A program made the position numbers and the translations under genes. Of a stretch of 64,000 nt of DNA, positions 1-64,000 are shown in pieces. The stretch comes from Porticoccaceae bacterium (GTDB lineage Bacteria > Pseudomonadota > Gammaproteobacteria > Pseudomonadales > Porticoccaceae), in the NCBI GenBank assembly GCA_018654575.1, contig JABILI010000035.1, positions 1-64,000 of the forward strand, written 5' to 3'. The stretch's first letter is position 1; each line of letters opens with the position of its first letter. The notes under the pieces were generated by a model, which saw only the letters and a list, made by a program, of their open reading frames with translations, made no database searches and had not been told where the DNA came from.

Positions 1-87
1 AGTGACTTCAAAGGACTTGTTTTCTGTCCAGAACTTTTGGGCTTCTCGTTCTATCTGAGCTGGGTTATATACTACGTCTGAGGTCAT
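1..87 (-). CDS. leuS: Leucyl-tRNA synthetase, N-terminal fragment (runs off left edge)
   Basis: The minus strand reads 29 codons from an ATG at 85-87 with no stop, so the gene continues beyond the window. The peptide begins MTSDVVYNPAQIEREAQKFW and ends KSFEVT, which fits the first residues of bacterial LeuS (a short acidic lead, then E-x-x-x-Q-x-x-W and the ..FEVT strand before the class I catalytic domain). LeuS charges tRNA-Leu in the cytoplasm. In many gammaproteobacteria leuS lies close to the lnt-ybeX-ybeY-ybeZ-miaB block, as here. The call rests on only 29 residues plus synteny, and the ORF is not in the supplied track. Confidence 0.75.
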   Translation of the reverse strand, partial: MTSDVVYNPAQIEREAQKFWTENKSFEVT

Positions 88-161
88 TAATATTCACTGC
101 TTATAAGGATTACGAATTAAGCGTGAATTATAGGCGAATGAGGCCCACTCTAACAGTCACA

Positions 162-193
162 TACGATGAATACCCAGAAGAGCATTCATCGTA
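162..193. repeat. Inverted repeat between leuS and the peroxiredoxin gene
   Basis: TACGATGAAT at 162-171 is the exact reverse complement of ATTCATCGTA at 184-193, with a 12-base loop. It lies 29 bases beyond the peroxiredoxin stop, where a terminator for the minus-strand operon would be expected, but no T-run follows on either strand. It could be a weak terminator, an mRNA 3' stabilising stem, or an operator for leuS. Confidence 0.4.
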
Positions 194-221
194 GTGATTA
201 TAAGACGACTGTTGTTAGGTT

Positions 222-752
222 TTAACTGGCTTGACGGGCAGGTATGCCAAGTTTTTTAAGCCTAGCCGCCATATCCTCTGCTGAGGTTGCGGCCTGAATG
301 TCGCGATCAACAAACAGTACTTTACCGTCTTTACCAATGTAAATGGTATGACGCTTTGGAGCGCCGTAAAAGGCCAGCACATCATAGGCTGTGGCGACTT
401 CTTTAGAGGGATCGCTGAGCAAGGGAAAGTCCGCTTCATTTTCGGCGGCAAATTCTTTGTTAGTTTCTAAGGCATCTACACTCGCCATGAAATAGGTTAC
501 ATCTAACGCTTTAAGCAAATGACCATTCTTTGCAAGGGACTTGCATTCAATGGTACAGCCAGATGTAAAGGCTTTTGGGTACCATGCAATCACAATGGCT
601 TGTTTATTGCGGAATTGCTCCAGCGTGTAGGTGTTGCCATCGGTCGCTTCAAGGATAAAATCTGGCGCCTGATCACCCACCTCAAGTGCAATGGTTGGTA
701 GCGAGATGGATAAACCGATTAAAAGGATGAGTAATGCTTTATTAGCTGTCAT
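222..752 (-). CDS. Exported peroxiredoxin of the AhpC/TSA (BCP/PrxQ-like) family
   Basis: This 176-residue thiol peroxidase reduces peroxides. The peroxidatic cysteine is C66 in AFTSGCTIEC, with a second cysteine at C70. The spacing is C-x3-C, whereas E. coli Bcp has C-x4-C. The protein begins with a hydrophobic stretch (ALLILLIGLSISLPTIA) that looks like a signal peptide, so it probably acts in the periplasm. The track start (776) is rejected in favour of the ATG at 752, which has GGAGGT eight bases upstream; the longer form would place a charged MRSWRSQD segment before the signal sequence. It follows lnt closely and may be read from the same minus-strand transcript. The thiol partner is not encoded nearby. 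Confidence 0.85.
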   Translation of the reverse strand: MTANKALLILLIGLSISLPTIALEVGDQAPDFILEATDGNTYTLEQFRNKQAIVIAWYPKAFTSGCTIECKSLAKNGHLLKALDVTYFMASVDALETNKEFAAENEADFPLLSDPSKEVATAYDVLAFYGAPKRHTIYIGKDGKVLFVDRDIQAATSAEDMAARLKKLGIPARQAS

Positions 753-772
753 GTCTTGGGACCTCCATGATC

Positions 773-2260
773 TCAATGTTGTTTTCTTGCCCTAACTAAA
801 ACGATACAAATAAGTAAGGCTATAAAAATTATTGGCCACGATCTGAGTTTAGAAAATATCGTGGCCCCGATTCTGGGTTGCACAATGCCGGATAACGCAG
901 CGATCTTGTGCTGCTCAGCCAATTGGTAGATTCGACCTTTGTGATCAACTAATGCAGAAATACCGTTATTGGTGCCGCGCATTAATGGCTTGGCATTTTC
1001 TAGCGCTCTCATTTGAGCCATCTGCATATGTTGTTTGGGGCCAATAGAGCGCCCAAACCACGTATCGTTGCTCACCGTCATAATAATTGCTGAGTCAATA
1101 CTGTTACGTGCTACTAGGTCTGGATAGACCACTTCATAGCAAATAGCGGCTGAAATAAGGTGGCCATGCACGGAAAACGGATGTTGATTGACCGCTCCAA
1201 GTGCAATTGACGACATGGGTAGATCAAAGAACTTAATGAGCCCACGGAGCATTGATTCAAAGGGCACATATTCGCCAAAAGGCACCAGTCGTGTTTTATT
1301 GTACTGCCCGGTGGATGGACCCATAGCGATCATAGAATTAAAGTAACGACGGGTTTCGTTGTCGTAGATCACTATGCCTGATAGTAAACTCGTGTTCGTC
1401 TTTAGGGCTCTTTTCTGAAGATCCTGCATAAATACGGGAATGCGTTCTGGAATCGTTGGCACGGCCATTTCTGGCCAGATAATTAAATCTTTGTCCCAAT
1501 GACCCTCAGTTTGCGCGCTTAATTGGGTAAGTATTGCAGTCTGTTTTTCCTCAGACCACTTTCCACTTTGTGGAATGTTTGGTTGGATAAGCGTTACTGA
1601 TAAGGGCTTGCCGCTTTCTTCAGTCCATTGATATTGCTGTAAGATATAACCCGCGAAGACAACACACAACATAACTACTGTTGATTGCCGTACGACAGAG
1701 ACTTTAATACGCCCTTGGCAAATCAGTGCTAAAAGTATTCCAGAAAATGCGCTAAGAAAACTTAACCATAGAACTCCGCCTACAGGGGCCCAACCGCTGA
1801 GCCAGGTTCCGGTATGACTATAGCCCGCAAAGAGCCAAGGAAATCCTGTCAAAAACCAGGTTCTTACCCATTCACTAAGAATCCAAATAGAGGGAAGAGC
1901 GAATATCCAGCTAATAGGCGTTTGAGGGATAAGCGCACTCAAAGCAAAGGGAATAGCAAAGATACAGGCTAAAAAAAGACAGAACAAAATTGTTGCTAAT
2001 AGGGCTAGAGGTGCAGCAATAAAACCATACTCATGAATACTGACATAGAGCCAACTGGCGCCTGCAAAAAACAAACCGAAAGCATAGACAGTAGTATTTA
2101 AAAGCGTTTTTTTAATGGTCTTATGTTGCAGGGAGCGGAACAGCAGAGCAATACTGATGAGTACCGCAGGCCAAAGGTTGAAAGGCGCTAAGCCGAGTGG
2201 GAAAATTGCTCCAGCAAAGAGTAGGCCACTGTAATGTTGAAGTTTTTCGGTGCCTCTCAT
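773..2260 (-). CDS. lnt: Apolipoprotein N-acyltransferase
   Basis: Lnt adds the third acyl chain to the N-terminal cysteine of lipoproteins at the periplasmic face of the inner membrane. The 495 residues match the usual length of about 500. About six hydrophobic segments fill the first half, followed by a periplasmic nitrilase-like domain and a C-terminal membrane anchor. The catalytic triad is visible: Glu in LIIWPEMAVP, Lys in YNKTRLVPFGEY and Cys in AAICYEVVYPDL. Its ATG shares one base with the corC stop codon (TAATG), so the two are translationally coupled, the same pairing as ybeX-lnt in E. coli. Confidence 0.95.
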   Translation of the reverse strand: MRGTEKLQHYSGLLFAGAIFPLGLAPFNLWPAVLISIALLFRSLQHKTIKKTLLNTTVYAFGLFFAGASWLYVSIHEYGFIAAPLALLATILFCLFLACIFAIPFALSALIPQTPISWIFALPSIWILSEWVRTWFLTGFPWLFAGYSHTGTWLSGWAPVGGVLWLSFLSAFSGILLALICQGRIKVSVVRQSTVVMLCVVFAGYILQQYQWTEESGKPLSVTLIQPNIPQSGKWSEEKQTAILTQLSAQTEGHWDKDLIIWPEMAVPTIPERIPVFMQDLQKRALKTNTSLLSGIVIYDNETRRYFNSMIAMGPSTGQYNKTRLVPFGEYVPFESMLRGLIKFFDLPMSSIALGAVNQHPFSVHGHLISAAICYEVVYPDLVARNSIDSAIIMTVSNDTWFGRSIGPKQHMQMAQMRALENAKPLMRGTNNGISALVDHKGRIYQLAEQHKIAALSGIVQPRIGATIFSKLRSWPIIFIALLICIVLVRARKQH

Positions 2261-3099
2261 TAGATTTTTTTAGAGACTTGTAGCAAGGTTACCTTACGCT
2301 TATCTGCTGCGATAACCGTGAAATCAAAATTTTCAATGCTAGTTTTTTCAGCTACTTTCGGTAATCGGCCTATGGCGTGCACAACGATTCCACCAACGGT
2401 ATCAAATTCGTCATCTCGCAAACCGACATCAAAATATTCGTTAAAGTCTGCTATTTCAGTAATAGCGTCAACTGAATATAGGTTGTCACCTAGTTTACGA
2501 ATTTGCTCTGGTTCATGCTCGTCGGTCTCATCTTCAATTTCACCGACTATTTCCTCTAAGACATCCTCGATAGTCAGCAGGCCAGATACTCCACCATATT
2601 CGTCTACCACTATTGCCATATGGTAGCGTTGCTCTCGAAATTCTTGTAGCAGAATATTAATGCGCTTACTTTCTGGGATAATATTCGCTGGGCGTAACAG
2701 GCTCTTTAGATCGAAAGAATCTTTGCCTGATAGTACTAAGGGGAGTAATTCTTTGGCCAATAGAATGCCTAGGATATCGTCTGACGACTCTCCAACCACG
2801 GGAAAGCGAGAATGCTGTGATTGAATGACTGTATTCAGAATTTCTTCTAACGATAAGTCTGCTTCAATAAATTTCATCTGCGATCGTGGGATCATAATTT
2901 CCCGCGCCTGCAAATCAGACACTTTGAGAGCACCTTCCATGATTTGGAGTGCACCAGCGTCAATAATGGATTCATTTTCTGCACTTCGAAGCATATCCGC
3001 AACTTCATCACTGCTGGTCGGGTTGGCGGAAAATGCTCGAACTATTCTTTTTAAAAAAGAGGGCTCGGTAGAATTTGGGTTAGACGATTCATCGTTCAT
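2260..3099 (-). CDS. corC: CBS-domain protein CorC/YbeX
   Basis: This 279-residue cytoplasmic protein has two CBS domains (approximately residues 65-190, including REIMIPRSQM and the VVDEYGGVSGLLTIEDVLEE signature) and a C-terminal CorC_HlyC/transporter-associated domain. There is no DUF21 membrane domain, which fits the short YbeX form. YbeX has been linked to magnesium or cobalt efflux and to ribosome homeostasis; the exact role is unsettled. It lies in the ybeZ-ybeY-ybeX-lnt order, seven bases after ybeY and overlapping lnt by one base. Confidence 0.92.
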   Translation of the reverse strand: MNDESSNPNSTEPSFLKRIVRAFSANPTSSDEVADMLRSAENESIIDAGALQIMEGALKVSDLQAREIMIPRSQMKFIEADLSLEEILNTVIQSQHSRFPVVGESSDDILGILLAKELLPLVLSGKDSFDLKSLLRPANIIPESKRINILLQEFREQRYHMAIVVDEYGGVSGLLTIEDVLEEIVGEIEDETDEHEPEQIRKLGDNLYSVDAITEIADFNEYFDVGLRDDEFDTVGGIVVHAIGRLPKVAEKTSIENFDFTVIAADKRKVTLLQVSKKI

Positions 3100-3106
3100 G
3101 GTTATC

Positions 3107-3589
3107 TCAGTGGCACTCGCTAGGCTGTCTATCGCTTGGGGGCTCTAGGTAAGGCGCTGGAAAATCCAGACTAAGTAAAATTTCAGTTTCCAGGCTTTCC
3201 ATGATCTCCGAATCTTTCTCATCACTGTGATCATACCCTAGCAAATGCAGAACACCATGAATAATCATGTGTGCCCAATGCGCGTTGATTGATTTATGTT
3301 GTTGAGTGGCCTCTCGCGCTACAACGGGAGCGCAAATCACAAGGTCACCCAGTATCGGCAGAGGTTCTGACACAACAGCGTCAAAGGGGAATGAAAGAAC
3401 ATTTGTAGGGCCTGTTTTCTCACGATATCGGTGATTTAGTTGAGCGCTTTCTTGCTCATCTACAATTCGTATGCTGAGCTCTAAGTTATCTTCTGCTCTC
3501 ACTGCTGTAGTAACCCAATGGTGAATGCTCTCGTCGTCTGGAGATTCCTCTGAAGTACAAGCCCTTTGAATGTGGATGGAAATAGTCAT
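3107..3589 (-). CDS. ybeY: Endoribonuclease YbeY (rRNA maturation)
   Basis: YbeY is a single-domain metallo-endoribonuclease acting in 16S rRNA 3' maturation and ribosome quality control. The 160-residue protein has the diagnostic metal-binding motif HGVLHLLGYDH (H-x3-H-x5-H) around residue 115, preceded by NVLSFPFD and the LGDLVIC strand. Length is typical (about 155). It sits between the PhoH-like ATPase gene (11-base gap) and corC (seven-base gap), the conserved operon arrangement. Confidence 0.95.
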   Translation of the reverse strand: MTISIHIQRACTSEESPDDESIHHWVTTAVRAEDNLELSIRIVDEQESAQLNHRYREKTGPTNVLSFPFDAVVSEPLPILGDLVICAPVVAREATQQHKSINAHWAHMIIHGVLHLLGYDHSDEKDSEIMESLETEILLSLDFPAPYLEPPSDRQPSECH

Positions 3590-3600
3590 GGATTAGAGTG

Positions 3601-4605
3601 CTAAGACTCTTTTTCATGAGCATCGTAGGCATCTACAATACTTTGAACAATCGGGTGCCGAACAACATCTCGAGACTCAAAATGAGTAAAGCTGATATCT
3701 TCAACAGATTCTAAAACACTACAAGCATGCACCAACCCTGAGTTAACACCACGAGGAAGATCTATCTGTGACATGTCGCCTGTAATGACGGCCGTGGAGC
3801 CAAATCCAACCCTGGTGAGAAACATTTTCATTTGCTCACGAGTAGTATTTTGACTTTCATCGAGAATGATATAGGCACCACTTAAAGTGCGGCCACGCAT
3901 ATACGCAAGAGGCGCTATCTCAATAACATTGCGCTCCTGAAGTTTGGCGACGGTTTCAAACCCGAGCATCTCGTGCAAAGCGTCATAAAGGGGGCGCAGA
4001 TAGGGGTCAACTTTTTGTGCTAGATCGCCAGGCAAGAATCCTAATCTCTCGCCGGCCTCAACGGCAGGGCGAACCAATAGAATGCGCTCCACCTCATCTC
4101 TTAATAAGGCTTCTACTGCGCAGGCGACAGCGAGGTAGGTTTTCCCTGTTCCGGCAGGGCCTATACCGAAATTAATGTCATGAGTTTGCATGGCCCGCAC
4201 ATAGCGCTGTTGATTTAGCCCGCGGGGCTTAATATTGCCTTTCTTGGTGCGAATAACTGAAAAGTTCTCGATATCACTGGGGGCAGGGATGGTGTTAGCC
4301 GATCGATCCATAGGCTTTCTTCTCTCATATTGTCGCAGGTGTAGATGTACCTCTTCGGGAGATACATCGTCGGAGTGAGCGGAGTGTTGATAAAGATTAT
4401 AGATAACATCTGCAGCGTGCTGAGCAGGTTCAGTTTCGCCGTAGATAGCGAAGAAGTTATCGCGTGAACGTATTTCTACCTTTAACCGTTGTTCAATTAG
4501 GCGCAAATTATCATCAAATTGTCCGCAGAGTGAGGCAAGACGGTGAGCTTCATTCGGCTCAAGGGTGATGTTAAGGGCAGCAAGATGGCTTTCCAGTTGT
4601 TTCAA
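3601..4605 (-). CDS. ybeZ: PhoH-like ATPase YbeZ
   Basis: The 334 residues include a short N-terminal KH-like region and a PhoH ATPase domain. Walker A is GIGPAGTGKTYLAV near residue 150; the Walker B region is YIILDESQNTT; ITGDMSQIDLP is a conserved PhoH sensor motif. The protein is cytoplasmic and thought to work with YbeY on RNA. It is the first gene of the ybeZ-ybeY-corC-lnt run, separated from miaB by 149 bases that may hold its promoter. Confidence 0.93.
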   Translation of the reverse strand: MKQLESHLAALNITLEPNEAHRLASLCGQFDDNLRLIEQRLKVEIRSRDNFFAIYGETEPAQHAADVIYNLYQHSAHSDDVSPEEVHLHLRQYERRKPMDRSANTIPAPSDIENFSVIRTKKGNIKPRGLNQQRYVRAMQTHDINFGIGPAGTGKTYLAVACAVEALLRDEVERILLVRPAVEAGERLGFLPGDLAQKVDPYLRPLYDALHEMLGFETVAKLQERNVIEIAPLAYMRGRTLSGAYIILDESQNTTREQMKMFLTRVGFGSTAVITGDMSQIDLPRGVNSGLVHACSVLESVEDISFTHFESRDVVRHPIVQSIVDAYDAHEKES

Positions 4606-4754
4606 TGCGTGTTTAAAAACCTCTACAGTTGATTTATACGCCTAGCATAGCTCGATCTTGAGAGAAGGGTAAACTCTTTTTGTCACAGAGTTATTACAAA
4701 AATCCCCTTTTTTTAATACCAAGGCCTAAAAAGAAGTCATTAGCCATGAAAACT

Positions 4755-6092
4755 TCAGGCTAGCATTCCTCGAAGAGAGTTTGGCAGAGCTTCTGTAATA
4801 ATTACATCGGTAAATTCACCGATAAGACTGTGGTCGCTGGCACTGAAATTAACCACTCGATTATTTTCAGTGCGGCCCTGTAATTCCCCCGGGTCTTTTC
4901 GAGAAATACCAGTGACTAAAAGACGCTGTGTGCTGCCAACCATTCGTCGGCTAATTTCACTAGCGTTTTGCAGGATACGAGCTTGTAGAATTTTTAGGCG
5001 CTGTTTTTTTACCTCATCACTTACATTATCTGCCAGGTCTGCTGCGGGGGTGCCTGGCCGAGCACTATAAATAAAACTAAAGGAGGTATCGAAACCAATG
5101 TGCTCGATAAGTTTCATTGTAGCGGCAAAATCATCCTCGGTTTCGTTTGGAAAGCCAATAATGAAATCGGAAGAAATGCTAATGTCGGGTCGTAATTCTC
5201 GCAGGCGACGAATTTTTGATTTGTACTCAATAGCGGTGTGTCCGCGCTTCATTGCCATTAGAATTCGATCAGAACCACTTTGTACAGGCAGGTGCAAGTG
5301 ACTTACTAGCTCTGGAACCCTGCTATAAACAGCGATAAGCGCGTCAGAAAATTCTACAGGGTGAGAAGTGGTATAGCGAATACGATCGATACCATTAATG
5401 CTGGCCACAAATGGTATCAATTCGGCGAAGTCGCATATTGATCCGTCCGGCATGTCGCCACGATAAGAGTTCACATTCTGACCCAGCAGATTAACTTCGC
5501 GAACGCCTTGTTCGGCTAGAGAGCTTATCTCAGCGAGGACATCAGCAATTGGGCGGCTTACCTCTTCTCCTCGGGTATAAGGAACCACGCAAAAAGTACA
5601 ATATTTAGAGCAACCCTCCATGATTGAGACAAACGCGCTGACGCCGTCTGCTTCTGGGGTTGGCAGGCGATCGAACTTTTCGATCTCTGGAAAACTGATA
5701 TCGACAATCACCACACCATCAGTTTTTTTAGACTCCATCATCTCTGGCAATCGATGTAGAGTTTGAGGACCAAAAATCAGATCAACAAATGGGGCCCGCT
5801 TGGAAATCGCTTCACCTTCTTGGCTAGCAACACAGCCCCCAACACCAATAATTAAATCAGGCTTAGCCTCTTTTAGATGCTTCCAGCGACCTAGTTGATG
5901 AAAGACTTTTTCTTGCGCTTTTTCGCGAATTGAGCAGGTGTTGAGCAATATTACATCTGCATCTTTTGCGTTATCCGTGGCGACCATCTGATGACTTTCA
6001 CCAAGTAAATCTCGCATACGAGAGGAGTCATACTCATTCATTTGACAGCCATGAGTGACGATATGAAGTTTCTTAATGGGTTTTTCCTGCAT
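4755..6092 (-). CDS. miaB: tRNA-2-methylthio-N6-dimethylallyladenosine synthase
   Basis: MiaB adds a methylthio group to i6A37 of tRNAs, using radical SAM chemistry and a second iron-sulfur cluster. The 445-residue protein has the N-terminal MTTase domain with its three cysteines ([10 protein letters not shown] at about residue 16, [21 protein letters not shown]), the radical SAM motif CSKYCTFC near residue 160, and a C-terminal TRAM-like domain. Length matches the family (about 440-475). It is upstream of ybeZ on the same strand, as in E. coli. Confidence 0.96.
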
Positions 6093-6226
6093 GCTCTACA
6101 CATTTCTTTTCAAATAGGGGCGCATTATAGCCTTGGCACCCCAATCCGCAACATTTTGCAGTGTGATTAAACCGGCGTGTGGTATTATTCTCTTCTTTAA
6201 TTCTATACCAATCACAGTGGCATCTT

Positions 6227-6562
6227 ATGGCTAGCGAACCCATTTATCGGATTACTTTTCACAATCAAGGGCATGTGTATGAAATCTATGCACGACATGT
6301 TTTTCAAAGTGACCTTTGGGGCTTTCTTGAAGTTGAAGAGTTTATATTTGGCGAGCGTTCGCAGATGATAGTGGATCCTGCTGAAGAGAAGTTAAAAAAT
6401 GAATTTTCTGGAATAAAGCGCAGCTTTATTCCTATGCAATCTATTGTTCGTATCGATGAGGTTGAAAAGGAAGGAACAGGAAAAATTACCGAAGCAAGTG
6501 GTGGTAATGTTAGTTCATTTCCATTTCCACCTATGGTTAAAGCAAAACCTTCAGCGGATTAG
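6227..6562 (+). CDS. DUF1820 family protein
   Basis: This 111-residue soluble protein of unknown role matches what I know of DUF1820, a short conserved gammaproteobacterial family: it begins with a PIYRITFHNQGHVYEIYARH segment and includes FGERSQMIVDPAEEKLKNEF and RSFIPMQSIVRIDEVEKEG. No catalytic motif is visible. The track start (6179) is replaced by the ATG at 6227, because the extra 16 residues are not family-like and fall in the miaB divergent promoter region. It is transcribed away from miaB and precedes the secretion operon by about 100 bases. Confidence 0.85.
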   Translation: MASEPIYRITFHNQGHVYEIYARHVFQSDLWGFLEVEEFIFGERSQMIVDPAEEKLKNEFSGIKRSFIPMQSIVRIDEVEKEGTGKITEASGGNVSSFPFPPMVKAKPSAD

Positions 6563-6663
6563 AATCTGCGCACTTTAACGCGCTTGTTAATACTGTTTTG
6601 ATTTTCCATGTAGACTACGATTTGATTAATATTGTGATAACAAGACTTTAGCGAGTATTCACG

Positions 6664-8127
6664 ATGTCAGAGACGACTATTAAATTATTACCCTTTGAGT
6701 TCGCTCGAAGTAACGGCCTGTTACTGCGGGAGTCAGAAGGTGACCTAATATTGTCGCCCCAAGCTAATCAGTGGGCTATCTCAGAAGTTATTCGAGCCAA
6801 CAACGATTTTTCTGCCGTTACCCGCCTTGATAGTGAGTCTTTCGAGAAAATGTTGGCATCGATCTATAGTGGCCGGAAAAATTCCTCAGAATCGGTGATG
6901 GAAGATATTAAAGGTTTTGTCGACATGGAGTCTGCAGCGGCAGAATTGGAAGATACTGGCGACCTTTTAGATTCTGAAGATGACGCGCCGATTATTCGTC
7001 TTCTTAATGCGATTTTGGCGGAATCTTTAAAAGAAAAGGCCTCTGATATTCATATTGAGCCCTACGAGAAGGAATCCTTGGTGCGGTTTCGTCTCGATGG
7101 CGTACTCAGCACAGTGCTAAAGCCCTCAGTGCAGATTACGCCTCTTCTAATTTCCCGGATTAAAGTAATGTCGAAACTTGATATTGCAGAGAAAAGATTA
7201 CCCCAAGACGGCCGCATGAGCGTCAAACTTGGAGGGCGTAGTATTGATTTGCGTATTTCCACTATGCCGTCAAGTCATGGTGAAAGAGTGGTAATGCGTC
7301 TTTTGGATAAAGATGCGGGTAAGCTACAGGTGGATGATCTGGGCATGCCTAAGGGCACCTCTGAGCAACTCGATGATTTAATTCGTCGTCCCCACGGCAT
7401 TATTTTGGTCACGGGCCCAACAGGGTCAGGTAAAACCACAACCCTCTATGCTGCGTTACAGCAAATGGATCGACAAGGTCGCAATATCATGACCGTTGAG
7501 GATCCGGTGGAATATGATTTGCCAGGTATTAGTCAAACCCAAATAAATTTACGCGCTGGAATGACTTTTGCGCGCGGTTTAAAAGCCATTTTACGTCAGG
7601 ATCCAGATGTCATCTTGATCGGTGAGATTCGTGATGGAGAAACGGCTGAAATTGCTACTCAGTCAAGCTTAACCGGCCACCTAGTATTATCCACACTACA
7701 TACGAATACAGCGGCCGGCGCCATTACTCGCCTGCAGGATCTCGGTGTCGATAGCTTTTTACTGGCATCTACCATCAGAGGTATTCTTTCCCAACGGCTG
7801 CTGCGCAGGCTTTGCCTCAATTGTCGTAAGCCAGTTGAGCCTAATGAATTTAATCGAGAGTTATTACGTTTAGAGGTTGGCAAGACTATTTATGAAGCGG
7901 GCGGTTGCCCTAAATGCAACAGTACCGGTTATGCGGGTCGGCAAGCTTTGTTTGAATTAGTCACGGTGGATGCTCCACTGCAGACGCTAATTCATGAAAA
8001 TGCGGGAGAAATTGAGCTAGAGACTTCGATTCGCCGGCAAGTGCCTAGTATCCGACAAGCGGGACTAAAATTGGTTTGTGACGGAGTCACTACAATCGAA
8101 GAAGTTCTTCGTGTCACCAGTGTGTAA
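6664..8127 (+). CDS. gspE: Type II secretion ATPase GspE
   Basis: GspE is the cytoplasmic hexameric ATPase that drives pseudopilus assembly. The 487 residues carry an N-terminal GspE/PilB domain and the ATPase domain with Walker A GPTGSGKTTT, an Asp-box-like segment (DIHIEPYE), Walker B LIGEIRDGETAE and His-box LSTLHTNTAAGA. A zinc-binding CLNC...CPKC pair near the C-terminus is characteristic of GspE-type enzymes. It is the first gene of the 13-gene locus; gspF starts six bases after it. Confidence 0.96.
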   Translation: MSETTIKLLPFEFARSNGLLLRESEGDLILSPQANQWAISEVIRANNDFSAVTRLDSESFEKMLASIYSGRKNSSESVMEDIKGFVDMESAAAELEDTGDLLDSEDDAPIIRLLNAILAESLKEKASDIHIEPYEKESLVRFRLDGVLSTVLKPSVQITPLLISRIKVMSKLDIAEKRLPQDGRMSVKLGGRSIDLRISTMPSSHGERVVMRLLDKDAGKLQVDDLGMPKGTSEQLDDLIRRPHGIILVTGPTGSGKTTTLYAALQQMDRQGRNIMTVEDPVEYDLPGISQTQINLRAGMTFARGLKAILRQDPDVILIGEIRDGETAEIATQSSLTGHLVLSTLHTNTAAGAITRLQDLGVDSFLLASTIRGILSQRLLRRLCLNCRKPVEPNEFNRELLRLEVGKTIYEAGGCPKCNSTGYAGRQALFELVTVDAPLQTLIHENAGEIELETSIRRQVPSIRQAGLKLVCDGVTTIEEVLRVTSV

Positions 8128-8133
8128 CTGACG

Positions 8134-9345
8134 ATGCCTGCTTTTAATTACTCGGCTTACAATACAGACGGAAAACTTGTTGATGGTGTTATCGCGGCCG
8201 ATTCTGAACGTCAAGCGAGACGTCTATTAAAAGACAAAAAACTATTGCCATCGACTCTCTCAGAGGTAAATCAGGCTAGCAAGAAAAAAGGTTATCGCAT
8301 TGGGCGCCAGGCCAAGGTTGATAATTTTGATCTTTCACTGTTGCTTCACCAGCAGGCTATTTTGATTCAGTCTGGATTGCCCCTTGAAGAATCTTTGCGC
8401 ATGACCATTGAGCAAGCTGAGACAGATAAGCAGCGGCGTATGGTGGAAAGTTGGCGTAGCGAGATTACTGAAGGGCGCAGTTTTTCTGAAGCCCTGCGAC
8501 GTTCACCCTATAAAATCCCTGATAGTGTTATTGCAGGTGTCGGTGTGGGTGAAGAGAGTGGGCATCTGCACAAGATCCTATTGCGTCTCGCCGAAGAACT
8601 TGAAACCAGTGCCGAAAACCGTAAAACCATCACGCGTGCACTTGTCTATCCCATGACATTGATTAGTGTTTCGATCATTATGATTTCAATGATGATGGTT
8701 TGGGTGGTGCCAAAGATTACAGCGGTATTCGCTAGTTCAAATCGTGAGTTACCGTTGATTACCAAAGTGGTGGTTAGTTTAAGCGGCTTTACTCAGGACT
8801 ATGGCCTTTATGTTTTGGGGTTAACCATTCTTAGTGTTCTAAGTTTCCGCCAAGCTATGCAGAATGCAGCGCGCAAACAGCGGTGGCATGCTTTTATATT
8901 GACCTTACCAGGTGTGGGTCGATGGGTGCGTATGGCTGACATTTCAGACTGGGCTCGCAGTTTAGGCGTGCTTCTAAATAGCGGCGTTCCCGCATTGGCA
9001 GCGCTAAACATATCCTCTGCTGTCGTCAGCAACCTTTCGATGCAAAGCAAATTTAAAAAGGTTACTGAGGCCATGCGTCAGGGCTCAAGCTTACATAAGG
9101 CACTGGAAGATAATCTAGATGGTAGTGGATTTTTAGTTCATATGGTAGGCAGTGGCGAAGCATCTAGTGAGTTGGATAAAATGCTACTGCGAGTGGCTGA
9201 GTATTATTCAGTGAGGTTAAATAACACAGTTGAAGTGTTCTTAAAGTTACTTAATCCAATCTTAATTATTCTCATGGGTGCGATGATCTTAGGTATTGTG
9301 GCGGCGATTATGTTACCCATTATGGACATGAACAATGCGATTTAA
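8134..9345 (+). CDS. gspF: Type II secretion inner-membrane platform protein GspF
   Basis: This 403-residue polytopic inner-membrane protein is the platform that couples GspE to pseudopilin extraction. It has two T2SSF repeats (cytoplasmic helical bundles around residues 70-195 and 270-395), each followed by hydrophobic segments such as MTLISVSIIMISMMMVWVVP and LLNPILIILMGAMILGIVAA. The N-terminus (MPAFNYSAYNTDGKLVDGVI) is typical for GspF. Length is the family norm (about 405). Confidence 0.96.
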   Translation: MPAFNYSAYNTDGKLVDGVIAADSERQARRLLKDKKLLPSTLSEVNQASKKKGYRIGRQAKVDNFDLSLLLHQQAILIQSGLPLEESLRMTIEQAETDKQRRMVESWRSEITEGRSFSEALRRSPYKIPDSVIAGVGVGEESGHLHKILLRLAEELETSAENRKTITRALVYPMTLISVSIIMISMMMVWVVPKITAVFASSNRELPLITKVVVSLSGFTQDYGLYVLGLTILSVLSFRQAMQNAARKQRWHAFILTLPGVGRWVRMADISDWARSLGVLLNSGVPALAALNISSAVVSNLSMQSKFKKVTEAMRQGSSLHKALEDNLDGSGFLVHMVGSGEASSELDKMLLRVAEYYSVRLNNTVEVFLKLLNPILIILMGAMILGIVAAIMLPIMDMNNAI

Positions 9346-9404
9346 CTATTTATCTAATACCATTGAATCAAATATAAATGGAGTTAAAAGGGGAGTTCAA
9401 TAAA

Positions 9405-9836
9405 ATGAAGTCAAATAAAAAACAGCGCGGGTTTACTCTGATTGAAGTAATGATCGTTGTAACCATTATGGCGTTGATGATTGCTGCAATTGCGCCGAAT
9501 TTATTTAGAAATGTTGTAAAAGCGGAGGCTATACGGATCGCTTCAGATATTCGTCAAGTTGAGAGTGCTTTAAAATACTATCGATTAGATAACTATCGCT
9601 ATCCTTCACAGCCTCAAGGTTTAGAGGCCTTAGTGTCAGCACCTTCAGGATCAGGAGCAGCTCAGTGGAACGGGCCTTATTTAGACAAGTTACCCTCAGA
9701 TCCTTATGGCGTTCAATACCAATACTTAAATCCAGGCACTCACGGTAAGCAGGTTGAGGTGTTTACTTTGGGCCTAGATAATGTCCAAGGTGGAGAGGGT
9801 TCAGATAAAGATTGGGGTAATTGGAATCTTGATTGA
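9405..9836 (+). CDS. gspG: Major pseudopilin GspG
   Basis: GspG polymerises into the periplasmic pseudopilus. The 143-residue protein has a short basic leader followed by the prepilin cleavage site GFTLIEVMIV, with Glu at +5, and the C-terminal region DPYGVQYQYLNPG...FTLGLD...GEGSDKDWGNW, which matches the calcium-binding end of GspG. The start at 9405 is preferred over 9378: AGGGGAG lies about ten bases upstream of it and a nine-residue leader is typical. Cleavage needs a GspO/PilD peptidase, which is not in the window. Confidence 0.95.
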   Translation: MKSNKKQRGFTLIEVMIVVTIMALMIAAIAPNLFRNVVKAEAIRIASDIRQVESALKYYRLDNYRYPSQPQGLEALVSAPSGSGAAQWNGPYLDKLPSDPYGVQYQYLNPGTHGKQVEVFTLGLDNVQGGEGSDKDWGNWNLD

Positions 9837-9878
9837 ATCTTTTGTTGATCAGATAACTCAAGTGCTTAAGTAGGCTTT

Positions 9879-10448
9879 ATGAGGCGTGCTCAGGGTTTTA
9901 CCCTCATTGAATTACTCATTGTCGTTGCCATCATTGTGATTTTATCTGCCATTAGTGGGTTGGCGATCAATCAAGCCTTCGATCGGCGCTATTCAGCTGA
10001 GGCAGATAAATTACTTATTTGGCTACAACAATTATCAGAGCGCTCCTCACTTGAGAGTGCCGCCTATGGCATTGTTACTAACACCGATAATGAGAATCGA
10101 GAGGCTACTGAACTTGTCGCCGTGGTCTACTTTAAAAACCGCTGGATCGCAGTGACTTCACCGAAGCCTTTTGTGCTGGGAGAGGAGTCCATTATTGGCT
10201 GGGATGTGGAGGAGCTGGGAGAAGAGTTACTACCTCAAAGTCGACCCCGGGCTCTGGGTGTAATTGATCAAGATGAGGTTAAACCAGCAGAGAAAGAATT
10301 CTTGTTGCCAGAAATGGCATTCTTGCCCGATGGCTATGTCGAGCCTCAAGGGGTCATTCAGTTGTCTTTTGATTCTTCTACATTAATCTTTTCTTTTGTC
10401 TGGGATGATGAGACCTCAAAGATGATATTGGAAGCGAATACCTTATGA
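9879..10448 (+). CDS. gspH: Minor pseudopilin GspH
   Basis: The 189-residue minor pseudopilin belongs to the pseudopilus tip complex. A six-residue leader (MRRAQG) precedes FTLIELLIVVAII, with the expected Glu at +5 of the cleaved product. The C-terminal half is low in recognisable motifs, as usual for GspH, and is identified by order (G-H-I-J-K). Its stop overlaps the gspI start by four bases (ATGA). Confidence 0.9.
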   Translation: MRRAQGFTLIELLIVVAIIVILSAISGLAINQAFDRRYSAEADKLLIWLQQLSERSSLESAAYGIVTNTDNENREATELVAVVYFKNRWIAVTSPKPFVLGEESIIGWDVEELGEELLPQSRPRALGVIDQDEVKPAEKEFLLPEMAFLPDGYVEPQGVIQLSFDSSTLIFSFVWDDETSKMILEANTL

Positions 10449-10834
10449 AATACTCGACTAAGAAGAAAGGTTTCACTCTCATTGAGGTGATGGTTGCTCT
10501 TTTTATACTGAGCCTAGTGTTAGGCAGTGCCGTTCAAATGGTGCATCAGTATAGCGATGAGCGGCTGCGTATTAGAGAGCGCTTTTTCGCTAATCAGGTG
10601 GCTTGGAATCATCTTTTGGAGCGTTACCAGCATTCTCAGAAGTGGACAGCCAGCGCAGGCCTTTCAAACTTAAAGAACAAAGGTGTGGACAAGCAAGCTG
10701 GCCAGGACTGGCGTTGGGAGATGAAAGTTGAGAAGGCTATGGGACAAGACTTGTATCGCTATCAAGCCCAGTCTGCTTCAGTTACTAGTGAAAATTACCA
10801 GGCCACCTTGGCTATTTATCTGGTTGAAAATTAG
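10445..10834 (+). CDS. gspI: Minor pseudopilin GspI
   Basis: The 129-residue minor pseudopilin forms the tip initiator with GspJ and GspK. The leader MKYSTKKKG is followed by FTLIEVMVALFILSLVLGSA. The aromatic-rich region around NQVAWNHLLERYQ matches the family N-A-x-x-N position. Start overlaps gspH by four bases and the stop directly abuts the gspJ ATG, so translation is tightly coupled. Confidence 0.92.
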   Translation: MKYSTKKKGFTLIEVMVALFILSLVLGSAVQMVHQYSDERLRIRERFFANQVAWNHLLERYQHSQKWTASAGLSNLKNKGVDKQAGQDWRWEMKVEKAMGQDLYRYQAQSASVTSENYQATLAIYLVEN

Positions 10835-11452
10835 ATGTTAAACCTGTATTCCAGCAATCGGCAAAAGGGCTTCACCTTAATTGAAGTGCTTGTCTCTTTA
10901 GGGATATTGGCGGTAATGTCAGTGATGTCCTATCAGGCGGTGGAAGTTGTTTTGGGTGCCAATGAACGTAGCCGCACAGATCTTGCCGAAGACGTTAAAT
11001 TACAACGTGCTTGGCAGATTATTGGGCGTGATTTACTGCATATGAGGCCTCGCCGTTTTGCTGATGGATTAGGGCAGGTCGAGGATGCGTACCTGACTAA
11101 CCCTAGCGAGTTTGGCGTTCGGTTCAGCCGCGGCGGTGGGCCTATGGTTAAATCTAATCCTAGTGGTGTCCGGAGAGTAGATTATAAAATCAATAGTGAC
11201 CAACAATTACAGCGCACCTCGTGGGCTATTACTGAGTCACCTCGACTTAGTGACGGCAACACCTTCACACTTATTAGTGGTGTTGAAAATGTAGTTTTTG
11301 AGCATCTTAGTCGTACCGGCTACTCTAAAGACTGGCCGCCAATTAACCAGCCTCTAAGTAAATATGCATTGCCAAGGATGATTAGAGTAACGATTACCTT
11401 AGAGAACGAGCGCGAGACTTCTCGTTTATTTCCGGGGGTGGTTCGTGATTAA
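10835..11452 (+). CDS. gspJ: Minor pseudopilin GspJ
   Basis: The 205-residue minor pseudopilin has the leader MLNLYSSNRQKG, then FTLIEVLVSLGILAVMSVMS. The conserved GspJ block follows (LQRAWQIIGRDLLHMRPR...RRVDYKI, then ...LISGVENVVFEHL). It is placed between gspI (no gap) and gspK (eight-base overlap). Confidence 0.94.
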   Translation: MLNLYSSNRQKGFTLIEVLVSLGILAVMSVMSYQAVEVVLGANERSRTDLAEDVKLQRAWQIIGRDLLHMRPRRFADGLGQVEDAYLTNPSEFGVRFSRGGGPMVKSNPSGVRRVDYKINSDQQLQRTSWAITESPRLSDGNTFTLISGVENVVFEHLSRTGYSKDWPPINQPLSKYALPRMIRVTITLENERETSRLFPGVVRD

Positions 11453-12584
11453 AAATCGACTTCAAAAACAACGTGGTGTGGCTCTACTGGCTGCATTGAT
11501 TCTGATGTTGGCGGTAGTCCTTATTTTGACTAACATTTTTTATCGTCACCAGATTGATGTTTCTCAGGCTTCCGCTTCTTTGCACGGTGACCAGGCGTTA
11601 TTAATTGCTATAAGTGGGGAAGGTTGGGCAGGTGAACTATTGTCGGATAAAAATGATAATCGGAATATCGATGATTATGGCGAGATATGGGCTCAAGCAA
11701 TGCCATTGCTGCCAGTCGAGGGGGGCACGCTAAAAGGCTGTATCAGTGATTTACAGGGCAAAATCAATCTTAATAGTTTTGTCAGTTATCGCGGTGCGTC
11801 TCTCAATAATGAACTTAATAATTTTGGTGCTATGGGTGTGGCCAAAGCTTGGCTAAATCTCATGGACATGCTGCAAATTCCCGCCAGCCCTGATCGAGTA
11901 GCCTCTATTGTTGATTGGGTAGACGTGGATTCAACTATTATTAATAGTTGGGGAGCGGAGCAACCGGATTATGAAGGTCTTACATTTCCCAGAATGGTCG
12001 CCAATGATTTTATTTCTGATGCGTCTGAGCTCGCTGCGATTAAGGGTTATTCTGTGCAGGAAGTGCAAATGCTATCGCCGTGGATGACGGCGCTACCGGG
12101 TTCAACCCCCATCAATATTAATACTGCGTCAGACCAATTAATTCTCGCTTTGGGTGGGGAAAATGGGCAACAGTTTCTAGATCTAATCAAACAGATGAGG
12201 CCAATCAGCGACATAAATGCTTTTTATCAGGAATTAGAGGCCTATTTTTTGATTCCATTGATTGACGTCCAAAAACGTTGGCCGTCAACACTCGTGTCAG
12301 TTAAGTCTGATTATTTTCAACTTTATCTTGAAGTCACTTTAGGCGAGGCTCGGATCCAAGTTAAAAGCATAATGGATAGGCAAGGTAGAACGAAACCAGT
12401 TATCATTGCGCGTGAAGTTACTGTTGTGCCAGCTAGCCTGCCTGACAAAGAAGAGTTGTCTGCGGCTGAGCAATTATTTGCCAAAAAGAGTGGCGATGAA
12501 GAGCCAAACGAGCAGTTGATGCAACAAAGTAATATAGTACAACCGGCCTGCGTTGCGATGGGTTTAACGGGAGAAATCACTTAG
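11445..12584 (+). CDS. gspK: Minor pseudopilin GspK
   Basis: This large minor pseudopilin caps the pseudopilus. The 379-residue protein starts with GTG inside the gspJ end. The leader MIKNRLQKQRG precedes VALLAALILMLAVVLIL; position +5 is not Glu, as is usual for GspK and unlike the other four pseudopilins here. The helical insert with SIVDWVDVD and the SAM-like segment PININTASDQLILAL are family hallmarks. The length is somewhat above the E. coli form. Confidence 0.94.
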   Translation: MIKNRLQKQRGVALLAALILMLAVVLILTNIFYRHQIDVSQASASLHGDQALLIAISGEGWAGELLSDKNDNRNIDDYGEIWAQAMPLLPVEGGTLKGCISDLQGKINLNSFVSYRGASLNNELNNFGAMGVAKAWLNLMDMLQIPASPDRVASIVDWVDVDSTIINSWGAEQPDYEGLTFPRMVANDFISDASELAAIKGYSVQEVQMLSPWMTALPGSTPININTASDQLILALGGENGQQFLDLIKQMRPISDINAFYQELEAYFLIPLIDVQKRWPSTLVSVKSDYFQLYLEVTLGEARIQVKSIMDRQGRTKPVIIAREVTVVPASLPDKEELSAAEQLFAKKSGDEEPNEQLMQQSNIVQPACVAMGLTGEIT

Positions 12585-13721
12585 ATGAGTGTCGAGCATA
12601 TTTATAACCTCGATCAACGGATCGATCATGTAGATGATCCGCTGCAATCTGTGGCGGGCACTAATACTTCGACGATGAGTTTGTGGATTCCAAGCGAAAG
12701 AGTTGGCCTACATTCGGTGGACATTCCATCTGCACCCCAACGTAAGTGGGCAGAGCTCATTCCGTGGCTGTTAGAAGATAGAATCTTGCAACCCGTCGAA
12801 GAGATGCACTTTGTAGTAGCGGGACGCAGTGACGACCAATTGCATATCCTCGCTGTTAGCCGTCAAGATATGCAGGAGTGGAAACGAATTGCCGACAATG
12901 CAGGTGTCACAGCTATGGCTATGGTTCCTGATTTTATGGCACTGCACTGGGAGCCAGGAATAATTAGTGTTGGCTGGCGAGAGGGGGTGTTACTGGTCAG
13001 ACAGTCATTGAACACCGGCTTTGCAGCCGAATCTAATATAGGCTGGAGCATTTTAGAGACTGTTATGCAGGACTTTAAGCAGGCACCGCGATTGTCTATC
13101 TCTGTGCCTGATGTTGATATAGTGCCAAAAAAATTGGCTCAAGGTGCTGATATCAATACCTCCACAGTTGACTGGCAGTTTTCGCATATTGACCCCAACT
13201 TGAATTTAATGACGGGCGAATTTAAGCCAGCTCCAAAGGAAACAGTGACTTCTTTTTGGTGGCCAGCTGCAGCTGCAGCTGGTCTCCTTTTAGCGCTATG
13301 GGTGGGCTACCTACAGACGGCTAATCATGCTTTGGAGTCTGAGGTTGAGGGATTACAGCAAAACATATTGGCTAATTACACTCGCTTGTTTAGTAACTCT
13401 AATACCAGTATTAAGACCCTCAAAGCTGACGCTGAGAGCCGGATAAATCAATTATTTAAACAGCAACAAAGTCTACAAGGCCAACCGATAGCTGGACTCT
13501 TAGCTATCGGTAATATTATGGCTGGTTGTCAATGTGAGCTTGAGGGCCTCTCAGCAAGTCAGAACAGTTTAAAGCTGACGCTTCTTGGTGCTGCTGGATT
13601 AGCTGAAAGAACGCTGAGAATTCCTGGCTACCAACTCAGTCTTAATCAGGATAAAGCCGCCGGCCCTGAGGTTTTTTTGTTATCAGTTACTGAACTAAAA
13701 AAGCAGAGGCCTGATCGATGA
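12585..13721 (+). CDS. gspL: Type II secretion assembly protein GspL
   Basis: GspL is a bitopic inner-membrane protein whose cytoplasmic actin-like domain binds GspE and whose periplasmic ferredoxin-like domain binds GspM. The 378 residues show a cytoplasmic domain (residues 1-220), one membrane segment (WWPAAAAAGLLLALWVGYL, near residue 230) and a periplasmic part starting with a coiled-coil-prone stretch. The ATG directly follows the gspK stop. The call rests on topology, length and position more than on motifs. Confidence 0.9.
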   Translation: MSVEHIYNLDQRIDHVDDPLQSVAGTNTSTMSLWIPSERVGLHSVDIPSAPQRKWAELIPWLLEDRILQPVEEMHFVVAGRSDDQLHILAVSRQDMQEWKRIADNAGVTAMAMVPDFMALHWEPGIISVGWREGVLLVRQSLNTGFAAESNIGWSILETVMQDFKQAPRLSISVPDVDIVPKKLAQGADINTSTVDWQFSHIDPNLNLMTGEFKPAPKETVTSFWWPAAAAAGLLLALWVGYLQTANHALESEVEGLQQNILANYTRLFSNSNTSIKTLKADAESRINQLFKQQQSLQGQPIAGLLAIGNIMAGCQCELEGLSASQNSLKLTLLGAAGLAERTLRIPGYQLSLNQDKAAGPEVFLLSVTELKKQRPDR

Positions 13722-14206
13722 AAAAATTCATGGATAGCTTAAGAAATCGCTTAAGTGGTCTTCAGCCTCGAGAGTGGCAGCTGCTGTTTACGGGGATAGC
13801 TATGCTATTTTTTACCAGTATTTATGTGGCTTTGTCACCGATAATGGAGAAATATGATCAATTGGTTGATCAATCAAATCAGCTTAAAATCGATCTACAG
13901 TGGTTGCGGCAACAGAGTGCAGTGGTTTCAAACTTGTCCAATGGCTGCGGTAACCGCGTGGTTCAGCAAGGATCCGGTCGCGACAACCTAACTAAACTAG
14001 TTAGGCGTAATCAGTTGCGCTTGGGTCAGATCAGAGATCTAAATAATGGCTTTGAGGTAAGGTTTAGTGGTGCTGACGGTAATCGTATATTGCGTTTGAG
14101 TCACCAGATAGTCTGTGCTGGGTTCAACGTGCAGGCACTCGAAGTTGAGCGGTCTTCCCCAGAGCTGTTTAAAGGGTCCATGGAGATAATCTATATTGAA
14201 GATTGA
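13718..14206 (+). CDS. gspM: Type II secretion protein GspM
   Basis: The 162-residue protein has a short cytoplasmic N-terminus, one membrane helix (LLFTGIAMLFFTSIYVAL) after the typical L-x-x-R-E-x-x-L segment (LQPREWQLL), and a periplasmic coiled-coil plus small domain. GspM stabilises GspL in the platform. It overlaps gspL by four bases. Sequence conservation in this family is low, so order and topology carry the call. Confidence 0.88.
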   Translation: MKKFMDSLRNRLSGLQPREWQLLFTGIAMLFFTSIYVALSPIMEKYDQLVDQSNQLKIDLQWLRQQSAVVSNLSNGCGNRVVQQGSGRDNLTKLVRRNQLRLGQIRDLNNGFEVRFSGADGNRILRLSHQIVCAGFNVQALEVERSSPELFKGSMEIIYIED

Positions 14207-14984
14207 ACTAAAAAACACCCAACAGTTGTCACGCTTGGTGGTAGTTTTAGTGATGGTCTTACTTTCTCTTTACCTTATTGTCTTGATAGGTCTTCAGTTG
14301 CAGACAGCTAAAACAACTTCATCGGTCGTTGCTAGAGTAGCGCCTGGAAAAATGGTAGATTGGGCCTGGTTTGGTCGCCAAAGGGTCATAGCACCCGTAA
14401 AGACGCAGACAGATCTCGCCAATGCGCAAATTAATGCAGAGCTACTTGGCGTTATGTTGGCCGGCGCCTCTTCATCGGCAACGCTTAAATTTAAAGGAAA
14501 GCCGGAACAGGTTTACCAAATAGGTGACAAGCTTAACGGAAAGATGGAGCTAGTTGATATTGAGGCTTATCGTATTGTGATCAGTGACAATGGCATCAAT
14601 AAACAATTATTAATGAAAAAGCCAGATGTGATTATGGAGTCACAAGAAAGCGGCGAAGATGTTGATACTCAGACACAGGGGTTTGCCCTGGCCAATATGT
14701 TTGGTGCCGTGCCGGTTAATATCGGTGGTGATACGGGCTTTAAGATTAACAATCTATCGGCAGATGTGCAGGCTATGGCAGACATACGCGATGGCGATGT
14801 GGTGGTCCAGATTGACGGTCTTTCGGTGCAAGATTTAATGTCTGATCCCGTTAAGTGGATGAGCTATAGTAGCTCAATTAGCCTTCCCGTGACTCTTATG
14901 CGCGAAGGCCGCGAAGAAATTATTTATGTCAATGCCGCTAGTCTCTCGGCTAAAATGTTACCAACTCTAGGATTAAAGCCCTAA
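14196..14984 (+). CDS. gspC: Type II secretion protein GspC with PDZ domain
   Basis: GspC links the inner-membrane platform to the secretin and helps recruit substrates. The 262 residues have a membrane helix (LVVVLVMVLLSLYLIVLIGL), an HR domain (NAELLGVMLAGASSSATLKF...VYQIGDKL) and a C-terminal PDZ domain (FKINNLSADVQAMADIRDGD...). The start is a TTG lying 11 bases inside the end of gspM; no in-frame ATG precedes the membrane helix, so the TTG is the best start visible. In many species gspC is the first gene, whereas here it and gspD follow gspM. Confidence 0.92.
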   Translation: MKIELKNTQQLSRLVVVLVMVLLSLYLIVLIGLQLQTAKTTSSVVARVAPGKMVDWAWFGRQRVIAPVKTQTDLANAQINAELLGVMLAGASSSATLKFKGKPEQVYQIGDKLNGKMELVDIEAYRIVISDNGINKQLLMKKPDVIMESQESGEDVDTQTQGFALANMFGAVPVNIGGDTGFKINNLSADVQAMADIRDGDVVVQIDGLSVQDLMSDPVKWMSYSSSISLPVTLMREGREEIIYVNAASLSAKMLPTLGLKP

Positions 14985-15018
14985 CATGATTACTTCAATA
15001 ATACAGTGGGGAAAACTA

Positions 15019-16956
15019 ATGATCGTGACTTTGTATCGGCACGTGATGAAAGTACATCGCCTCAGTGAATTGGGCGTTGTGTTTTTTTTAAGTTGGTGCC
15101 TAGCGGCTGAGGGTATGGCAGCAGAAACTGTACAGATCAATTTCCGTGATGCAGATATTCGTAGTGTTATTGAAAGTGTTGCCGAAATAACCGGTAAATC
15201 TTTCGTGTTAGATCCGCGGGTTAAGGGCAAGGTGACCATTATCTCGCCGCAGCCAATTGATTCCGATTTGCTCTATCAAGCAATTTTGTCCGCGATTCAG
15301 GTGCAGGGATTCCAAGCTGTGGAAGATGGTGCTGTGACTCGAATTATTCCGTTCACGCAGTCTTTTAATTTTGCTGGGGGCAATGGCGACAACACCTTAG
15401 AGACTGAGATTATTAAGGTTAAATATGTCCAGGCCGCGACACTCGTGCCTGTGTTGAAGCCTTTGCTGAGTAATGGAGCGAGGTTGCTAGCCTTTGCCCA
15501 AAGTAACTATTTAGTTATTTCTGATATCCGCAGTAACGTGGATGAAGTGAAGCGGATTTTGCGAAAGCTCGATGACCCTGATCAAACTGCGGTTGAGGTT
15601 ATTAACCTCAACTATATTTCAGCGGGAGAGGCGGTACATATTGCTGGCCAGCTGAAACAATTGCAAAAACAAGATTTATCGCTAGTAGAGGACGGGCTTA
15701 ATAATCGTATTATTGTGAGTGGCCCGGGTATTGCTCGTACGACCTTTAAAAACATGCTCAAGCTACTGGATCTCCCATCGACTAAAAAAGGCAGTGTTGA
15801 GGTGATCTACCTTGATTATTCCCGTGCAGCTGAAATTAAGCCTATTATCGACGGCATGCTTGGCTCAGATGTTTTCTTGCGTCTGGCCGGAGAATCTGTA
15901 GGTGATGGCAAATCTAAGGCCGCAACTAATTATACAATTGAAATTGATGAGCTTAATAATGCGTTGGTGATGGCAGCGCCCTCGGCAGTTATTCGTGAGA
16001 TAAGAAGTGTCGTTGCGAAGTTGGATATCGCTCGCCCTCAAGTCCTCATCGAGGCGGTTATTGCTGAATTATCTGAGGGTCAGGCAAGAAACCTTAGCTC
16101 TCAATTAGTTATTACAGGTAGAGATCGAGGAGGATACTTAACCAATTTTGATGGAGTCTTATCGGGCCTGCTGGGAAGCGCATTGGGAGGTGGTGGCTCT
16201 GATAATGCAAATTCAACTGCAATTGCATCTGCATTACCTAAGTCTGTTATTGGAGTGGTTGGTGATTTTGACCGTGAAAATAATAGAGGTATCGGTTTAT
16301 TGGTTCAGGCCTTGAAAACCGACGAACGGACTAAAATACTATCAACACCCTCAGTTATTACTCTCGATAACGAGGAGGCTAACCTTTCAGTAGGAGAACA
16401 GGTCCCCTTTCCTTCAGGTAGCTATGCGAGCACTAACAACTCCAATAGTATTAATCCTTTTACGACCGTAAACCGCGAAGACGTAGGCGTCATGCTTAAG
16501 GTCAAGCCGCAAATTAGTAAGGGCAATGCAGTAAGGCTAGAAATCGAGCAGGAATCATCCAAAGTTAAAGCAGGCAGCGCTGACTCTCAGTTTGGCGCTA
16601 CAACTACTAAAAGTACGATGCAAACAAACGTCATGATTCAAGATGGTGAACTATTGATTCTGGGTGGCTTAATCGAGGGGCAAACAGATAATAGCGCCTC
16701 CAAAGTGCCTTTTTTGGGCGATATTCCGATTATCGGCAATCTATTTAAATCCTCCAGCAAAGGCGATAGCGAAAAAGTCCTAATGATGTTTATTAGGCCG
16801 ACCATTATCCGTACGCCAGAGGATGCTAGGGCACTGTCAAAATCTAAGTTTGAGCATTTAATAACGCGAGACTTTGAAGGTGAAAACGAAGGTACTGTGA
16901 CTAAGCAACTAAAAGAGTTTATAAACCAAGGACAGGATTTAGAAATTACAGAGTAA
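15019..16956 (+). CDS. gspD: Type II secretion outer-membrane secretin GspD
   Basis: GspD forms the outer-membrane channel. After a signal peptide (LGVVFFLSWCLAAEGMAAE) come N0 (VQINFRDADIRSVIESVAEI), N1-N3 repeats and the secretin domain, with VPFPSGSYAST, EDVGVMLKVKPQIS and GELLILGGLIEG...VPFLGDIPIIGNLF. The track starts at 14986, but the ATG at 15019 is preceded by GGGGAAA at good spacing while the upstream ATG has no Shine-Dalgarno sequence; length is then 645 residues. I saw no pilotin (GspS) gene. Confidence 0.95.
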   Translation: MIVTLYRHVMKVHRLSELGVVFFLSWCLAAEGMAAETVQINFRDADIRSVIESVAEITGKSFVLDPRVKGKVTIISPQPIDSDLLYQAILSAIQVQGFQAVEDGAVTRIIPFTQSFNFAGGNGDNTLETEIIKVKYVQAATLVPVLKPLLSNGARLLAFAQSNYLVISDIRSNVDEVKRILRKLDDPDQTAVEVINLNYISAGEAVHIAGQLKQLQKQDLSLVEDGLNNRIIVSGPGIARTTFKNMLKLLDLPSTKKGSVEVIYLDYSRAAEIKPIIDGMLGSDVFLRLAGESVGDGKSKAATNYTIEIDELNNALVMAAPSAVIREIRSVVAKLDIARPQVLIEAVIAELSEGQARNLSSQLVITGRDRGGYLTNFDGVLSGLLGSALGGGGSDNANSTAIASALPKSVIGVVGDFDRENNRGIGLLVQALKTDERTKILSTPSVITLDNEEANLSVGEQVPFPSGSYASTNNSNSINPFTTVNREDVGVMLKVKPQISKGNAVRLEIEQESSKVKAGSADSQFGATTTKSTMQTNVMIQDGELLILGGLIEGQTDNSASKVPFLGDIPIIGNLFKSSSKGDSEKVLMMFIRPTIIRTPEDARALSKSKFEHLITRDFEGENEGTVTKQLKEFINQGQDLEITE

Positions 16957-16965
16957 CGGCAGGCT

Positions 16966-18711
16966 ATGAGTATTTATTTGCAGCATTTTGCCCTAAAGCG
17001 AGAGCCGTTCTCGATTGTGCCTGATCCTGACTTTTTATACCCCAGTCAGCAACATCGTCAAGCAGTTGCCCATCTAAAATACGGCCTCGACCGGGAAGGT
17101 GGATTTATACTGCTAACCGGTGAGGTTGGCACAGGAAAGACCACCCTTACCCGCACTATGCTGCTGCGTATTCCTGCCCATGTCCGGGTAGCTTATGTAT
17201 TAAATAGTAAGCTCAATGAAACGGATCTCTTAGCCAGCATCTGTGATGAGCTGGCCATTAAACTGCCGAAAAGTAAGAATCTGTCGTTTTCTAAAATTTG
17301 TATTGATGCCTTAAATCAGGACTTGCTTGCCAGTCATGCCAAAGGTCAAAAGACCTTGATCGTTATTGAAGAGGCCCAGAACCTGAGTGCAGATGTTCTG
17401 GAAACGCTTCGTTTGCTGAGTAACCTTGAGACTAACACTCATAAATTGCTGCATATTCTTCTTGTCGGCCAGCCAGAATTGCTGGAGATACTCGCGCAAA
17501 AGCAACTGCGTCAACTCAACCAAAGGGTTGTGTCGCGCTTTCATCTTTTACCGTTAGATCAGTCTGAATTGCCCAACTACATTAACCATCGATTGCATCA
17601 TGCGGGTGCGGCAGGTCCTATCTTTGATCAGGGCTGTATCAAGGTGTTGTTCAGGTTAACTAAAGGTGTGCCTCGGCTGATCAATCTTATATGCCATCAA
17701 TCCCTGTTAGCGGCGTACTCTTTAGGCGTCAAGAGTGTATCGTCAGGCTTGGTAAAGGATGCTTCAGTAGAAATCCTTAGTGGTCTTGATAATGGTAAGC
17801 CAAAGACCTCAAATAAACCTCTGACGGTAGGGCTTTTATTGTTTTTAATTATGGTGTCGGGTTTTGTATTTTTACCGCGAAGTGCGCTAGATTCATTGCG
17901 CTTGGCCGCCAGCATTGAGGAGCCCAAGGCACAGAGTGTATCGCCAAAAAACGAAGAATTTGTATCGCTGGAAAAGACTGCACTAGATCCGTTTGTAGAA
18001 GACGTGGTCAAAAATCATGATGAATTGTTAGTGAGCGATGATCCAGTCATCGGCTCACTTGAACAGGATGCGACTCCTTCGGTTATCCCTGAACAGAATA
18101 TGATTGCCTTAGAGTTTATGGATACATCTAATTCTTTAGTTAATTTGCTCGCTTCTTGGTCTATAGAAAGTTCAGCGGTCTACTCTCTTGAAGTCTTTAC
18201 TGGAATTGCAGCAAAATTTGGTTTGCAGCCAGAAAAGGTAGCCCAAGCAGCTCCGTGGATGTTAAGCGCTATAGATAGACCAGGAATCGTGGTATTAAAT
18301 GAGGGTAATGGAGTACTGAAAAGCTACTTATTAAGTCACCTTGAAGAAGATTCAGTCACCCTCACAACAAAGGATGGTGAGATAGATGTTGACCTTGATC
18401 AGTTTGCCGATCGCTGGACTGGGAGCTTTCTGTATCTATGGCGCCCTCATAAAGAGTTTGATCTTCTTATGCAGGGCGATACTGATAAGTTAGCAATGGC
18501 TTGGTTGCAAGAGAAGCTGAGCATGGAAGATCAGGGTATGGAAGAAGTTATTACTGGTGGCCATTACACCGAAGCGGTTAAAGACCAAGTGATGGAATTT
18601 CAGCGCCGACATGGGCTCAATGCCGATGGTGTTGTTGGTAGGCAAACCCTGATGCAGCTAAATGAAATTTCTGATGATGAAATACCCAGACTAAGAGGTA
18701 GTGCTCACTAA
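16966..18711 (+). CDS. gspA: General secretion ATPase GspA/ExeA-like
   Basis: In Aeromonas, ExeA works with ExeB to place the secretin through peptidoglycan. The 581-residue protein has an AAA ATPase domain (Walker A TGEVGTGKTT near residue 45, Walker B LIVIEEAQNL), a single membrane segment (LTVGLLLFLIMVSGFVFLP near residue 285), a periplasmic linker and a C-terminal peptidoglycan-binding domain (VMEFQRRHGLNADGVVGRQT). It starts nine bases after gspD and shares one base with gspB. Confidence 0.93.
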   Translation: MSIYLQHFALKREPFSIVPDPDFLYPSQQHRQAVAHLKYGLDREGGFILLTGEVGTGKTTLTRTMLLRIPAHVRVAYVLNSKLNETDLLASICDELAIKLPKSKNLSFSKICIDALNQDLLASHAKGQKTLIVIEEAQNLSADVLETLRLLSNLETNTHKLLHILLVGQPELLEILAQKQLRQLNQRVVSRFHLLPLDQSELPNYINHRLHHAGAAGPIFDQGCIKVLFRLTKGVPRLINLICHQSLLAAYSLGVKSVSSGLVKDASVEILSGLDNGKPKTSNKPLTVGLLLFLIMVSGFVFLPRSALDSLRLAASIEEPKAQSVSPKNEEFVSLEKTALDPFVEDVVKNHDELLVSDDPVIGSLEQDATPSVIPEQNMIALEFMDTSNSLVNLLASWSIESSAVYSLEVFTGIAAKFGLQPEKVAQAAPWMLSAIDRPGIVVLNEGNGVLKSYLLSHLEEDSVTLTTKDGEIDVDLDQFADRWTGSFLYLWRPHKEFDLLMQGDTDKLAMAWLQEKLSMEDQGMEEVITGGHYTEAVKDQVMEFQRRHGLNADGVVGRQTLMQLNEISDDEIPRLRGSAH

Positions 18712-19256
18712 TGTCCTTCATTCTCGATGCCCTAAAAAAAGCGGAACGAGATCGTTTGCGAGAAGATCCCAAAAATTTGGATGATTTTGTCAGTGCGCAT
18801 TGGGATCCATATGAAAAAGCGCCTTCCATCCTAGCCTCGCGGAATTGGTTACTGGGTTTCCTGATGATAATCATTGTTTTTGGGGTGGGACTATATATGC
18901 AGGGCTGGAAGATTAATGCAGCAACTGATGTTATCTCAGTGGCGGATCTACAGCTCCCGGAATCTGAAGCTTTATTACCTTCTGCAGTTGAGGTCAAACC
19001 TGCACTGGATGCTGAGCTGTCTCTGTCGCCAGCGGCCGAGCAACCCATTACTAATGCTGCCCCATCGGTGCCAGAATTTATTATTGCTGGTCATATGTTT
19101 ATTGCAGAGGGCTCAAATTCCAATAGATTATTTATTGGGCAGAGCAGTTATCGAGAGGGGGACAAGATAACTCAGGAATGGACGTTAGTGTCTATTAAGC
19201 CAGATTATTTTATTATCAGCGCCGGTGAAAGCACAGAAGTATTACCTTATCGTTAG
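18711..19256 (+). CDS. gspB: General secretion protein GspB
   Basis: GspB partners GspA in positioning the secretin. The 181-residue protein starts with the family signature MSFILDALKKAERDR, then has one membrane helix (LLGFLMIIIVFGVGLYMQGW), a Pro/Ala-rich periplasmic linker, and the GspB C-terminal domain (PEFIIAGHMFIAEGS...LFIGQSSYREGD). It is the last gene of the secretion locus, and its final four bases overlap the convergent aceK stop. Confidence 0.92.
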   Translation: MSFILDALKKAERDRLREDPKNLDDFVSAHWDPYEKAPSILASRNWLLGFLMIIIVFGVGLYMQGWKINAATDVISVADLQLPESEALLPSAVEVKPALDAELSLSPAAEQPITNAAPSVPEFIIAGHMFIAEGSNSNRLFIGQSSYREGDKITQEWTLVSIKPDYFIISAGESTEVLPYR

Positions 19257-21022
19257 TCCGTAAAGACTTCTAGTAATGAATCTTTGCCACGATTAAAGCG
19301 TTTGGCGCGTCTATAGGGAAATACGTCAACGACATACCCATCACGTATCTGAGTTTGTAAGTTTTGCCAGAAGCTCATGTCATAGAGATCGCTATGCATC
19401 TCATCAAATATTTTTCTAGCTTTCATATTACCAGAGAAAAAGAGTCTAAATTCTTCTGGAAAAATATCATCAGGGCCCACGGTATACCAGGTACCTGACT
19501 GCATTTCTTCTTGCTCAGTTCTGGGTTCGGGAATTTTGCGAAAGTTACATTTTGTTAGTGTGGCAATTTCGTCATAATCATAGAACACCACTCTACCATG
19601 ACGAGTAACGCCAAAGTTTTTAAGTGGCATGTCGCCGGGGAAAATATTTGCCGCCGCCAATTGTTTAATACAGTTGCCGTATTCTTCCATAGCACTTTGC
19701 ATTTCTTCTTTATTGGCAGTTTCCAAATAGATGTTAAGTGGCGTCATGTAACGCTCTGTATAAAGATGCCTAATCAATAATTTATCACCGCGTATTTCTA
19801 TTTGGGACCCTGCAACGGCCTGTAATTCCTCTACCAGAGCATCTGAAAAACGATTTAAGGGGAAAATTAGGTCGTCAAATTCTTGGGTGTCCGCCATTCG
19901 ACCGATGCGGTCGCTGCGAGACACTAAGCGATATTTTTCTCTCACGATCTGATGTGTTACTTCCTTAGGTGGAGCAAACTTATCTTTTATAATTTTAAAT
20001 ACAATATTGTAAGACGGAAGGGTGAATACAGTCATAACCATGCCTTTAATGCCTGGCGCGATAATGAATTGGTCTTTAGAGGTGTTTAAGTGACCGACCA
20101 ACTGACGATAAAATTCTGTTTTAGCATGTTTAGGGAACCCCATGGCATTATATATTTCATAATCTAGCTTATTCGGCATTAAGCTTTTCAGAAAGTGAGC
20201 ATATTGGTATGGCAGTGGCGCATCGACCATAAAATGATTGTGTGTAAAACTGAATACTACACTGAGTTCGTCTGCAGTAAATAAGGCAGTATCGACATAT
20301 AAGCTACCCTCTTCATTGTTTAGAATGACGAGCACCATAGGGAAAGTGTTATCACCGTCGACTACTCGTCCGACCATATAGGCGGCTTTACCCCGATAGA
20401 ACGTTGATTCTAGAAGATCAAATTTTACAGCGCTATGAGGCCCTTGGATGTTAGGGATAACTTCTTGGCCAAAGACACCCATAATACAATCAAGATCTAG
20501 AGTTAAGTCTTCTTTGGGCAGCGAGAATTCAGACTCTTCAATAATTCGCTGAAAGGTTTCGCGGAAGTCTTCTCCTTCATAGCGCACAAAAATACTGTAC
20601 TCCGCTTCAGGTGCTTCGAGCAACTGCGAAGATAAAACATAGATAATATCGTCGTTAATTTTATCGTGATCATGAATGTCACTAAACACAGAATTAAAGA
20701 AGGTCTCTGCGATCTCAAAGTTAGGAAAATTGAAGACTAGTTGGGTGTAGGCAGTCTTTGCTTCACCCCAAAGTGAGAGATTGGCGATATCTTTATTAGT
20801 CACCATCTCTAAATATTGCACAGTTTGCGTGATTTTATATTTGTACAATTCTAACCGTTCAACATTAGCTTGACGTACTCCGTGCCAGTCGGCTTTCTCA
20901 TAACGTGCTTTGGCGCTCAATGTTGAATTGAGGTAGTCTGCAAAATAGCTACGAAAGCCATTCAAAATGGTTTTCGCCATTCGCCGTGCAGTAGAATTGT
21001 GAATTAAAGGTTGAAGTGCCAT
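19253..21022 (-). CDS. aceK: Isocitrate dehydrogenase kinase/phosphatase
   Basis: AceK reversibly phosphorylates isocitrate dehydrogenase and so steers carbon into the glyoxylate shunt. The 589 residues match the family (about 575-600). The nucleotide-binding loop (APGIKGMVMTVFTLPSYNIVFK, near residue 325), the catalytic core (DMPLKNFGVTRHGRVVFYDY) and the EIATLTKCNFRKIPEPR segment are all present. The gene is alone here; aceA and aceB are not in the window. Its presence implies growth on acetate, fatty acids or similar C2-yielding substrates. Confidence 0.96.
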   Translation of the reverse strand: MALQPLIHNSTARRMAKTILNGFRSYFADYLNSTLSAKARYEKADWHGVRQANVERLELYKYKITQTVQYLEMVTNKDIANLSLWGEAKTAYTQLVFNFPNFEIAETFFNSVFSDIHDHDKINDDIIYVLSSQLLEAPEAEYSIFVRYEGEDFRETFQRIIEESEFSLPKEDLTLDLDCIMGVFGQEVIPNIQGPHSAVKFDLLESTFYRGKAAYMVGRVVDGDNTFPMVLVILNNEEGSLYVDTALFTADELSVVFSFTHNHFMVDAPLPYQYAHFLKSLMPNKLDYEIYNAMGFPKHAKTEFYRQLVGHLNTSKDQFIIAPGIKGMVMTVFTLPSYNIVFKIIKDKFAPPKEVTHQIVREKYRLVSRSDRIGRMADTQEFDDLIFPLNRFSDALVEELQAVAGSQIEIRGDKLLIRHLYTERYMTPLNIYLETANKEEMQSAMEEYGNCIKQLAAANIFPGDMPLKNFGVTRHGRVVFYDYDEIATLTKCNFRKIPEPRTEQEEMQSGTWYTVGPDDIFPEEFRLFFSGNMKARKIFDEMHSDLYDMSFWQNLQTQIRDGYVVDVFPYRRAKRFNRGKDSLLEVFTD

Positions 21023-21042
21023 AAAACGGTTCTCACCGACCC

Positions 21043-21708
21043 TTAGTCGAGCATTTTTTTTAAGTTTTTTAATTGCTGTTGATTATGTTTTTTAGTGGCC
21101 GGTACTTGAGAGACTTCGGGCAATGCTGGGGGTAGATCAACCGCCAGCTTTTCACCCGCTACTATACGGTCACAATACTGTTGGTAGATTTCACTAAATG
21201 CCGGCAGTGCTTTGGTTTCGATAGCATTAGCCAACATATGCCAGCCAGCATCCCGGCCAGCAAGATAAACCGCTGGATGAGACCAAGATTGGTCGGCTTT
21301 TGGGCTGCGCTTATTACACGCTTCTTGATAAGCCTTTCTGGGGGTAGGCAGTCCCGCCGGCATGCCTACATAACGGCAGGCATTGAGCATCTTATGTAAG
21401 GTTGGGAGGTATTCGCTGTCGGCGATAATTTTTTCTGCCGCCGCGCAAATGACATCCGGAGCGAAGTCATTGAGCTTACTCAACCATAATTTTTTGGCGA
21501 GCCCAACAGATTCATTTTTATCACCAAAAGCACTGTAATATTGATTGTGATAATTAGCTCTAAAAAGGGCAAACACCTGATTAATGGCATCAATTAGTTC
21601 TGGGCCAGCAGTGGGTGTGGATTTAGGACGCCCAGCTGCGGTCGGTGAGATCTTCGACGAAGCTGCGATCCCGGATGCGACCTTTTGAATATCCTTGCTG
21701 TTTGCCAT
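21043..21708 (-). CDS. Lambda-P-like replication protein (putative DnaB helicase loader)
   Basis: The 221-residue protein has a probably disordered N-terminus (residues 1-33, Ser/Pro/Thr-rich), then a helical region that fits the lambda replication protein P family: INQVFALFRANYHNQYYSAF, LAKKLWLSKLNDFAPDVICA, YLPTLHKMLNACR. The C-terminus is basic. Lambda P captures DnaB and loads it at the origin; chromosomal homologues are poorly studied. The start lies 86 bases inside the upstream DnaT-repeat gene in another frame, an unusually long overlap; no other ATG precedes the conserved region. No phage genes are adjacent, so this looks like a resident chromosomal gene. Confidence 0.7.
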   Translation of the reverse strand: MANSKDIQKVASGIAASSKISPTAAGRPKSTPTAGPELIDAINQVFALFRANYHNQYYSAFGDKNESVGLAKKLWLSKLNDFAPDVICAAAEKIIADSEYLPTLHKMLNACRYVGMPAGLPTPRKAYQEACNKRSPKADQSWSHPAVYLAGRDAGWHMLANAIETKALPAFSEIYQQYCDRIVAGEKLAVDLPPALPEVSQVPATKKHNQQQLKNLKKMLD

Positions 21709-22744
21709 TTGAAGTTTCCGTTAACAATTTACTTTGATGCGCCCATTGACGCTTCACATATTGTAAAAATTTAGTGCTCCAGGAGCATTGAGGCGTTCCA
21801 TTTTCTTGCCAGTATAAAACAAACTCGGGGATTATTTTTTCGGCAAATGGACGCTCTATATTTGCCATTTGCAAGACATCATACACTGCTTCTTTAGGTT
21901 TCCACTGCGCTGTGATTAGTCGTGGCATTGAGTCTTGTTCCATCATGCCATTAAAAAATTGCCATTGACGTCTGATATGCTGGATAAATTTTGAATCCCA
22001 GGTGCTTGATAGATCCCCTCGATCTCGCCAATAGAGAATAAATTCTGGGATGGCGTCTTCAATAAAGTTAGTGTTAATGCCGCCTTTAGTCACTAAGATA
22101 TCAAGTGCATCCGCCGAAGGTCGCCACTCCCCAGTCACTGATATTTCTTTTCGCCGCCGATTTTGAGTTGTTTCAGCTTGCTGCCATTGGCGCCAAACTT
22201 CTTTAATATATTTTGATTCCCAACTGTGTCGGGGCACATTGCGTTCGCGCCAGTAAGCGACAAATTGTGGTATTTGCTGTTGAGCAAATTCTCGAGTCAC
22301 ACCGAGTTGCGCGAGTTGCCGCAGCGCATCTTCGCTCGGCTGCCAGCTACCACCGATGGTTTTTGCTGAATGAGGATTGCTTGTTGTCGGCGCGAGCGCA
22401 ATGTTAGTAGACCTATCGGTCATCCCAGGCGATACGGCATTGGAATTTTCGTTAAAGGCAAACCGGAAATCATGGTGGGCGGTAAAAGGACCTCCACCAA
22501 TTAATAATAACCCTTTCTCATGTAGGCTTGCCGATAATCGACGAAAGTCATCTTGACCCCAGAAGGGTGCCAGCTCGAGAAGTTTATCGGAGGGCAATGT
22601 AATCCAGTCAAAACCGCTGCTGCTGACGGGGCTGCCATGGCTGATGCACTCCTGCAGAAGTTGCAGCAATACGGTCTCCTCTAGGCCAATGGTTGCGGCC
22701 AAGGTTGGAGAAATAACAATAGCTTTTTCAGGAATTAACGACAT
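21623..22744 (-). CDS. Protein with three DnaT-like DNA-binding repeats (putative replication-restart factor)
   Basis: The 373-residue protein has an N-terminal region that may be winged-helix (residues 1-97), then three copies of a roughly 57-residue repeat at about 132-188, 205-262 and 279-335. Each repeat reads W-x-P-x-x-x-x...F-x-x-x-x-I-P-x-F-x-x-Y-W-x-x-x...W-x-x-K-[YF]-I/L-x-x-[VI]-x-R-Q-W. This resembles the C-terminal ssDNA-binding domain of the primosomal protein DnaT, which has a single copy in E. coli. Basic residues in the repeats fit DNA binding. It overlaps and precedes the lambda-P-like gene and is divergent from radA. Replication restart is inferred, not shown. Confidence 0.7.
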   Translation of the reverse strand: MSLIPEKAIVISPTLAATIGLEETVLLQLLQECISHGSPVSSSGFDWITLPSDKLLELAPFWGQDDFRRLSASLHEKGLLLIGGGPFTAHHDFRFAFNENSNAVSPGMTDRSTNIALAPTTSNPHSAKTIGGSWQPSEDALRQLAQLGVTREFAQQQIPQFVAYWRERNVPRHSWESKYIKEVWRQWQQAETTQNRRRKEISVTGEWRPSADALDILVTKGGINTNFIEDAIPEFILYWRDRGDLSSTWDSKFIQHIRRQWQFFNGMMEQDSMPRLITAQWKPKEAVYDVLQMANIERPFAEKIIPEFVLYWQENGTPQCSWSTKFLQYVKRQWAHQSKLLTETSNGKQQGYSKGRIRDRSFVEDLTDRSWAS

Positions 22745-22870
22745 CTTATTACTCTATCAGAAAGCCACTGCTTGGACGAGATAAAGATGGGGACAGTTAT
22801 GCTGTATTTTTATTCCGGGATCATTGGGCCACTATCGGGCACTCGGAAATATTATTTTGAACGGTAATAG

Positions 22871-22890
22871 TACTGTACATAACACCAGTA
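22871..22890. promoter_or_regulatory. Candidate LexA (SOS) box upstream of radA
   Basis: TACTGTACATAACACCAGTA matches the E. coli consensus TACTGTATATATATACAGTA at 15 of 20 positions. The outer TACTG and CAGTA arms are perfect inverted halves, though the right arm reads CCAG rather than ACAG. It lies about 40 bases upstream of the radA start and about 125 bases from the divergent DnaT-repeat gene. It is a single sequence match without a confirmed promoter. Confidence 0.4.
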
Positions 22891-22930
22891 ATAGGCTTAA
22901 ATAACCCTTAGTAGATGCAGGAGATGTTCG

Positions 22931-24298
22931 GTGGTCAGCAAAACCAAAACAGCGTATGTATGTAATGATTGCGGTGCAGATTATCGCAAATGGCAGGGTC
23001 AGTGCTCTGAGTGTAATGCTTGGAATACGCTCTCTGAGGTGCGATTAGGTAGTCCGGCTCGAGCGGGCAAAGTCTTGCGCCCCGGTTTTGCTGGTGTCGT
23101 TGATAGTGCGGTAAAAACACTTGCAGATATCGCTCTTGATGAAATCCCCCGCATAAGTTCGGGCGCCGGTGAATTAGACTTAGTACTAGGCGGAGGTTTT
23201 GTGCCTGGTTCCTGTGTATTACTGGGTGGCGAGCCTGGAGCTGGTAAAAGTACGGTGCTGTTGCAAACATTGTGTGCCATGGCTGAGAGCAATAGCGCAC
23301 TCTATGTTACTGGTGAAGAATCCCCCCAGCAGGTTGCGATGCGCGCCAACCGTCTTGGACTACCCACGGAAAAACTTGAAATAATGGCAGAGACCTCAGT
23401 TGAAACTGTCTGTGCTATTGCTGAGAAAAAGCGGCCAAAAATACTCGTCGTAGATTCTATTCAAGTCATGCATATTGAGGAAGTGTCCTCTGCTCCAGGG
23501 AGTGTTTCCCAGGTGAGAGAGAGTGCTGCAATGTTAGTGCGTTTTGCCAAGCAGACGGGAACAGTGCTGATCTTAGTGGGTCATGTAACCAAAGATGGAT
23601 CATTGGCAGGCCCAAAGGTTCTTGAGCATATGATAGATTGTTCTTTGATGCTGGAGGGCTCAAGTGATAGCCACTTTAGAACACTGCGTAGCAATAAAAA
23701 TCGGTTTGGTGCGGTCAATGAGTTAGGCGTTTTCGCCATGACTGATAAAGGCTTACGTGAGGTGCCCAATCCATCTGCCATATTTTTACAGCGTGGCGAG
23801 GAGGTTTCTTCGGGTAGTGTGGTAATGGTGGTATGGGAGGGTACGCGGCCGTTACTGGTTGAATTACAGGCCTTGGTCGACGATAGCCATTTAGGTAATC
23901 CGCGCCGCGTAACCGTTGGTTTGGATCATAATCGTTTGTCGATGTTGCTAGCCGTTTTACATAGACATGGTGGCATTATGGTGGGTGATCAAGATGTGTT
24001 TGTTAATGTGGTTGGCGGTGTGAAGGTTCTAGAGACCAGTGCCGACTTGGCATTAATTTTATCGGTTATGTCCAGCTTCCGTGATAGCCCGCTACCTAAA
24101 GACTTGGTTGTGTTTGGAGAGGTTGGCTTGTCCGGTGAAATTCGGCCGGTGGCTAATGGTCAGGAGCGACTGAGGGAGGCGGCTAAGCACGGTTTTACCC
24201 GAGCGATTGTTCCGGCAGGGAATATGCCCAAGCAGCCGATTAAAGGGATGAAGGTTATTTCAGTTCGCAAGATCACAGAGGCCTTAGAGGCACTTTAG
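22931..24298 (+). CDS. radA: DNA repair protein RadA
   Basis: RadA is a DnaB-like hexameric helicase that extends strand exchange during recombinational repair. The 455 residues include the C4 zinc finger (cysteines 11, 14, 25, 28 in CNDCG...CSEC), the RecA-like ATPase with Walker A GGEPGAGKST, the RadA-specific NKNRFGAVNELG motif, and the C-terminal Lon-like domain (LVVFGEVGLSGEIRPV). The start codon is GTG at 22931 by the track; GGAG lies about eight bases upstream. It is transcribed away from the DnaT-repeat/lambda-P-like pair. Confidence 0.96.
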   Translation: MVSKTKTAYVCNDCGADYRKWQGQCSECNAWNTLSEVRLGSPARAGKVLRPGFAGVVDSAVKTLADIALDEIPRISSGAGELDLVLGGGFVPGSCVLLGGEPGAGKSTVLLQTLCAMAESNSALYVTGEESPQQVAMRANRLGLPTEKLEIMAETSVETVCAIAEKKRPKILVVDSIQVMHIEEVSSAPGSVSQVRESAAMLVRFAKQTGTVLILVGHVTKDGSLAGPKVLEHMIDCSLMLEGSSDSHFRTLRSNKNRFGAVNELGVFAMTDKGLREVPNPSAIFLQRGEEVSSGSVVMVVWEGTRPLLVELQALVDDSHLGNPRRVTVGLDHNRLSMLLAVLHRHGGIMVGDQDVFVNVVGGVKVLETSADLALILSVMSSFRDSPLPKDLVVFGEVGLSGEIRPVANGQERLREAAKHGFTRAIVPAGNMPKQPIKGMKVISVRKITEALEAL

Positions 24299-24301
24299 AC
24301 G

Positions 24302-24586
24302 CTACGCTGTGGTCAAGATGGAGATATGCTCCGGCTCTTTCAGAAGCGGTTGTATTTGTGTCAGAGCTGCACGCCTTTCGTTAGAATGATACCAAGCCTT
24401 CCAGTCCGCCAAACATTCCATTTGAATGAGCGTATAACGTATTTTAGTATCTTTTAAATCCTTGAAAGCCTTGCTGGAAATAAAACCCTGAGCGGGAACG
24501 GCGGCCTGAATAATTTTCCTTGAAAACTCTTCATAAGTCGCCTCCATTTCCGATGCTAATGTTCGTTTTATCAAGACCGCCAGCAT
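24302..24586 (-). CDS. Small ABM-type (ferredoxin-like) protein
   Basis: This 94-residue soluble protein has the pattern of the antibiotic biosynthesis monooxygenase / dimeric alpha-beta-barrel fold: MLAVLIKRTLASEMEATYEEF, QGFISSKAFKDLKD, YTLIQMECLADWKAWYHSNER. Members range from monooxygenases to haem-degrading and structural proteins, and no catalytic residues point to one. It converges with radA, whose stop is three bases away, and has its back to the cobalamin riboswitch. Confidence 0.6.
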   Translation of the reverse strand: MLAVLIKRTLASEMEATYEEFSRKIIQAAVPAQGFISSKAFKDLKDTKIRYTLIQMECLADWKAWYHSNERRAALTQIQPLLKEPEHISILTTA

Positions 24587-24740
24587 TTTTGACTCCTTCT
24601 CTACAGACCCAGGGGAGCATCATGCTTAAAGCTACTTTATTAGTAAAGGTGTTTGACATCGGAACCTCTCAAGCGTAAATTGCCAGTTCTTGCTTCGGCA
24701 ACAGGTTCTCAATGTTCGAATATCTTTTTTTGATGTTTTA

Positions 24741-24940
24741 GCTGAGAGTTAAACGGGAAATCGGTGCGTTACAACGACAATGGTCGACGCTATTCCGATA
24801 CTGCCCCCGCAACGGTAAATAAGAATATTTGATGGAAGTACCACTGTGCGATTGCATGGGAAGGTTATCAAATAGAGCGCTAGCTCACTTATGAGTCCGG
24901 AGACCGGCCTGTCGCTACGCAAATACCGCGGGGTGCGGTC
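24741..24940 (+). ncRNA. Cobalamin (AdoCbl-type) riboswitch upstream of btuB
   Basis: The conserved blocks appear in order: CGGGAAATCGGTGCG-like P2/P3 start, CTGCCCCCGCAACGGTAA (L5 region), a CCACTG ... ATGGGAAGG core, and AGTCCGGAGACCGGCC, the B12 box. Downstream, ACCGC-GGGGT-GCGGT (24925-24939) forms a hairpin whose GGGG loop can pair with CCCC of L5, as expected for the L5-L13 kissing loop. It controls btuB and probably the whole uptake unit. No U-tract follows P13, so control of translation is more likely than termination; CCTCTG at 24965-24970 could pair with the btuB Shine-Dalgarno CAGAGG at 25017-25022. Confidence 0.93.
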
Positions 24941-25027
24941 TTGTGCTGATTGACAGTTTCTGTCCCTCTGCTTTACGCCCCGTATATTTAAAATCTATAC
25001 GCTCGGGTGAGAGTGTCAGAGGAAATC

Positions 25028-26941
25028 ATGAGAAAAACATCCTTTTTATCTTTAGCACTAACGTTGTCCGCTACATCATTACAGGCGCAGACTGTTGTCG
25101 CCGATACAGAAATTCAGGAAGTGCTGGTAAGTGCTTCACTTGTTCCTATTACAGTGAGTCGGTCTGCTAACGCTATTACCGTTATTGATAGAGAGCAGAT
25201 AAAAAATCGTGCGGCTCTAAGTGTTAGCGAGCTTCTTCGTGATGTTCCCGGGTTTGCTGTTAGTCGCAGCGGTGTCCAGGGTTCACAAACTCAGATTCGT
25301 GTTCGGGGAGCAGAGGCTAACCATTTACTCGTTATGATTGATGGGGTTGAAGCCAATGACCCATCTCAGAGCGATGAGCTTAACTGGGGCACTTTGGTTA
25401 CTGATGATATTGAACGTATCGAAGTTATTCGTGGCCCGCAAAGTTCGTTGCGCGGCAGTGATGCGATCTCTGGTGTGGTGAATATTATTACTCGCAATGC
25501 CGATCAACCTTTCAGTGCCAAGGTATTTACCGAAGTGGGTAGTTTTTCGACTCAGCGTAATGGTTTTAGTGTTGGGCACAAGCGTGGTGATTTTGATATC
25601 CGGTTAGGAGTTAGCGACACGGAAACTGACGGCGCTAACATTTCACGATCTGGTGATGAGAAAGATGGGTATGAAAATACCAGTATCAATTTAAAATCTG
25701 GTTTTAAGGTGAGTGACGAATTAGAGTTTTCATTTGCGGCTCGGCAGTCTGATGGTATGAATGAATTCGATGCCGACAATGACTTCGATGGTTTTGTTGA
25801 AGATCAGGATCGCGTTTCTGAATTCCGTAATCGCACTATGAGAGTGCAGGGCGACTATATGTCTGCTGACGGCAATTGGCAGCATAAACTTCTGATAGCA
25901 CAATCAAACAATGATAATGAAGCCTTTGCTGATGGTGTTTTAGGCAACCGTACTGCCTCGACCAAAGATCAGTATCAATATATTGGGTCCATGTTTTGGG
26001 ATGGATCAACGCAAAGACTGTCTTTCTTGGCGGAGCTTGAAGAGGAGGACTTCAAGCAAAGAGGCTCTCTCAATTGGGGTCTAGATCCAAATCAAGATCG
26101 CGAGCGTGATACCAATAGCTTTGCGATCGAGTATCGCACTGATATTTCCGAAAACCTAACCTTAGCTGCTAGTGGCCGGTATGATGATAATTCTGAATTT
26201 GAAAGTACTAACACTTATAGGGTAGAAGCGGTTTATCAGTTGAGTGATAGCGCTCGTCTGCGTAGTGCCTATGGCACAGCTGTTAAGAATCCGACTTTTT
26301 CTGAGCGCTTTGGTTTTTATACCAACTTTATTGGGAACCCTAATCTTGAGCCTGAAGAGTCCACTAGCCGGGAGTTGGGTATAGACAAGCAACTGGGCCA
26401 GCTAAGCTTATCCGTCACACTATTTGATTCAAAGTTAGACAATGAAATTGATGGCTTCGTCTATGACCCCGTTACTTTTGGTCATACCGCAGGTAATAAA
26501 GAAGGGACCAGTAGGCGACAGGGCGCAGAGCTAACGGCAATGGGTTCGCTGGGGAGTAATCTATCTCTTAATGCGGCCTACACCCTCACTGATTCAGTCG
26601 AATCAGATGGCGCCGGCGGCTATAGAGATGAGGTGCGTCGTGCTCGTCATACAGCTAGCCTGAACTTGGCTTGGCAGGTCATGGATAATCTTCACATCAA
26701 TACTAATGCCCAGTATAACGGCAGTCAGGCTGATGTATTCTTCCCGCCTTGGCCCACACCTTCGGAGACAGTTACTCTTAATAACTATACCTTATTAAAT
26801 GTGAGCGCTCACTTCGATGCGACAGAAAGCTTGACTATTTATCTGCGACTGGACAATTTACTTGATGATAATTACGAAGAAGTGTTTGGCTATCAGACGT
26901 TGGGTTTCGGTGCTAGTTTAGGGTTACACTATAGCTTGTAG
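25028..26941 (+). CDS. btuB: TonB-dependent vitamin B12 receptor BtuB
   Basis: BtuB is the outer-membrane receptor for cobalamin, energised by TonB. The 637 residues include a signal peptide (KTSFLSLALTLSATSLQAQ), a TonB-box-like EIQEVLVSAS, the plug domain (VSELLRDVPGFAV...QIRVRGAEANHLLVMIDG...IERIEVIRGPQSSLRGSDAI) and a 22-strand-type barrel ending in an aromatic-rich LGFGASLGLHYSL. The start at 25028 has AGAGGA just upstream; the track start at 25007 would add seven residues before the signal peptide. Specificity for B12 is supported by the upstream riboswitch and by cobO-btuCDF downstream. Confidence 0.95.
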   Translation: MRKTSFLSLALTLSATSLQAQTVVADTEIQEVLVSASLVPITVSRSANAITVIDREQIKNRAALSVSELLRDVPGFAVSRSGVQGSQTQIRVRGAEANHLLVMIDGVEANDPSQSDELNWGTLVTDDIERIEVIRGPQSSLRGSDAISGVVNIITRNADQPFSAKVFTEVGSFSTQRNGFSVGHKRGDFDIRLGVSDTETDGANISRSGDEKDGYENTSINLKSGFKVSDELEFSFAARQSDGMNEFDADNDFDGFVEDQDRVSEFRNRTMRVQGDYMSADGNWQHKLLIAQSNNDNEAFADGVLGNRTASTKDQYQYIGSMFWDGSTQRLSFLAELEEEDFKQRGSLNWGLDPNQDRERDTNSFAIEYRTDISENLTLAASGRYDDNSEFESTNTYRVEAVYQLSDSARLRSAYGTAVKNPTFSERFGFYTNFIGNPNLEPEESTSRELGIDKQLGQLSLSVTLFDSKLDNEIDGFVYDPVTFGHTAGNKEGTSRRQGAELTAMGSLGSNLSLNAAYTLTDSVESDGAGGYRDEVRRARHTASLNLAWQVMDNLHINTNAQYNGSQADVFFPPWPTPSETVTLNNYTLLNVSAHFDATESLTIYLRLDNLLDDNYEEVFGYQTLGFGASLGLHYSL

Positions 26942-26955
26942 CAGAGATCTATTGA

Positions 26956-27148
26956 ATGAGCAATACAACTAAATTAGAGACAAAACGGGTGTTTCTCTCT
27001 TGGAGTAGCGGGAAAGACTCGACTTGGACTCTATATCAGTTGCAACAGTGCGTTTAATCGCTCCGCCATTCACGGTGTCCGACAACAGCTTTTGCGCCTT
27101 CAGGATAAGGCTACTGGATTACCCTCAGCAATTCAATTTAATGCCTAA
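26956..27148 (+). pseudogene. Remnant of an ATP-pyrophosphatase (Dph6-like / adenine nucleotide alpha hydrolase) gene
   Basis: An ATG at 26956 opens 33 codons, MSNTTKLETKRVFLSWSSGKDSTWTLYQLQQCV, then a stop at 27055-27057. The SWSSGKDS motif is the PP-loop of the family that often lies beside btuB/cobO. In a different frame, 27065-27148 encodes AIHGVRQQLLRLQDKATGLP, which matches the next conserved block of the same family (..MHGVRRxLLxxQAxALGLP), then a stop. The rest of the expected roughly 220 residues is absent. This implies an internal deletion, a frameshift and loss of the 3' part. It is absent from the ORF track. Confidence 0.75.
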
Positions 27149-27160
27149 GGTCTAAAAGAT

Positions 27161-27775
27161 ATGAAAGACGAAAATACTAAAAAAGAACAGCGGCACCAGA
27201 AAAAGATGGAGAAGCAAAAAGAGAAGATTGATGCCAATATTGCAGCTGCTAGCGAAGAGCGCGGTGTTTCTATTTTATTGACGGGTGACGGTAAAGGTAA
27301 AACCAGCTCGGCATTTGGCATGGTATTACGCGCGCTCGGCTATGGATATCGGGTTGGTGTCGTTCAATTTATCAAAGGCGAGCAGCTTTCCGGTGAAGAG
27401 CTTTACCTCAAAAATAATTTACCTGAGGTGGATTTTTATCAAATGGGTACTGGCTTTACCTGGGATACTCAAGATAGATCTGGCGATATAGTCGCGGCCG
27501 AAAGAACATGGGCAGTTGTTGAGCCAATGCTCAGAGATGACAGCTATCACCTTGTGGTGATGGATGAACTAACTTATATGCTAAGTTTCAAATATCTCGA
27601 TGAAGAAAAAGTGCTCTCTGCGATTAAAAACAGGCCTAAAAATCAAAGTATTGTAGTCACAGGTAGAGGCGGCGGTAGCGCTATTAGAGATCTTGTCGAT
27701 ACTGTCTCTGAAGTCAAAGATATAAAACACGCCTACCACTCAGGTGTCATGGCTCGCAAGGGCGTGGACTATTAA
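27161..27775 (+). CDS. cobO: Cob(I)yrinic acid a,c-diamide adenosyltransferase (CobO/BtuR)
   Basis: This cytoplasmic enzyme adds the adenosyl group to cob(I)alamin, completing salvage of imported B12. The 204 residues include a charged N-terminal helix (KKEQRHQKKMEKQ), the P-loop TGDGKGKTSSAFG near residue 41, VGVVQFIKGE and the DELTYML Walker-B-like segment. Length is typical. It lies immediately before btuC, whose TTG start follows the cobO stop without a gap, so uptake and activation are co-expressed. Confidence 0.95.
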   Translation: MKDENTKKEQRHQKKMEKQKEKIDANIAAASEERGVSILLTGDGKGKTSSAFGMVLRALGYGYRVGVVQFIKGEQLSGEELYLKNNLPEVDFYQMGTGFTWDTQDRSGDIVAAERTWAVVEPMLRDDSYHLVVMDELTYMLSFKYLDEEKVLSAIKNRPKNQSIVVTGRGGGSAIRDLVDTVSEVKDIKHAYHSGVMARKGVDY

Positions 27776-28795
27776 TTGCGCCATTTCTCTGCAGGCAGGT
27801 TAATCGGCATACTGGTAATTTTATTGCCTGTCGTCGCACTTTTATCCATGACTGTGGGTACTGTCAGTATCTCTTGGTTTGATGCGCTGCGTGCTGTTGT
27901 TGGGAGCTCCTCCACGAGCCAAATAGATACCATTTTATTTGATATTCGATTGCCACGAATTCTGTTAGCTATTTTTGTAGGCGCAGTATTGGCCAGCACA
28001 GGTGCAGTAATGCAGGGGTTATTTCGAAACCCTTTGGCCGACCCTTCATTAATCGGGGTTTCTAGCGGCGCATCTGTAGGCGCTAGTTTGATGATTGTGA
28101 CTGCCGGCGGATTTATTCAAGGTGGTGCGTTGGTCGGGCTTTCGCTCGTGTCGATAGGTGCTTTTGTTGGTGGCTTCACGGCTACATTGCTGGTCTATCG
28201 TCTGGCTACTTCAGGAATGGGAACATCCGTTACTACTATGTTGTTAGCCGGTATTGCCATAGGTGCCCTGGCCGGCGCCCTAAACAGTCTACTCAGCTAT
28301 TTTTCTGATAATGATATGTTACGCCAAATTAGCCTTTGGCAGATGGGCAATCTTAGTGGCGCTAGCTGGTTAAAAGTAACCATTATGGGCGCGGTAGCTG
28401 TGCTCTTGATGGGTTTATTCCCTCGAGACAGCAGGGCGCTAAATGCGCTACTGCTGGGAGAATCTGAGGCTCGTCACTTAGGTATCAATGTGCAACGGGT
28501 AAAGCGTCGATTAATTGTGCTAACAGCCTTGGGCGTAGGTGTGTCTGTAGCGGTTGCTGGGTTGGTTGGGTTTGTTGGTTTGATTATGCCGCATATTATA
28601 CGGTTAATGATTGGACCTGATCATCGTTGGCTGATCCCAGCTTCTGGATTGGCGGGCGCAACATTACTTGTGGTTGCCGATAGCTTGGCGCGCGTAGTGG
28701 TCGTTCCTGCTGAATTACCGACAGGTATTCTCACAGCTATTTTAGGGGCTCCTTTCTTTGTAGCGTTGCTATTACAGCAACGAAAGGATGTGTAG
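27776..28795 (+). CDS. btuC: Cobalamin ABC transporter permease BtuC (FecCD family)
   Basis: The 339-residue polytopic protein has about ten hydrophobic segments and the FecCD signatures GAVMQGLFRNPLADPSLIGVSSGA and VGLIMPHIIRLMIGPDHRWL. It forms the inner-membrane channel for B12 with BtuD and BtuF. The predicted start is TTG at 27776, abutting the cobO stop; AAGGGCG about eight bases before may serve as ribosome-binding site. No in-frame ATG lies before the first membrane segment. Iron-siderophore permeases share this fold; the context indicates cobalamin. Confidence 0.92.
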   Translation: MRHFSAGRLIGILVILLPVVALLSMTVGTVSISWFDALRAVVGSSSTSQIDTILFDIRLPRILLAIFVGAVLASTGAVMQGLFRNPLADPSLIGVSSGASVGASLMIVTAGGFIQGGALVGLSLVSIGAFVGGFTATLLVYRLATSGMGTSVTTMLLAGIAIGALAGALNSLLSYFSDNDMLRQISLWQMGNLSGASWLKVTIMGAVAVLLMGLFPRDSRALNALLLGESEARHLGINVQRVKRRLIVLTALGVGVSVAVAGLVGFVGLIMPHIIRLMIGPDHRWLIPASGLAGATLLVVADSLARVVVVPAELPTGILTAILGAPFFVALLLQQRKDV

Positions 28796-28798
28796 GCC

Positions 28799-29572
28799 AT
28801 GACTATGCTAGCTAAGGATATTTCTCTGCACCTATCGGGCTTCGATCTGCTGCGTAATATCAGTCTTGAGGTGGAAGCGGGCAAGGTCACCGCCATTGTC
28901 GGACCAAATGGCGCAGGTAAGTCGAGTTTACTCAAGGTTCTGACAGGAGAGATGCCTGTAACCAAAGGAGATGTTTACTTTAACAGTCTCTTGTTAAATC
29001 AATGGTCGTTATTAGAAAAAGCGCAAATGTTAGCGGTACTTCCGCAACATACCTTACTTAATTTCTCCTTTACAGCTGATGAAGTGGTTGGTTTGGGGCG
29101 CATCCCTCATCAGACTGGCATCGCTAAAGACCTGCAAATTGTCGCCGAGGCTCTTGATCTGGTGGACGCAAGTTATCTCCAACGTCGTTTTTATACGCAG
29201 ATGTCTGGGGGTGAAAAGCAACGCGTTCAGTTGGCACGAGTGCTAGCACAAATCTGGCAGCCCAGTATTTTAGGCGAGCAATTTCTAGTGCTTGATGAGC
29301 CGACCTCGGCTTTTGACCTTTCCCATCAAAAACTCACTCTGGATATTGTTCGTCAGCTTGCTGAAAGAGGTGTTGGGGTCGTAATGGTGTTGCATGATCT
29401 GAATCTAGCGGCACGTTGTGCCGACAATCTAGTAGTCATTGACGGAGGCGTGATTGCGGCTCAAGGCAGACCAGAAGCGGTTTTAACAGAGGCTTTAATC
29501 GATAAGGTGTTTGGCGTGAAATCCATTATTTCTGAGCACCCAATTACAAAGCGTCCTCTGGTGATTACTTAA
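28799..29572 (+). CDS. btuD: Cobalamin ABC transporter ATPase BtuD
   Basis: The 257-residue cytoplasmic ATPase has Walker A GPNGAGKSS near residue 35, Q-loop VLPQHTLL, signature MSGGEKQRVQLARVLAQ, Walker B FLVLDEPTSAFD and the switch His in VLHDLNLAARCAD. The sequence resembles the HmuV/FecE-type subfamily that couples to FecCD permeases. It starts three bases after btuC and its stop overlaps the btuF ATG by one base. Confidence 0.92.
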   Translation: MTMLAKDISLHLSGFDLLRNISLEVEAGKVTAIVGPNGAGKSSLLKVLTGEMPVTKGDVYFNSLLLNQWSLLEKAQMLAVLPQHTLLNFSFTADEVVGLGRIPHQTGIAKDLQIVAEALDLVDASYLQRRFYTQMSGGEKQRVQLARVLAQIWQPSILGEQFLVLDEPTSAFDLSHQKLTLDIVRQLAERGVGVVMVLHDLNLAARCADNLVVIDGGVIAAQGRPEAVLTEALIDKVFGVKSIISEHPITKRPLVIT

Positions 29573-30441
29573 TGCGCGCGCTCATAAGTATTTTAGCTTG
29601 GCTGTCTTTATCCGTTGCTGCGGAGGTTATAGTGGTTGATGACAATGGTCAAAAACTTCACCTTACGGAGCCAGCAAAGCGGATTATTAGCCTTGCTCCT
29701 AATATTACCGAAGTCCTTTTTTATATAGGTGCCGGGGACCAAATAGTAGGTGCCGATGAATACAGCAACTATCCTGAAGCGGCCAAAGACATTCTGCGCG
29801 TGAACAATTATGCGGCTGCTAATTACGAGTTAATACTGTCATTAAAGCCTGACTTAGTGATTGCTTGGCAGTCAGGCAATGGCGATAAAATTATTAATCC
29901 ATTGCGCAAGTTAGGTATTCCTGTGTTTGTGGTGGAAACCCAAAAGATTGATACGATTCCAAGCCTGTTTAGGCGGTTCGGTGAACTCAGTGGCCAACAA
30001 GGACAAGCTGAGCGGCTAGCTGTAGCATTTGCTGAGCGTTTAAAAGTTCTGCGTGCAGCCCAAACTGGCAAGCCAGTGATTAAAACATTCTATCAAATAT
30101 GGGACGAGCCTCTGATTACGTTAAACGGAGAGCATATGGTCAGTGACATCATCGATCTCTGTGGAGGAGTCAATATTTTTGCCGATGCTATTCCACTGGT
30201 TCCCTATGTGAATATTGAATCGATTGTGGCGGCCGACCCTCAAGTGATAATTGCGGGTGGTAGCCAAGAAGAGAAGCCAATGTGGTTTGAGAGCTGGCAG
30301 CAATGGGTAGGAGTATCTGCGGTTATTAACAAGCAGATTTATTTGATTCCATCAGATCTTATGCAGCGCCATTCCGTACGTATTCTTGAGGGGGCGGAGT
30401 TGATGTGTGGTCATCTGGATAGTGCTAGATTGGCCGAGTAG
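29572..30441 (+). CDS. btuF: Periplasmic cobalamin-binding protein BtuF
   Basis: The 289-residue protein starts with a signal peptide (MRALISILAWLSLSVAAE), followed by the class III periplasmic binding fold: AKRIISLAPNITEVLFYIGA, VGADEYSNYP, LILSLKPDLVIAW, then the second lobe (FYQIWDEPLITLNGEHMVSD, CGGVNIFAD, VPYVNIESIVAADPQVIIAG). It delivers B12 to BtuCD. It is the last gene of the B12 unit. Confidence 0.93.
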   Translation: MRALISILAWLSLSVAAEVIVVDDNGQKLHLTEPAKRIISLAPNITEVLFYIGAGDQIVGADEYSNYPEAAKDILRVNNYAAANYELILSLKPDLVIAWQSGNGDKIINPLRKLGIPVFVVETQKIDTIPSLFRRFGELSGQQGQAERLAVAFAERLKVLRAAQTGKPVIKTFYQIWDEPLITLNGEHMVSDIIDLCGGVNIFADAIPLVPYVNIESIVAADPQVIIAGGSQEEKPMWFESWQQWVGVSAVINKQIYLIPSDLMQRHSVRILEGAELMCGHLDSARLAE

Positions 30442-30490
30442 ATATAGCCAGCAAAATGCTCGAGCGAGCAAAAACAAGCAAACAATAAAA

Positions 30491-30515
30491 AAGCCGCTGA
30501 CATTGTCAGCGGCTT
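30491..30515 (-). terminator. Intrinsic terminator of amtB, probably bidirectional
   Basis: AAGCCGCTGA-CATTG-TCAGCGGCTT forms a perfect 10-bp stem. On the minus strand it is followed by TTTTTATTGTTTG, which fits Rho-independent termination of amtB about 80 bases after its stop. On the plus strand it also lies about 50 bases after btuF, but with only a poor T-tract. Confidence 0.85.
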
Positions 30516-30597
30516 AATGCCTTCGCCCACTCTACATATTATTTTATTTAAAGCAGGTAGTGAGCCAGCTTCTTCTTACTTAACACTTATCTTATAA

Positions 30598-31908
30598 TTA
30601 TAGATCGTAGCCCCTCTCATCGTGCTCAACGAGATCTAAACCTCTCATCTCACCTTCTTCTTCTACCCGCAATGTTAACATTCTATCCACGAGTTTCAAG
30701 AGGACATAAGTCACGACTGCAGTGTAAGCAAAGGTAGCAACAATTCCAGTTAATTGAACCGAGACCTGACTAACCATATCCATACCTTCGTTATAGCCTT
30801 GCCCACTGAAAACACCAAGCGCATCCGAAGCGAAAACACCGGCTAGAAGAGTGCCGAGCATTCCGCCAACACCATGGACTGGGAACACGTCGAGAGAGTC
30901 ATCGATTTGAAAGCGTTGTTTTATAGCTTGAGTGGCGTAGTAGCAAATAATACCGGCGCTTAAACCAATAACTAGTGCGCCTGCTGGCCCAACGAATCCT
31001 GATGCGGGAGTGATGGTGCCAAGACCTGCTACCATGCCCGTAACAATACCGAGGACTGATGGTTTACCGTGCTTTATCCATTCCATCATCATCCATGCCA
31101 ATGAACCCGCTGCCGCTGAAATATGGGTGACTAGCATTGCCATACCGGCATCGCTATTTGCGGCTAGTGCTGAACCACCATTAAAGCCAAACCAGCCAAC
31201 CCATAGCATGCCGGCGCCGGTGACAGTCATTGTCAGATTATGAGGAGGCATTGCTTGCCGAGGGAAACCTTTTCGATTACCCAGTACCAGTGCGGCGATC
31301 AAAGCGCCGACTCCGGCGGTAATGTGCACGACAGTCCCGCCAGCGAAATCTAGCAGTCCCATTTCCCCTAGCCAACCTCCACCCCACACCCAATGGGTGA
31401 TAGGAGCATAAACAAGAACTAGCCATAGACCACTAAAAAGTAGCATGGCACTAAAGCGCATACGCTCAGCGAAAGCGCCAACTATAAGAGCCGGCGTAAT
31501 AATAGCGAACGTCATTTGAAACATAGCAAAAACCGATTCAGGGATATCGCCAGCCATACTGTCTTCGGTCAAATTACCAAGGAAGAAATTATCCAGATTA
31601 CCTATATAAGCATTCATGGAACCGCCATTACCAAAGGCGAGACTGTAACCAAAAGCGAACCAAATAATCGAAGCTAAACAGGTTATGGCGAAACACTGCA
31701 TCAGCACAGAAAGAACATTTTTAGATCGGACCAAGCCACCATAGAAAAGTGATAAGCCGGGAATGGTCATAAACAGCACGAGGGCTGTGGATGTCAGGAT
31801 CCACGACGTATTTGCCGCATTTAAATCATCGGCGAATGCCTGTGTGGACTGAAGAGTAGCTATTACTGCAAGCGTGGCTACTCTGAACCATCGATTGTTT
31901 GAATTCAT
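30598..31908 (-). CDS. amtB: Ammonium transporter AmtB
   Basis: AmtB conducts ammonium across the inner membrane as a trimer. The 436-residue protein begins with a signal-like segment (ATLAVIATLQSTQAFA) and contains eleven hydrophobic helices. The twin histidines are in GGTVVHITAGVGAL and VFPVHGVGGMLGTLL, and the family signature FAGGTVVHITAG is present. The track start (31989) is replaced by the ATG at 31908, which has AGGGAAA upstream and yields the signal sequence. No glnK (PII) gene is adjacent, unlike the common glnK-amtB pair. Confidence 0.94.
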   Translation of the reverse strand: MNSNNRWFRVATLAVIATLQSTQAFADDLNAANTSWILTSTALVLFMTIPGLSLFYGGLVRSKNVLSVLMQCFAITCLASIIWFAFGYSLAFGNGGSMNAYIGNLDNFFLGNLTEDSMAGDIPESVFAMFQMTFAIITPALIVGAFAERMRFSAMLLFSGLWLVLVYAPITHWVWGGGWLGEMGLLDFAGGTVVHITAGVGALIAALVLGNRKGFPRQAMPPHNLTMTVTGAGMLWVGWFGFNGGSALAANSDAGMAMLVTHISAAAGSLAWMMMEWIKHGKPSVLGIVTGMVAGLGTITPASGFVGPAGALVIGLSAGIICYYATQAIKQRFQIDDSLDVFPVHGVGGMLGTLLAGVFASDALGVFSGQGYNEGMDMVSQVSVQLTGIVATFAYTAVVTYVLLKLVDRMLTLRVEEEGEMRGLDLVEHDERGYDL

Positions 31909-32268
31909 AATTTTCCCTGAAATATTGGCACCAAAATGGGGCGACTCATCGTCGTCGTTGGATTTTTCGCACCATAATATAGCTGTCATATCCGAATCTA
32001 GTGCTTAAATCCGCCTTGAATTAAAAAGAAAGCAATATTTGTACCGTTATCGAGCACATGCACTAAATTAAGCCATTAGTACCAGTTTCCGACCTAATTT
32101 AATAATCACTACTAGCTATCTGAAGGGCTAAAGGTTTAGCAAGTTCGATATTGCCTGATTAACAATAATCAATTTAATGTTAGTTAGAATAGGCCTTTTG
32201 TTTTGAAGTTAAGGTAATATAGATTTCGACTAACCCTTTATGGCATCTGGTTAATATGGAGTTCTCTC
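31909..32268. other. Intergenic region between amtB and the SPOR-like gene
   Basis: These 360 AT-rich bases separate two divergent genes and presumably hold both promoters. A GG-N10-GC element (32031-32046, minus) is listed separately. The plus-strand gene has TATGGAG upstream of its ATG. I see no further ORF with a credible start and no hairpin with a T-tract. Confidence 0.6.
32031..32046 (-). promoter_or_regulatory. Candidate sigma-54 (-24/-12) promoter for amtB
   Basis: On the minus strand CGGTACAAATATTGCT shows the invariant GG and GC dinucleotides at the right ten-base spacing and a perfect TTGCT -12 box, but its -24 half (CGGTACA) matches TGGCACG only partly. It would start transcription about 110 bases before the amtB ATG. 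Nitrogen control of amtB by NtrC and sigma-54 is common, and rpoN is in this window. I could not identify a convincing NtrC site. Confidence 0.35.
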
Positions 32269-32826
32269 ATGCGAAGGCAATCAGTCTTTGTCACAATATT
32301 GCTAATGTTCTATGCGACACAGGTTTCGTCGGCCAATATTGCTTGGGTTTGTCAACGAGAGCCAGGAGATAAAATTATTTGGAGCTGTGTTGCTGATAGT
32401 TCACATTCGACTGGTCCTAAAGCGGTTCCCAAAGAGCCAGAAGTAATTTTAGAGGAGCCTTTATCGGAAACTCGTTTTGGAGAGGCAGGTCAAGATTACC
32501 CACCCCCATCTAAGCTACCAGCAAGAAATAGCGCCTTATCAGTATGGTTGGACAATATCCCTAGGCAGAATCACCTTATTCAATTTGGTGCTTTTCAGAG
32601 TTTGGCTAATGCTACCTTGCTGGTAGAGAGTGCCCTTTTAAGCCAAGATCTGAGAATTATTCCCTTGCTGTCTAAAGGGACGGTTACCTATGTTGTGATC
32701 AGTGAGAGATCCTTTATACGCAAGGATGGTCTGGCGGTGGCAGAGAGTTTTTTTGACAATAACCTTAACATTAGTTTTTGGCTGCGCACTCCGCAGTCAT
32801 TAGCTAACCCCGTTATTCTTAATTAA
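32269..32826 (+). CDS. Unrecognised exported protein with a SPOR-like C-terminal domain
   Basis: The 185-residue protein has a clear signal peptide (SVFVTILLMFYATQVSSA), a short segment with two cysteines (WVCQREPGDKIIWSCV), a Pro-rich linker, and a C-terminal region that looks like a SPOR fold: LIQFGAFQSLANATLLVESALL ... KGTVTYVVISERSFIRKDGLAVA. SPOR domains bind denuded glycan strands in septal peptidoglycan. No other domain is visible. It precedes an unrecognised membrane protein on the same strand by about 50 bases. Export is well supported; the SPOR assignment is moderate. Confidence 0.55.
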   Translation: MRRQSVFVTILLMFYATQVSSANIAWVCQREPGDKIIWSCVADSSHSTGPKAVPKEPEVILEEPLSETRFGEAGQDYPPPSKLPARNSALSVWLDNIPRQNHLIQFGAFQSLANATLLVESALLSQDLRIIPLLSKGTVTYVVISERSFIRKDGLAVAESFFDNNLNISFWLRTPQSLANPVILN

Positions 32827-32877
32827 ATCGTCGTAAGCCAATACCTTCAATATTGTGTAAAAAATACGGAGCTGAGA

Positions 32878-33726
32878 ATGACATCTACTTACCATTTCAA
32901 GACAGCGATGCTATACAACGCTTTTAAATACACTGTTTATGCGTTGCTAATGTTCAACATAGTTTTGTTTTTTCAAGAAGAGCTACTGGCCACTGAACAA
33001 ACTTTTAGCCAGGGCATTAATTTGGTTGATGTTATTCAAGGTTTCGCTGCCACCATTGATACGGCTGCCTGGGTTTTATTGTTGCTGTTATTCGAACTGG
33101 AAACCTCAGTTTTAGACGATGACACATTGCGTAGAACCAATGTAAAAGTGACCTTTATTGGCCTGCGAATATTTAGCTATGGCTTTGTTGGCTATGCGTT
33201 TTATGGTTATTTCAGTAAAATGTTGCTCACTTACAATATCTCTCCCTTTGTTGTTGACGATCTTTGCGCCATGGTCGGGCAAGGCTACGCCGGTATATTC
33301 ACTCTAGATGAATACCCGCTGCTAGATACAGATAGCTGCGCAGTTCTGGCAGATCAGACGCTCTTTAAACTTAATGGTCAGCAGATATTGGGTAACACTT
33401 CTGACTGGGTTGATATCCAATGGTTGGCTTGGTTGGATGTGATTAACTCGGCAACCTGGGTGGCTGTCGTGGTGATTTTGGAAGTGGATGTCTGGCTACA
33501 GCTGCGCGGGCGCTTGCAGGGTGGCCTTGTCTCGGCAAGCAGGATAATCAAGATACTTCTATACAGCATATTATTTTTCGCAGCAGCTTACTGGGGCCTG
33601 CTGGGCGACTTCCTTGATTTTTGGGATGCTTTTATGTGGCTGGTGGCCTTTGTATTTGTTGAGATGAATTTATTTCAGTGGCAGGTAGAAACGAGTGAAG
33701 TGATCGCTGAAGACGCTGTTAATTAG
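32878..33726 (+). CDS. Unrecognised polytopic membrane protein
   Basis: The 282-residue protein has about six hydrophobic segments, including YTVYALLMFNIVLFF, AAWVLLLLLFELETSVL, LRIFSYGFVGYAFYGYF, WVAVVVILEVDVWLQL, IIKILLYSILFFAAAYWGLL and FMWLVAFVFVEMNLF. Acidic residues recur inside or at the edges of helices (FELETS, ILEVDVW, FVEMNLF), which is unusual and repeated three times. A loop between helices 3 and 4 holds two cysteines (DDLCAMVG, DSCAVLAD). The pattern of Glu-bearing helices flanked by Trp suggests an internal repeat. I recognise no family. It converges with the thioesterase gene. Confidence 0.5.
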   Translation: MTSTYHFKTAMLYNAFKYTVYALLMFNIVLFFQEELLATEQTFSQGINLVDVIQGFAATIDTAAWVLLLLLFELETSVLDDDTLRRTNVKVTFIGLRIFSYGFVGYAFYGYFSKMLLTYNISPFVVDDLCAMVGQGYAGIFTLDEYPLLDTDSCAVLADQTLFKLNGQQILGNTSDWVDIQWLAWLDVINSATWVAVVVILEVDVWLQLRGRLQGGLVSASRIIKILLYSILFFAAAYWGLLGDFLDFWDAFMWLVAFVFVEMNLFQWQVETSEVIAEDAVN

Positions 33727-33732
33727 CGCCAG

Positions 33733-34158
33733 TTAGTTAGGGACTATTGCCAGTATCAGCTTCGCAATGCAGGTCAGCTTACCTTGATCATTGGTCAGGC
33801 GAACTTCCCATACATGGGAGCGCCTACCTAAATGAATCGGCCGCGCAGTGCCGGTTACTAAACCAGATGAAACAGGACGTAAGTGAGTTGCGCTGACTTC
33901 TTGACCAAGACATCGGGCTGTGGCCATGTCGATAACGTGGGCACCACCAAGACTACCAAGAGTTTCTGCTAAGACCACATTCGCACCACCATGAACAATG
34001 CCATACGGCTGAAAAGTTCGAGAATTTGCTGGCATCGTGCCAGTAATGTAGTCATCACCAACGTCGGTAATTTTGATGTCAAGATGCTCATCAATCGTAC
34101 CCTTACTCATTTGCGCAATTAGCACTGAGTCAGGTTTGTGGTGCCAAATACTTGTCAT
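33733..34158 (-). CDS. Hotdog-fold thioesterase (PaaI/YdiI-like)
   Basis: This 141-residue acyl-CoA thioesterase has the family core FQPYGIVHGGANVVLAETLGS, with the catalytic Glu in AETLG, and ATHLRPVSSGLVTGTARPIHLGRRSHVWEVRL. It resembles E. coli YdiI/MenI and EntH, which hydrolyse aromatic and other acyl-CoAs. The menaquinone pathway is not in the window, so the substrate is unknown. It lies 24 bases downstream of ettA on the same strand. Confidence 0.88.
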   Translation of the reverse strand: MTSIWHHKPDSVLIAQMSKGTIDEHLDIKITDVGDDYITGTMPANSRTFQPYGIVHGGANVVLAETLGSLGGAHVIDMATARCLGQEVSATHLRPVSSGLVTGTARPIHLGRRSHVWEVRLTNDQGKLTCIAKLILAIVPN

Positions 34159-34182
34159 GGTTAATCCTTAAATATTATTGAC

Positions 34183-35847
34183 CTAGGTTTTCAGTCTTTT
34201 GTGCTTAACTCTCGTGGGTTGCGCGTCTCCGCCTTTACGTTTAACAAAATCTTCGTGGTACTCGCTGTAACATCCTTCGAAAAGTACCACTTCGCTATTG
34301 TCTTCATAAGCCAAAGTATGGGTCGCAATGCGGTCTAAAAACCAACGATCATGTGAAATAACCAGGACACAACCTGGGAAAGACAAAATTGCTTCTTCTA
34401 GCGCGCGCAAGGTTTCAATATCAAGATCATTTGATGGCTCATCCAAAAGCAAAACGTTAGCGCCTTGTTTTAGGGTGTTAGCTAGATGCAAACGGCCCCG
34501 TTCACCGCCGGATAATTGGCCAACACGCTTTTGTTGATCGGTGCCTCTGAAATTAAAGCGACCAGCATAGGCTCTCGAAGAAACTTCATAGTTACCAATT
34601 TTTAAAATATCGTGCCCGCCTGATATAGCCTCCCACACGGTGTGACTATTATCTAGCGAATCCCTATTCTGTTCTACGTAGGCGACTTTTACTGATTCTC
34701 CTAGGGTGATAGAGCCGCTATCTGGCTGCTCAGTACCAGCAATCATTCTAAATAAGGTTGATTTACCTGCGCCATTGCCACCAATAATACCGACGACAGC
34801 GCCTTTAGGGATCGATAAAGATAGTTGATCAATTAGCAGTTCTTGACCATATCCTTTACTGACCTTATCCAGGACAATAACCTTGTCACCCAGACGTTCG
34901 CCTGGAGCGATATAAATTTCGTTGGTTTCATTGCGTGCTTGAAATTCTTGTGAGTTCAGTTCGTCAAATCGTGCGATTCGTGCTTTATTCTTCGCCTGCC
35001 TCCCTTTTGGGTTTTGTCTAACCCACTCTAATTCTTGCTTGATCGCCTTTTGACGTGAAACCTCTTGCTTTGACTCTGTCTGTAAACGTCGATTCTTACC
35101 TTCCAGCCAAGCCGAATAATTACCTTCGTAGGGAATCCCGTGGCCACGGTCAAGCTCCAAAATCCAGCCTGCCACATTATCTAAAAAGTACCGATCGTGC
35201 GTTACAGCAACTACAGTGCCGGCATATTCCTCTAAAAACTTTTCCAACCAAAACACCGACTCTGCATCCAGGTGGTTGGTCGGCTCATCAAGCAACAACA
35301 TATCAGGACGAGAAAGCAAAAGCCTGCAGAGCGCAACTCTTCGTTTTTCACCACCTGAAAGAGAGGTAATATCGGCATCCCAAGGGGGTAGACGCAAGGC
35401 ATCTGCGGCTATGTCAAGGAAGTGATCTAGGTTGTGTGCGTCCCAAGATTCAATGATTGCCTCCAATTCACCCTGTTTTTTGGCCAAATCGTCAAAATTA
35501 GCATTCGGTTCTGCATAATCTAAGTAGACCTGATCTAGGTCTTTTAGGGCGTCAACGGCTTCTCGTATACCGTCTTCGACATTACCACGAACGTCTTTCT
35601 CAGGGTCGAGGATAGGCTCTTGGGCTAAATAACCAATTTTAATACCCGGCATGGGCCTTGCTTCACCTTGTATCTCAGTGTCGAGCGCCGCCATTATTTT
35701 TAGTAAGGTCGATTTCCCTGAGCCATTAAGGCCTAATACACCTATTTTAGCGCCCGGAAAGAAGGATAAAGAAATATCTTTAAGAATTTCTCGCTTGGGC
35801 GGAACGATTTTGCTCACGCGATTCATTGTAAAAACGTATTGTGCCAT
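34183..35847 (-). CDS. ettA: Energy-dependent translational throttle protein EttA (ABC-F)
   Basis: EttA binds the ribosomal E-site and gates the first peptide bond according to the ATP/ADP ratio. The 554 residues match EttA length and have two ABC domains (GLNGSGKSTLLK; GGNGAGKSTLFR), both with signatures (LSGGEKRRVALCRLLLSRP; LSGGERGRLHLANTLKQG) and DEPTNHLD / DEPSNDLD Walker B. The arm region and the P-site tRNA-interaction linker with EWVRQNPKGRQAKNKARI are typical of EttA. Confidence 0.96.
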   Translation of the reverse strand: MAQYVFTMNRVSKIVPPKREILKDISLSFFPGAKIGVLGLNGSGKSTLLKIMAALDTEIQGEARPMPGIKIGYLAQEPILDPEKDVRGNVEDGIREAVDALKDLDQVYLDYAEPNANFDDLAKKQGELEAIIESWDAHNLDHFLDIAADALRLPPWDADITSLSGGEKRRVALCRLLLSRPDMLLLDEPTNHLDAESVFWLEKFLEEYAGTVVAVTHDRYFLDNVAGWILELDRGHGIPYEGNYSAWLEGKNRRLQTESKQEVSRQKAIKQELEWVRQNPKGRQAKNKARIARFDELNSQEFQARNETNEIYIAPGERLGDKVIVLDKVSKGYGQELLIDQLSLSIPKGAVVGIIGGNGAGKSTLFRMIAGTEQPDSGSITLGESVKVAYVEQNRDSLDNSHTVWEAISGGHDILKIGNYEVSSRAYAGRFNFRGTDQQKRVGQLSGGERGRLHLANTLKQGANVLLLDEPSNDLDIETLRALEEAILSFPGCVLVISHDRWFLDRIATHTLAYEDNSEVVLFEGCYSEYHEDFVKRKGGDAQPTRVKHKRLKT

Positions 35848-36127
35848 GGGATTTTATTTGACTCATAGTAGGAGGTTAGAGCCTAACAGCAAGGCATAAC
35901 CAGTTAAAGCGATTACCCTATATTCTAACGGAAATGGGGCCATCTGAGAATCAGATCTTACAAAAAAGCGCCAATAAATTGCTAAAAAATATGTGAATAT
36001 GGATAGAAAATAGCAGTTTACAGGGTTTTATTTCTTGCGCAACGTGATATCTTCTATCTGTTTGCTGGTATTCACGCTACGCAATCGGAGTTTAATTTTA
36101 ATTAATATAAATGAAGGGGTAATAAAA

Positions 36128-36337
36128 ATGGATAAATTAACAGCTGTAATAGCTCAATTAACTAGCCTTGCGATGTCTCTGATTGTTCTGGGTGTGGCTC
36201 TTGGTATTGTGTTTGGCAGTGGTACGCCATTCGTCGGAGGAGTTCTCGACAATATTCTTGGATTTGTCAATACTCTCGGTGATGCAGGTTTAGTTGGACT
36301 GCTAGTTGCTGGGTATCTAATGGCAAGTATGGACTAG
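36128..36337 (+). CDS. Small hydrophobic protein A (GG-AG family, 69 aa)
   Basis: The protein is nearly all hydrophobic: one helix (LAMSLIVLGVALGIVFG), a core GTPFVGGVLDNILGFVNTL, then GDAGLVGLLVAGYLMASMD. It has no charged signal-peptide-like start and no lipobox. The ATG at 36128 has AAGGGG about nine bases upstream; the track ORF (36035) is an artefactual extension. The core PFxGGxxDNxxG-x6-AGL is shared with the next small gene. No function is recognised. A strong intrinsic terminator follows 23 bases after the stop, which suggests a short, possibly abundant mRNA. Confidence 0.7.
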   Translation: MDKLTAVIAQLTSLAMSLIVLGVALGIVFGSGTPFVGGVLDNILGFVNTLGDAGLVGLLVAGYLMASMD

Positions 36338-36359
36338 AGTTTTTAGTTATTAAGTGAAG

Positions 36360-36387
36360 GGGGACTCATATAGAGTCCCCTTTTTTT
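36360..36387 (+). terminator. Intrinsic terminator after small protein A
   Basis: GGGGACTC-ATATA-GAGTCCCC is a perfect 8-bp GC-rich stem followed by TTTTTTT. It lies between genes A and B, and gene B starts only 29 bases beyond it, so B may depend on read-through. Confidence 0.92.
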
Positions 36388-36415
36388 CACTAAAGTGATT
36401 AAATAGGATGCCACC

Positions 36416-36643
36416 ATGAATAAATTTTTTAAGAAATTAACGAAGCAGCTCTGGCAAGCGGTTGAAATCCTAGCAGCGATTCTAGCGATTGGGTTACTTG
36501 TCTCTGGTCTCTTTGGGCCCGATGTACCATTTTTTGGAGGCATTACCGACAATGCAAAGGGCGTTATCGACTCGATAGGTTCAGCAGGGCTAGGCGTGAT
36601 TGTAGCCATATTGATTTTAAAGGATATTTGGAAACGACAATAA
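36416..36643 (+). CDS. Small hydrophobic protein B (GG-AG family, 75 aa)
   Basis: This is a paralogue of protein A with a basic amphipathic lead (MNKFFKKLTKQLWQ) before the first helix (ILAAILAIGLLVSGLFG), then DVPFFGGITDNAKGVIDSIG and SAGLGVIVAILILKDIWKRQ. Both ends are basic, so both termini probably face the cytoplasm. The core aligns with A as PF-[VF]-GG-x2-DN-x2-G-x6-AGL. AGGA lies eight bases upstream of the ATG. It has almost no promoter room behind terminator A. Confidence 0.72.
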   Translation: MNKFFKKLTKQLWQAVEILAAILAIGLLVSGLFGPDVPFFGGITDNAKGVIDSIGSAGLGVIVAILILKDIWKRQ

Positions 36644-36646
36644 TTG

Positions 36647-36670
36647 AGGTATCTGAAAAGATGCCTTTTC
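36647..36670 (+). terminator. Intrinsic terminator after small protein B
   Basis: AGGTATCT-GAAA-AGATGCCT forms an 8-bp stem with one G-U pair and a GAAA tetraloop, followed by TTTC. It begins four bases after the stop of gene B. The stem is weaker than that after gene A. Confidence 0.72.
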
Positions 36671-36958
36671 TGCTTAAAGCACAATCCTCTCTGAGTTCTA
36701 GTTAACTCAGCATCTATATTTTGTCTAAAGGTTACTGTCATTACTAATGGTTTAAGATAATTAGACCTGGCTCAACCTCTGGCTATCGCAAAAATAATTT
36801 CCCAACAACCTTTTAAGGTTGCCAAACGCCATTTTAAATTCGAGCTGAAAAGCTTTATTCCTTGCAATTATCATGTTATGTTTTTCGGGTGGCTTTACTT
36901 GCAAAGTGACTTTTTAGAACTAATATAAGATTACAACGATAAAATAAGGGGTACTACA
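36671..36958. other. AT-rich leader region before small protein C
   Basis: No credible ORF is present. A 7-bp inverted repeat CTGAGTT/AACTCAG (36691-36710, loop six) lacks a T-tract. The 3' end holds a promoter-like pair listed separately and the AAGGGG ribosome-binding site just before the ATG at 36959. Confidence 0.6.
36899..36926 (+). promoter_or_regulatory. Candidate sigma-70 promoter for small protein C
   Basis: TTGCAA, 16 bases, then TAATAT gives an acceptable -35/-10 pair ending about 33 bases before the ATG. It is the best match in the region, though AT-rich DNA gives many such matches. Confidence 0.4.
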
Positions 36959-37276
36959 ATGAGTCCATTAAAAGTGGTAAGACTATTAGTATTAGCAGTA
37001 GCAGTTATCGGTGCCTTTGCGGCAATCCCTGAGATAGGATTAGTGCACGTGATCCTTGGATTGGCGATGGGAATAATGAGTGATCAGGCGGACAAAGATA
37101 ACAGAATGTTCTTTTTAGTGCTTGCCGTCGCACTTACTGCCGTATCTGACGCAGCTGGAGACCTTCCGGTCATCGGCGGATATATCAGCGCGATTATGGG
37201 TAACCTTAGTGTAATGGTTAATGCCGGCGCTCTGGGCATAGTAATGATGGTGGTTAAGGATCGTGTTACTGAGTGA
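36959..37276 (+). CDS. Small hydrophobic protein C (GG-AG family, 105 aa)
   Basis: This is a longer, more divergent relative of A and B. It has a first hydrophobic half (VVRLLVLAVAVIGAFAAIPEIGLVHVILGLAMGIM), a polar hinge SDQADKDNR, a second hydrophobic helix (MFFLVLAVALTAVSDAAG), and then the shared core DLPVIGGYISAIMGNLSVMVNAGALGIVMMVVKDR. The core aligns to A and B as P-x-[IV]-GG-x4-[IN]-x-G-x6-AG-x2-G. The ribosome-binding site AAGGGG is well placed. Function unknown; relation to A and B is by motif and proximity. Confidence 0.7.
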   Translation: MSPLKVVRLLVLAVAVIGAFAAIPEIGLVHVILGLAMGIMSDQADKDNRMFFLVLAVALTAVSDAAGDLPVIGGYISAIMGNLSVMVNAGALGIVMMVVKDRVTE

Positions 37277-37298
37277 TAAATAGTCAGCCCTAAACGAA

Positions 37299-37327
37299 AG
37301 GCCCGACTAATAGTCGGGCCTTTTTTT
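37299..37327 (+). terminator. Intrinsic terminator after small protein C, bidirectional
   Basis: AGGCCCGACTA and TAGTCGGGCCT flank one base, and in practice a small loop opens within CTAATAG. TTTTTTT follows on the plus strand; TTTCGTTTA follows on the minus strand, so it may also stop transcription from the convergent saccharopine-dehydrogenase-like gene. Confidence 0.9.
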
Positions 37328-37353
37328 ATGTGTATTTAGGCTGATTTAATCTG

Positions 37354-38583
37354 CTACTCAACCACAAAGGTCATGCCCGCATGCAAGGTGAGGCGGTCTA
37401 TGAGCTTGTCTCCCATTGCCGTAGCTGGTGTCCAAAAACCACCTATTTTTTCTTCCTCAGTGAAATCAAACGCCAAAGACAAACCTGCCTGAGCCAGCAT
37501 TTTTGCTGTGCAGCCATAGCCAGGGTCTCTATCGCCGGTTACCTTTACCTGTAATGTTTCTCCCTTAATGTTTTTTCCTAGCAAGCTGACATCAAAGTAT
37601 CCGGCTAGTTGGGCTTCTGGACTGGGCCCCTCACCTGGTTTAGGTAGCACAAAGCGCTGCATCAATTTACGTATCGGTGAAACCACAACGCTGAATGCGA
37701 AAAAACCAAGACCAAGAGTCAAGCCTAACGCGGAAAGCCGACCCTTGAGGCCACTACCAGAGACCATTTGTTCTCGATACATAAAGTTCTCACCATAGGA
37801 CTGACCGAGCAACATATTAGAGCGCAACACGACCCGCGCATTGATCGCTTCCATAATAAAGGGTGCGACCCATCGTTGTATGTCTTGGTCGAAAAATGGA
37901 CCTTTAATACTGATTTGAGAATGCTTAAGATCGGGGTTCTCTGGGCAGAGGGCGTAGGGATTATTCATTTCTTTGCGCAGAGTTGGGTCCTTCATGGCCG
38001 CTTTTACCGCCTCAATCATGCTTGCGAGGGTGCCTCCGGATGCTCCGCCCTTCATGGCGTTAACGGAAAGTTTTACATCATCAAAAAATAAACCAAAACG
38101 TTGCTTGGCCTTTTGCTGCAAAAAATGTACGCCTAGATCGGAGGGAATTGAGTCAAATCCACAGCAGCTGACAAGTCGCGCACCAGACTGTTTTGCCGAT
38201 TCAGCATATTTAATAATCATTTTCTTTATCCAATAGGCTTCACCACAGAGATCACAGTAGTCTGTGCCATTTTCTGCACAGGCTTTAACTAGGGGTTCGC
38301 CATAGAGAGCATAGGGCCCTACCGTAGTGACAGCGACGCGAGTGGATTGGCACATAGTGGCTAGGGCCTCTCCGTCGGCTGCATCGGCAATAATCATGGG
38401 TAGATCTATGCCCACAGAGCCAAGCGATTCTTTTAGTCGCTGGAGTTTTGATGAAGATCGACCGGCAATAGCCCAGCGCACGTCTTTATTAACACCAACA
38501 TGCTCAACTAAATAGTGAGAGAGTATCTGTCCAACAAAGCTACTAGCGCCGTAAATAATTAGATCAAACGATTTGGTCATCAT
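37354..38583 (-). CDS. Saccharopine dehydrogenase-like NAD(P)-binding protein (trans-acting enoyl reductase type)
   Basis: The 409-residue protein has an N-terminal Rossmann domain (FDLIIYGASSFVGQILSHYL, AGRSSSKLQRLKESL) and the block LVSCCGFDSIPSDLGVHFLQ...MKGGASGGTLAS, typical of the family that includes mycobacterial trans-acting enoyl reductase and eukaryotic SCCPDH. A hydrophobic segment near residue 275 (LSALGLTLGLGFFAFSVVVSP) suggests membrane association. The substrate is probably a lipid or acyl chain, by family only. It converges with small protein C. Confidence 0.82.
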   Translation of the reverse strand: MMTKSFDLIIYGASSFVGQILSHYLVEHVGVNKDVRWAIAGRSSSKLQRLKESLGSVGIDLPMIIADAADGEALATMCQSTRVAVTTVGPYALYGEPLVKACAENGTDYCDLCGEAYWIKKMIIKYAESAKQSGARLVSCCGFDSIPSDLGVHFLQQKAKQRFGLFFDDVKLSVNAMKGGASGGTLASMIEAVKAAMKDPTLRKEMNNPYALCPENPDLKHSQISIKGPFFDQDIQRWVAPFIMEAINARVVLRSNMLLGQSYGENFMYREQMVSGSGLKGRLSALGLTLGLGFFAFSVVVSPIRKLMQRFVLPKPGEGPSPEAQLAGYFDVSLLGKNIKGETLQVKVTGDRDPGYGCTAKMLAQAGLSLAFDFTEEEKIGGFWTPATAMGDKLIDRLTLHAGMTFVVE

Positions 38584-38643
38584 TGTTAGTATGTTTTCCC
38601 AATGTGCTGTTTAATAGTTCACATCTTACTACGTAATACGCAC

Positions 38644-39318
38644 ATGCCAATGCAAGTTAATGACTTACCAGTTTTTTATTCATTTCGCCGCTGTCCCTAT
38701 GCTATTCGAGCTAGAATGGTCATTAACTACTGCGGCATACCTGTGGAGTTGCGAGAAGTCTTATTATCAAATAAACCCAAAGACATGTTGGCAGCATCTT
38801 TAAAGGGGACTGTCCCAGTTCTGGTGTTGCCAAGTGGCACAGTTTTAGATGAGAGTTTAGATATTATCAGGTGGGCGTTTGATCAGGTATCTAGCGATTT
38901 AAATAAGTTGGATTTTAGGCTCTGTGATTATATTTCTCAGTCGGGCACAAATTTAATTGAACTTAACGATGGCATGTTTAAACGGGCGCTGGATGGGTAC
39001 AAATACTGGCAGAGATTCCCTGAAAAATCTCAACAGCAGCATCGCTCTGAGGCTGAACAGTTTTTAAAACAGTTAGAAGCCTTGCTGGGAGTACATCAAT
39101 TTTTGTTGTCCGAACACCCAAGCTTAGTTGATATAGTAATCTTTCCGTTCATCAGACAGTTCGCGTTTGTTGACAAAGACTGGTTTGATCAAAGCTGTTA
39201 TCCCTTACTACAAAATTGGTTACAGCACTTTCTTGAGTCCAAGCTCTTTCTAAGTGCCATGGCTAAGTATCCAGTGTGGGATGGAAGTAAAGACACTAGA
39301 AACTATATAAATCTTTAG
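38644..39318 (+). CDS. Glutathione S-transferase family protein
   Basis: The 224-residue protein has a thioredoxin-like N-terminal domain (LPVFYSFRRCPYAIRARMVI, with the CPYA site; GTVPVLVLPSGTVLDESLDI giving the cis-Pro and the GSH-binding Glu-Ser) and an all-helical C-terminal GST domain. The Cys in CPYA suggests omega- or Grx2-like chemistry, i.e. thiol transfer rather than classical conjugation. The track start at 38602 is replaced by ATG 38644 (or 38650); neither has a good Shine-Dalgarno, so the start is uncertain. Confidence 0.8.
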   Translation: MPMQVNDLPVFYSFRRCPYAIRARMVINYCGIPVELREVLLSNKPKDMLAASLKGTVPVLVLPSGTVLDESLDIIRWAFDQVSSDLNKLDFRLCDYISQSGTNLIELNDGMFKRALDGYKYWQRFPEKSQQQHRSEAEQFLKQLEALLGVHQFLLSEHPSLVDIVIFPFIRQFAFVDKDWFDQSCYPLLQNWLQHFLESKLFLSAMAKYPVWDGSKDTRNYINL

Positions 39319-39424
39319 CTAATAGGCAATCTATTTCTCTAGCTTTGAGAGTTTAGTTGTTATCATGGCAACCATTCATAATAGCACCCAGCCGCGAGAT
39401 CGAAAGGCTCGTCAAGGATATTAG

Positions 39425-41254
39425 ATGTTTGGTTTTTTTGAGCGGTTAGTCGATCCGTTTCCGCAACAGCTAGCTCAGCGTCCACCTAGGGGTGTCTATC
39501 AGTTTTGTCGTCATTACACGCGAGGAATGGAACCTTGGTTATTGTTAATGGCGGTATTAACTGCGATCACCGCCATTGCCGAAGCTCTTTTGTTTGGTAT
39601 TTTGGGTCAGGTGGTTGATTGGTTATCGACAAGTGATCCAGAAAATTTCGTTGAACGGTCCGGCGGTTACCTGGTGGCGATGGCTGTCTTTATGTTAGTA
39701 CTAATTCCTGTGGCTAACGGATTGCGGTCTTTGGTTGTTCACCAGACGTTGATGGGTAATTTTCCAATGACTGTGCGTTGGATGGCTCATCGATATTTAT
39801 TGAATCAAAGTTATGGTTTTTTTCAAAATGAATTTAGTGGGCGTATTGCGACTAAAGTAATGCAGACCGCCCTTGCCGTCCGTGAGGCGGTAATGAAGCT
39901 ACTTGATGTGATGTTGTTTGTGGTTATTTACGTAGCCACTGCATTGGTGTTAGTAGCAAATGCCGACCCACGCCTTTGCGTGCCGTTGATTATATGGTTG
40001 GGTTTATACGTTTTTATCCAGCGTTACTTCGTGCCGAAAATGAAGAAAATAGCGATGGTTCAAGCAGATGCACGTTCGCTGATGACTGGAAGAATTGTTG
40101 ATAGCTACACTAATATTGTTACGCTGAAACTATTCTCGCATAACGCCAGGGAGTCTGAGTATGTTCGCGATGGCATGAGCGAATTTCTTGATACAGTGCA
40201 TCCGCAAATGCGGCTGGTAACAAAACTTAATATTGCCCTATGGACACTCAACATGCTGCTGGTCTTCTCTACCGCGGCGCTTGGGATTTATCTCTGGATC
40301 GAGGGCGACATTACCCCCGGTGCAATCGCTATTGTAATGAGTTTAGCCATTAGATTAACGGGGATGTCACACTGGATACTCTGGGAAATTAGTAGTCTCT
40401 TTGAAAATATAGGTACGGTTCAGGATGGCATTAATACGCTTTCAGTTCCCAGTGCGGTGGTAGATAGCGATGAGGCGACCGCTTTGGATGTGACTGACGG
40501 AAAAATCTATTTTGACAATATTGGCTTTGGATATAATCCCGAGGAGACGGTATTTGATACATTAAATTTGGTTATTCCGGCAGGCCAAAAGGTTGGCATT
40601 GTCGGGCGCAGTGGAGCTGGAAAATCTAGTTTGGTGAGTTTGCTTTTACGCTTTTATGATATCCAGCGTGGCACCATATCAATTGATGGACAAGATATTA
40701 GCCAGGTCAAACAAGAGAGTTTGCGCTCCAATATCGCGATGGTCACCCAAGATAACTCCTTGTTACATCGTTCGGTTCGAGAAAATATTATGTTTGGCAA
40801 ACCGGAAGCCAGCGAAGAGCAAATGGTTAATGCGGCAACGGAAGCTCAAGCCCATCAATTTATTCTCAATTTAAGAGATAGTGAAGGCCGTCGTGGTTAT
40901 GATGCACATGTTGGCGAGCGGGGCATTACTCTATCAGGAGGACAGCGTCAGCGCATCGCTATTGCGCGAGTCTTATTAAAAGACGCACCTATTTTAGTCT
41001 TAGATGAGGCAACCTCAGCCCTTGATTCAGAAGTCGAAGCGACGATACAGCAGAGCCTCTATGAATTAATGGAGGGTAAGACGGTTATCGCTATTGCACA
41101 TCGGCTTTCAACTATCGCTGCAATGGATCGTTTGATTGTGTTTGATGAAGGTAAGATAGTTGAGGAGGGCACCCATCAGCAATTGATTGGTCAAAATGGC
41201 GTATACACTAAATTATGGGGTCATCAATCTGGCGGCTTTCTTGGATTTGAGTAG
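39425..41254 (+). CDS. ABC exporter, fused permease and ATPase (MsbA/MDR-like)
   Basis: The 609-residue half-transporter has six membrane helices in residues 35-330 and a C-terminal ATPase: Walker A GRSGAGKSS, Q-loop MVTQDNSLLH, signature LSGGQRQRIAIARVLL, Walker B PILVLDEATSALDS and His switch IAIAHRLSTI. The N-terminal lead (FGFFERLVDPFPQQ) is typical of a gammaproteobacterial subgroup of uncharacterised exporters. The substrate is unknown. The yheS-like gene starts 20 bases later. Confidence 0.88.
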   Translation: MFGFFERLVDPFPQQLAQRPPRGVYQFCRHYTRGMEPWLLLMAVLTAITAIAEALLFGILGQVVDWLSTSDPENFVERSGGYLVAMAVFMLVLIPVANGLRSLVVHQTLMGNFPMTVRWMAHRYLLNQSYGFFQNEFSGRIATKVMQTALAVREAVMKLLDVMLFVVIYVATALVLVANADPRLCVPLIIWLGLYVFIQRYFVPKMKKIAMVQADARSLMTGRIVDSYTNIVTLKLFSHNARESEYVRDGMSEFLDTVHPQMRLVTKLNIALWTLNMLLVFSTAALGIYLWIEGDITPGAIAIVMSLAIRLTGMSHWILWEISSLFENIGTVQDGINTLSVPSAVVDSDEATALDVTDGKIYFDNIGFGYNPEETVFDTLNLVIPAGQKVGIVGRSGAGKSSLVSLLLRFYDIQRGTISIDGQDISQVKQESLRSNIAMVTQDNSLLHRSVRENIMFGKPEASEEQMVNAATEAQAHQFILNLRDSEGRRGYDAHVGERGITLSGGQRQRIAIARVLLKDAPILVLDEATSALDSEVEATIQQSLYELMEGKTVIAIAHRLSTIAAMDRLIVFDEGKIVEEGTHQQLIGQNGVYTKLWGHQSGGFLGFE

Positions 41255-41274
41255 AGAGTGGTTAAATTAAAAAT

Positions 41275-43164
41275 ATGATTTCATTAACAGATGTCGAAAT
41301 GCGTCGCGGTACAAAAGTATTACTTAGTGAGGCCGAACTGACCGTTCATCCGGGCCAACATATTGGTATTATTGGCGCTAATGGCAGTGGTAAATCTAGC
41401 TTATTTAAACTCCTTCTTGGAGAGGTAACCCCTGATTCAGGCAATTTTGCTATTCCGCTTCAATGGCGTATTGCCCATATGGCTCAGGAGCTTGCTACCT
41501 CGGAGCGCAATGTTCTAGATTTCGTGCTCGACGGTGACCCGGCATTACGGAAGATTGAACAGATGGTTGAACAGGCTCTAGCCAGTGGGGCTGACCATGA
41601 GTTGGCAGATGCCTATGAAAAAATGGACGGTATTAATGGGTTTGATGCCCACTATCGCGCAGAGCAGTTACTCCATGGGTTAGGTTTTCATCAATCTGAG
41701 GTTGGTCGACCAGTGAACAGTTTTTCTGGTGGCTGGCGTATTCGTTTGAATTTAGCCCAATCCCTAATGAGCCCATCTGATTTACTTTTACTTGATGAGC
41801 CGACCAACCATCTCGATCTAGATGCGACCCTGTGGCTTGAAAGCTGGCTAAAAAGTTACAGCGGCACGCTGCTGATTATTTCCCATGACCGCGACTTTTT
41901 AGATAATGTTGTGTCACGTATTGTGCATATTAAACATCAAAAATCTATTATGTATAAAGGTAATTACTCAGCTTTTGAGCGAGTGAGAAGCGAGCGTTTG
42001 GCATTGCAGCAAGCGAGTTATGAAAAGCAGCAAAAACGTAAAAAAGATGTCGAGGCCTTTGTCGCTCGGTTTCGGTACAAGGCGTCTAAAGCCAAACAGG
42101 CTCAGAGCCGGTTAAAAGAGTTACAGCGCATGGAAGATATCGCGCCTGCTCACGTCGACTCGCCGTTCTACTTCAATTTCTCGTCTCCAAAAGAAGCCTA
42201 CAGTGCTCTGGTCAACCTCAGCATGGCGACACTTGGACACCAAGGCAAAAAGGTACTGAGTAATGTTAATCTTGATTTACAGCCCGGCACACGCATTGGA
42301 TTGTTAGGGCCCAATGGAGCCGGTAAGTCGACTTTAATTAGCAGCCTTACTGGTGAGCTTGACTTGATCGAAGGCGTGCGTGTTTATGGCGATAATGTGC
42401 ACATTGGCTATTTTGCCCAGCACCAATTAGAAGTGTTGGATCTCCAGGCAAGCGCTCTACTGCACATTCAGAGAATCAGTCCCACTGCGACTGATCAGGT
42501 GGTTAGAAACTTTCTGGGTGGTTTTGACTTTCATAATGATAAAGCGCTAGATCCCATTAGGGATTTTTCCGGGGGTGAGAAAGCGCGCTTAGCATTAGCT
42601 TTGATCGTTTGGCAAAGACCCAATCTATTACTCCTTGATGAACCGACTAATCACCTGGACATTGAAATGCGTCATGCCTTAACGATGGCCCTTCAAAATT
42701 ATGAGGGAGCACTCTTAGTGATATCTCACGATCGGCACTTGTTGCGTAATACCGTCGATGAGTTTTATTTAGTTGCCGATGGGACATTGTGTGAGTTTGA
42801 CGGGGATCTAAAAGATTATCAGGCTTGGTTGAAAAAATTTGTACGAGATATCGATGCTAAACGACCACTAGTGCTTGAGCCAGTAGAAGATAAAAAGGTA
42901 GCTCGCCAAAAAGCAGCGCAAACCCGAGAAAGAATGGCGCCTATTACCAAAAAGATTCGTCAACTTGAAACCCTAATGACTCAGTTACAGACTGATCTAG
43001 CTCAAATAGAGGCTCAGTTGGCGGACGAGAATATTTACAAAGATGAGCAAAAGATGGAACTTAATGACCACTTATCTGCTCAGATAGAAGTGAAGCGAAG
43101 ACTTTCTACCTATGAGGAGCAGTGGTTGGAGTGCCAAGAGGCGTTAGAGCTAGAAAATAATTAA
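41275..43164 (+). CDS. yheS: ABC-F protein, YheS-like
   Basis: This 629-residue soluble ABC-F ATPase, likely ribosome-associated, has two nucleotide-binding domains (GANGSGKSSLFK; GPNGAGKSTLIS; signatures FSGGWRIRLNLAQSLMSP and FSGGEKARLALALIVWQRP; both with DEPTNHLD) and a linker rich in Lys/Arg. The C-terminal coiled coil (residues about 540-629) and the overall length match YheS (about 637) better than Uup or EttA. Confidence 0.9.
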   Translation: MISLTDVEMRRGTKVLLSEAELTVHPGQHIGIIGANGSGKSSLFKLLLGEVTPDSGNFAIPLQWRIAHMAQELATSERNVLDFVLDGDPALRKIEQMVEQALASGADHELADAYEKMDGINGFDAHYRAEQLLHGLGFHQSEVGRPVNSFSGGWRIRLNLAQSLMSPSDLLLLDEPTNHLDLDATLWLESWLKSYSGTLLIISHDRDFLDNVVSRIVHIKHQKSIMYKGNYSAFERVRSERLALQQASYEKQQKRKKDVEAFVARFRYKASKAKQAQSRLKELQRMEDIAPAHVDSPFYFNFSSPKEAYSALVNLSMATLGHQGKKVLSNVNLDLQPGTRIGLLGPNGAGKSTLISSLTGELDLIEGVRVYGDNVHIGYFAQHQLEVLDLQASALLHIQRISPTATDQVVRNFLGGFDFHNDKALDPIRDFSGGEKARLALALIVWQRPNLLLLDEPTNHLDIEMRHALTMALQNYEGALLVISHDRHLLRNTVDEFYLVADGTLCEFDGDLKDYQAWLKKFVRDIDAKRPLVLEPVEDKKVARQKAAQTRERMAPITKKIRQLETLMTQLQTDLAQIEAQLADENIYKDEQKMELNDHLSAQIEVKRRLSTYEEQWLECQEALELENN

Positions 43165-43265
43165 TACGTAAAAAATATGAAACAGCATAGAAAGCTGTGT
43201 TTAGATCGCCGGTCGGGGTGTGAAAAATAAGAAATAAACTAAGTGAAATTTAATAGGTAGATCTG

Positions 43266-43781
43266 ATGTTCTTAAGCAAGTATAAAAAATTAATAACGCG
43301 AGCTTTAGCGATAGATACTTCTAGGCCGGTATCGAAAAATAAGGGCGTTATGAGTGCGGATCAATCCGCTCAATCTGCGCCTCGAGCTATTATTGGTGCT
43401 GGTGTAAAAATGGAGGGTCAGATTGTAAGTCGTGAGAATATTGTTGTTGATGGCTTGATCAAAGGTGGCATAATCGCTGAAGATCATCAGGTTTTAGTCA
43501 GTGACTCCGGGGTAGTCAAAGGCAACATCCATGCTAGTGTGGTTTTGGTGCAAGGATCAGTTACTGGCGATATTACGGCCAACCAAAATGTTGTTATTGC
43601 AGCATCGGGAAATATTATCGGTAATATTGAATCTCCTAGGGTCACCTTACAAGACGGTGCTAAGTTTAAAGGCAGTATCGAAATGGATCCTGGTCAGCCT
43701 ACGCAAGTCGAATTACTGTCTAGCGTTAAAGCAGGCCGTCTTAATACTCGATCGAGTCAGGCAGAAAAAAAAGCGTCCTAA
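43266..43781 (+). CDS. Bactofilin (polymer-forming cytoskeletal protein)
   Basis: The 171-residue protein has the bactofilin beta-helix: AIIGAGVKMEGQIVSRENIVVDGLIKG, then regular six-residue rungs (VLVSDSGVVKGNIHASVVLVQGSVTGDI...). Termini are polar and probably disordered. Bactofilins polymerise without nucleotide and organise cell-wall enzymes, stalks or shape. No M23 peptidase gene is adjacent, unlike many bactofilin loci. An internal ATG at residue 29 (MSADQSAQ) is a possible alternative start. Confidence 0.9.
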   Translation: MFLSKYKKLITRALAIDTSRPVSKNKGVMSADQSAQSAPRAIIGAGVKMEGQIVSRENIVVDGLIKGGIIAEDHQVLVSDSGVVKGNIHASVVLVQGSVTGDITANQNVVIAASGNIIGNIESPRVTLQDGAKFKGSIEMDPGQPTQVELLSSVKAGRLNTRSSQAEKKAS

Positions 43782-43838
43782 CGATTAATTTTCACTCAAT
43801 GAGTAACACTTCTAAGCGCAGCAGAGCAGTGATAGGCG

Positions 43839-44444
43839 ATGTCAGTATTACAAAGTAATTTATTATCGGCAGCTTTTAAGCGATTAGATCTTAAAAAGCG
43901 CCTTGTTGTTCTTGATATGGGGCACGCATCATCTTCGACAGTTAGTTTTTTTAACCATTTTAGGTGCCGGCTCAGTTTTGTTGACATGCACAATGAATCC
44001 TTTATCACCTGCCCAAATTTGGATTTAAGTCACGAAGAGTTAGTGGCCCAGATGACTGAGTTATTAAACCTAGATGCAAATATTAAGATCGACATCTGTT
44101 TATTTTGGGATCTTTTTAATTATCTTAATGACGCTATGATTAAGGCGCTAATAGAGGCGCTAGAGCCGCATATTAATCATTCAACCAGCGGTTATGTGAT
44201 TGGCACGCGTGACTCACGCAATCAACTCCCTTTTTATCAATACGGTATTGTTGATAAGAACAATTTGACCGAAAACGATGGATCAGGCATCCAAGGTACT
44301 ATTTATCCTCGGTCTCAACGAGATCTTAATAAGTTAATCGACTACTTTGAAATAGATAGAGGTCAATTACTGTCCGAAGGCAGGGCTGAATACTTATTGT
44401 TTGAAAACAGAGACTCGGACAAAAGCGACAGAAGCATTATTTAA
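43839..44444 (+). CDS. Methyltransferase-like protein, probably degenerate
   Basis: The 201-residue protein starts with a Rossmann-like strand and loop (LVVLDMGHASSSTVSFF) where class I methyltransferases have the SAM-binding D-x-G-x-G-x-G; here only DMGHASS remains. A later ICLFWDLFNYLND resembles motif IV. The SAM-binding glycines are reduced, so activity is doubtful. It follows the bactofilin gene by 57 bases on the same strand, so a linked role is possible. The family assignment is tentative. Confidence 0.5.
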   Translation: MSVLQSNLLSAAFKRLDLKKRLVVLDMGHASSSTVSFFNHFRCRLSFVDMHNESFITCPNLDLSHEELVAQMTELLNLDANIKIDICLFWDLFNYLNDAMIKALIEALEPHINHSTSGYVIGTRDSRNQLPFYQYGIVDKNNLTENDGSGIQGTIYPRSQRDLNKLIDYFEIDRGQLLSEGRAEYLLFENRDSDKSDRSII

Positions 44445-44542
44445 ACCCACCTGTACCTAAATGCATTCAACGAGCGGTTAATCGTTTCTTTCTTGTCACT
44501 CTCCTAGTCGCTAAACTGCATGGTCTTAAAGAGGAAAGATCT

Positions 44543-45259
44543 ATGAAACGAGCAATTATTATTGGCGCCAGTTCAGGCATTGGTTATGAACTTGCAGTGC
44601 AATTGGCCGATTTGGGTTATCAGTTGGGTTTGATGGCAAGAAGAGAAGCTTGTTTGACTGATCTTAGCCACTCATTACCTGGGGATCATTTTGTTCAAAC
44701 CATCGATCTCATCGACGCAGATACCTCACGAACGCAACTAGCCGACTTAATTAAGAAAATTGGGGATGTAGAGTTAATAGTGGTTAATTCTGGTGTGGGT
44801 GCCTCTGAGAAGAAGCTGGACTGGAATGTCGAGAGCGAAATAATTGACGTCAATGTACGCGGATTTACTGCCATGTCGATGGACGCGATGAATTATTTTA
44901 TCCAGCGAGGTGGAGGCCACCTTGTAGGAGTTTCATCGGTAGCGGCACATTTTTCGGGTGGTTTAGCACTTACTTATCATGCTACCAAAGCCTTTGTTTC
45001 AAGTTATCTTAATGGCATGCGTTCACGAGCAGCTCGTTCTGGGTTGCCTATTACTATTACGACGGTTGAACCTGGCTTTATTGACACACCCATGCTAGAG
45101 ACCAAACCTGCTTGGACAGCCCCAGTTGGAAAGGCAGTGGCCCAAATCGTTAAGGCGATTATCAATAAAAAAGATCACGTGTACATAACTAAACGTTGGG
45201 TTGTTGTTGCAGGACTGTTTTATATTCTTCCTAGCTGGCTGATCCGTAAGTTTGTTTAG
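44543..45259 (+). CDS. Short-chain dehydrogenase/reductase
   Basis: The 238-residue SDR has the cofactor motif IIGASSGIGYELA at the N-terminus, NSGVG (variant of NNAG), catalytic Ser in VGVSSVAAHFSG and YHATK for the Tyr/Lys pair. It has the hydrophobic C-terminal tail (VVVAGLFYILPSWLIRKFV) seen in SDRs that sit at membranes. The substrate is not evident. AGGAAAG precedes the ATG. Confidence 0.9.
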   Translation: MKRAIIIGASSGIGYELAVQLADLGYQLGLMARREACLTDLSHSLPGDHFVQTIDLIDADTSRTQLADLIKKIGDVELIVVNSGVGASEKKLDWNVESEIIDVNVRGFTAMSMDAMNYFIQRGGGHLVGVSSVAAHFSGGLALTYHATKAFVSSYLNGMRSRAARSGLPITITTVEPGFIDTPMLETKPAWTAPVGKAVAQIVKAIINKKDHVYITKRWVVVAGLFYILPSWLIRKFV

Positions 45260-45386
45260 TCACTGTTTTTCTAAAATATAATGTCAGGCTCAAAAACCCA
45301 ATGATTGGTCGCCGTAGAGCGCTTCTTATGGCGGTCAGTAAGTTAGAGTCTTCATGATAACCATCCGTTAGTTAATTAATCGAAAA

Positions 45387-46121
45387 TCAGTCCTTGTAAG
45401 AGGGGTCGATCCTGTCGATGATACGTACCAAGGCCTTAAACTCCAGCTCTCCCGCAGGCCCACCCAAGGACTGCATAGCCATGAGCTGACCAGCTTTGGC
45501 AATAATATCATCGCCCACAGGGGTAAGGGCTTTGCCCGATGAATCGCTAGCTAGCTGAACCTCACATGACCGTTGTAGCGCCCACATATTATGAAATGCC
45601 TCTGCAATTGATCGGCCACAGGTCAGCAAACCATGGTTGCGCAGTATCAGCATGCTTTTGTCGCCAAGATTAGCGATTAACCGAGGTTTTTCATCGTCCA
45701 TGACGGTAATACCTTCAAAGTCATGGTAGGCCACTCGGCCATGTAACAGTGCGGAGTAGAAATTATCATTGCGCAGACCTTCTTGAGAACAGGCTACTGC
45801 CATGCCCGCATCTGTATGGGTGTGAGTGATGCACTGTACATCGTGCCTGACACTGTGAATGGCGGTATGAATAATTATTCCCGCTGGATTTACGGCGTAG
45901 TCTGTTTCTTCGACTACATTGCCTTGAATATCTACCTTAACCAGATTAGATGCTTTGACCTCGCTATAATGGAGTCCATAAGGGTTGATCAAAAAATGCT
46001 CTTCATCTCCGGGTAACTTGACGGTGATGTGGTTATAAATGAGTTCTGTCCAGCCCATGTAATCAAAAATTCGATAACAGGCAGCCAGTTCCACCCGAAG
46101 TTGTTGTTCTATTTTATTCAT
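45387..46121 (-). CDS. Class II aldolase/adducin family protein
   Basis: The 244-residue cytoplasmic protein has the zinc site His pair in CITHTHTDAGMAVA and the third His in LILRNHGLLTCG, with NHITVKLPGDEEHFLINPYG near residue 30, as in L-fuculose/L-ribulose phosphate aldolase relatives. Many members of this length act as aldolases or decarboxylases on unknown substrates. It lies 76 bases downstream of the TauD-like gene on the same strand. Confidence 0.85.
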   Translation of the reverse strand: MNKIEQQLRVELAACYRIFDYMGWTELIYNHITVKLPGDEEHFLINPYGLHYSEVKASNLVKVDIQGNVVEETDYAVNPAGIIIHTAIHSVRHDVQCITHTHTDAGMAVACSQEGLRNDNFYSALLHGRVAYHDFEGITVMDDEKPRLIANLGDKSMLILRNHGLLTCGRSIAEAFHNMWALQRSCEVQLASDSSGKALTPVGDDIIAKAGQLMAMQSLGGPAGELEFKALVRIIDRIDPSYKD

Positions 46122-46197
46122 TTAGTTCGCTCTCTTTACAAATTCAGTGAGTATCATAGTTTATGTGTCTTTTTACGCATAGCAGGCATAGGTAGAT

Positions 46198-47028
46198 TTA
46201 GGCTGCAGTTAAGGCAGATCCTGCCAGCGTAATACGGTGCATTAGTCGCGCCTGACCTTGGTAGTCATTGTTGGCCTGGTGCCACGTGCATCGATTATCC
46301 CAAAAGGTAACCGAACCTGGCAACCAGTTAAAGCTACAGGTAAATTGGGGTTGAATGACATGTTCATAGAGTTCGTCCAGTAGAGCGCGACTTTTAGTAA
46401 AGTCCCAGCCTTCAAACTGAATAGTATGGCCAGGATTTACATAGAGTACCTTGCGACCACTTTCTGGATGGATTATCACGACAGGGTGAGTCGCATCGCC
46501 AACACGATCCATACCACCCAATTGTTCAGATAGATCAGTCAGTCGGTATAGTCCATTTTCGCCGTAGAGGTGAGTATTTGAATGCACTGCACGTAAGTTT
46601 TCGATACGTTTTTTAAGGTCTGTAGACAGAGCATCATAGGCCGCCGCGAGGTTAGCAAACTGAGTGTCGCCCCCTGTCTTTGGCAAGGTGCGAGCTACTA
46701 AAATAGATCCCATAGCAGGAATATCATCATAAGAGTGGTCTGTATGCCAGCCGCCACCAATATTAGTTTGCTGGGTTTTCTCTTTTCGCACTTCGGCTAT
46801 TTGTGGAAATTCAGCCGTCGTTTTAAAGAACTTATTGATGATAATGCTGCCAAAGCGCTCGGCAAATTCCAAGTGTTGGTCCGGCGTTAAATCTTGGTTA
46901 CGAAAAAACAGAAGACCATATTCCGCAAAAACCCCACGCAGTTCGACCAACTCATCATTGTTCAATGTAGCTAACTGCAGGTCGGTTACAACGGCACCGC
47001 AACCTTCGGAAAATGCGCTAACATTCAT
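46198..47028 (-). CDS. TauD/TfdA family Fe(II)/2-oxoglutarate dioxygenase
   Basis: The 276-residue enzyme carries the HxD iron site in GGGWHTDHSYDD, TGGDTQFANLAAAYDAL, the distal His in CTWHQANND and the 2-oxoglutarate-binding Arg in RLMHRITLAG. Members hydroxylate taurine, aryloxyacetates, carnitine precursors or other carboxylates; the substrate is not predictable here. It is 17 bases after gatB on the minus strand and upstream of the aldolase-like gene; the two may form a catabolic pair. Confidence 0.88.
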   Translation of the reverse strand: MNVSAFSEGCGAVVTDLQLATLNNDELVELRGVFAEYGLLFFRNQDLTPDQHLEFAERFGSIIINKFFKTTAEFPQIAEVRKEKTQQTNIGGGWHTDHSYDDIPAMGSILVARTLPKTGGDTQFANLAAAYDALSTDLKKRIENLRAVHSNTHLYGENGLYRLTDLSEQLGGMDRVGDATHPVVIIHPESGRKVLYVNPGHTIQFEGWDFTKSRALLDELYEHVIQPQFTCSFNWLPGSVTFWDNRCTWHQANNDYQGQARLMHRITLAGSALTAA

Positions 47029-47045
47029 GAATAAAATCCTTGAGG

Positions 47046-48503
47046 CTATAAAAGTTCATTAAGCTTTTGTAGTAATATTTGATTAACTTGTTGCGGATTG
47101 GCCTGGCCTTTTGACACTTTCATTATCTGTCCCATGAAGCCACCCAGTTTTTTCTTGCGTTTGTTTTCATCGCTACTGACAAAGTCTTCAACCATGGCTG
47201 GGTTTGCCTCTAAAACATCAGTAACAATCTTTTCTAAAGCACCACTGTCGGAGACTTGTTTTAGACCTTTAGCGTCGATAATATCATCAACATTACCTTC
47301 GCCTTGCCACATAGCTTCAAACACCTGCTTGGCCATTTTCCCGGAAATACTGCTATCGACAATACGCGCTATCATTTCAGCGAGTTGTTCGGCAGAAACG
47401 GGGCTGTCAGCAAAGCCGAGACCTGCATTATTGAGTGCAGCGCTAAGCTCTCCCATTGCCCAGTTGGCGGCTAGTTTTGGGTTGCCACAACTGTTGGCTA
47501 CGGTTTCGAAAAAACTGGCTATACTAGCATCACTGCTAAGAACGCCTGCATCGTATAAGGAAAGAGCATATTGCGTTACAAACCGCGCTTGCCTTGCGTC
47601 CGGAAGTTCAGGGAGTGCGCGGCGCAATGCCTCAATAGTGTCGTCGCTAACAATCACCGGCAAAAGATCTGGACAGGGAAAATAACGGTAATCATTCGCT
47701 TCTTCCTTACTGCGCATAGCCTTAGCAACCTTAGTATCGCCATTGTACAAGCGTGTTTCTTGTCTTATTGTCCCGCCATCTTCAATCACGTCAATCTGTC
47801 GTTCGACTTCTTTTTCGATAGCTTCTTCCATGAACTTAAACGAATTTAGGTTTTTCGTTTCGGTTCGAGTGCCCAGTTCGGTAGAGCCCATTGGGCGCAC
47901 AGATACATTGACATCAAAACGCATACTGCCCTGCGACATTTCGCCATCACAGATACCAATTGAGGTAACAATACTGTGTAGTTTTTTGGCGAAGGCAACG
48001 GCTTCTTCGATACTACGCATGTCTGGTTCGGAGACTATTTCGATCAATGGCGTTCCGGCGCGGTTAAGGTCAACGCCTGATGAGCCAAGAGGTAGATCGC
48101 CTTCATGGACTGATTTCCCTGCATCTTCTTCGAGATGGGCATGATGGATGCGAATAGATTTTGTGCTGCCATCTGCCAATTGAATACCAACTGCCCCTCG
48201 CCCCACTATAGGCTTTTCTAGCTGAGTCGTCTGATAACCTTTTGGTAGGTCAGGGTAGAAATAATTTTTTCTCTCGAAGACTGAAACTTGTCCAATTTCG
48301 GCATCGATAGCCAACCCAAACATGACTGCGTAGTGCACAGCTTGTTCGTTTAGCACCGGTAGGGTGCCCGGCATCGCTAAATCAATAGCGCAGGCTTGAG
48401 TGTTGGGTTCAGCACCAAAGCTGGTGCTCGCAGCAGAAAATATTTTAGTTTTAGTCGCTAGTTGCACATGGACTTCAAGGCCGATGACGGTTTCCCAATT
48501 CAT
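47046..48503 (-). CDS. gatB: Aspartyl/glutamyl-tRNA amidotransferase subunit B
   Basis: GatB activates misacylated Glu-tRNA-Gln or Asp-tRNA-Asn for amidation. The 485-residue protein shows the family start ([22 protein letters not shown]), [14 protein letters not shown], the SLEEDAGKS-like [27 protein letters not shown] and a C-terminal GatB/YqeY domain. It overlaps gatA by four bases. Confidence 0.97.
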
Positions 48504-49954
48504 AAAATTCCCTCCGGCGCCTGTGTGTGCCAGTCGGTAACTTGTTGAAATTGGTGGGCAAGGTTAAGCATGCGCGCTTCGTCAAAATAGTTGCCGATAA
48601 TTTGTAATCCAACGGGCTTTCCTTCAACCATTCCGCAGGGTACGGACATGCCAGGCAACCCGGCTAGGTTAGTTGCAATGGTATAAATATCTTCTAGATA
48701 CATAGCTACCGGATCATCGCCTTTAGCGCCAAATTTAAAGGCTGGAGAGGGACAGGTGGGGCCCACAATAAGATCGACGTCAGCAAATGCTTTTACAAAG
48801 TCTTGCTCGATAAGCTGCCGCACCTGCTGTGCTTTACCATAGTATGCATCGTAGTAACCGGCAGACAGGCAATAGGTGCCGATCAATATGCGCCGTTGAA
48901 CCTCTTCACCGAATCCTTCAGAGCGAGTCCGGCAATACATATCCTGCAAATCTTTTGGATTTTCGCAGCGATAGCCATACTTCACACCATCAAAGCGAGA
49001 TAAGTTAGCTGATGCTTCGGCTGGAGCAATCACATAATATGCAGGTACAGAAAGGTCAGAATTGGGAAGGCTTATTTCGACTAATTCAACACCTTGGGCT
49101 TCTAGATCGGTCAAGGCTTTTTTGACGGCCGCCTCAGTCCCTGGGTGCAAGCCCTCTGAAAAGTATTCTTTAGGAATGCCAATACGCAAGCCTTTTACTG
49201 GTTTATTTAGAGAGGCGCTGTAGTCTGGAACTTCACGGTCAACACAGGTGGAATCTTTATCATCAAAGCTGGCCATGCAGTTTAAAAGTAATGCGCAATC
49301 TTCTGCTGTGCGGGCCATAGGGCCTGCCTGATCTAAGCTGGAAGCGAAGGCAATCATCCCCCAGCGCGATACTCGACCATAGGTCGGTTTTAACCCGCTA
49401 ATACCGCAAAGAGCCGCCGGTTGGCGAATAGAGCCGCCGGTATCTGTCGCTGTCGCTCCCGGAGCTAGTCTTCCAGCAACAGCTGCTGCTGAACCTCCTG
49501 AGGACCCTCCAGGCACACAATCGGTAGCCCATGGATTTTTAACTGGCCCATAAAAGCTAGTTTCATTGGAGGAGCCCATAGCAAACTCATCCATATTTGT
49601 TTTTCCGAGCATAACCGCGCCGGTCTGCTCAAAATTTTCCACAACGGTAGCATTATAAGGTGGTATGAAGTTGTCCAACATTTTAGAGCCACAACTTGTG
49701 CGCACGCCCTTAGTGCAAAAGATGTCTTTGTGTAGCAGGGGTACGCCGCACAATGCGGGCGCAGATCCTGTGGCCAATCTTTGATCCGCCAGCTGTGCTA
49801 CCTGCAGAGCTTGGTCTTCGGTAACAGTAATTACCGCATTGTATTGATCATTAAACTGACGAATACGGGCTAAAAAATGCTGAGTTAATTCAACACTTGA
49901 GAATTGCTTGCTTTGAAGCCCTTTAACCAACTCGGCGATAGTATAATTGTGCAT
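48500..49954 (-). CDS. gatA: Aspartyl/glutamyl-tRNA amidotransferase subunit A
   Basis: GatA is the amidase that releases ammonia from glutamine. The 484 residues contain the Ser-cisSer-Lys triad: Lys in [12 protein letters not shown], cis-Ser in [14 protein letters not shown] and Ser in [12 protein letters not shown]. Length is the family norm (about 485). It starts 11 bases after gatC, in the order gatC-gatA-gatB. Confidence 0.97.
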
Positions 49955-49965
49955 TAGCGACTCAT

Positions 49966-50253
49966 TTAATCGATCATTTTCGGGACGGTGAATAGTCCAT
50001 TGTCCGTCGCCGGAGCTATTACTTGAAAGGCATCACGTTGATTACTTTCAGTGATTTCGTCTGCGCGCAGACGCTGAGATACTTGAAATGGTCGCGATAT
50101 ACTCTGCACCGAATCAGTGTTAGCGGTTTGCAGCTGATCAACTAGATTCAATACGCTGCTCAAACGCTCTGAGACATCGGTGATGGTTTTTTCGTCAATT
50201 GAAATACGCGATAAAGTCGCTAACTTTTCAATTTCTTCTCGTTTGATGATCAT
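49966..50253 (-). CDS. gatC: Aspartyl/glutamyl-tRNA amidotransferase subunit C
   Basis: GatC is the small subunit wrapping between GatA and GatB. The 95 residues include [13 protein letters not shown] near the start and [16 protein letters not shown]...FTVPKMID at the end. The ATG at 50253 is preferred to the track start (50298), because the extra 15 residues are outside the family and most GatC proteins are about 95 residues. Confidence 0.95.
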
Positions 50254-50566
50254 CTTTTTTGCCTGCGAATTACAATTGTTGAGCCTATCTTGTGTCACCT
50301 AACTAACACTCCACTCATTAGGTGAGATAAGTTACCATAAATGGTGATATGAGGTTAAGGCGTTCACCTCTTAAAAACTCTATTTTATCAGCATCTACGC
50401 AAAATTGAGCAAATTAAGTATAGTTATAGGAAGTTTCTCTCAAGATCAGCTAAACTCTCGTATTAGGAATAATATTTAGCCGCTTTTTAAATGCGACTAA
50501 ACAACGAAAAACAACAAGTTTTCTGCAACGCTTATTGCAGCAAAAGTAACCGAGGAAGTCCTCTAG
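50254..50566. other. Divergent promoter region of gatCAB and mreBCD
   Basis: These 313 AT-rich bases contain an 8-bp inverted repeat TCACCTAA/TTAGGTGA (50295-50302 and 50318-50325) upstream of gatC, and a hairpin in the mreB leader: TTTTCTGCAA-CGCTTA-TTGCAGCAAAA (50519-50546). The mreB ribosome-binding site lies in the near-palindrome GAGGAAGTCCTC (50552-50563). I see no extra ORF. Confidence 0.6.
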
Positions 50567-51601
50567 ATGTTAAAAAAAATTCGTGGCTTGTTTTCCAGCG
50601 ACCTGTCAATCGATCTAGGCACCGCAAATACACTCATTTATGTCCGCGAAAAGGGCATAGTGCTGAATGAACCGTCAGTGGTCGCTATTCGTCAACATCT
50701 TGGACAAAAGGTTGTTGAAGCTGTTGGTGTTGATGCTAAACGTATGTTGGGTAGAACACCGGGTAATATTACAGCGATTAGACCGCTTAAAGATGGTGTT
50801 ATTGCAGATTTCCAAGTGACAGAGAAAATGTTGCAGCATTTTATTAAAAAAGTGCATATCAAAAGTTTTATTCCGCCGAGCCCAAGAGTCCTTATTTGTG
50901 TGCCCTGCATGGCTACTGAAGTCGAAACTCGAGCGATTAAAGAGTCAGCGTATAGCGCCGGTGCTCGAGAGGTATTTTTGATTGAAGAGCCCATGGCCGC
51001 TGCTATTGGAGCAGGATTACCCGTTGATGAGGCGATTGGCTCTATGGTTGTTGATGTCGGTGGTGGCACAACTGAAATCGCTATTCTTTCTCTTAGTGGT
51101 GTCGTTTTTGCTGATTCCGTTCGCATCGGTGGTGATCGTTTTGACGAAGCAATTGTTAACTTTGTACGCCGTGAATATGGCAGTGTTATTGGTGATACCA
51201 CTGCAGAGCGCATTAAAATGGAAATAGGCGGAGCCTATTTAGCCAAAGAAGTTCGAGAAATCGAGGTTCGAGGCCGCAATCTTGCTGAGGGAGTGCCTAA
51301 GCGATTTACGCTTACTAGCGATGAGATTCTAGGCGCTTTGCAAGAGCCATTAGTTGGAATAGTTCAAGCTGTAAAACGGGTGCTTGAGCAGTCTCCTCCT
51401 GAACTCGCTTCTGATATTGCAGAGGCCGGTATTGTGCTAACTGGCGGCGGTGCTTTATTAAAAGATCTCGACCGCTTGCTGTCTCATGAAACGGGACTGC
51501 CGGTTATTTTAGCCGAAGAGCCGCTCACTTGTGTTGCGCGAGGCGGTGGTGAGTTTTTAGATATGATGGACAACAAGAGACTAGATCACTTAACTCTTTA
51601 G
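50567..51601 (+). CDS. mreB: Rod shape-determining actin homologue MreB
   Basis: MreB polymerises under the inner membrane and guides cell-wall elongation. The 344 residues include an N-terminal amphipathic membrane anchor ([11 protein letters not shown]), phosphate 1 [10 protein letters not shown], phosphate 2 [10 protein letters not shown] and the adenosine motif [12 protein letters not shown]. It is the first gene of mreBCD-maf and implies a rod-shaped cell. Confidence 0.98.
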
Positions 51602-51666
51602 GCTGATGAATAGGTAATGAGTTTTTTGTAGGTCTTTGAAGTATCGGGAGTAGATCAATTAACAAG

Positions 51667-52506
51667 GTGTTCGTTAAATCATCCTCCACCATTCGTAAAG
51701 TGGTTATTTTCTTTTTAATCGCATTTGGGATGATGACGATTCACTATTATACAAACTGGTTTAGTTCGATCGAAAAGCTTGCTGACCGGTCGATTAGGCC
51801 AGTGAATTGGATTGCTAATATTCCCTTGCGTATTGAAGGATGGGCTGATTTACGGTCAACTGATCGATCCGTGATTGAAAAAGAAAACCTGCGGTTAAAA
51901 CAAGAAAGCCTTATTTATCGCGGACAGTTACAGCGCATGGCTGAGTTAGCTGCCGAGAATCTACGGTTACGTCTTTTACTTAATGCCACCGAGCTGCTAA
52001 CCGACAGTATATTGGTGACAGAGGTCATTGGGGTTTCACCCAGTCCTCAAAGCCACACTTTGAGTATCGATAGGGGCCTTCAAGATGGAGCCTATGTTGG
52101 GCAACCAATCTTAGATGCTGAGGGTTTGATGGGACAAATCATATCGGTCTTTGATAACCATAGCGTAGCGCTGCTAATTACTGATAACACGCATGCAATT
52201 CCTGTGCAGGTTTTACGAAATGGAATGCGGTCTATCGCCGAGGGTACTTCTGACTACAATAATATACAGTTACGGTTTTTATCGCCGACTGCGGACATAC
52301 GAGAGGGAGACGAGCTTGTGAGTTCAGGTTTGGGGGGTCGTTTTCCTCCGGGTTACCCCGTTGGTTCGGTTCTAAGTATTGAGAAAATCGAGGGTAAAGA
52401 ATTCCTCGAAATCAATGTGCAGCCAGCGGCAGAGATTGATCGAAGTAAGCATCTTTTGTTAGTTTTCACATCACAAGATGGTAGCAGAAATGGAAACGTC
52501 CAGTGA
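51667..52506 (+). CDS. mreC: Cell shape protein MreC
   Basis: MreC is a bitopic protein that activates the elongation synthases. The 279 residues have an N-terminal membrane helix (VVIFFLIAFGMMTIHYY), a coiled coil (residues about 75-105), and the two-domain beta-barrel region (VIGVSPSPQSHTLSIDRGLQDG; DELVSSGLGGRFPPGYPVG). The start is GTG at 51667, with GGGAG 16 bases before it; this spacing is long, so the start is uncertain. The end overlaps mreD by four bases. Confidence 0.95.
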   Translation: MFVKSSSTIRKVVIFFLIAFGMMTIHYYTNWFSSIEKLADRSIRPVNWIANIPLRIEGWADLRSTDRSVIEKENLRLKQESLIYRGQLQRMAELAAENLRLRLLLNATELLTDSILVTEVIGVSPSPQSHTLSIDRGLQDGAYVGQPILDAEGLMGQIISVFDNHSVALLITDNTHAIPVQVLRNGMRSIAEGTSDYNNIQLRFLSPTADIREGDELVSSGLGGRFPPGYPVGSVLSIEKIEGKEFLEINVQPAAEIDRSKHLLLVFTSQDGSRNGNVQ

Positions 52507-52979
52507 CGTCAAAGCGTTACTACTTGATCGTTATTGTCTCGCTAATCCTGGCGTCGGTGCTACAGCTAATCCCCACCTCCGCTGCTTGGTTGCCTTGGAA
52601 GCCTAATTTTTTACTTTTAATGGTTATTGGATGGATTACCTTCCAACCTAATCATTGGGGCATTGGGTTTGCTGCATTTGTTGGTTTTCTCACTGATCTA
52701 GTATTTAGATCGCCTTTAGGTCTTCATGTTTTTCTATTTGTTTTTATCGGTGCAGTACCCTATTTACTCAGCGGATGGTTAATTTATTTCAATGTTATTC
52801 ACCGTTGTGTTTTGGTATTTATACTCATTATTTTTTCCGGATTTTTAAGTAACTTTATGTATTCTGTTTGGGGCGTGCCCGTGGGCTATGGTGACGTTCC
52901 CTTGGGAGCGATTAGTTCGGTTTTAATATGGCCTTTAATCGATAGATTTTTAGTTAAAGTACATGAAAAGCGTCGTTAG
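52503..52979 (+). CDS. mreD: Cell shape membrane protein MreD
   Basis: This 158-residue polytopic protein of the elongasome has about five hydrophobic segments, with the MreD pattern WLPWKPNFLLLMVIGWITF...GFLTDLVFRSPLGLHVFLF. The start is GTG (GTGA overlap with the mreC stop). Length is typical. Confidence 0.95.
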   Translation: MTSKRYYLIVIVSLILASVLQLIPTSAAWLPWKPNFLLLMVIGWITFQPNHWGIGFAAFVGFLTDLVFRSPLGLHVFLFVFIGAVPYLLSGWLIYFNVIHRCVLVFILIIFSGFLSNFMYSVWGVPVGYGDVPLGAISSVLIWPLIDRFLVKVHEKRR

Positions 52980-53038
52980 TCTCTAGCTAAAAGTTCAGTA
53001 ATACAATTTTATAGTCGAAATTAACTTAGGGGTTTTTT

Positions 53039-53656
53039 ATGTCGTCAGAACGGAGTAATCACAATGAGGTTTTTGACCTTATATTGGCGTCGGCATCTCC
53101 AAGGCGAGTGGATATTCTAAATCAGATTGGGGTTCGATTTAGCGTCGCACCTGCAGATATTAACGAGAGTCAATGGAGTAATGAATCATCGGCTGAATTC
53201 GTTTGCCGGCTAGCATCTCAGAAGGCGAAGACCGGATATGATGCTCAAATAGGGAGCCAGCCTGTCCTGGGTGCAGATACAATCGTACTATGTAATGAGC
53301 AAATATTTGGTAAACCAAAAGACTATTCAGATTCAAAGCGAATGCTCAGTCAGCTCTCAGGAAGGGCTCATAAAGTAATCTCTGCGGTCGCGATCAATAA
53401 TGGCATTGAATCTGCAGTATTGATGTCTGAAACATTGGTGATCTTTCGGGCTATCTCTGAGCAAGAGTGTCTCAACTACTGGAGTACTGGAGAGCCAGAT
53501 GGAAAGGCGGGCAGTTACGCGATACAAGGCTTTGGATCAATCTTCGTAGAATCTATCGAAGGTAGTTATAGTGGTGTTGTTGGATTGCCTATCGCTGAGA
53601 CTTGTAGGCTTCTCCGTCGCTTTGAGATCCCTATCTGGCAGTCGCTGTCAGTATAA
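53039..53656 (+). CDS. maf: Maf-like nucleotide pyrophosphatase (YhdE type)
   Basis: Maf proteins hydrolyse non-canonical or canonical nucleoside triphosphates to monophosphates. The 205 residues have the Maf signature LILASASPRRVDILNQIGV, the catalytic Asp region VLGADTIVLCNEQIFGKP and YWSTGEPDGKAGSYAIQGFG. Several polar residues precede the core. It follows mreD, as usual; the next conserved gene, rng, survives only as a fragment. Confidence 0.95.
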   Translation: MSSERSNHNEVFDLILASASPRRVDILNQIGVRFSVAPADINESQWSNESSAEFVCRLASQKAKTGYDAQIGSQPVLGADTIVLCNEQIFGKPKDYSDSKRMLSQLSGRAHKVISAVAINNGIESAVLMSETLVIFRAISEQECLNYWSTGEPDGKAGSYAIQGFGSIFVESIEGSYSGVVGLPIAETCRLLRRFEIPIWQSLSV

Positions 53657-53672
53657 AAATACCTTCACTTAA

Positions 53673-53810
53673 AAGTACCTAAAGAATGGATATTTATCAA
53701 CTGAAGAAAGGTCTGCGCTGACCGAGATTGAAAAGTCAATTGACTGTACAATTCAACTTCGTGATGATGAACAATATTCTCGTGAGCAGTTTTATATTAT
53801 TCCGGTTTGA
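53673..53810 (+). pseudogene. rng: C-terminal remnant of ribonuclease G (rng)
   Basis: A stop-to-stop frame just after maf encodes KYLKNGYLSTEERSALTEIE, KSIDCTIQLRDDEQYSREQF and YIIPV. The end, with an acidic helix, then I-x-L/V-x-x-x-x-x-Y-S-x-E-Q-F-x-I/V, matches the C-terminus of RNase G as I know it. The gene order mreBCD-maf-rng-yhdP is widespread in gammaproteobacteria, so this is the expected position. The frame lacks ATG, GTG or TTG, so it is not a small gene. Over 90 percent of the roughly 490 codons are gone. This rests on a 45-residue comparison by memory. Confidence 0.6.
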
Positions 53811-53819
53811 GACCGCAGA

Positions 53820-56800
53820 ATGGCAATTAAAGCAATAAACACAATGACATCAATTGGGCGATGGTTTCTTTGGGCCACTGCTTTGCTGATTATCGGTACC
53901 CTCGTTCTGGTATTGGTGGGCAGGCAAACGATTAGCGCAGTTGATGGATTGAGGCCCTCTATTGTCAATTTTCTTAATCAGAGCACGGGTCTGCAGGTTA
54001 ACCTCGGCAAATTGCGGGGCGAATGGCCGAGATTGTTGCCAGTTATTGAGATTGAAAACCTCGATATTATGGGTGCTAATCAGATGTCCGCTATCGTGGT
54101 ACGTCAAGTAAAAGCTGAACTCGATCTGTTTCAGACGATTAGGCATGGAAATACGATTTGGCATGAACTAGTGGCTGACAATTTAACGATTAAGCTAGCT
54201 GAAGACGAAGCAGGTCGTTGGAGTTTGAAGGACATTCCTGGCGGCGATAATACTAACTTGAGAGTGCTTCTAGAGCCGCTTATTTATAGTCGCTTGATAC
54301 ATTTAGAAAGCGTTCAGTTAGAGTTTGATTTTTTTTCTGGTAAATCAATTAAAGTCCATGGCAGTTCAGTCAAACTTGAAAATGATAGAGACTTTCATCG
54401 CAGCGAGATGACGGTCTATCAATCTGATCAAGATACGCCTTCTTATTTAGTCCTTGAAGGGGAGGGAGATCCCTTAGATCTTAAGTCCTTTAATGCAGAG
54501 GGCTATCTGCAGTTACGAAATCTCTCAGTTCCTCAGCCCTTAATAGACTTAGGCAAAAGGCTAATGCCAGAATTACTGGCCGATGCTTCACAATTTACCG
54601 CTGATGCCAGTGGTGATTTGTGGTTTGATATTCATCAAGGTGGAGGGGTGGATTTTGAGGGTTCCGTTTCTGTGACTGAGGTGCCCCTCGATTGGGTGGC
54701 GGATGTGCCCGCTATCAGAGATATAACCACTGAGATAACAGGCTGGTATATCCCTGAGTTAGATTGGGGAATACGTTTTCAGGGGCTTGGGTTTGCTTGG
54801 TCTGACACTGAAATCCAACCCTTAGATCTTGTGTTCACTCAACGTCTCGGTTCGCAATGGCAAGATTTTGACGTATCAGTCAGCCATTTAAACTTGACAC
54901 TTTTATCTGACTTACTCAAAGAGGCAGAAGTTTTAAATGATCAGTTACTAAAGACGATAGATGACTTAAGCCCTCGTGGACAGCTAAATGTACTTACGTT
55001 TGGGCAAAAACAGGCAGGTTATTATGCGTCAGCTAATTTAACTAATATTGATGTCTCGCCTTATAAAGGTGTTCCTGGCATTAAAGGGTTAAGTGGTTAT
55101 CTCGAAATTAAAAATAATGAAGGCCTATTCCATCTGAGTGACCTTGATGGGTTTCAAGTATTCTTTCCTACCGTTTACAAAGATTATATTAAGGTTCTCG
55201 AAGCCCAGGGTACTGTGTATTTAGGCGTTAATCCCCAGAATCAGGACCTTAGAGTATATAGCTCTGTCATTAAGGCCGAAGTTGAAGCAGGCGTTACTAA
55301 TATTATTTTTTCGGTCGAGCAAAATAGAGCAGTGAAGGGATCTAAGCCAGAGGTCAACCTTATTATTGGGGGGCGAAATCTCGACGCAACCTATAAGGAC
55401 CAATTTCTGCCTTATAAAATGTCGGAAAATCTTTCAAATTGGCTGAGAGCCTCTATTTTAAAGGCCGATATCAAGAAATTTGGCATGGTTCACCGGTCAG
55501 CAACATTGTTTAACAAGCCCGTTCGAACAAACCAGTTATTGATAGAGATGGAAAATGGGGATATTAACTTTCACCCACAGTGGCTAGGGCTAAGTGATGT
55601 TAATGCAGCTTTTTTAATTGATGATACCCATGTTGAAGGTGCTGTCAGCTCAGCAACGATGGCTGGCGCTAAGATTGAAGAGGTCAAAGTGACATATGGT
55701 ATTCATCCTAAGGGACATTCAAGAGCAAACATACTCTTCCTAGATGGCAGTCTAAAATCTGATGTGTCACAAGCAATCAATATTATTGCCAAGTCTCCGC
55801 TTCACAAAAATATTGGGCCTTTAGCTGATTGGGAATATAGCGGCCAAGCAAAGACTCACTTGGCTCTTGAGATTGCTTTGGCGAAAGCCGGCGGTAATGC
55901 GTCTAAAGGAGATTACCGAGTCGACAGCCGACTAACAGATGCTAGTTTATCGATTACCGATACGTCAATTAAACTGACTGATATGGTTGGCGACATCCAC
56001 TATTCTGTCGAAAAAGGTCTCTACTCAGATGCTATTAGTGGTCAGCTATGGGAGCAGCCGTTTGATGCACAGATTTTCAAGCGTGGCGATGATCAACAAA
56101 TAGCTCTTAGTACAGCGGTGGAGCCAATTAGTCTTAGTCAGGTGGTGGACTTTCCTTGGACAGAGGTCGTCAAGGGTATTATACCTCTTGAAGGATTATT
56201 AACGATCAACGCGAGGGGTTCTGTCGCAAAAGCGAAAGTCGCCGAAGTAAATGAAAGTGAGGTTACCTTGTACTTGACCAGTCAGCTAAGAGGAAATGAG
56301 ATCCTGTTACCTGCGCCCTTAGGTAAGACGACTGAGACAAGTGAGGATCTCGCATTGAAGCTTCATTTTGACTCTGGTTTGACAAGGCTGGAGGGCACTC
56401 TGGGACAAAAATTAGTAACAGACCTCCGTTTTAGCGACCAAGGGTTATCAAGAGGTTTGGTAAGTTTTGACCGCACGGTGTCTCTTCCTTCTGCAAATGA
56501 AGTCTTAATCGCGGCTCACTTACCTACCACCGAGATTGATTGGTGGCCACCGGTTATCAGACTATTTGATGGGCGATCAAGTCCAGATAATGCTAGCTGG
56601 AGCCCCCTTTTTGATTTCACATTCGATAACCTCGAATTAGCATCGATCGAATTGAAAGACCTGGCAGCGGTGATCAAATTGTCTGATAGCGCGACTAATA
56701 TCGAGTTTTCCAGTCACCTTGCCGATGGGTTTTTGTCGCTGCCTGCTGACGAAAAGTTGGTTCCCAAGATGAATTTGGTTCGTTTAGAATTAGCCGATGA

Positions 56801-57734
56801 TCTACTTGATGAGAAAATAGGGAAGCAGGACCTTGATCCAAGACATTTTTTAGCAGTTGATCTTTCGGTCGAAAACTTATTTATTGGAGATAAACTCTGG
56901 GGCTCTCTGGCTTTTCAGTTGCGCCCTGATGACTTAGGGGCTGCGTTTCAGCACATTAAAGGTAATTTTTTCGGACTACAACCAAGTATGTTCGATGATC
57001 AGAAATCAACGGAGTTTTTCTGGGGATTCGATGGAGCCACATACAGTAGTAGGCTGACTGGACCCGTTGGTGTTAACAATATCTATGATGTTTTCAGTGG
57101 ATTTGATGTTGCTCCTATTGCTGATAGTGAGTCAGGCAATTTCGTATTTGACCTAGCCTGGCAAGATCAGCCATGGAATATTAATAAACAAAACATTACT
57201 GGAAATTTTCAAATCGAGCTCAATAATGGCGATTTTTATAGGTCTCCAGGGGGCGCTGGAGCAGCTTTAAAGTTGGTTAGTTTGTTTAACTTTGCAAATT
57301 GGCTGAAGAGGCTTCAATTGGACTTTTCCGACGTGATTGGTCAAAACTTAGCCTATAACAATTTACAGGGTACTATCTATTTTGATCAAGGCAATGCTAT
57401 TTTTCTTGATCCCTTAAAAATGGAAATGCCTTCTGGTCGTATGAGCATGGCAGGAACATTTAATTTAATTGATGAGACTACAGAAGCTCAGCTTGTTGCG
57501 ACTCTTCCTGTGGCAACCAATTTACCTTGGGTGGTTGCTTTACTTGGAGGTATTCCTGCCGCCGCTGGTGTCTATATAACCAGCAAAATTGTTCAGAAAC
57601 AGGTAGATCGCTTATCGAGTATTAGTTACGAATTAACGGGCCCTTGGGATGACATCGATATTACTGTCGATGAGATATTCGCGAGTGAATTAGAGAACCA
57701 GCCGTCGCCTGAAACACAATCCAATGACCAATAA
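53820..57734 (+). CDS. yhdP: AsmA-like envelope protein YhdP
   Basis: The 1304-residue protein has an N-terminal signal-anchor (WFLWATALLIIGTLVLVLVG) and a long periplasmic beta-rich body, ending with the AsmA-like C-terminal region (GGAGAALKLVSLFNFANWLKR...VVALLGGIPAAAGVYITSKI). YhdP belongs to the AsmA/TamB/YdbH group, thought to bridge inner and outer membranes for phospholipid transport. Length matches E. coli YhdP (about 1266). It overlaps the nitrilase-family gene by 11 bases. Confidence 0.93.
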   Translation: MAIKAINTMTSIGRWFLWATALLIIGTLVLVLVGRQTISAVDGLRPSIVNFLNQSTGLQVNLGKLRGEWPRLLPVIEIENLDIMGANQMSAIVVRQVKAELDLFQTIRHGNTIWHELVADNLTIKLAEDEAGRWSLKDIPGGDNTNLRVLLEPLIYSRLIHLESVQLEFDFFSGKSIKVHGSSVKLENDRDFHRSEMTVYQSDQDTPSYLVLEGEGDPLDLKSFNAEGYLQLRNLSVPQPLIDLGKRLMPELLADASQFTADASGDLWFDIHQGGGVDFEGSVSVTEVPLDWVADVPAIRDITTEITGWYIPELDWGIRFQGLGFAWSDTEIQPLDLVFTQRLGSQWQDFDVSVSHLNLTLLSDLLKEAEVLNDQLLKTIDDLSPRGQLNVLTFGQKQAGYYASANLTNIDVSPYKGVPGIKGLSGYLEIKNNEGLFHLSDLDGFQVFFPTVYKDYIKVLEAQGTVYLGVNPQNQDLRVYSSVIKAEVEAGVTNIIFSVEQNRAVKGSKPEVNLIIGGRNLDATYKDQFLPYKMSENLSNWLRASILKADIKKFGMVHRSATLFNKPVRTNQLLIEMENGDINFHPQWLGLSDVNAAFLIDDTHVEGAVSSATMAGAKIEEVKVTYGIHPKGHSRANILFLDGSLKSDVSQAINIIAKSPLHKNIGPLADWEYSGQAKTHLALEIALAKAGGNASKGDYRVDSRLTDASLSITDTSIKLTDMVGDIHYSVEKGLYSDAISGQLWEQPFDAQIFKRGDDQQIALSTAVEPISLSQVVDFPWTEVVKGIIPLEGLLTINARGSVAKAKVAEVNESEVTLYLTSQLRGNEILLPAPLGKTTETSEDLALKLHFDSGLTRLEGTLGQKLVTDLRFSDQGLSRGLVSFDRTVSLPSANEVLIAAHLPTTEIDWWPPVIRLFDGRSSPDNASWSPLFDFTFDNLELASIELKDLAAVIKLSDSATNIEFSSHLADGFLSLPADEKLVPKMNLVRLELADDLLDEKIGKQDLDPRHFLAVDLSVENLFIGDKLWGSLAFQLRPDDLGAAFQHIKGNFFGLQPSMFDDQKSTEFFWGFDGATYSSRLTGPVGVNNIYDVFSGFDVAPIADSESGNFVFDLAWQDQPWNINKQNITGNFQIELNNGDFYRSPGGAGAALKLVSLFNFANWLKRLQLDFSDVIGQNLAYNNLQGTIYFDQGNAIFLDPLKMEMPSGRMSMAGTFNLIDETTEAQLVATLPVATNLPWVVALLGGIPAAAGVYITSKIVQKQVDRLSSISYELTGPWDDIDITVDEIFASELENQPSPETQSNDQ

Positions 57735-58593
57735 GACAGAATCATGTAGTTCTGAAGATACGCTCATAGCGGCTGCCATTCAATTAAAGCCCGCGGGCTC
57801 GATTGCAAAGAATCTAGATAATGCCAAATCATTACTAAGGGAGGCAGTTGACCGAGGGGCTAACCTTGCTGTTCTGCCTGAGAACTTTGCTTATTATGGG
57901 CAAACTAATATTAGTGCGGCCATAAAAGATGAGAATGGTGAAACGGGTTTGGTGAGTGAATTCTTGCGAGCTCAGGCTCAAGAGCTAAATATCTGGCTTG
58001 TTGGGGGGACTATTCCTATTTTAGGTTGTATTGAACCGATTGATGTGAATAGGCCCTATGCGCGTTCTTTTTTACTTAATCCCGAGGGTAAGAGAGAAGC
58101 TTATTATGATAAAATTCATCTTTTTGATGCTGATATATCATTGTCTCAGGATCAGGATAGGCAGTATAGAGAATCCGACCGTTATTCTGCGGGAATTAGC
58201 ATCTGTGCAGTGCCTACCCCTGCTGCAAATATAGGTTTGACGGTTTGTTATGATCTGAGGTTCCCTGAGTTATATCGTAAACTGGCGGATCAGGGCGCCG
58301 AAATTATTACAGTTCCATCGGCTTTTACAGCCAATACCGGCGAAGCTCATTGGGAGGTTTTGTTGCGGGCCCGCGCTATTGAGAATCAACTGTTTGTTAT
58401 CGGAGCTAATTTAGTAGACCGTCACCACCCGAAGCGCGGGCTTTGGGGTGGAAGTGCCATTATTGATCCTTGGGGGTTGATCCTTGATTCAGTTATAGGC
58501 GACCAGCCAGGCATCGCCATTGCTCAAATCAACTTGGCGTTAATTCGCGACCAACGCCGCAATATGCCAGTGCAGCAGCATCGTAAGTTGTAG
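57724..58593 (+). CDS. Carbon-nitrogen hydrolase (Nit/omega-amidase-like)
   Basis: The 289-residue hydrolase has the triad Glu (NLAVLPENFAYYG), Lys (YYDKIHLFDADIS) and Cys (IGLTVCYDLRFPELYR). The sequence is close to the Nit1/Nit2 group, whose known activity includes deaminated-glutathione amidase. In gammaproteobacteria it often sits between yhdP and tldD; here the next gene is the convergent yjgA. Confidence 0.9.
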   Translation: MTNKTESCSSEDTLIAAAIQLKPAGSIAKNLDNAKSLLREAVDRGANLAVLPENFAYYGQTNISAAIKDENGETGLVSEFLRAQAQELNIWLVGGTIPILGCIEPIDVNRPYARSFLLNPEGKREAYYDKIHLFDADISLSQDQDRQYRESDRYSAGISICAVPTPAANIGLTVCYDLRFPELYRKLADQGAEIITVPSAFTANTGEAHWEVLLRARAIENQLFVIGANLVDRHHPKRGLWGGSAIIDPWGLILDSVIGDQPGIAIAQINLALIRDQRRNMPVQQHRKL

Positions 58594-58609
58594 CTTTTTA
58601 CCCCTTAAT

Positions 58610-59113
58610 CTATTCGGTCAAAGATCTGATATAAGAGAAAATTTTACGGCTGGCCACGGGTGATTTTTTAAGATCTAATTCTCGATTGGCCTGGCGTTGA
58701 AGATTGCGAAGTTTCTGTCGCTCCGCCTCTGGATAGCACCCTAAAAACTCATCGATACCGGCTTGCCCTTCATTGACTAGGCGGTCGCGCCAGTCTTCAA
58801 GCGATTTAAAATGCTGACGGTAAGTTTGGGACTGATGATCCATCTTCTCTAGCGTGAGCTGGATATCATCGATATCAGAAATTCGCATTAGCTTGCCAAT
58901 ATATTGCAAATGGCGACGTTTCGCCTCTCGACTTTTTAGTCTACGCGCTTCGTAAATTGCCTCTTTTAGAGTCTCCGGAAGCGTAAATTTTTGTAGCTTA
59001 CCTTCTGGCATTTCTACTAATTGCTTACCCATTTCCTGGAGAGCATGACTATCTCGTTTAAGCTGTGATTTACTTGGCCCGTCATAGCCGTTATCATCCA
59101 TAGCGTCTCCCAT
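58610..59113 (-). CDS. yjgA: Ribosome-associated protein YjgA/DarP (DUF615)
   Basis: This 167-residue basic, helical protein has the DUF615 pattern PSKSQLKRDSHALQEMGKQL, RHLQYIGKLMR and LRNLQRQANRELD. DarP takes part in late assembly of the 50S subunit. The ATG shares one base with the mgtE stop (TAATG); an internal ATG at residue 5 is possible. In most relatives it is flanked by tldD and pmbA, both absent here. Confidence 0.93.
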   Translation of the reverse strand: MGDAMDDNGYDGPSKSQLKRDSHALQEMGKQLVEMPEGKLQKFTLPETLKEAIYEARRLKSREAKRRHLQYIGKLMRISDIDDIQLTLEKMDHQSQTYRQHFKSLEDWRDRLVNEGQAGIDEFLGCYPEAERQKLRNLQRQANRELDLKKSPVASRKIFSYIRSLTE

Positions 59114-60453
59114 TAGATCAGAAATACTGCGGCTAAGCCTAGAAATGAAACAAAGCCAACCACATCGGTAATGGTTGTTAAAATAACAGATCCCGCCAGT
59201 GCAGGATCTATTTTTAGAGATCGCAGTAATACAGGCAAGATTGTCCCTGCAAGCGCAGCTGCCATTAGATTAATGGCCATGGCTAGTCCAATAATTATGC
59301 CCATATCCCAATCGTGAAACCAGAGCGAAACTACACACCCGACTACGACTGCGTAAAGTAAACCATTTAAAACGCCGACAGCAAATTCTTTGCTCATTAA
59401 CCAGTTGAGGTTGCTCTGTTCTACTTGGCCTAAGGCCATCCCTCGGATGACCACGGTGAGAGTTTGACTCCCTGCGACACCACCCATACTAGCGACGATA
59501 GGCATTAGTATTGCTAGTGTGACCAGCTTGTCTAGAGTTGCCTCAAATTGACTGATGGCTAATGAGGCGAGAAAGGCTGTGATTAAATTAACTCCTAACC
59601 AAATAGCGCGCCGTGGGGCTGTTCGGGCGACGGAAGAGAATGTGTCTTCAGTGTCACTAAGTCCCGCCATAGCTAAAAGAGAATGATCCGCGTCTTCAAC
59701 GATTACATCCACAACATCATCAATGGTGATTCGTCCTAATAATCTACAGTGTTCATCAATAACGGGAGCAGAAACAAGATCATATCGCTGGAATCGATGG
59801 GCAACTTCTGAATCAGTTAGATTGACATCGATAGCTTGAACTTCACTGTTCATAACCTCTCGAACGGTCGTAGCAGGAGACGAGGTTAGCAATTTGCCAA
59901 TGGATAGATTACCCATAAACGTGTCGCTGCGGCTCACGACAAAAAGGTTGTCTGTGGTATCAGGAACTTCTTCGAATCGCCTCAGGTAGCGAAGCACTAC
60001 GTCGACGCTAATATCTGGACGCACAGTGATCACTTCTGTGTCCATGAGCCCGCCAGCGGTGTCCTCGTCATAGGTCAGGATAGTCTCAACTCTTAGTCGA
60101 TCCTGTGCTGACATAGCTTTGAGCACCTCGGGAATAACTTGATCAGGCAGCTGTTGAAGAATATCAACGATATCGTCAACGTTTAATCCTTCGGTTATCG
60201 AGGCAACTTCAGCGCCATCCATTTTTTCTAGGAACTCTAATTGGATTTCATCAGACAGATCCTGCAGCACCTCACCAGAAATATCTGGATCAACGAGCTC
60301 CCATAAGATGTGGCGGTGTTTGGGTGGTGCGATTTCGAGTTGGTGGGCAATATCTGGCGGTGAGAGATTGTTAAGGGTATGCCTAACCTGATTCAAAGTA
60401 ATTGAATCAATGGCGTTATCAAGCTTAGCCAGTAAGTTGTTTTCGGTCTTCAT
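59113..60453 (-). CDS. mgtE: Magnesium transporter MgtE
   Basis: The 446-residue protein has the N-terminal superhelical domain (residues 20-130), two CBS domains (approximately 135-255, with DTEVITVRPDISVDVVLRYL) and five membrane helices. The pore signature VASMGGVAGSQTLTVVIRG is present. Magnesium binding at the cytoplasmic domain closes the channel. It is downstream of ptsO by 110 bases. Confidence 0.95.
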   Translation of the reverse strand: MKTENNLLAKLDNAIDSITLNQVRHTLNNLSPPDIAHQLEIAPPKHRHILWELVDPDISGEVLQDLSDEIQLEFLEKMDGAEVASITEGLNVDDIVDILQQLPDQVIPEVLKAMSAQDRLRVETILTYDEDTAGGLMDTEVITVRPDISVDVVLRYLRRFEEVPDTTDNLFVVSRSDTFMGNLSIGKLLTSSPATTVREVMNSEVQAIDVNLTDSEVAHRFQRYDLVSAPVIDEHCRLLGRITIDDVVDVIVEDADHSLLAMAGLSDTEDTFSSVARTAPRRAIWLGVNLITAFLASLAISQFEATLDKLVTLAILMPIVASMGGVAGSQTLTVVIRGMALGQVEQSNLNWLMSKEFAVGVLNGLLYAVVVGCVVSLWFHDWDMGIIIGLAMAINLMAAALAGTILPVLLRSLKIDPALAGSVILTTITDVVGFVSFLGLAAVFLI

Positions 60454-60563
60454 ACCTTGCTTTCCTAGTCGAGCCGCTGTGTGCTGGACGGATCTCTATT
60501 CTAGCTCTGTATGCTTGACTGCGATAGAGGAATAGTCAAAATAGGGTAAAATTTACGCTAAGA

Positions 60564-60833
60564 TTATTCGCCTTCGCCAAAATAATCGGCAAACAATACA
60601 CTGATTGCATCGCAGGCAAGCTGTTCTTCTGGCCCCTCAAACTCGAAGATAAGATTTGTATCTTTTGAGGCTGCCAGTAACATCAATGACATGATGCTTT
60701 TAGCATCTACAAGAGGTTCTTTTGTGCCAGTGCTGACGGAGCACTTGTAGCGCCCAGCAGTAGTGGCGAGTTTCGTCGCCGCACGGGCATGTAAGCCCAG
60801 TTTATTAATAACAGTAATTTTTTGGCGAATCAT
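60564..60833 (-). CDS. ptsO: Nitrogen-PTS phosphocarrier NPr
   Basis: This 89-residue HPr-like protein has the phosphorylated His15 in GLHARAA and the Ser46 site in DAKSIMSL. It passes phosphate from EI-Ntr to PtsN. The identification as NPr rather than sugar HPr rests on the rpoN-hpf-ptsN-rapZ-ptsO order. It is 19 bases after rapZ. Confidence 0.95.
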   Translation of the reverse strand: MIRQKITVINKLGLHARAATKLATTAGRYKCSVSTGTKEPLVDAKSIMSLMLLAASKDTNLIFEFEGPEEQLACDAISVLFADYFGEGE

Positions 60834-60852
60834 ACAGGCTTAATAATCGGTT

Positions 60853-61716
60853 TCATACGGACAGCTCTTTATGCACAACCTGTACTAAAGACTGTTCTTT
60901 TGCAAAATACTCTTGTAATCGATTGGCGATATAAACTGAACGATGCTGACCGCCCGTACAACCGATAGAAATCGTTAAATAGCTCCTATTATTAGCTTGA
61001 AATTTTGGTATCCAGCGGGTCAAAAACCCGATAATGTCTGACAGCATTGCAGCTACGTCAACCTGACTTTCTAAAAACTCAATAACACTCTCGTCATAGC
61101 CAGTTAGGCTACGCAATTCTTGTTTCCAGTAGGGATTGGGTAGGCAACGGACATCGAAAATAAAATCAGAGGCGTCCGGTAGACCCTTTTTGAAGCCAAA
61201 GGATTCAAACAGTATCGCCATGTGCTCTGGACTGTTGGGTACGATAGTATTTTTTACAAGATCTCTTAATTGGTGCAGTGATAGACCGGATGTATCAATG
61301 TTGCGATCTGAAATATTCAGTATTGGAGATAGGATTTTTGCCTCGAGATCGATTGCTTCAGGTAGGCTGACAGTTTCATTACTAAGAGGGTGTTTGCGTC
61401 TAGTCTCACTATAACGACGTATTAAATCACTGCGCCGTGCCTGCAGGAAAATAACGCTCACTTCAATACCACTAGCCTCTAGCCCCGCGAGAATATCCGG
61501 CAATTTATTAAGATCGCCAACTAGATTTCTAGCATCGATTCCTACGGCTAGTCTCAGATCTTCATTGATCCCTTCTGAATTCAACTGCTTAATAAGATCA
61601 GGCAGTAAGCTCGGTGGTAGGTTGTCAATACAGTCAAATCCGACATCCTCGAGAATATTGAGTGCTGAGGTTTTACCTGAGCCAGATCTTCCGCTAACAA
61701 CAACCAGTCGAGGCAT
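60853..61716 (-). CDS. rapZ: RNase adapter protein RapZ
   Basis: The 287-residue P-loop protein has Walker A SGRSGSGKTSALN at residues 8-20, VDIGIDAR-like VGIDARN and the C-terminal signature IGCTGGQHRSVYIANRL. In E. coli RapZ targets GlmZ sRNA to RNase E to set GlmS levels, and binds glucosamine-6-phosphate. No glmZ-like RNA is seen here. It overlaps ptsN by one base. Confidence 0.96.
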   Translation of the reverse strand: MPRLVVVSGRSGSGKTSALNILEDVGFDCIDNLPPSLLPDLIKQLNSEGINEDLRLAVGIDARNLVGDLNKLPDILAGLEASGIEVSVIFLQARRSDLIRRYSETRRKHPLSNETVSLPEAIDLEAKILSPILNISDRNIDTSGLSLHQLRDLVKNTIVPNSPEHMAILFESFGFKKGLPDASDFIFDVRCLPNPYWKQELRSLTGYDESVIEFLESQVDVAAMLSDIIGFLTRWIPKFQANNRSYLTISIGCTGGQHRSVYIANRLQEYFAKEQSLVQVVHKELSV

Positions 61717-62183
61717 TAGTTTGAGCGCTCCAATCTGACTGCTGTGTTGTAAAGATCTTCATTATTTTGGCATGCCCGCAATAATTGCCGAGAAGAATCT
61801 TGCTGCATCAACGCCGCTATTCTAGCCAAGGTAGCTAGATGCTCGTCATTTTTCTCTTCAGGGACGACTAGGGCAAAAATGAGATCAACAGGCTGATCGT
61901 CATAGGCGTCAAAATTTATGGGGTTTTCAAGAGTTATCAAACAGCCGTGAATGCGTTTAAAGCCCGCTGCGCGACAATGAGGGATCGCGACACCATCACC
62001 TATCGAAGTACTGCCTAGTTTTTCTCGAGCGACAAAGCTATGGAACAGGCCATCTGCTTGTTCTGCATCACCGCCTAAATGTTCGCTGACTAATGAAGAT
62101 AGATTCTGGAGCACGCGCTTTTTACTCGACCAGGCCAGATCACACTGGGTCATCGCAGGGATTAGTACATCGGTGATCTTCAT
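61716..62183 (-). CDS. ptsN: Nitrogen-regulatory EIIA protein PtsN
   Basis: This 155-residue EIIA-Ntr protein has the phosphorylated His69 in GDGVAIPHCRAAG. The unphosphorylated form regulates potassium transport and stress pathways in E. coli. It overlaps rapZ by one base and follows hpf by eight bases. Confidence 0.95.
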   Translation of the reverse strand: MKITDVLIPAMTQCDLAWSSKKRVLQNLSSLVSEHLGGDAEQADGLFHSFVAREKLGSTSIGDGVAIPHCRAAGFKRIHGCLITLENPINFDAYDDQPVDLIFALVVPEEKNDEHLATLARIAALMQQDSSRQLLRACQNNEDLYNTAVRLERSN

Positions 62184-62191
62184 TAGAAAAG

Positions 62192-62479
62192 CTAGTGACC
62201 TCGATTTTTTTCTTTATGCTTAATGAGTTGTCTGTCTAGTTTGTCAGCCAGAGCGTCTATCGCTGCATACATATCTAGATGTTCTGATATGGCAAATAAT
62301 TCAGCTCCGCTGGCGTGTACCGTTGCTTCGGCTTTATGCTGCAGTTTCTCTATAGTGAGAATAACGGCTGTGCTAGTAATCTGTTCGTAATGCCGCTCTA
62401 GTTTAGATAGTTTATTAGTAACGTAGTCTCTCATAGGGTCGGTGATGTCTAAATGATGACCACTTATTGTCATTTGCAT
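62192..62479 (-). CDS. hpf: Ribosome hibernation promoting factor (short form)
   Basis: The 95-residue protein has the family start MQMTISGHHLDITDPMRDYV, then KLSKLERHYEQI, ELFAISEHLDMYAAIDALADKLDRQL. It lacks the C-terminal dimerisation domain, so it is the short form that works with RMF. It lies 14 bases after rpoN. Confidence 0.96.
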   Translation of the reverse strand: MQMTISGHHLDITDPMRDYVTNKLSKLERHYEQITSTAVILTIEKLQHKAEATVHASGAELFAISEHLDMYAAIDALADKLDRQLIKHKEKNRGH

Positions 62480-62493
62480 TCATTACTCCTTGG

Positions 62494-64000
62494 CTAGTTA
62501 ACATTTTCGAATCGTTTTCTTTGGCTCGATGATGGTATACCCATACCTTCTCTATATTTGGCAACAGTCCTTCGTGCCACGTGAATACCTTGTTCTTCAA
62601 GAAGAACCATTAACTTATTATCACTTAATGGTTTCGATGTTTTTTCGGTACTAATAAGAGTCTTTAGGATAGCGCAAACTGCTGTCGATGAACACTCTCC
62701 TCCTCCGACTGTACTTACGTGACTGGAAAAGAAATACTTTAGTTCAAAAATTCCCCGTGGCGTTGCTAGGTATTTATTGGTAGTGACTCGAGAAATAGTT
62801 GACTCGTGAAGATCTAATTTGATGGCGATATCTGATAGAACCATCGGCCTCATTGCTATTGGCCCATGGTCTAAAAATCCTTGCTGTAACTCAATAATAG
62901 AAATAGAAACTCGCATTAATGTGTCATTTCTGCTCTCGAGGCTACGCAGGAACCATTTTGCCTCGGCAAGGTTATCTTTTAGAAATTGGTTTTGGTTGCT
63001 GTCGTCCGACCGTTTTATTAAGTTGGCATAGAGGTCATTGATTTTTAGGCGAGGCGCATTGCCATCGTTAAGCCTGACTCGCCAGCGGCCTGATAATTTT
63101 TCTACGTAGGCATCGGGTACAATATATTCAGCCGGATTAACGGTTAAAGCCTCACCAGGCCTAGGGTTAAGGGTGCGAATTAGCTTTAAGCCCCCTTGAA
63201 GATCTTCTTGGCTATAGCGCGTTTTTTTAGCAAGATTGACTAAGTCAATCGACGCAATATCTTGTAAGAATTCAGAGGCTAGTCTAATAGCCTGATTCCT
63301 GTAGGGTGTATCTAAGGATAGTTGATGAAGCTGGATGGTTAAACATTCACTTATATCTCGTGCAAACACCCCGGGAGGATCAAATTGCTGTAAACGACGC
63401 AGTACAGTCGCCAACTCATTTTCCTCGATAGGATCTTGTGTATTTTCACTTATCGTAGAAGAGGCAATATCAGCAAGATTTTCGCTAATGAACCCAGAGG
63501 GACTAACAGCATCTATATAGGCTTCAGCAATCTCTCGGTCACGGTCTGAGAAGGGAGTAAGGTTGAGTTGCCACGTTAAGTGATCTTGGAGTGACTCGGT
63601 TACTGTGTAAACCTGCTCCCAATTACTTTCAGAGGCTCCACTGGAGACCTGCATGGTAGGGCTGTAGACTTCGCCCCAATTAGCATCAACGGGTAAATCT
63701 TGAGGTTTTTCAGTCTGCCAAGTGTGATCTAATTCAGTTTCGGTAACAGCTTTATCGGTGGCATCAACGACAGTTTGTCGCAGATTACCGTCGTCTGCGT
63801 TCAAGTCAACGGCAACAGTATCATTTGGGGCTGACGAATCCTGGTGTTGCTCAGTATTAGTTGTACTAGCATTGTCATCGTCTATTTCAAGCAAAGGATT
63901 GCTATAGACCTGCTCAATTATTTCTTGATGCAATTCAATCGTGGATAGTTGCAGTAACTTGATGGCCTGTTGCAGTTGCGGGGTCATAGTCAGCTGCTGA
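62494..64000 (-). CDS. rpoN: RNA polymerase sigma-54 factor RpoN, 5' end beyond window
   Basis: RpoN directs RNA polymerase to -24/-12 promoters with AAA activators. The visible part covers most of region I (QQLTMTPQLQQAIKLLQLST), the acidic region II, the core-binding domain and the C-terminal DNA-binding region with helix-turn-helix and the RpoN box ARRTVAKYREGMGIPSS. The track starts at the ATG at 63987, but the open frame continues upstream as QQLT, a conserved part of RpoN, so the true start lies past 64000. Only about 15 residues are likely missing. Confidence 0.96.
   Translation of the reverse strand, partial: QQLTMTPQLQQAIKLLQLSTIELHQEIIEQVYSNPLLEIDDDNASTTNTEQHQDSSAPNDTVAVDLNADDGNLRQTVVDATDKAVTETELDHTWQTEKPQDLPVDANWGEVYSPTMQVSSGASESNWEQVYTVTESLQDHLTWQLNLTPFSDRDREIAEAYIDAVSPSGFISENLADIASSTISENTQDPIEENELATVLRRLQQFDPPGVFARDISECLTIQLHQLSLDTPYRNQAIRLASEFLQDIASIDLVNLAKKTRYSQEDLQGGLKLIRTLNPRPGEALTVNPAEYIVPDAYVEKLSGRWRVRLNDGNAPRLKINDLYANLIKRSDDSNQNQFLKDNLAEAKWFLRSLESRNDTLMRVSISIIELQQGFLDHGPIAMRPMVLSDIAIKLDLHESTISRVTTNKYLATPRGIFELKYFFSSHVSTVGGGECSSTAVCAILKTLISTEKTSKPLSDNKLMVLLEEQGIHVARRTVAKYREGMGIPSSSQRKRFENVN

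Follow-up and report, generated by a model that had tools for sequence, protein, structure and literature searches.

A conserved gene pair for small membrane proteins in SAR86 and SAR92 bacteria, one gene of which has relatives in phages

Class II holins (S21 type) resemble the small proteins A and B described here in length (65–95 residues), in their two helices with a presumed N-in/C-in arrangement, in their presence in phages and in one gene context adjacent to a lysozyme; the size and the N-in/C-in two-helix topology of the class are comparable to those presumed for A. They differ from A and B in that the latter are core cellular genes in SAR86, carry early-type promoters in phages and match no holin family significantly. 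Pilin-like proteins of ICE/T4SS type (DUF2976/TIGR03745 and NF045849) are alike in length and two-helix make-up and give weak scores with A and B, but these scores lie below the cut-offs and no secretion genes were noticed nearby. T4 Imm, a small protein that a T4-like phage places early in the inner membrane, may be comparable to phage A; no sequence kinship was detected, however, and the host homologues of A come paired. In purple bacteria the ratio of light-harvesting I to reaction centre depends in part on segmental mRNA stability in the puf operon (pufBA–hairpin–pufLM; PMC6238624). The likeness of this operon to A–B lies in small membrane proteins encoded together and in an intercistronic hairpin that favours the upstream genes, as is proposed for A, whereas A and B have neither the conserved pigment His nor sequence kinship, and their hairpin stands between A and B themselves.

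The window, a stretch of 64 000 nucleotides, comes from a genome of the SAR92 clade (HTCC2207 group, Porticoccaceae). Three ORFs of 69, 75 and 105 codons had been noted in it and were confirmed; they are termed A, B and C (Table 1). Codon comparison across relatives gave dN/dS values among the closest pairs of 0.02–0.28 for A, 0.06–0.11 for B and 0.05–0.17 for C; all three are therefore real genes, and their conservation by purifying selection within the genus SAR92 goes far beyond chance. A 132-residue ORF antisense to B (36343–36741) was taken to be a shadow of B. The preliminary description had credited each gene with a good ribosome-binding site and its own terminator. The first point holds for A and C, in which AAGGGG lies 7–8 nt before the ATG, and not for B, which has AGGA only; the second holds for C, while the hairpin after B is weak and the strong hairpin after A is better seen as a conserved element between A and B. 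Both the ORFs and the hairpins are conserved in relatives. Two relatives carry a 152-residue ORF, GAF-like by eye (L067, 1406–1864; L068, 1611–2069), which is absent from the window (32826–32878).

Table 1. Features of the A–B–C locus, in coordinates of the window.
Feature	Coordinates	Strand	Basis
Flank: ettA-type ABC-F ATPase	34183..35847	-	Named by eye; synteny
RBS of A, AAGGGG	36114..36119	+	Sequence
Gene A, 69 aa, two-helix membrane protein (PFVGG...LGDAGLVGLLVAG)	36128..36337	+	Conservation, purifying selection
A/B intercistronic hairpin, 8-bp stem GGGGACTC/GAGTCCCC, T7 tail	36360..36387	+	z -5.0; conserved position, control gaps, SAR86 covariation
Weak RBS of B, AGGA	36405..36408	+	Sequence
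Gene B, 75 aa, A paralogue (LFGPDVPFFGG), positive N- and C-termini	36416..36643	+	Profile comparison, dN/dS
Hairpin 3' of B, weak terminator, poor T-run	36646..36667	+	z -3.6
RBS of C, AAGGGG	36946..36951	+	Sequence
Gene C, 105 aa, separate membrane-protein family	36959..37276	+	22/49 congeners, constant flanks
Intrinsic terminator of C	37296..37328	+	Strong hairpin at 37296..37324, z -5.7
Flank: saccharopine dehydrogenase-like protein	37354..38583	-	PF03435, E 8e-15

By profile comparison A and B are paralogues, as had been proposed (hhalign E = 3.5e-10; cross-matches in genome searches at E of about 1e-5 to 1e-7). The ORFs had been placed outside any recognised operon. This was corrected: a profile scan gave 63 loci over three classes in which B comes next after A in the same orientation, with a gap of 38–132 nt (median 55), and the two form a fixed unit of their own with A first. 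Strong B-type matches were obtained in 17 of the 49 SAR92 congeners, 15 of which also have an A-type gene; in G006 and G049, which have B without A, B lies at the contig edge and the position of A would be cut off. The pair has two main settings in the SAR92 genus, namely the interval between ettA and C and the interval between the crtY-blh-idi retinal cluster and rubrerythrin (PF15461, PF02915). It lies 3' of crtY-blh-idi in L073, L074, L075 and L076, with the rubrerythrin gene next in three of the four. A link of A–B with proteorhodopsin was rejected because adjacency to blh-idi is confined to some SAR92 genomes and the SAR86, betaproteobacterial and alphaproteobacterial loci lie elsewhere.

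Searches of A and B against Pfam, NCBIfam, PHROGs and PDB sequences and with Foldseek returned nothing significant, and a literature search on the pair found no description. On these comparisons A–B is an undescribed family, as had been suspected; the pair is conserved, encodes a membrane module of a new kind and has relatives of one of its two members in phages. Three SAR92 genomes hold a further paralogue, unpaired and some 85 residues long, with an NxLxxxxTLGDAGFxGL core (L084, 5011–5280; L085, 1052–1306; L086, 5180–5434), and a 183-residue ORF in G319 (L101, 5884–6435) has an A/B-type hairpin at its N-terminus followed by a long Lys/Thr-rich tail. The 365-residue ORFs matched by A/B in G009 and G013 encode a many-helix transporter-like protein and were discarded as not related.

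A hairpin can be folded at the same place in every distinct A–B gap (n = 29). Values of z below -2 were obtained for 25 of these gaps (24 on repeat) compared with eight of 33 control gaps (Mann–Whitney p = 8e-8), the controls being gaps of matching length range between other genes of like orientation in the same loci. The stem sequences vary from lineage to lineage. When 11 SAR86 gaps are aligned, 95.8% of the cells pair, and eight of the 11 pairs have compensatory changes on both sides. The covariation score of the SAR86 hairpin was reached by no shuffle, the shuffles ignoring relatedness, and slid structures scored far lower. T-runs follow the hairpin in SAR92, where it is terminator-like; their lack in the Alphaproteobacteria, the Betaproteobacteria and much of SAR86 is consistent with a role of the hairpin in mRNA processing or stability. 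By analogy with the puf operon, with which A–B shares a conserved hairpin between cistrons, this element suggests that the cell produces more A than B. The SAR92 hairpin could also be a plain terminator with B transcribed from its own promoter, which counts against the explanation favoured below.

Hydropathy indicates two helices of about 17–20 residues each in A and B. The N- and C-termini of B are mostly positive and the loops mostly negative or neutral; B is therefore predicted by the positive-inside rule to be N-in/C-in. The termini of A carry little net charge. An AF2 model of A places helices at residues 2–32, 34–50 and 52–68 with moderate confidence (pLDDT 75, pTM 0.38); it is silent on oligomers. 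Foldseek with this model gave no PDB match and nothing significant among viral models. A and B are likely to be small oligomerising membrane proteins, in agreement with the preliminary description.

Genomes sampled from 45 other genera of the order yielded no match. A class-wide search recovered pairs in SAR86-type genomes and in G311, where a diverged pair adjoins zapA/5-FCL-type genes, and scanning GTDB genomes with a pattern brought up 64 loci in SAR92, many SAR86, Rhizobiales and other Alphaproteobacteria, Gallionellales, Burkholderiaceae and Comamonadaceae. In the SAR86 order A–B was found in 126 of 151 genomes and 21 of 22 genera, nearly always with two matches per genome, and in 37 of the 40 genomes of at least 90% completeness; most SAR86 loci read have the arrangement pnp-A-B-ychF. 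A–B is thus a near-universal part of SAR86. The family of one Burkholderiaceae carrier has it in one of 200 genomes; its occurrence outside SAR86 is therefore sporadic, and its function there therefore dispensable.

A-type genes were also found in IMG/VR contigs, and 44 loci were analysed (overlapping sets of 16 and 40). The neighbours of representative viral copies are phage genes: T4-type terminase, portal, PhoH and lysozyme. B was not found in the viral records (the B profile matched only the A gene itself and the B query returned no viral locus), C was not found in viral contigs, and tblastn searches of GenBank phages and of plasmids gave no match. Three contexts recur: A lies within 2.5 kb of a Gcw_chp-like outer-membrane protein gene (14 loci; L178, 5297–5896, and 13 others), directly upstream of a phage lysozyme (seven loci; PF00959, E = 5e-9) or with a small MscS-beta-domain-like ORF (E = 1e-3) on one side and the terminase on the other (14 loci). 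In the phage group L229–L247 the MscS beta-domain-like ORF has 111 residues and stands just 5' of A and the terminase. One phage A shares 58% identity with a SAR86 A. A tree built from few columns places most phage copies beside SAR86 A, and its well-supported branches force at least two changes of phage label; marine viruses would accordingly seem to have acquired A without B more than once, at least twice. Of 16 distinct regions upstream of phage A, eight reach a sigma-70 promoter score of 11–12 out of 12, as do 17 among 166 genes in the neighbourhood (p = 0.0016 for the difference); the strong promoter is missing from most phage A genes beside the Gcw_chp gene. A hairpin/terminator separates A from the lysozyme gene in the lysozyme context. 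Judged from sequence, the promoter and this hairpin/terminator speak for early expression by the host polymerase and against a late role in lysis.

In the explanation that we favour, A and B would jointly build a small assembly in the inner membrane. Each subunit would fold as a hairpin of two helices, its N- and C-termini facing the cytoplasm and its P-F-x-G-G turn lying outside. The two genes would be co-transcribed, and the hairpin would stop or process much of the transcript and so leave A in excess over B. A would then be the main, self-associating and probably oligomeric subunit, and B a minor partner serving as its cap, anchor or regulator. Marine phages have A without B, and roughly one in two of the distinct copies follows a strong promoter of host type; A alone may alter the host inner membrane early in infection. 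The moderate confidence of the AF2 model, the low net charge at the termini of A, the lack of the strong promoter in most phage copies beside Gcw_chp and the dispensability of the pair outside SAR86 weigh against this explanation. This outline (A as major self-associating protein, B as minor partner, an A:B ratio set by the hairpin and an early action of phage A on the host inner membrane) has about an even chance of being right; any narrower function assigned to the pair would be rather unlikely.

Phage A might instead be an early membrane protein that blocks DNA entry by a second phage, in the manner of T4 Imm, the host pair being its origin or its target. The small size and membrane nature of A and the early-type promoter in half of the distinct phage copies agree with such superinfection exclusion, and the T4 early product Spackle, which acts with Imm in this process (PMC7677548), was counted in its favour. 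A has no significant PHROGs match, however, and the conserved host pair would be left unexplained; we consider this reading unlikely. Equally, A might be an aid to transport across the envelope that helps nutrient uptake, paired by phages with Gcw_chp in the outer membrane so that the infected cell is kept going. The Gcw_chp-like gene close to A in 14 phage contigs points this way, as does PhoH beside A in some of these phages, but host Gcw_chp does not track A–B (no co-occurrence signal) and the genome of the window itself has A–B and no Gcw_chp match, which leaves the proposal improbable.

A holin/antiholin pair, with A as a pore-forming two-helix holin and B as its inhibitor, would suit the position of A directly upstream of lysozyme in seven contigs, and A fits class II in size and presumed topology, with two transmembrane helices (hydropathy, AF2) in fewer than 100 residues. 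In that very context, however, A has its own sigma-70 promoter and the hairpin/terminator precedes the lysozyme gene, so that its sequence surroundings indicate neither co-transcription with an endolysin nor late expression. Elsewhere in phages no lysin adjoins A, a recognised holin (phrog_3427) is already present in phage L182, and a lethal protein is unlikely as a SAR86 core gene. The pairing of holin and antiholin is quite improbable, and a plain holin role of A is disfavoured. The holin-like or antimicrobial (bacteriocin) role suggested earlier is not supported: A–B belongs to the SAR86 core, the phage promoters are of early type, and neither an exporter nor an immunity gene was seen nearby.

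A kinship of A/B with conjugation pilins of the VirB2/TraA type finds weak echoes in NF045849 (E = 0.013, 15.2 bits, curated cut-off 40), DUF2976 (E = 0.006, 16.9 bits, curated cut-off 28.2) and TIGR03745 and PRK13852 (two members each matching weakly, best E 0.015–0.02), but it is very unlikely, as the scores are far below the curated cut-offs where these are shown, there is no PDB fold or sequence match, and no T4SS or other secretion genes were noticed beside A–B in the loci read, most neighbours being judged by eye.

C occurs in 22 of the 49 SAR92 congeners. All C loci read have ettA on one side and the saccharopine-dehydrogenase-like gene on the other, whether A–B is present or not; distant relatives are present in two other gammaproteobacterial genomes (L103 and L104). 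An ORF of 141–142 residues, of membrane type (MFKQTLLATV...), lies between C and the saccharopine-dehydrogenase-like gene in C loci without A–B (L077, 5576–6001; L078, 4227–4652; L079, 5835–6260; L081, 4651–5079). C had been grouped with A and B in a cluster of three through a shared core. Profile–profile comparison gave P = 0.002–0.004 at a probability of 8–12%, and the A profile missed C, which came in at rank 80 with E = 18. In the reverse search A/B stood near the top of the non-C ORFs, with scores like those of unrelated membrane ORFs. The likeness is one-sided and at noise level, and C is treated as a gene separate from an A–B pair; its AF2 model (pLDDT 51) was too poor for use. That A, B and C make up one three-part system is highly improbable: they are adjacent in several SAR92 genomes and the C profile ranks A/B as just described, but A–B also stands away from C (L072–L076), C occurs without A–B (L077–L081) and the A profile does not recover C.

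Phages that keep A and drop B offer a direct handle on which partner acts. SAR86 is among the most abundant lineages of the surface ocean and has strongly reduced genomes; the near-universal A–B pair is therefore likely to matter for its physiology. We tentatively put forward, as a possibility that falls somewhat short of an even chance, that A–B would be a hairpin-tuned two-subunit inner-membrane machine of the SAR86 core, the major subunit of which marine phages may have captured more than once to control the host membrane; it would then represent a new membrane system shared by host and phage.
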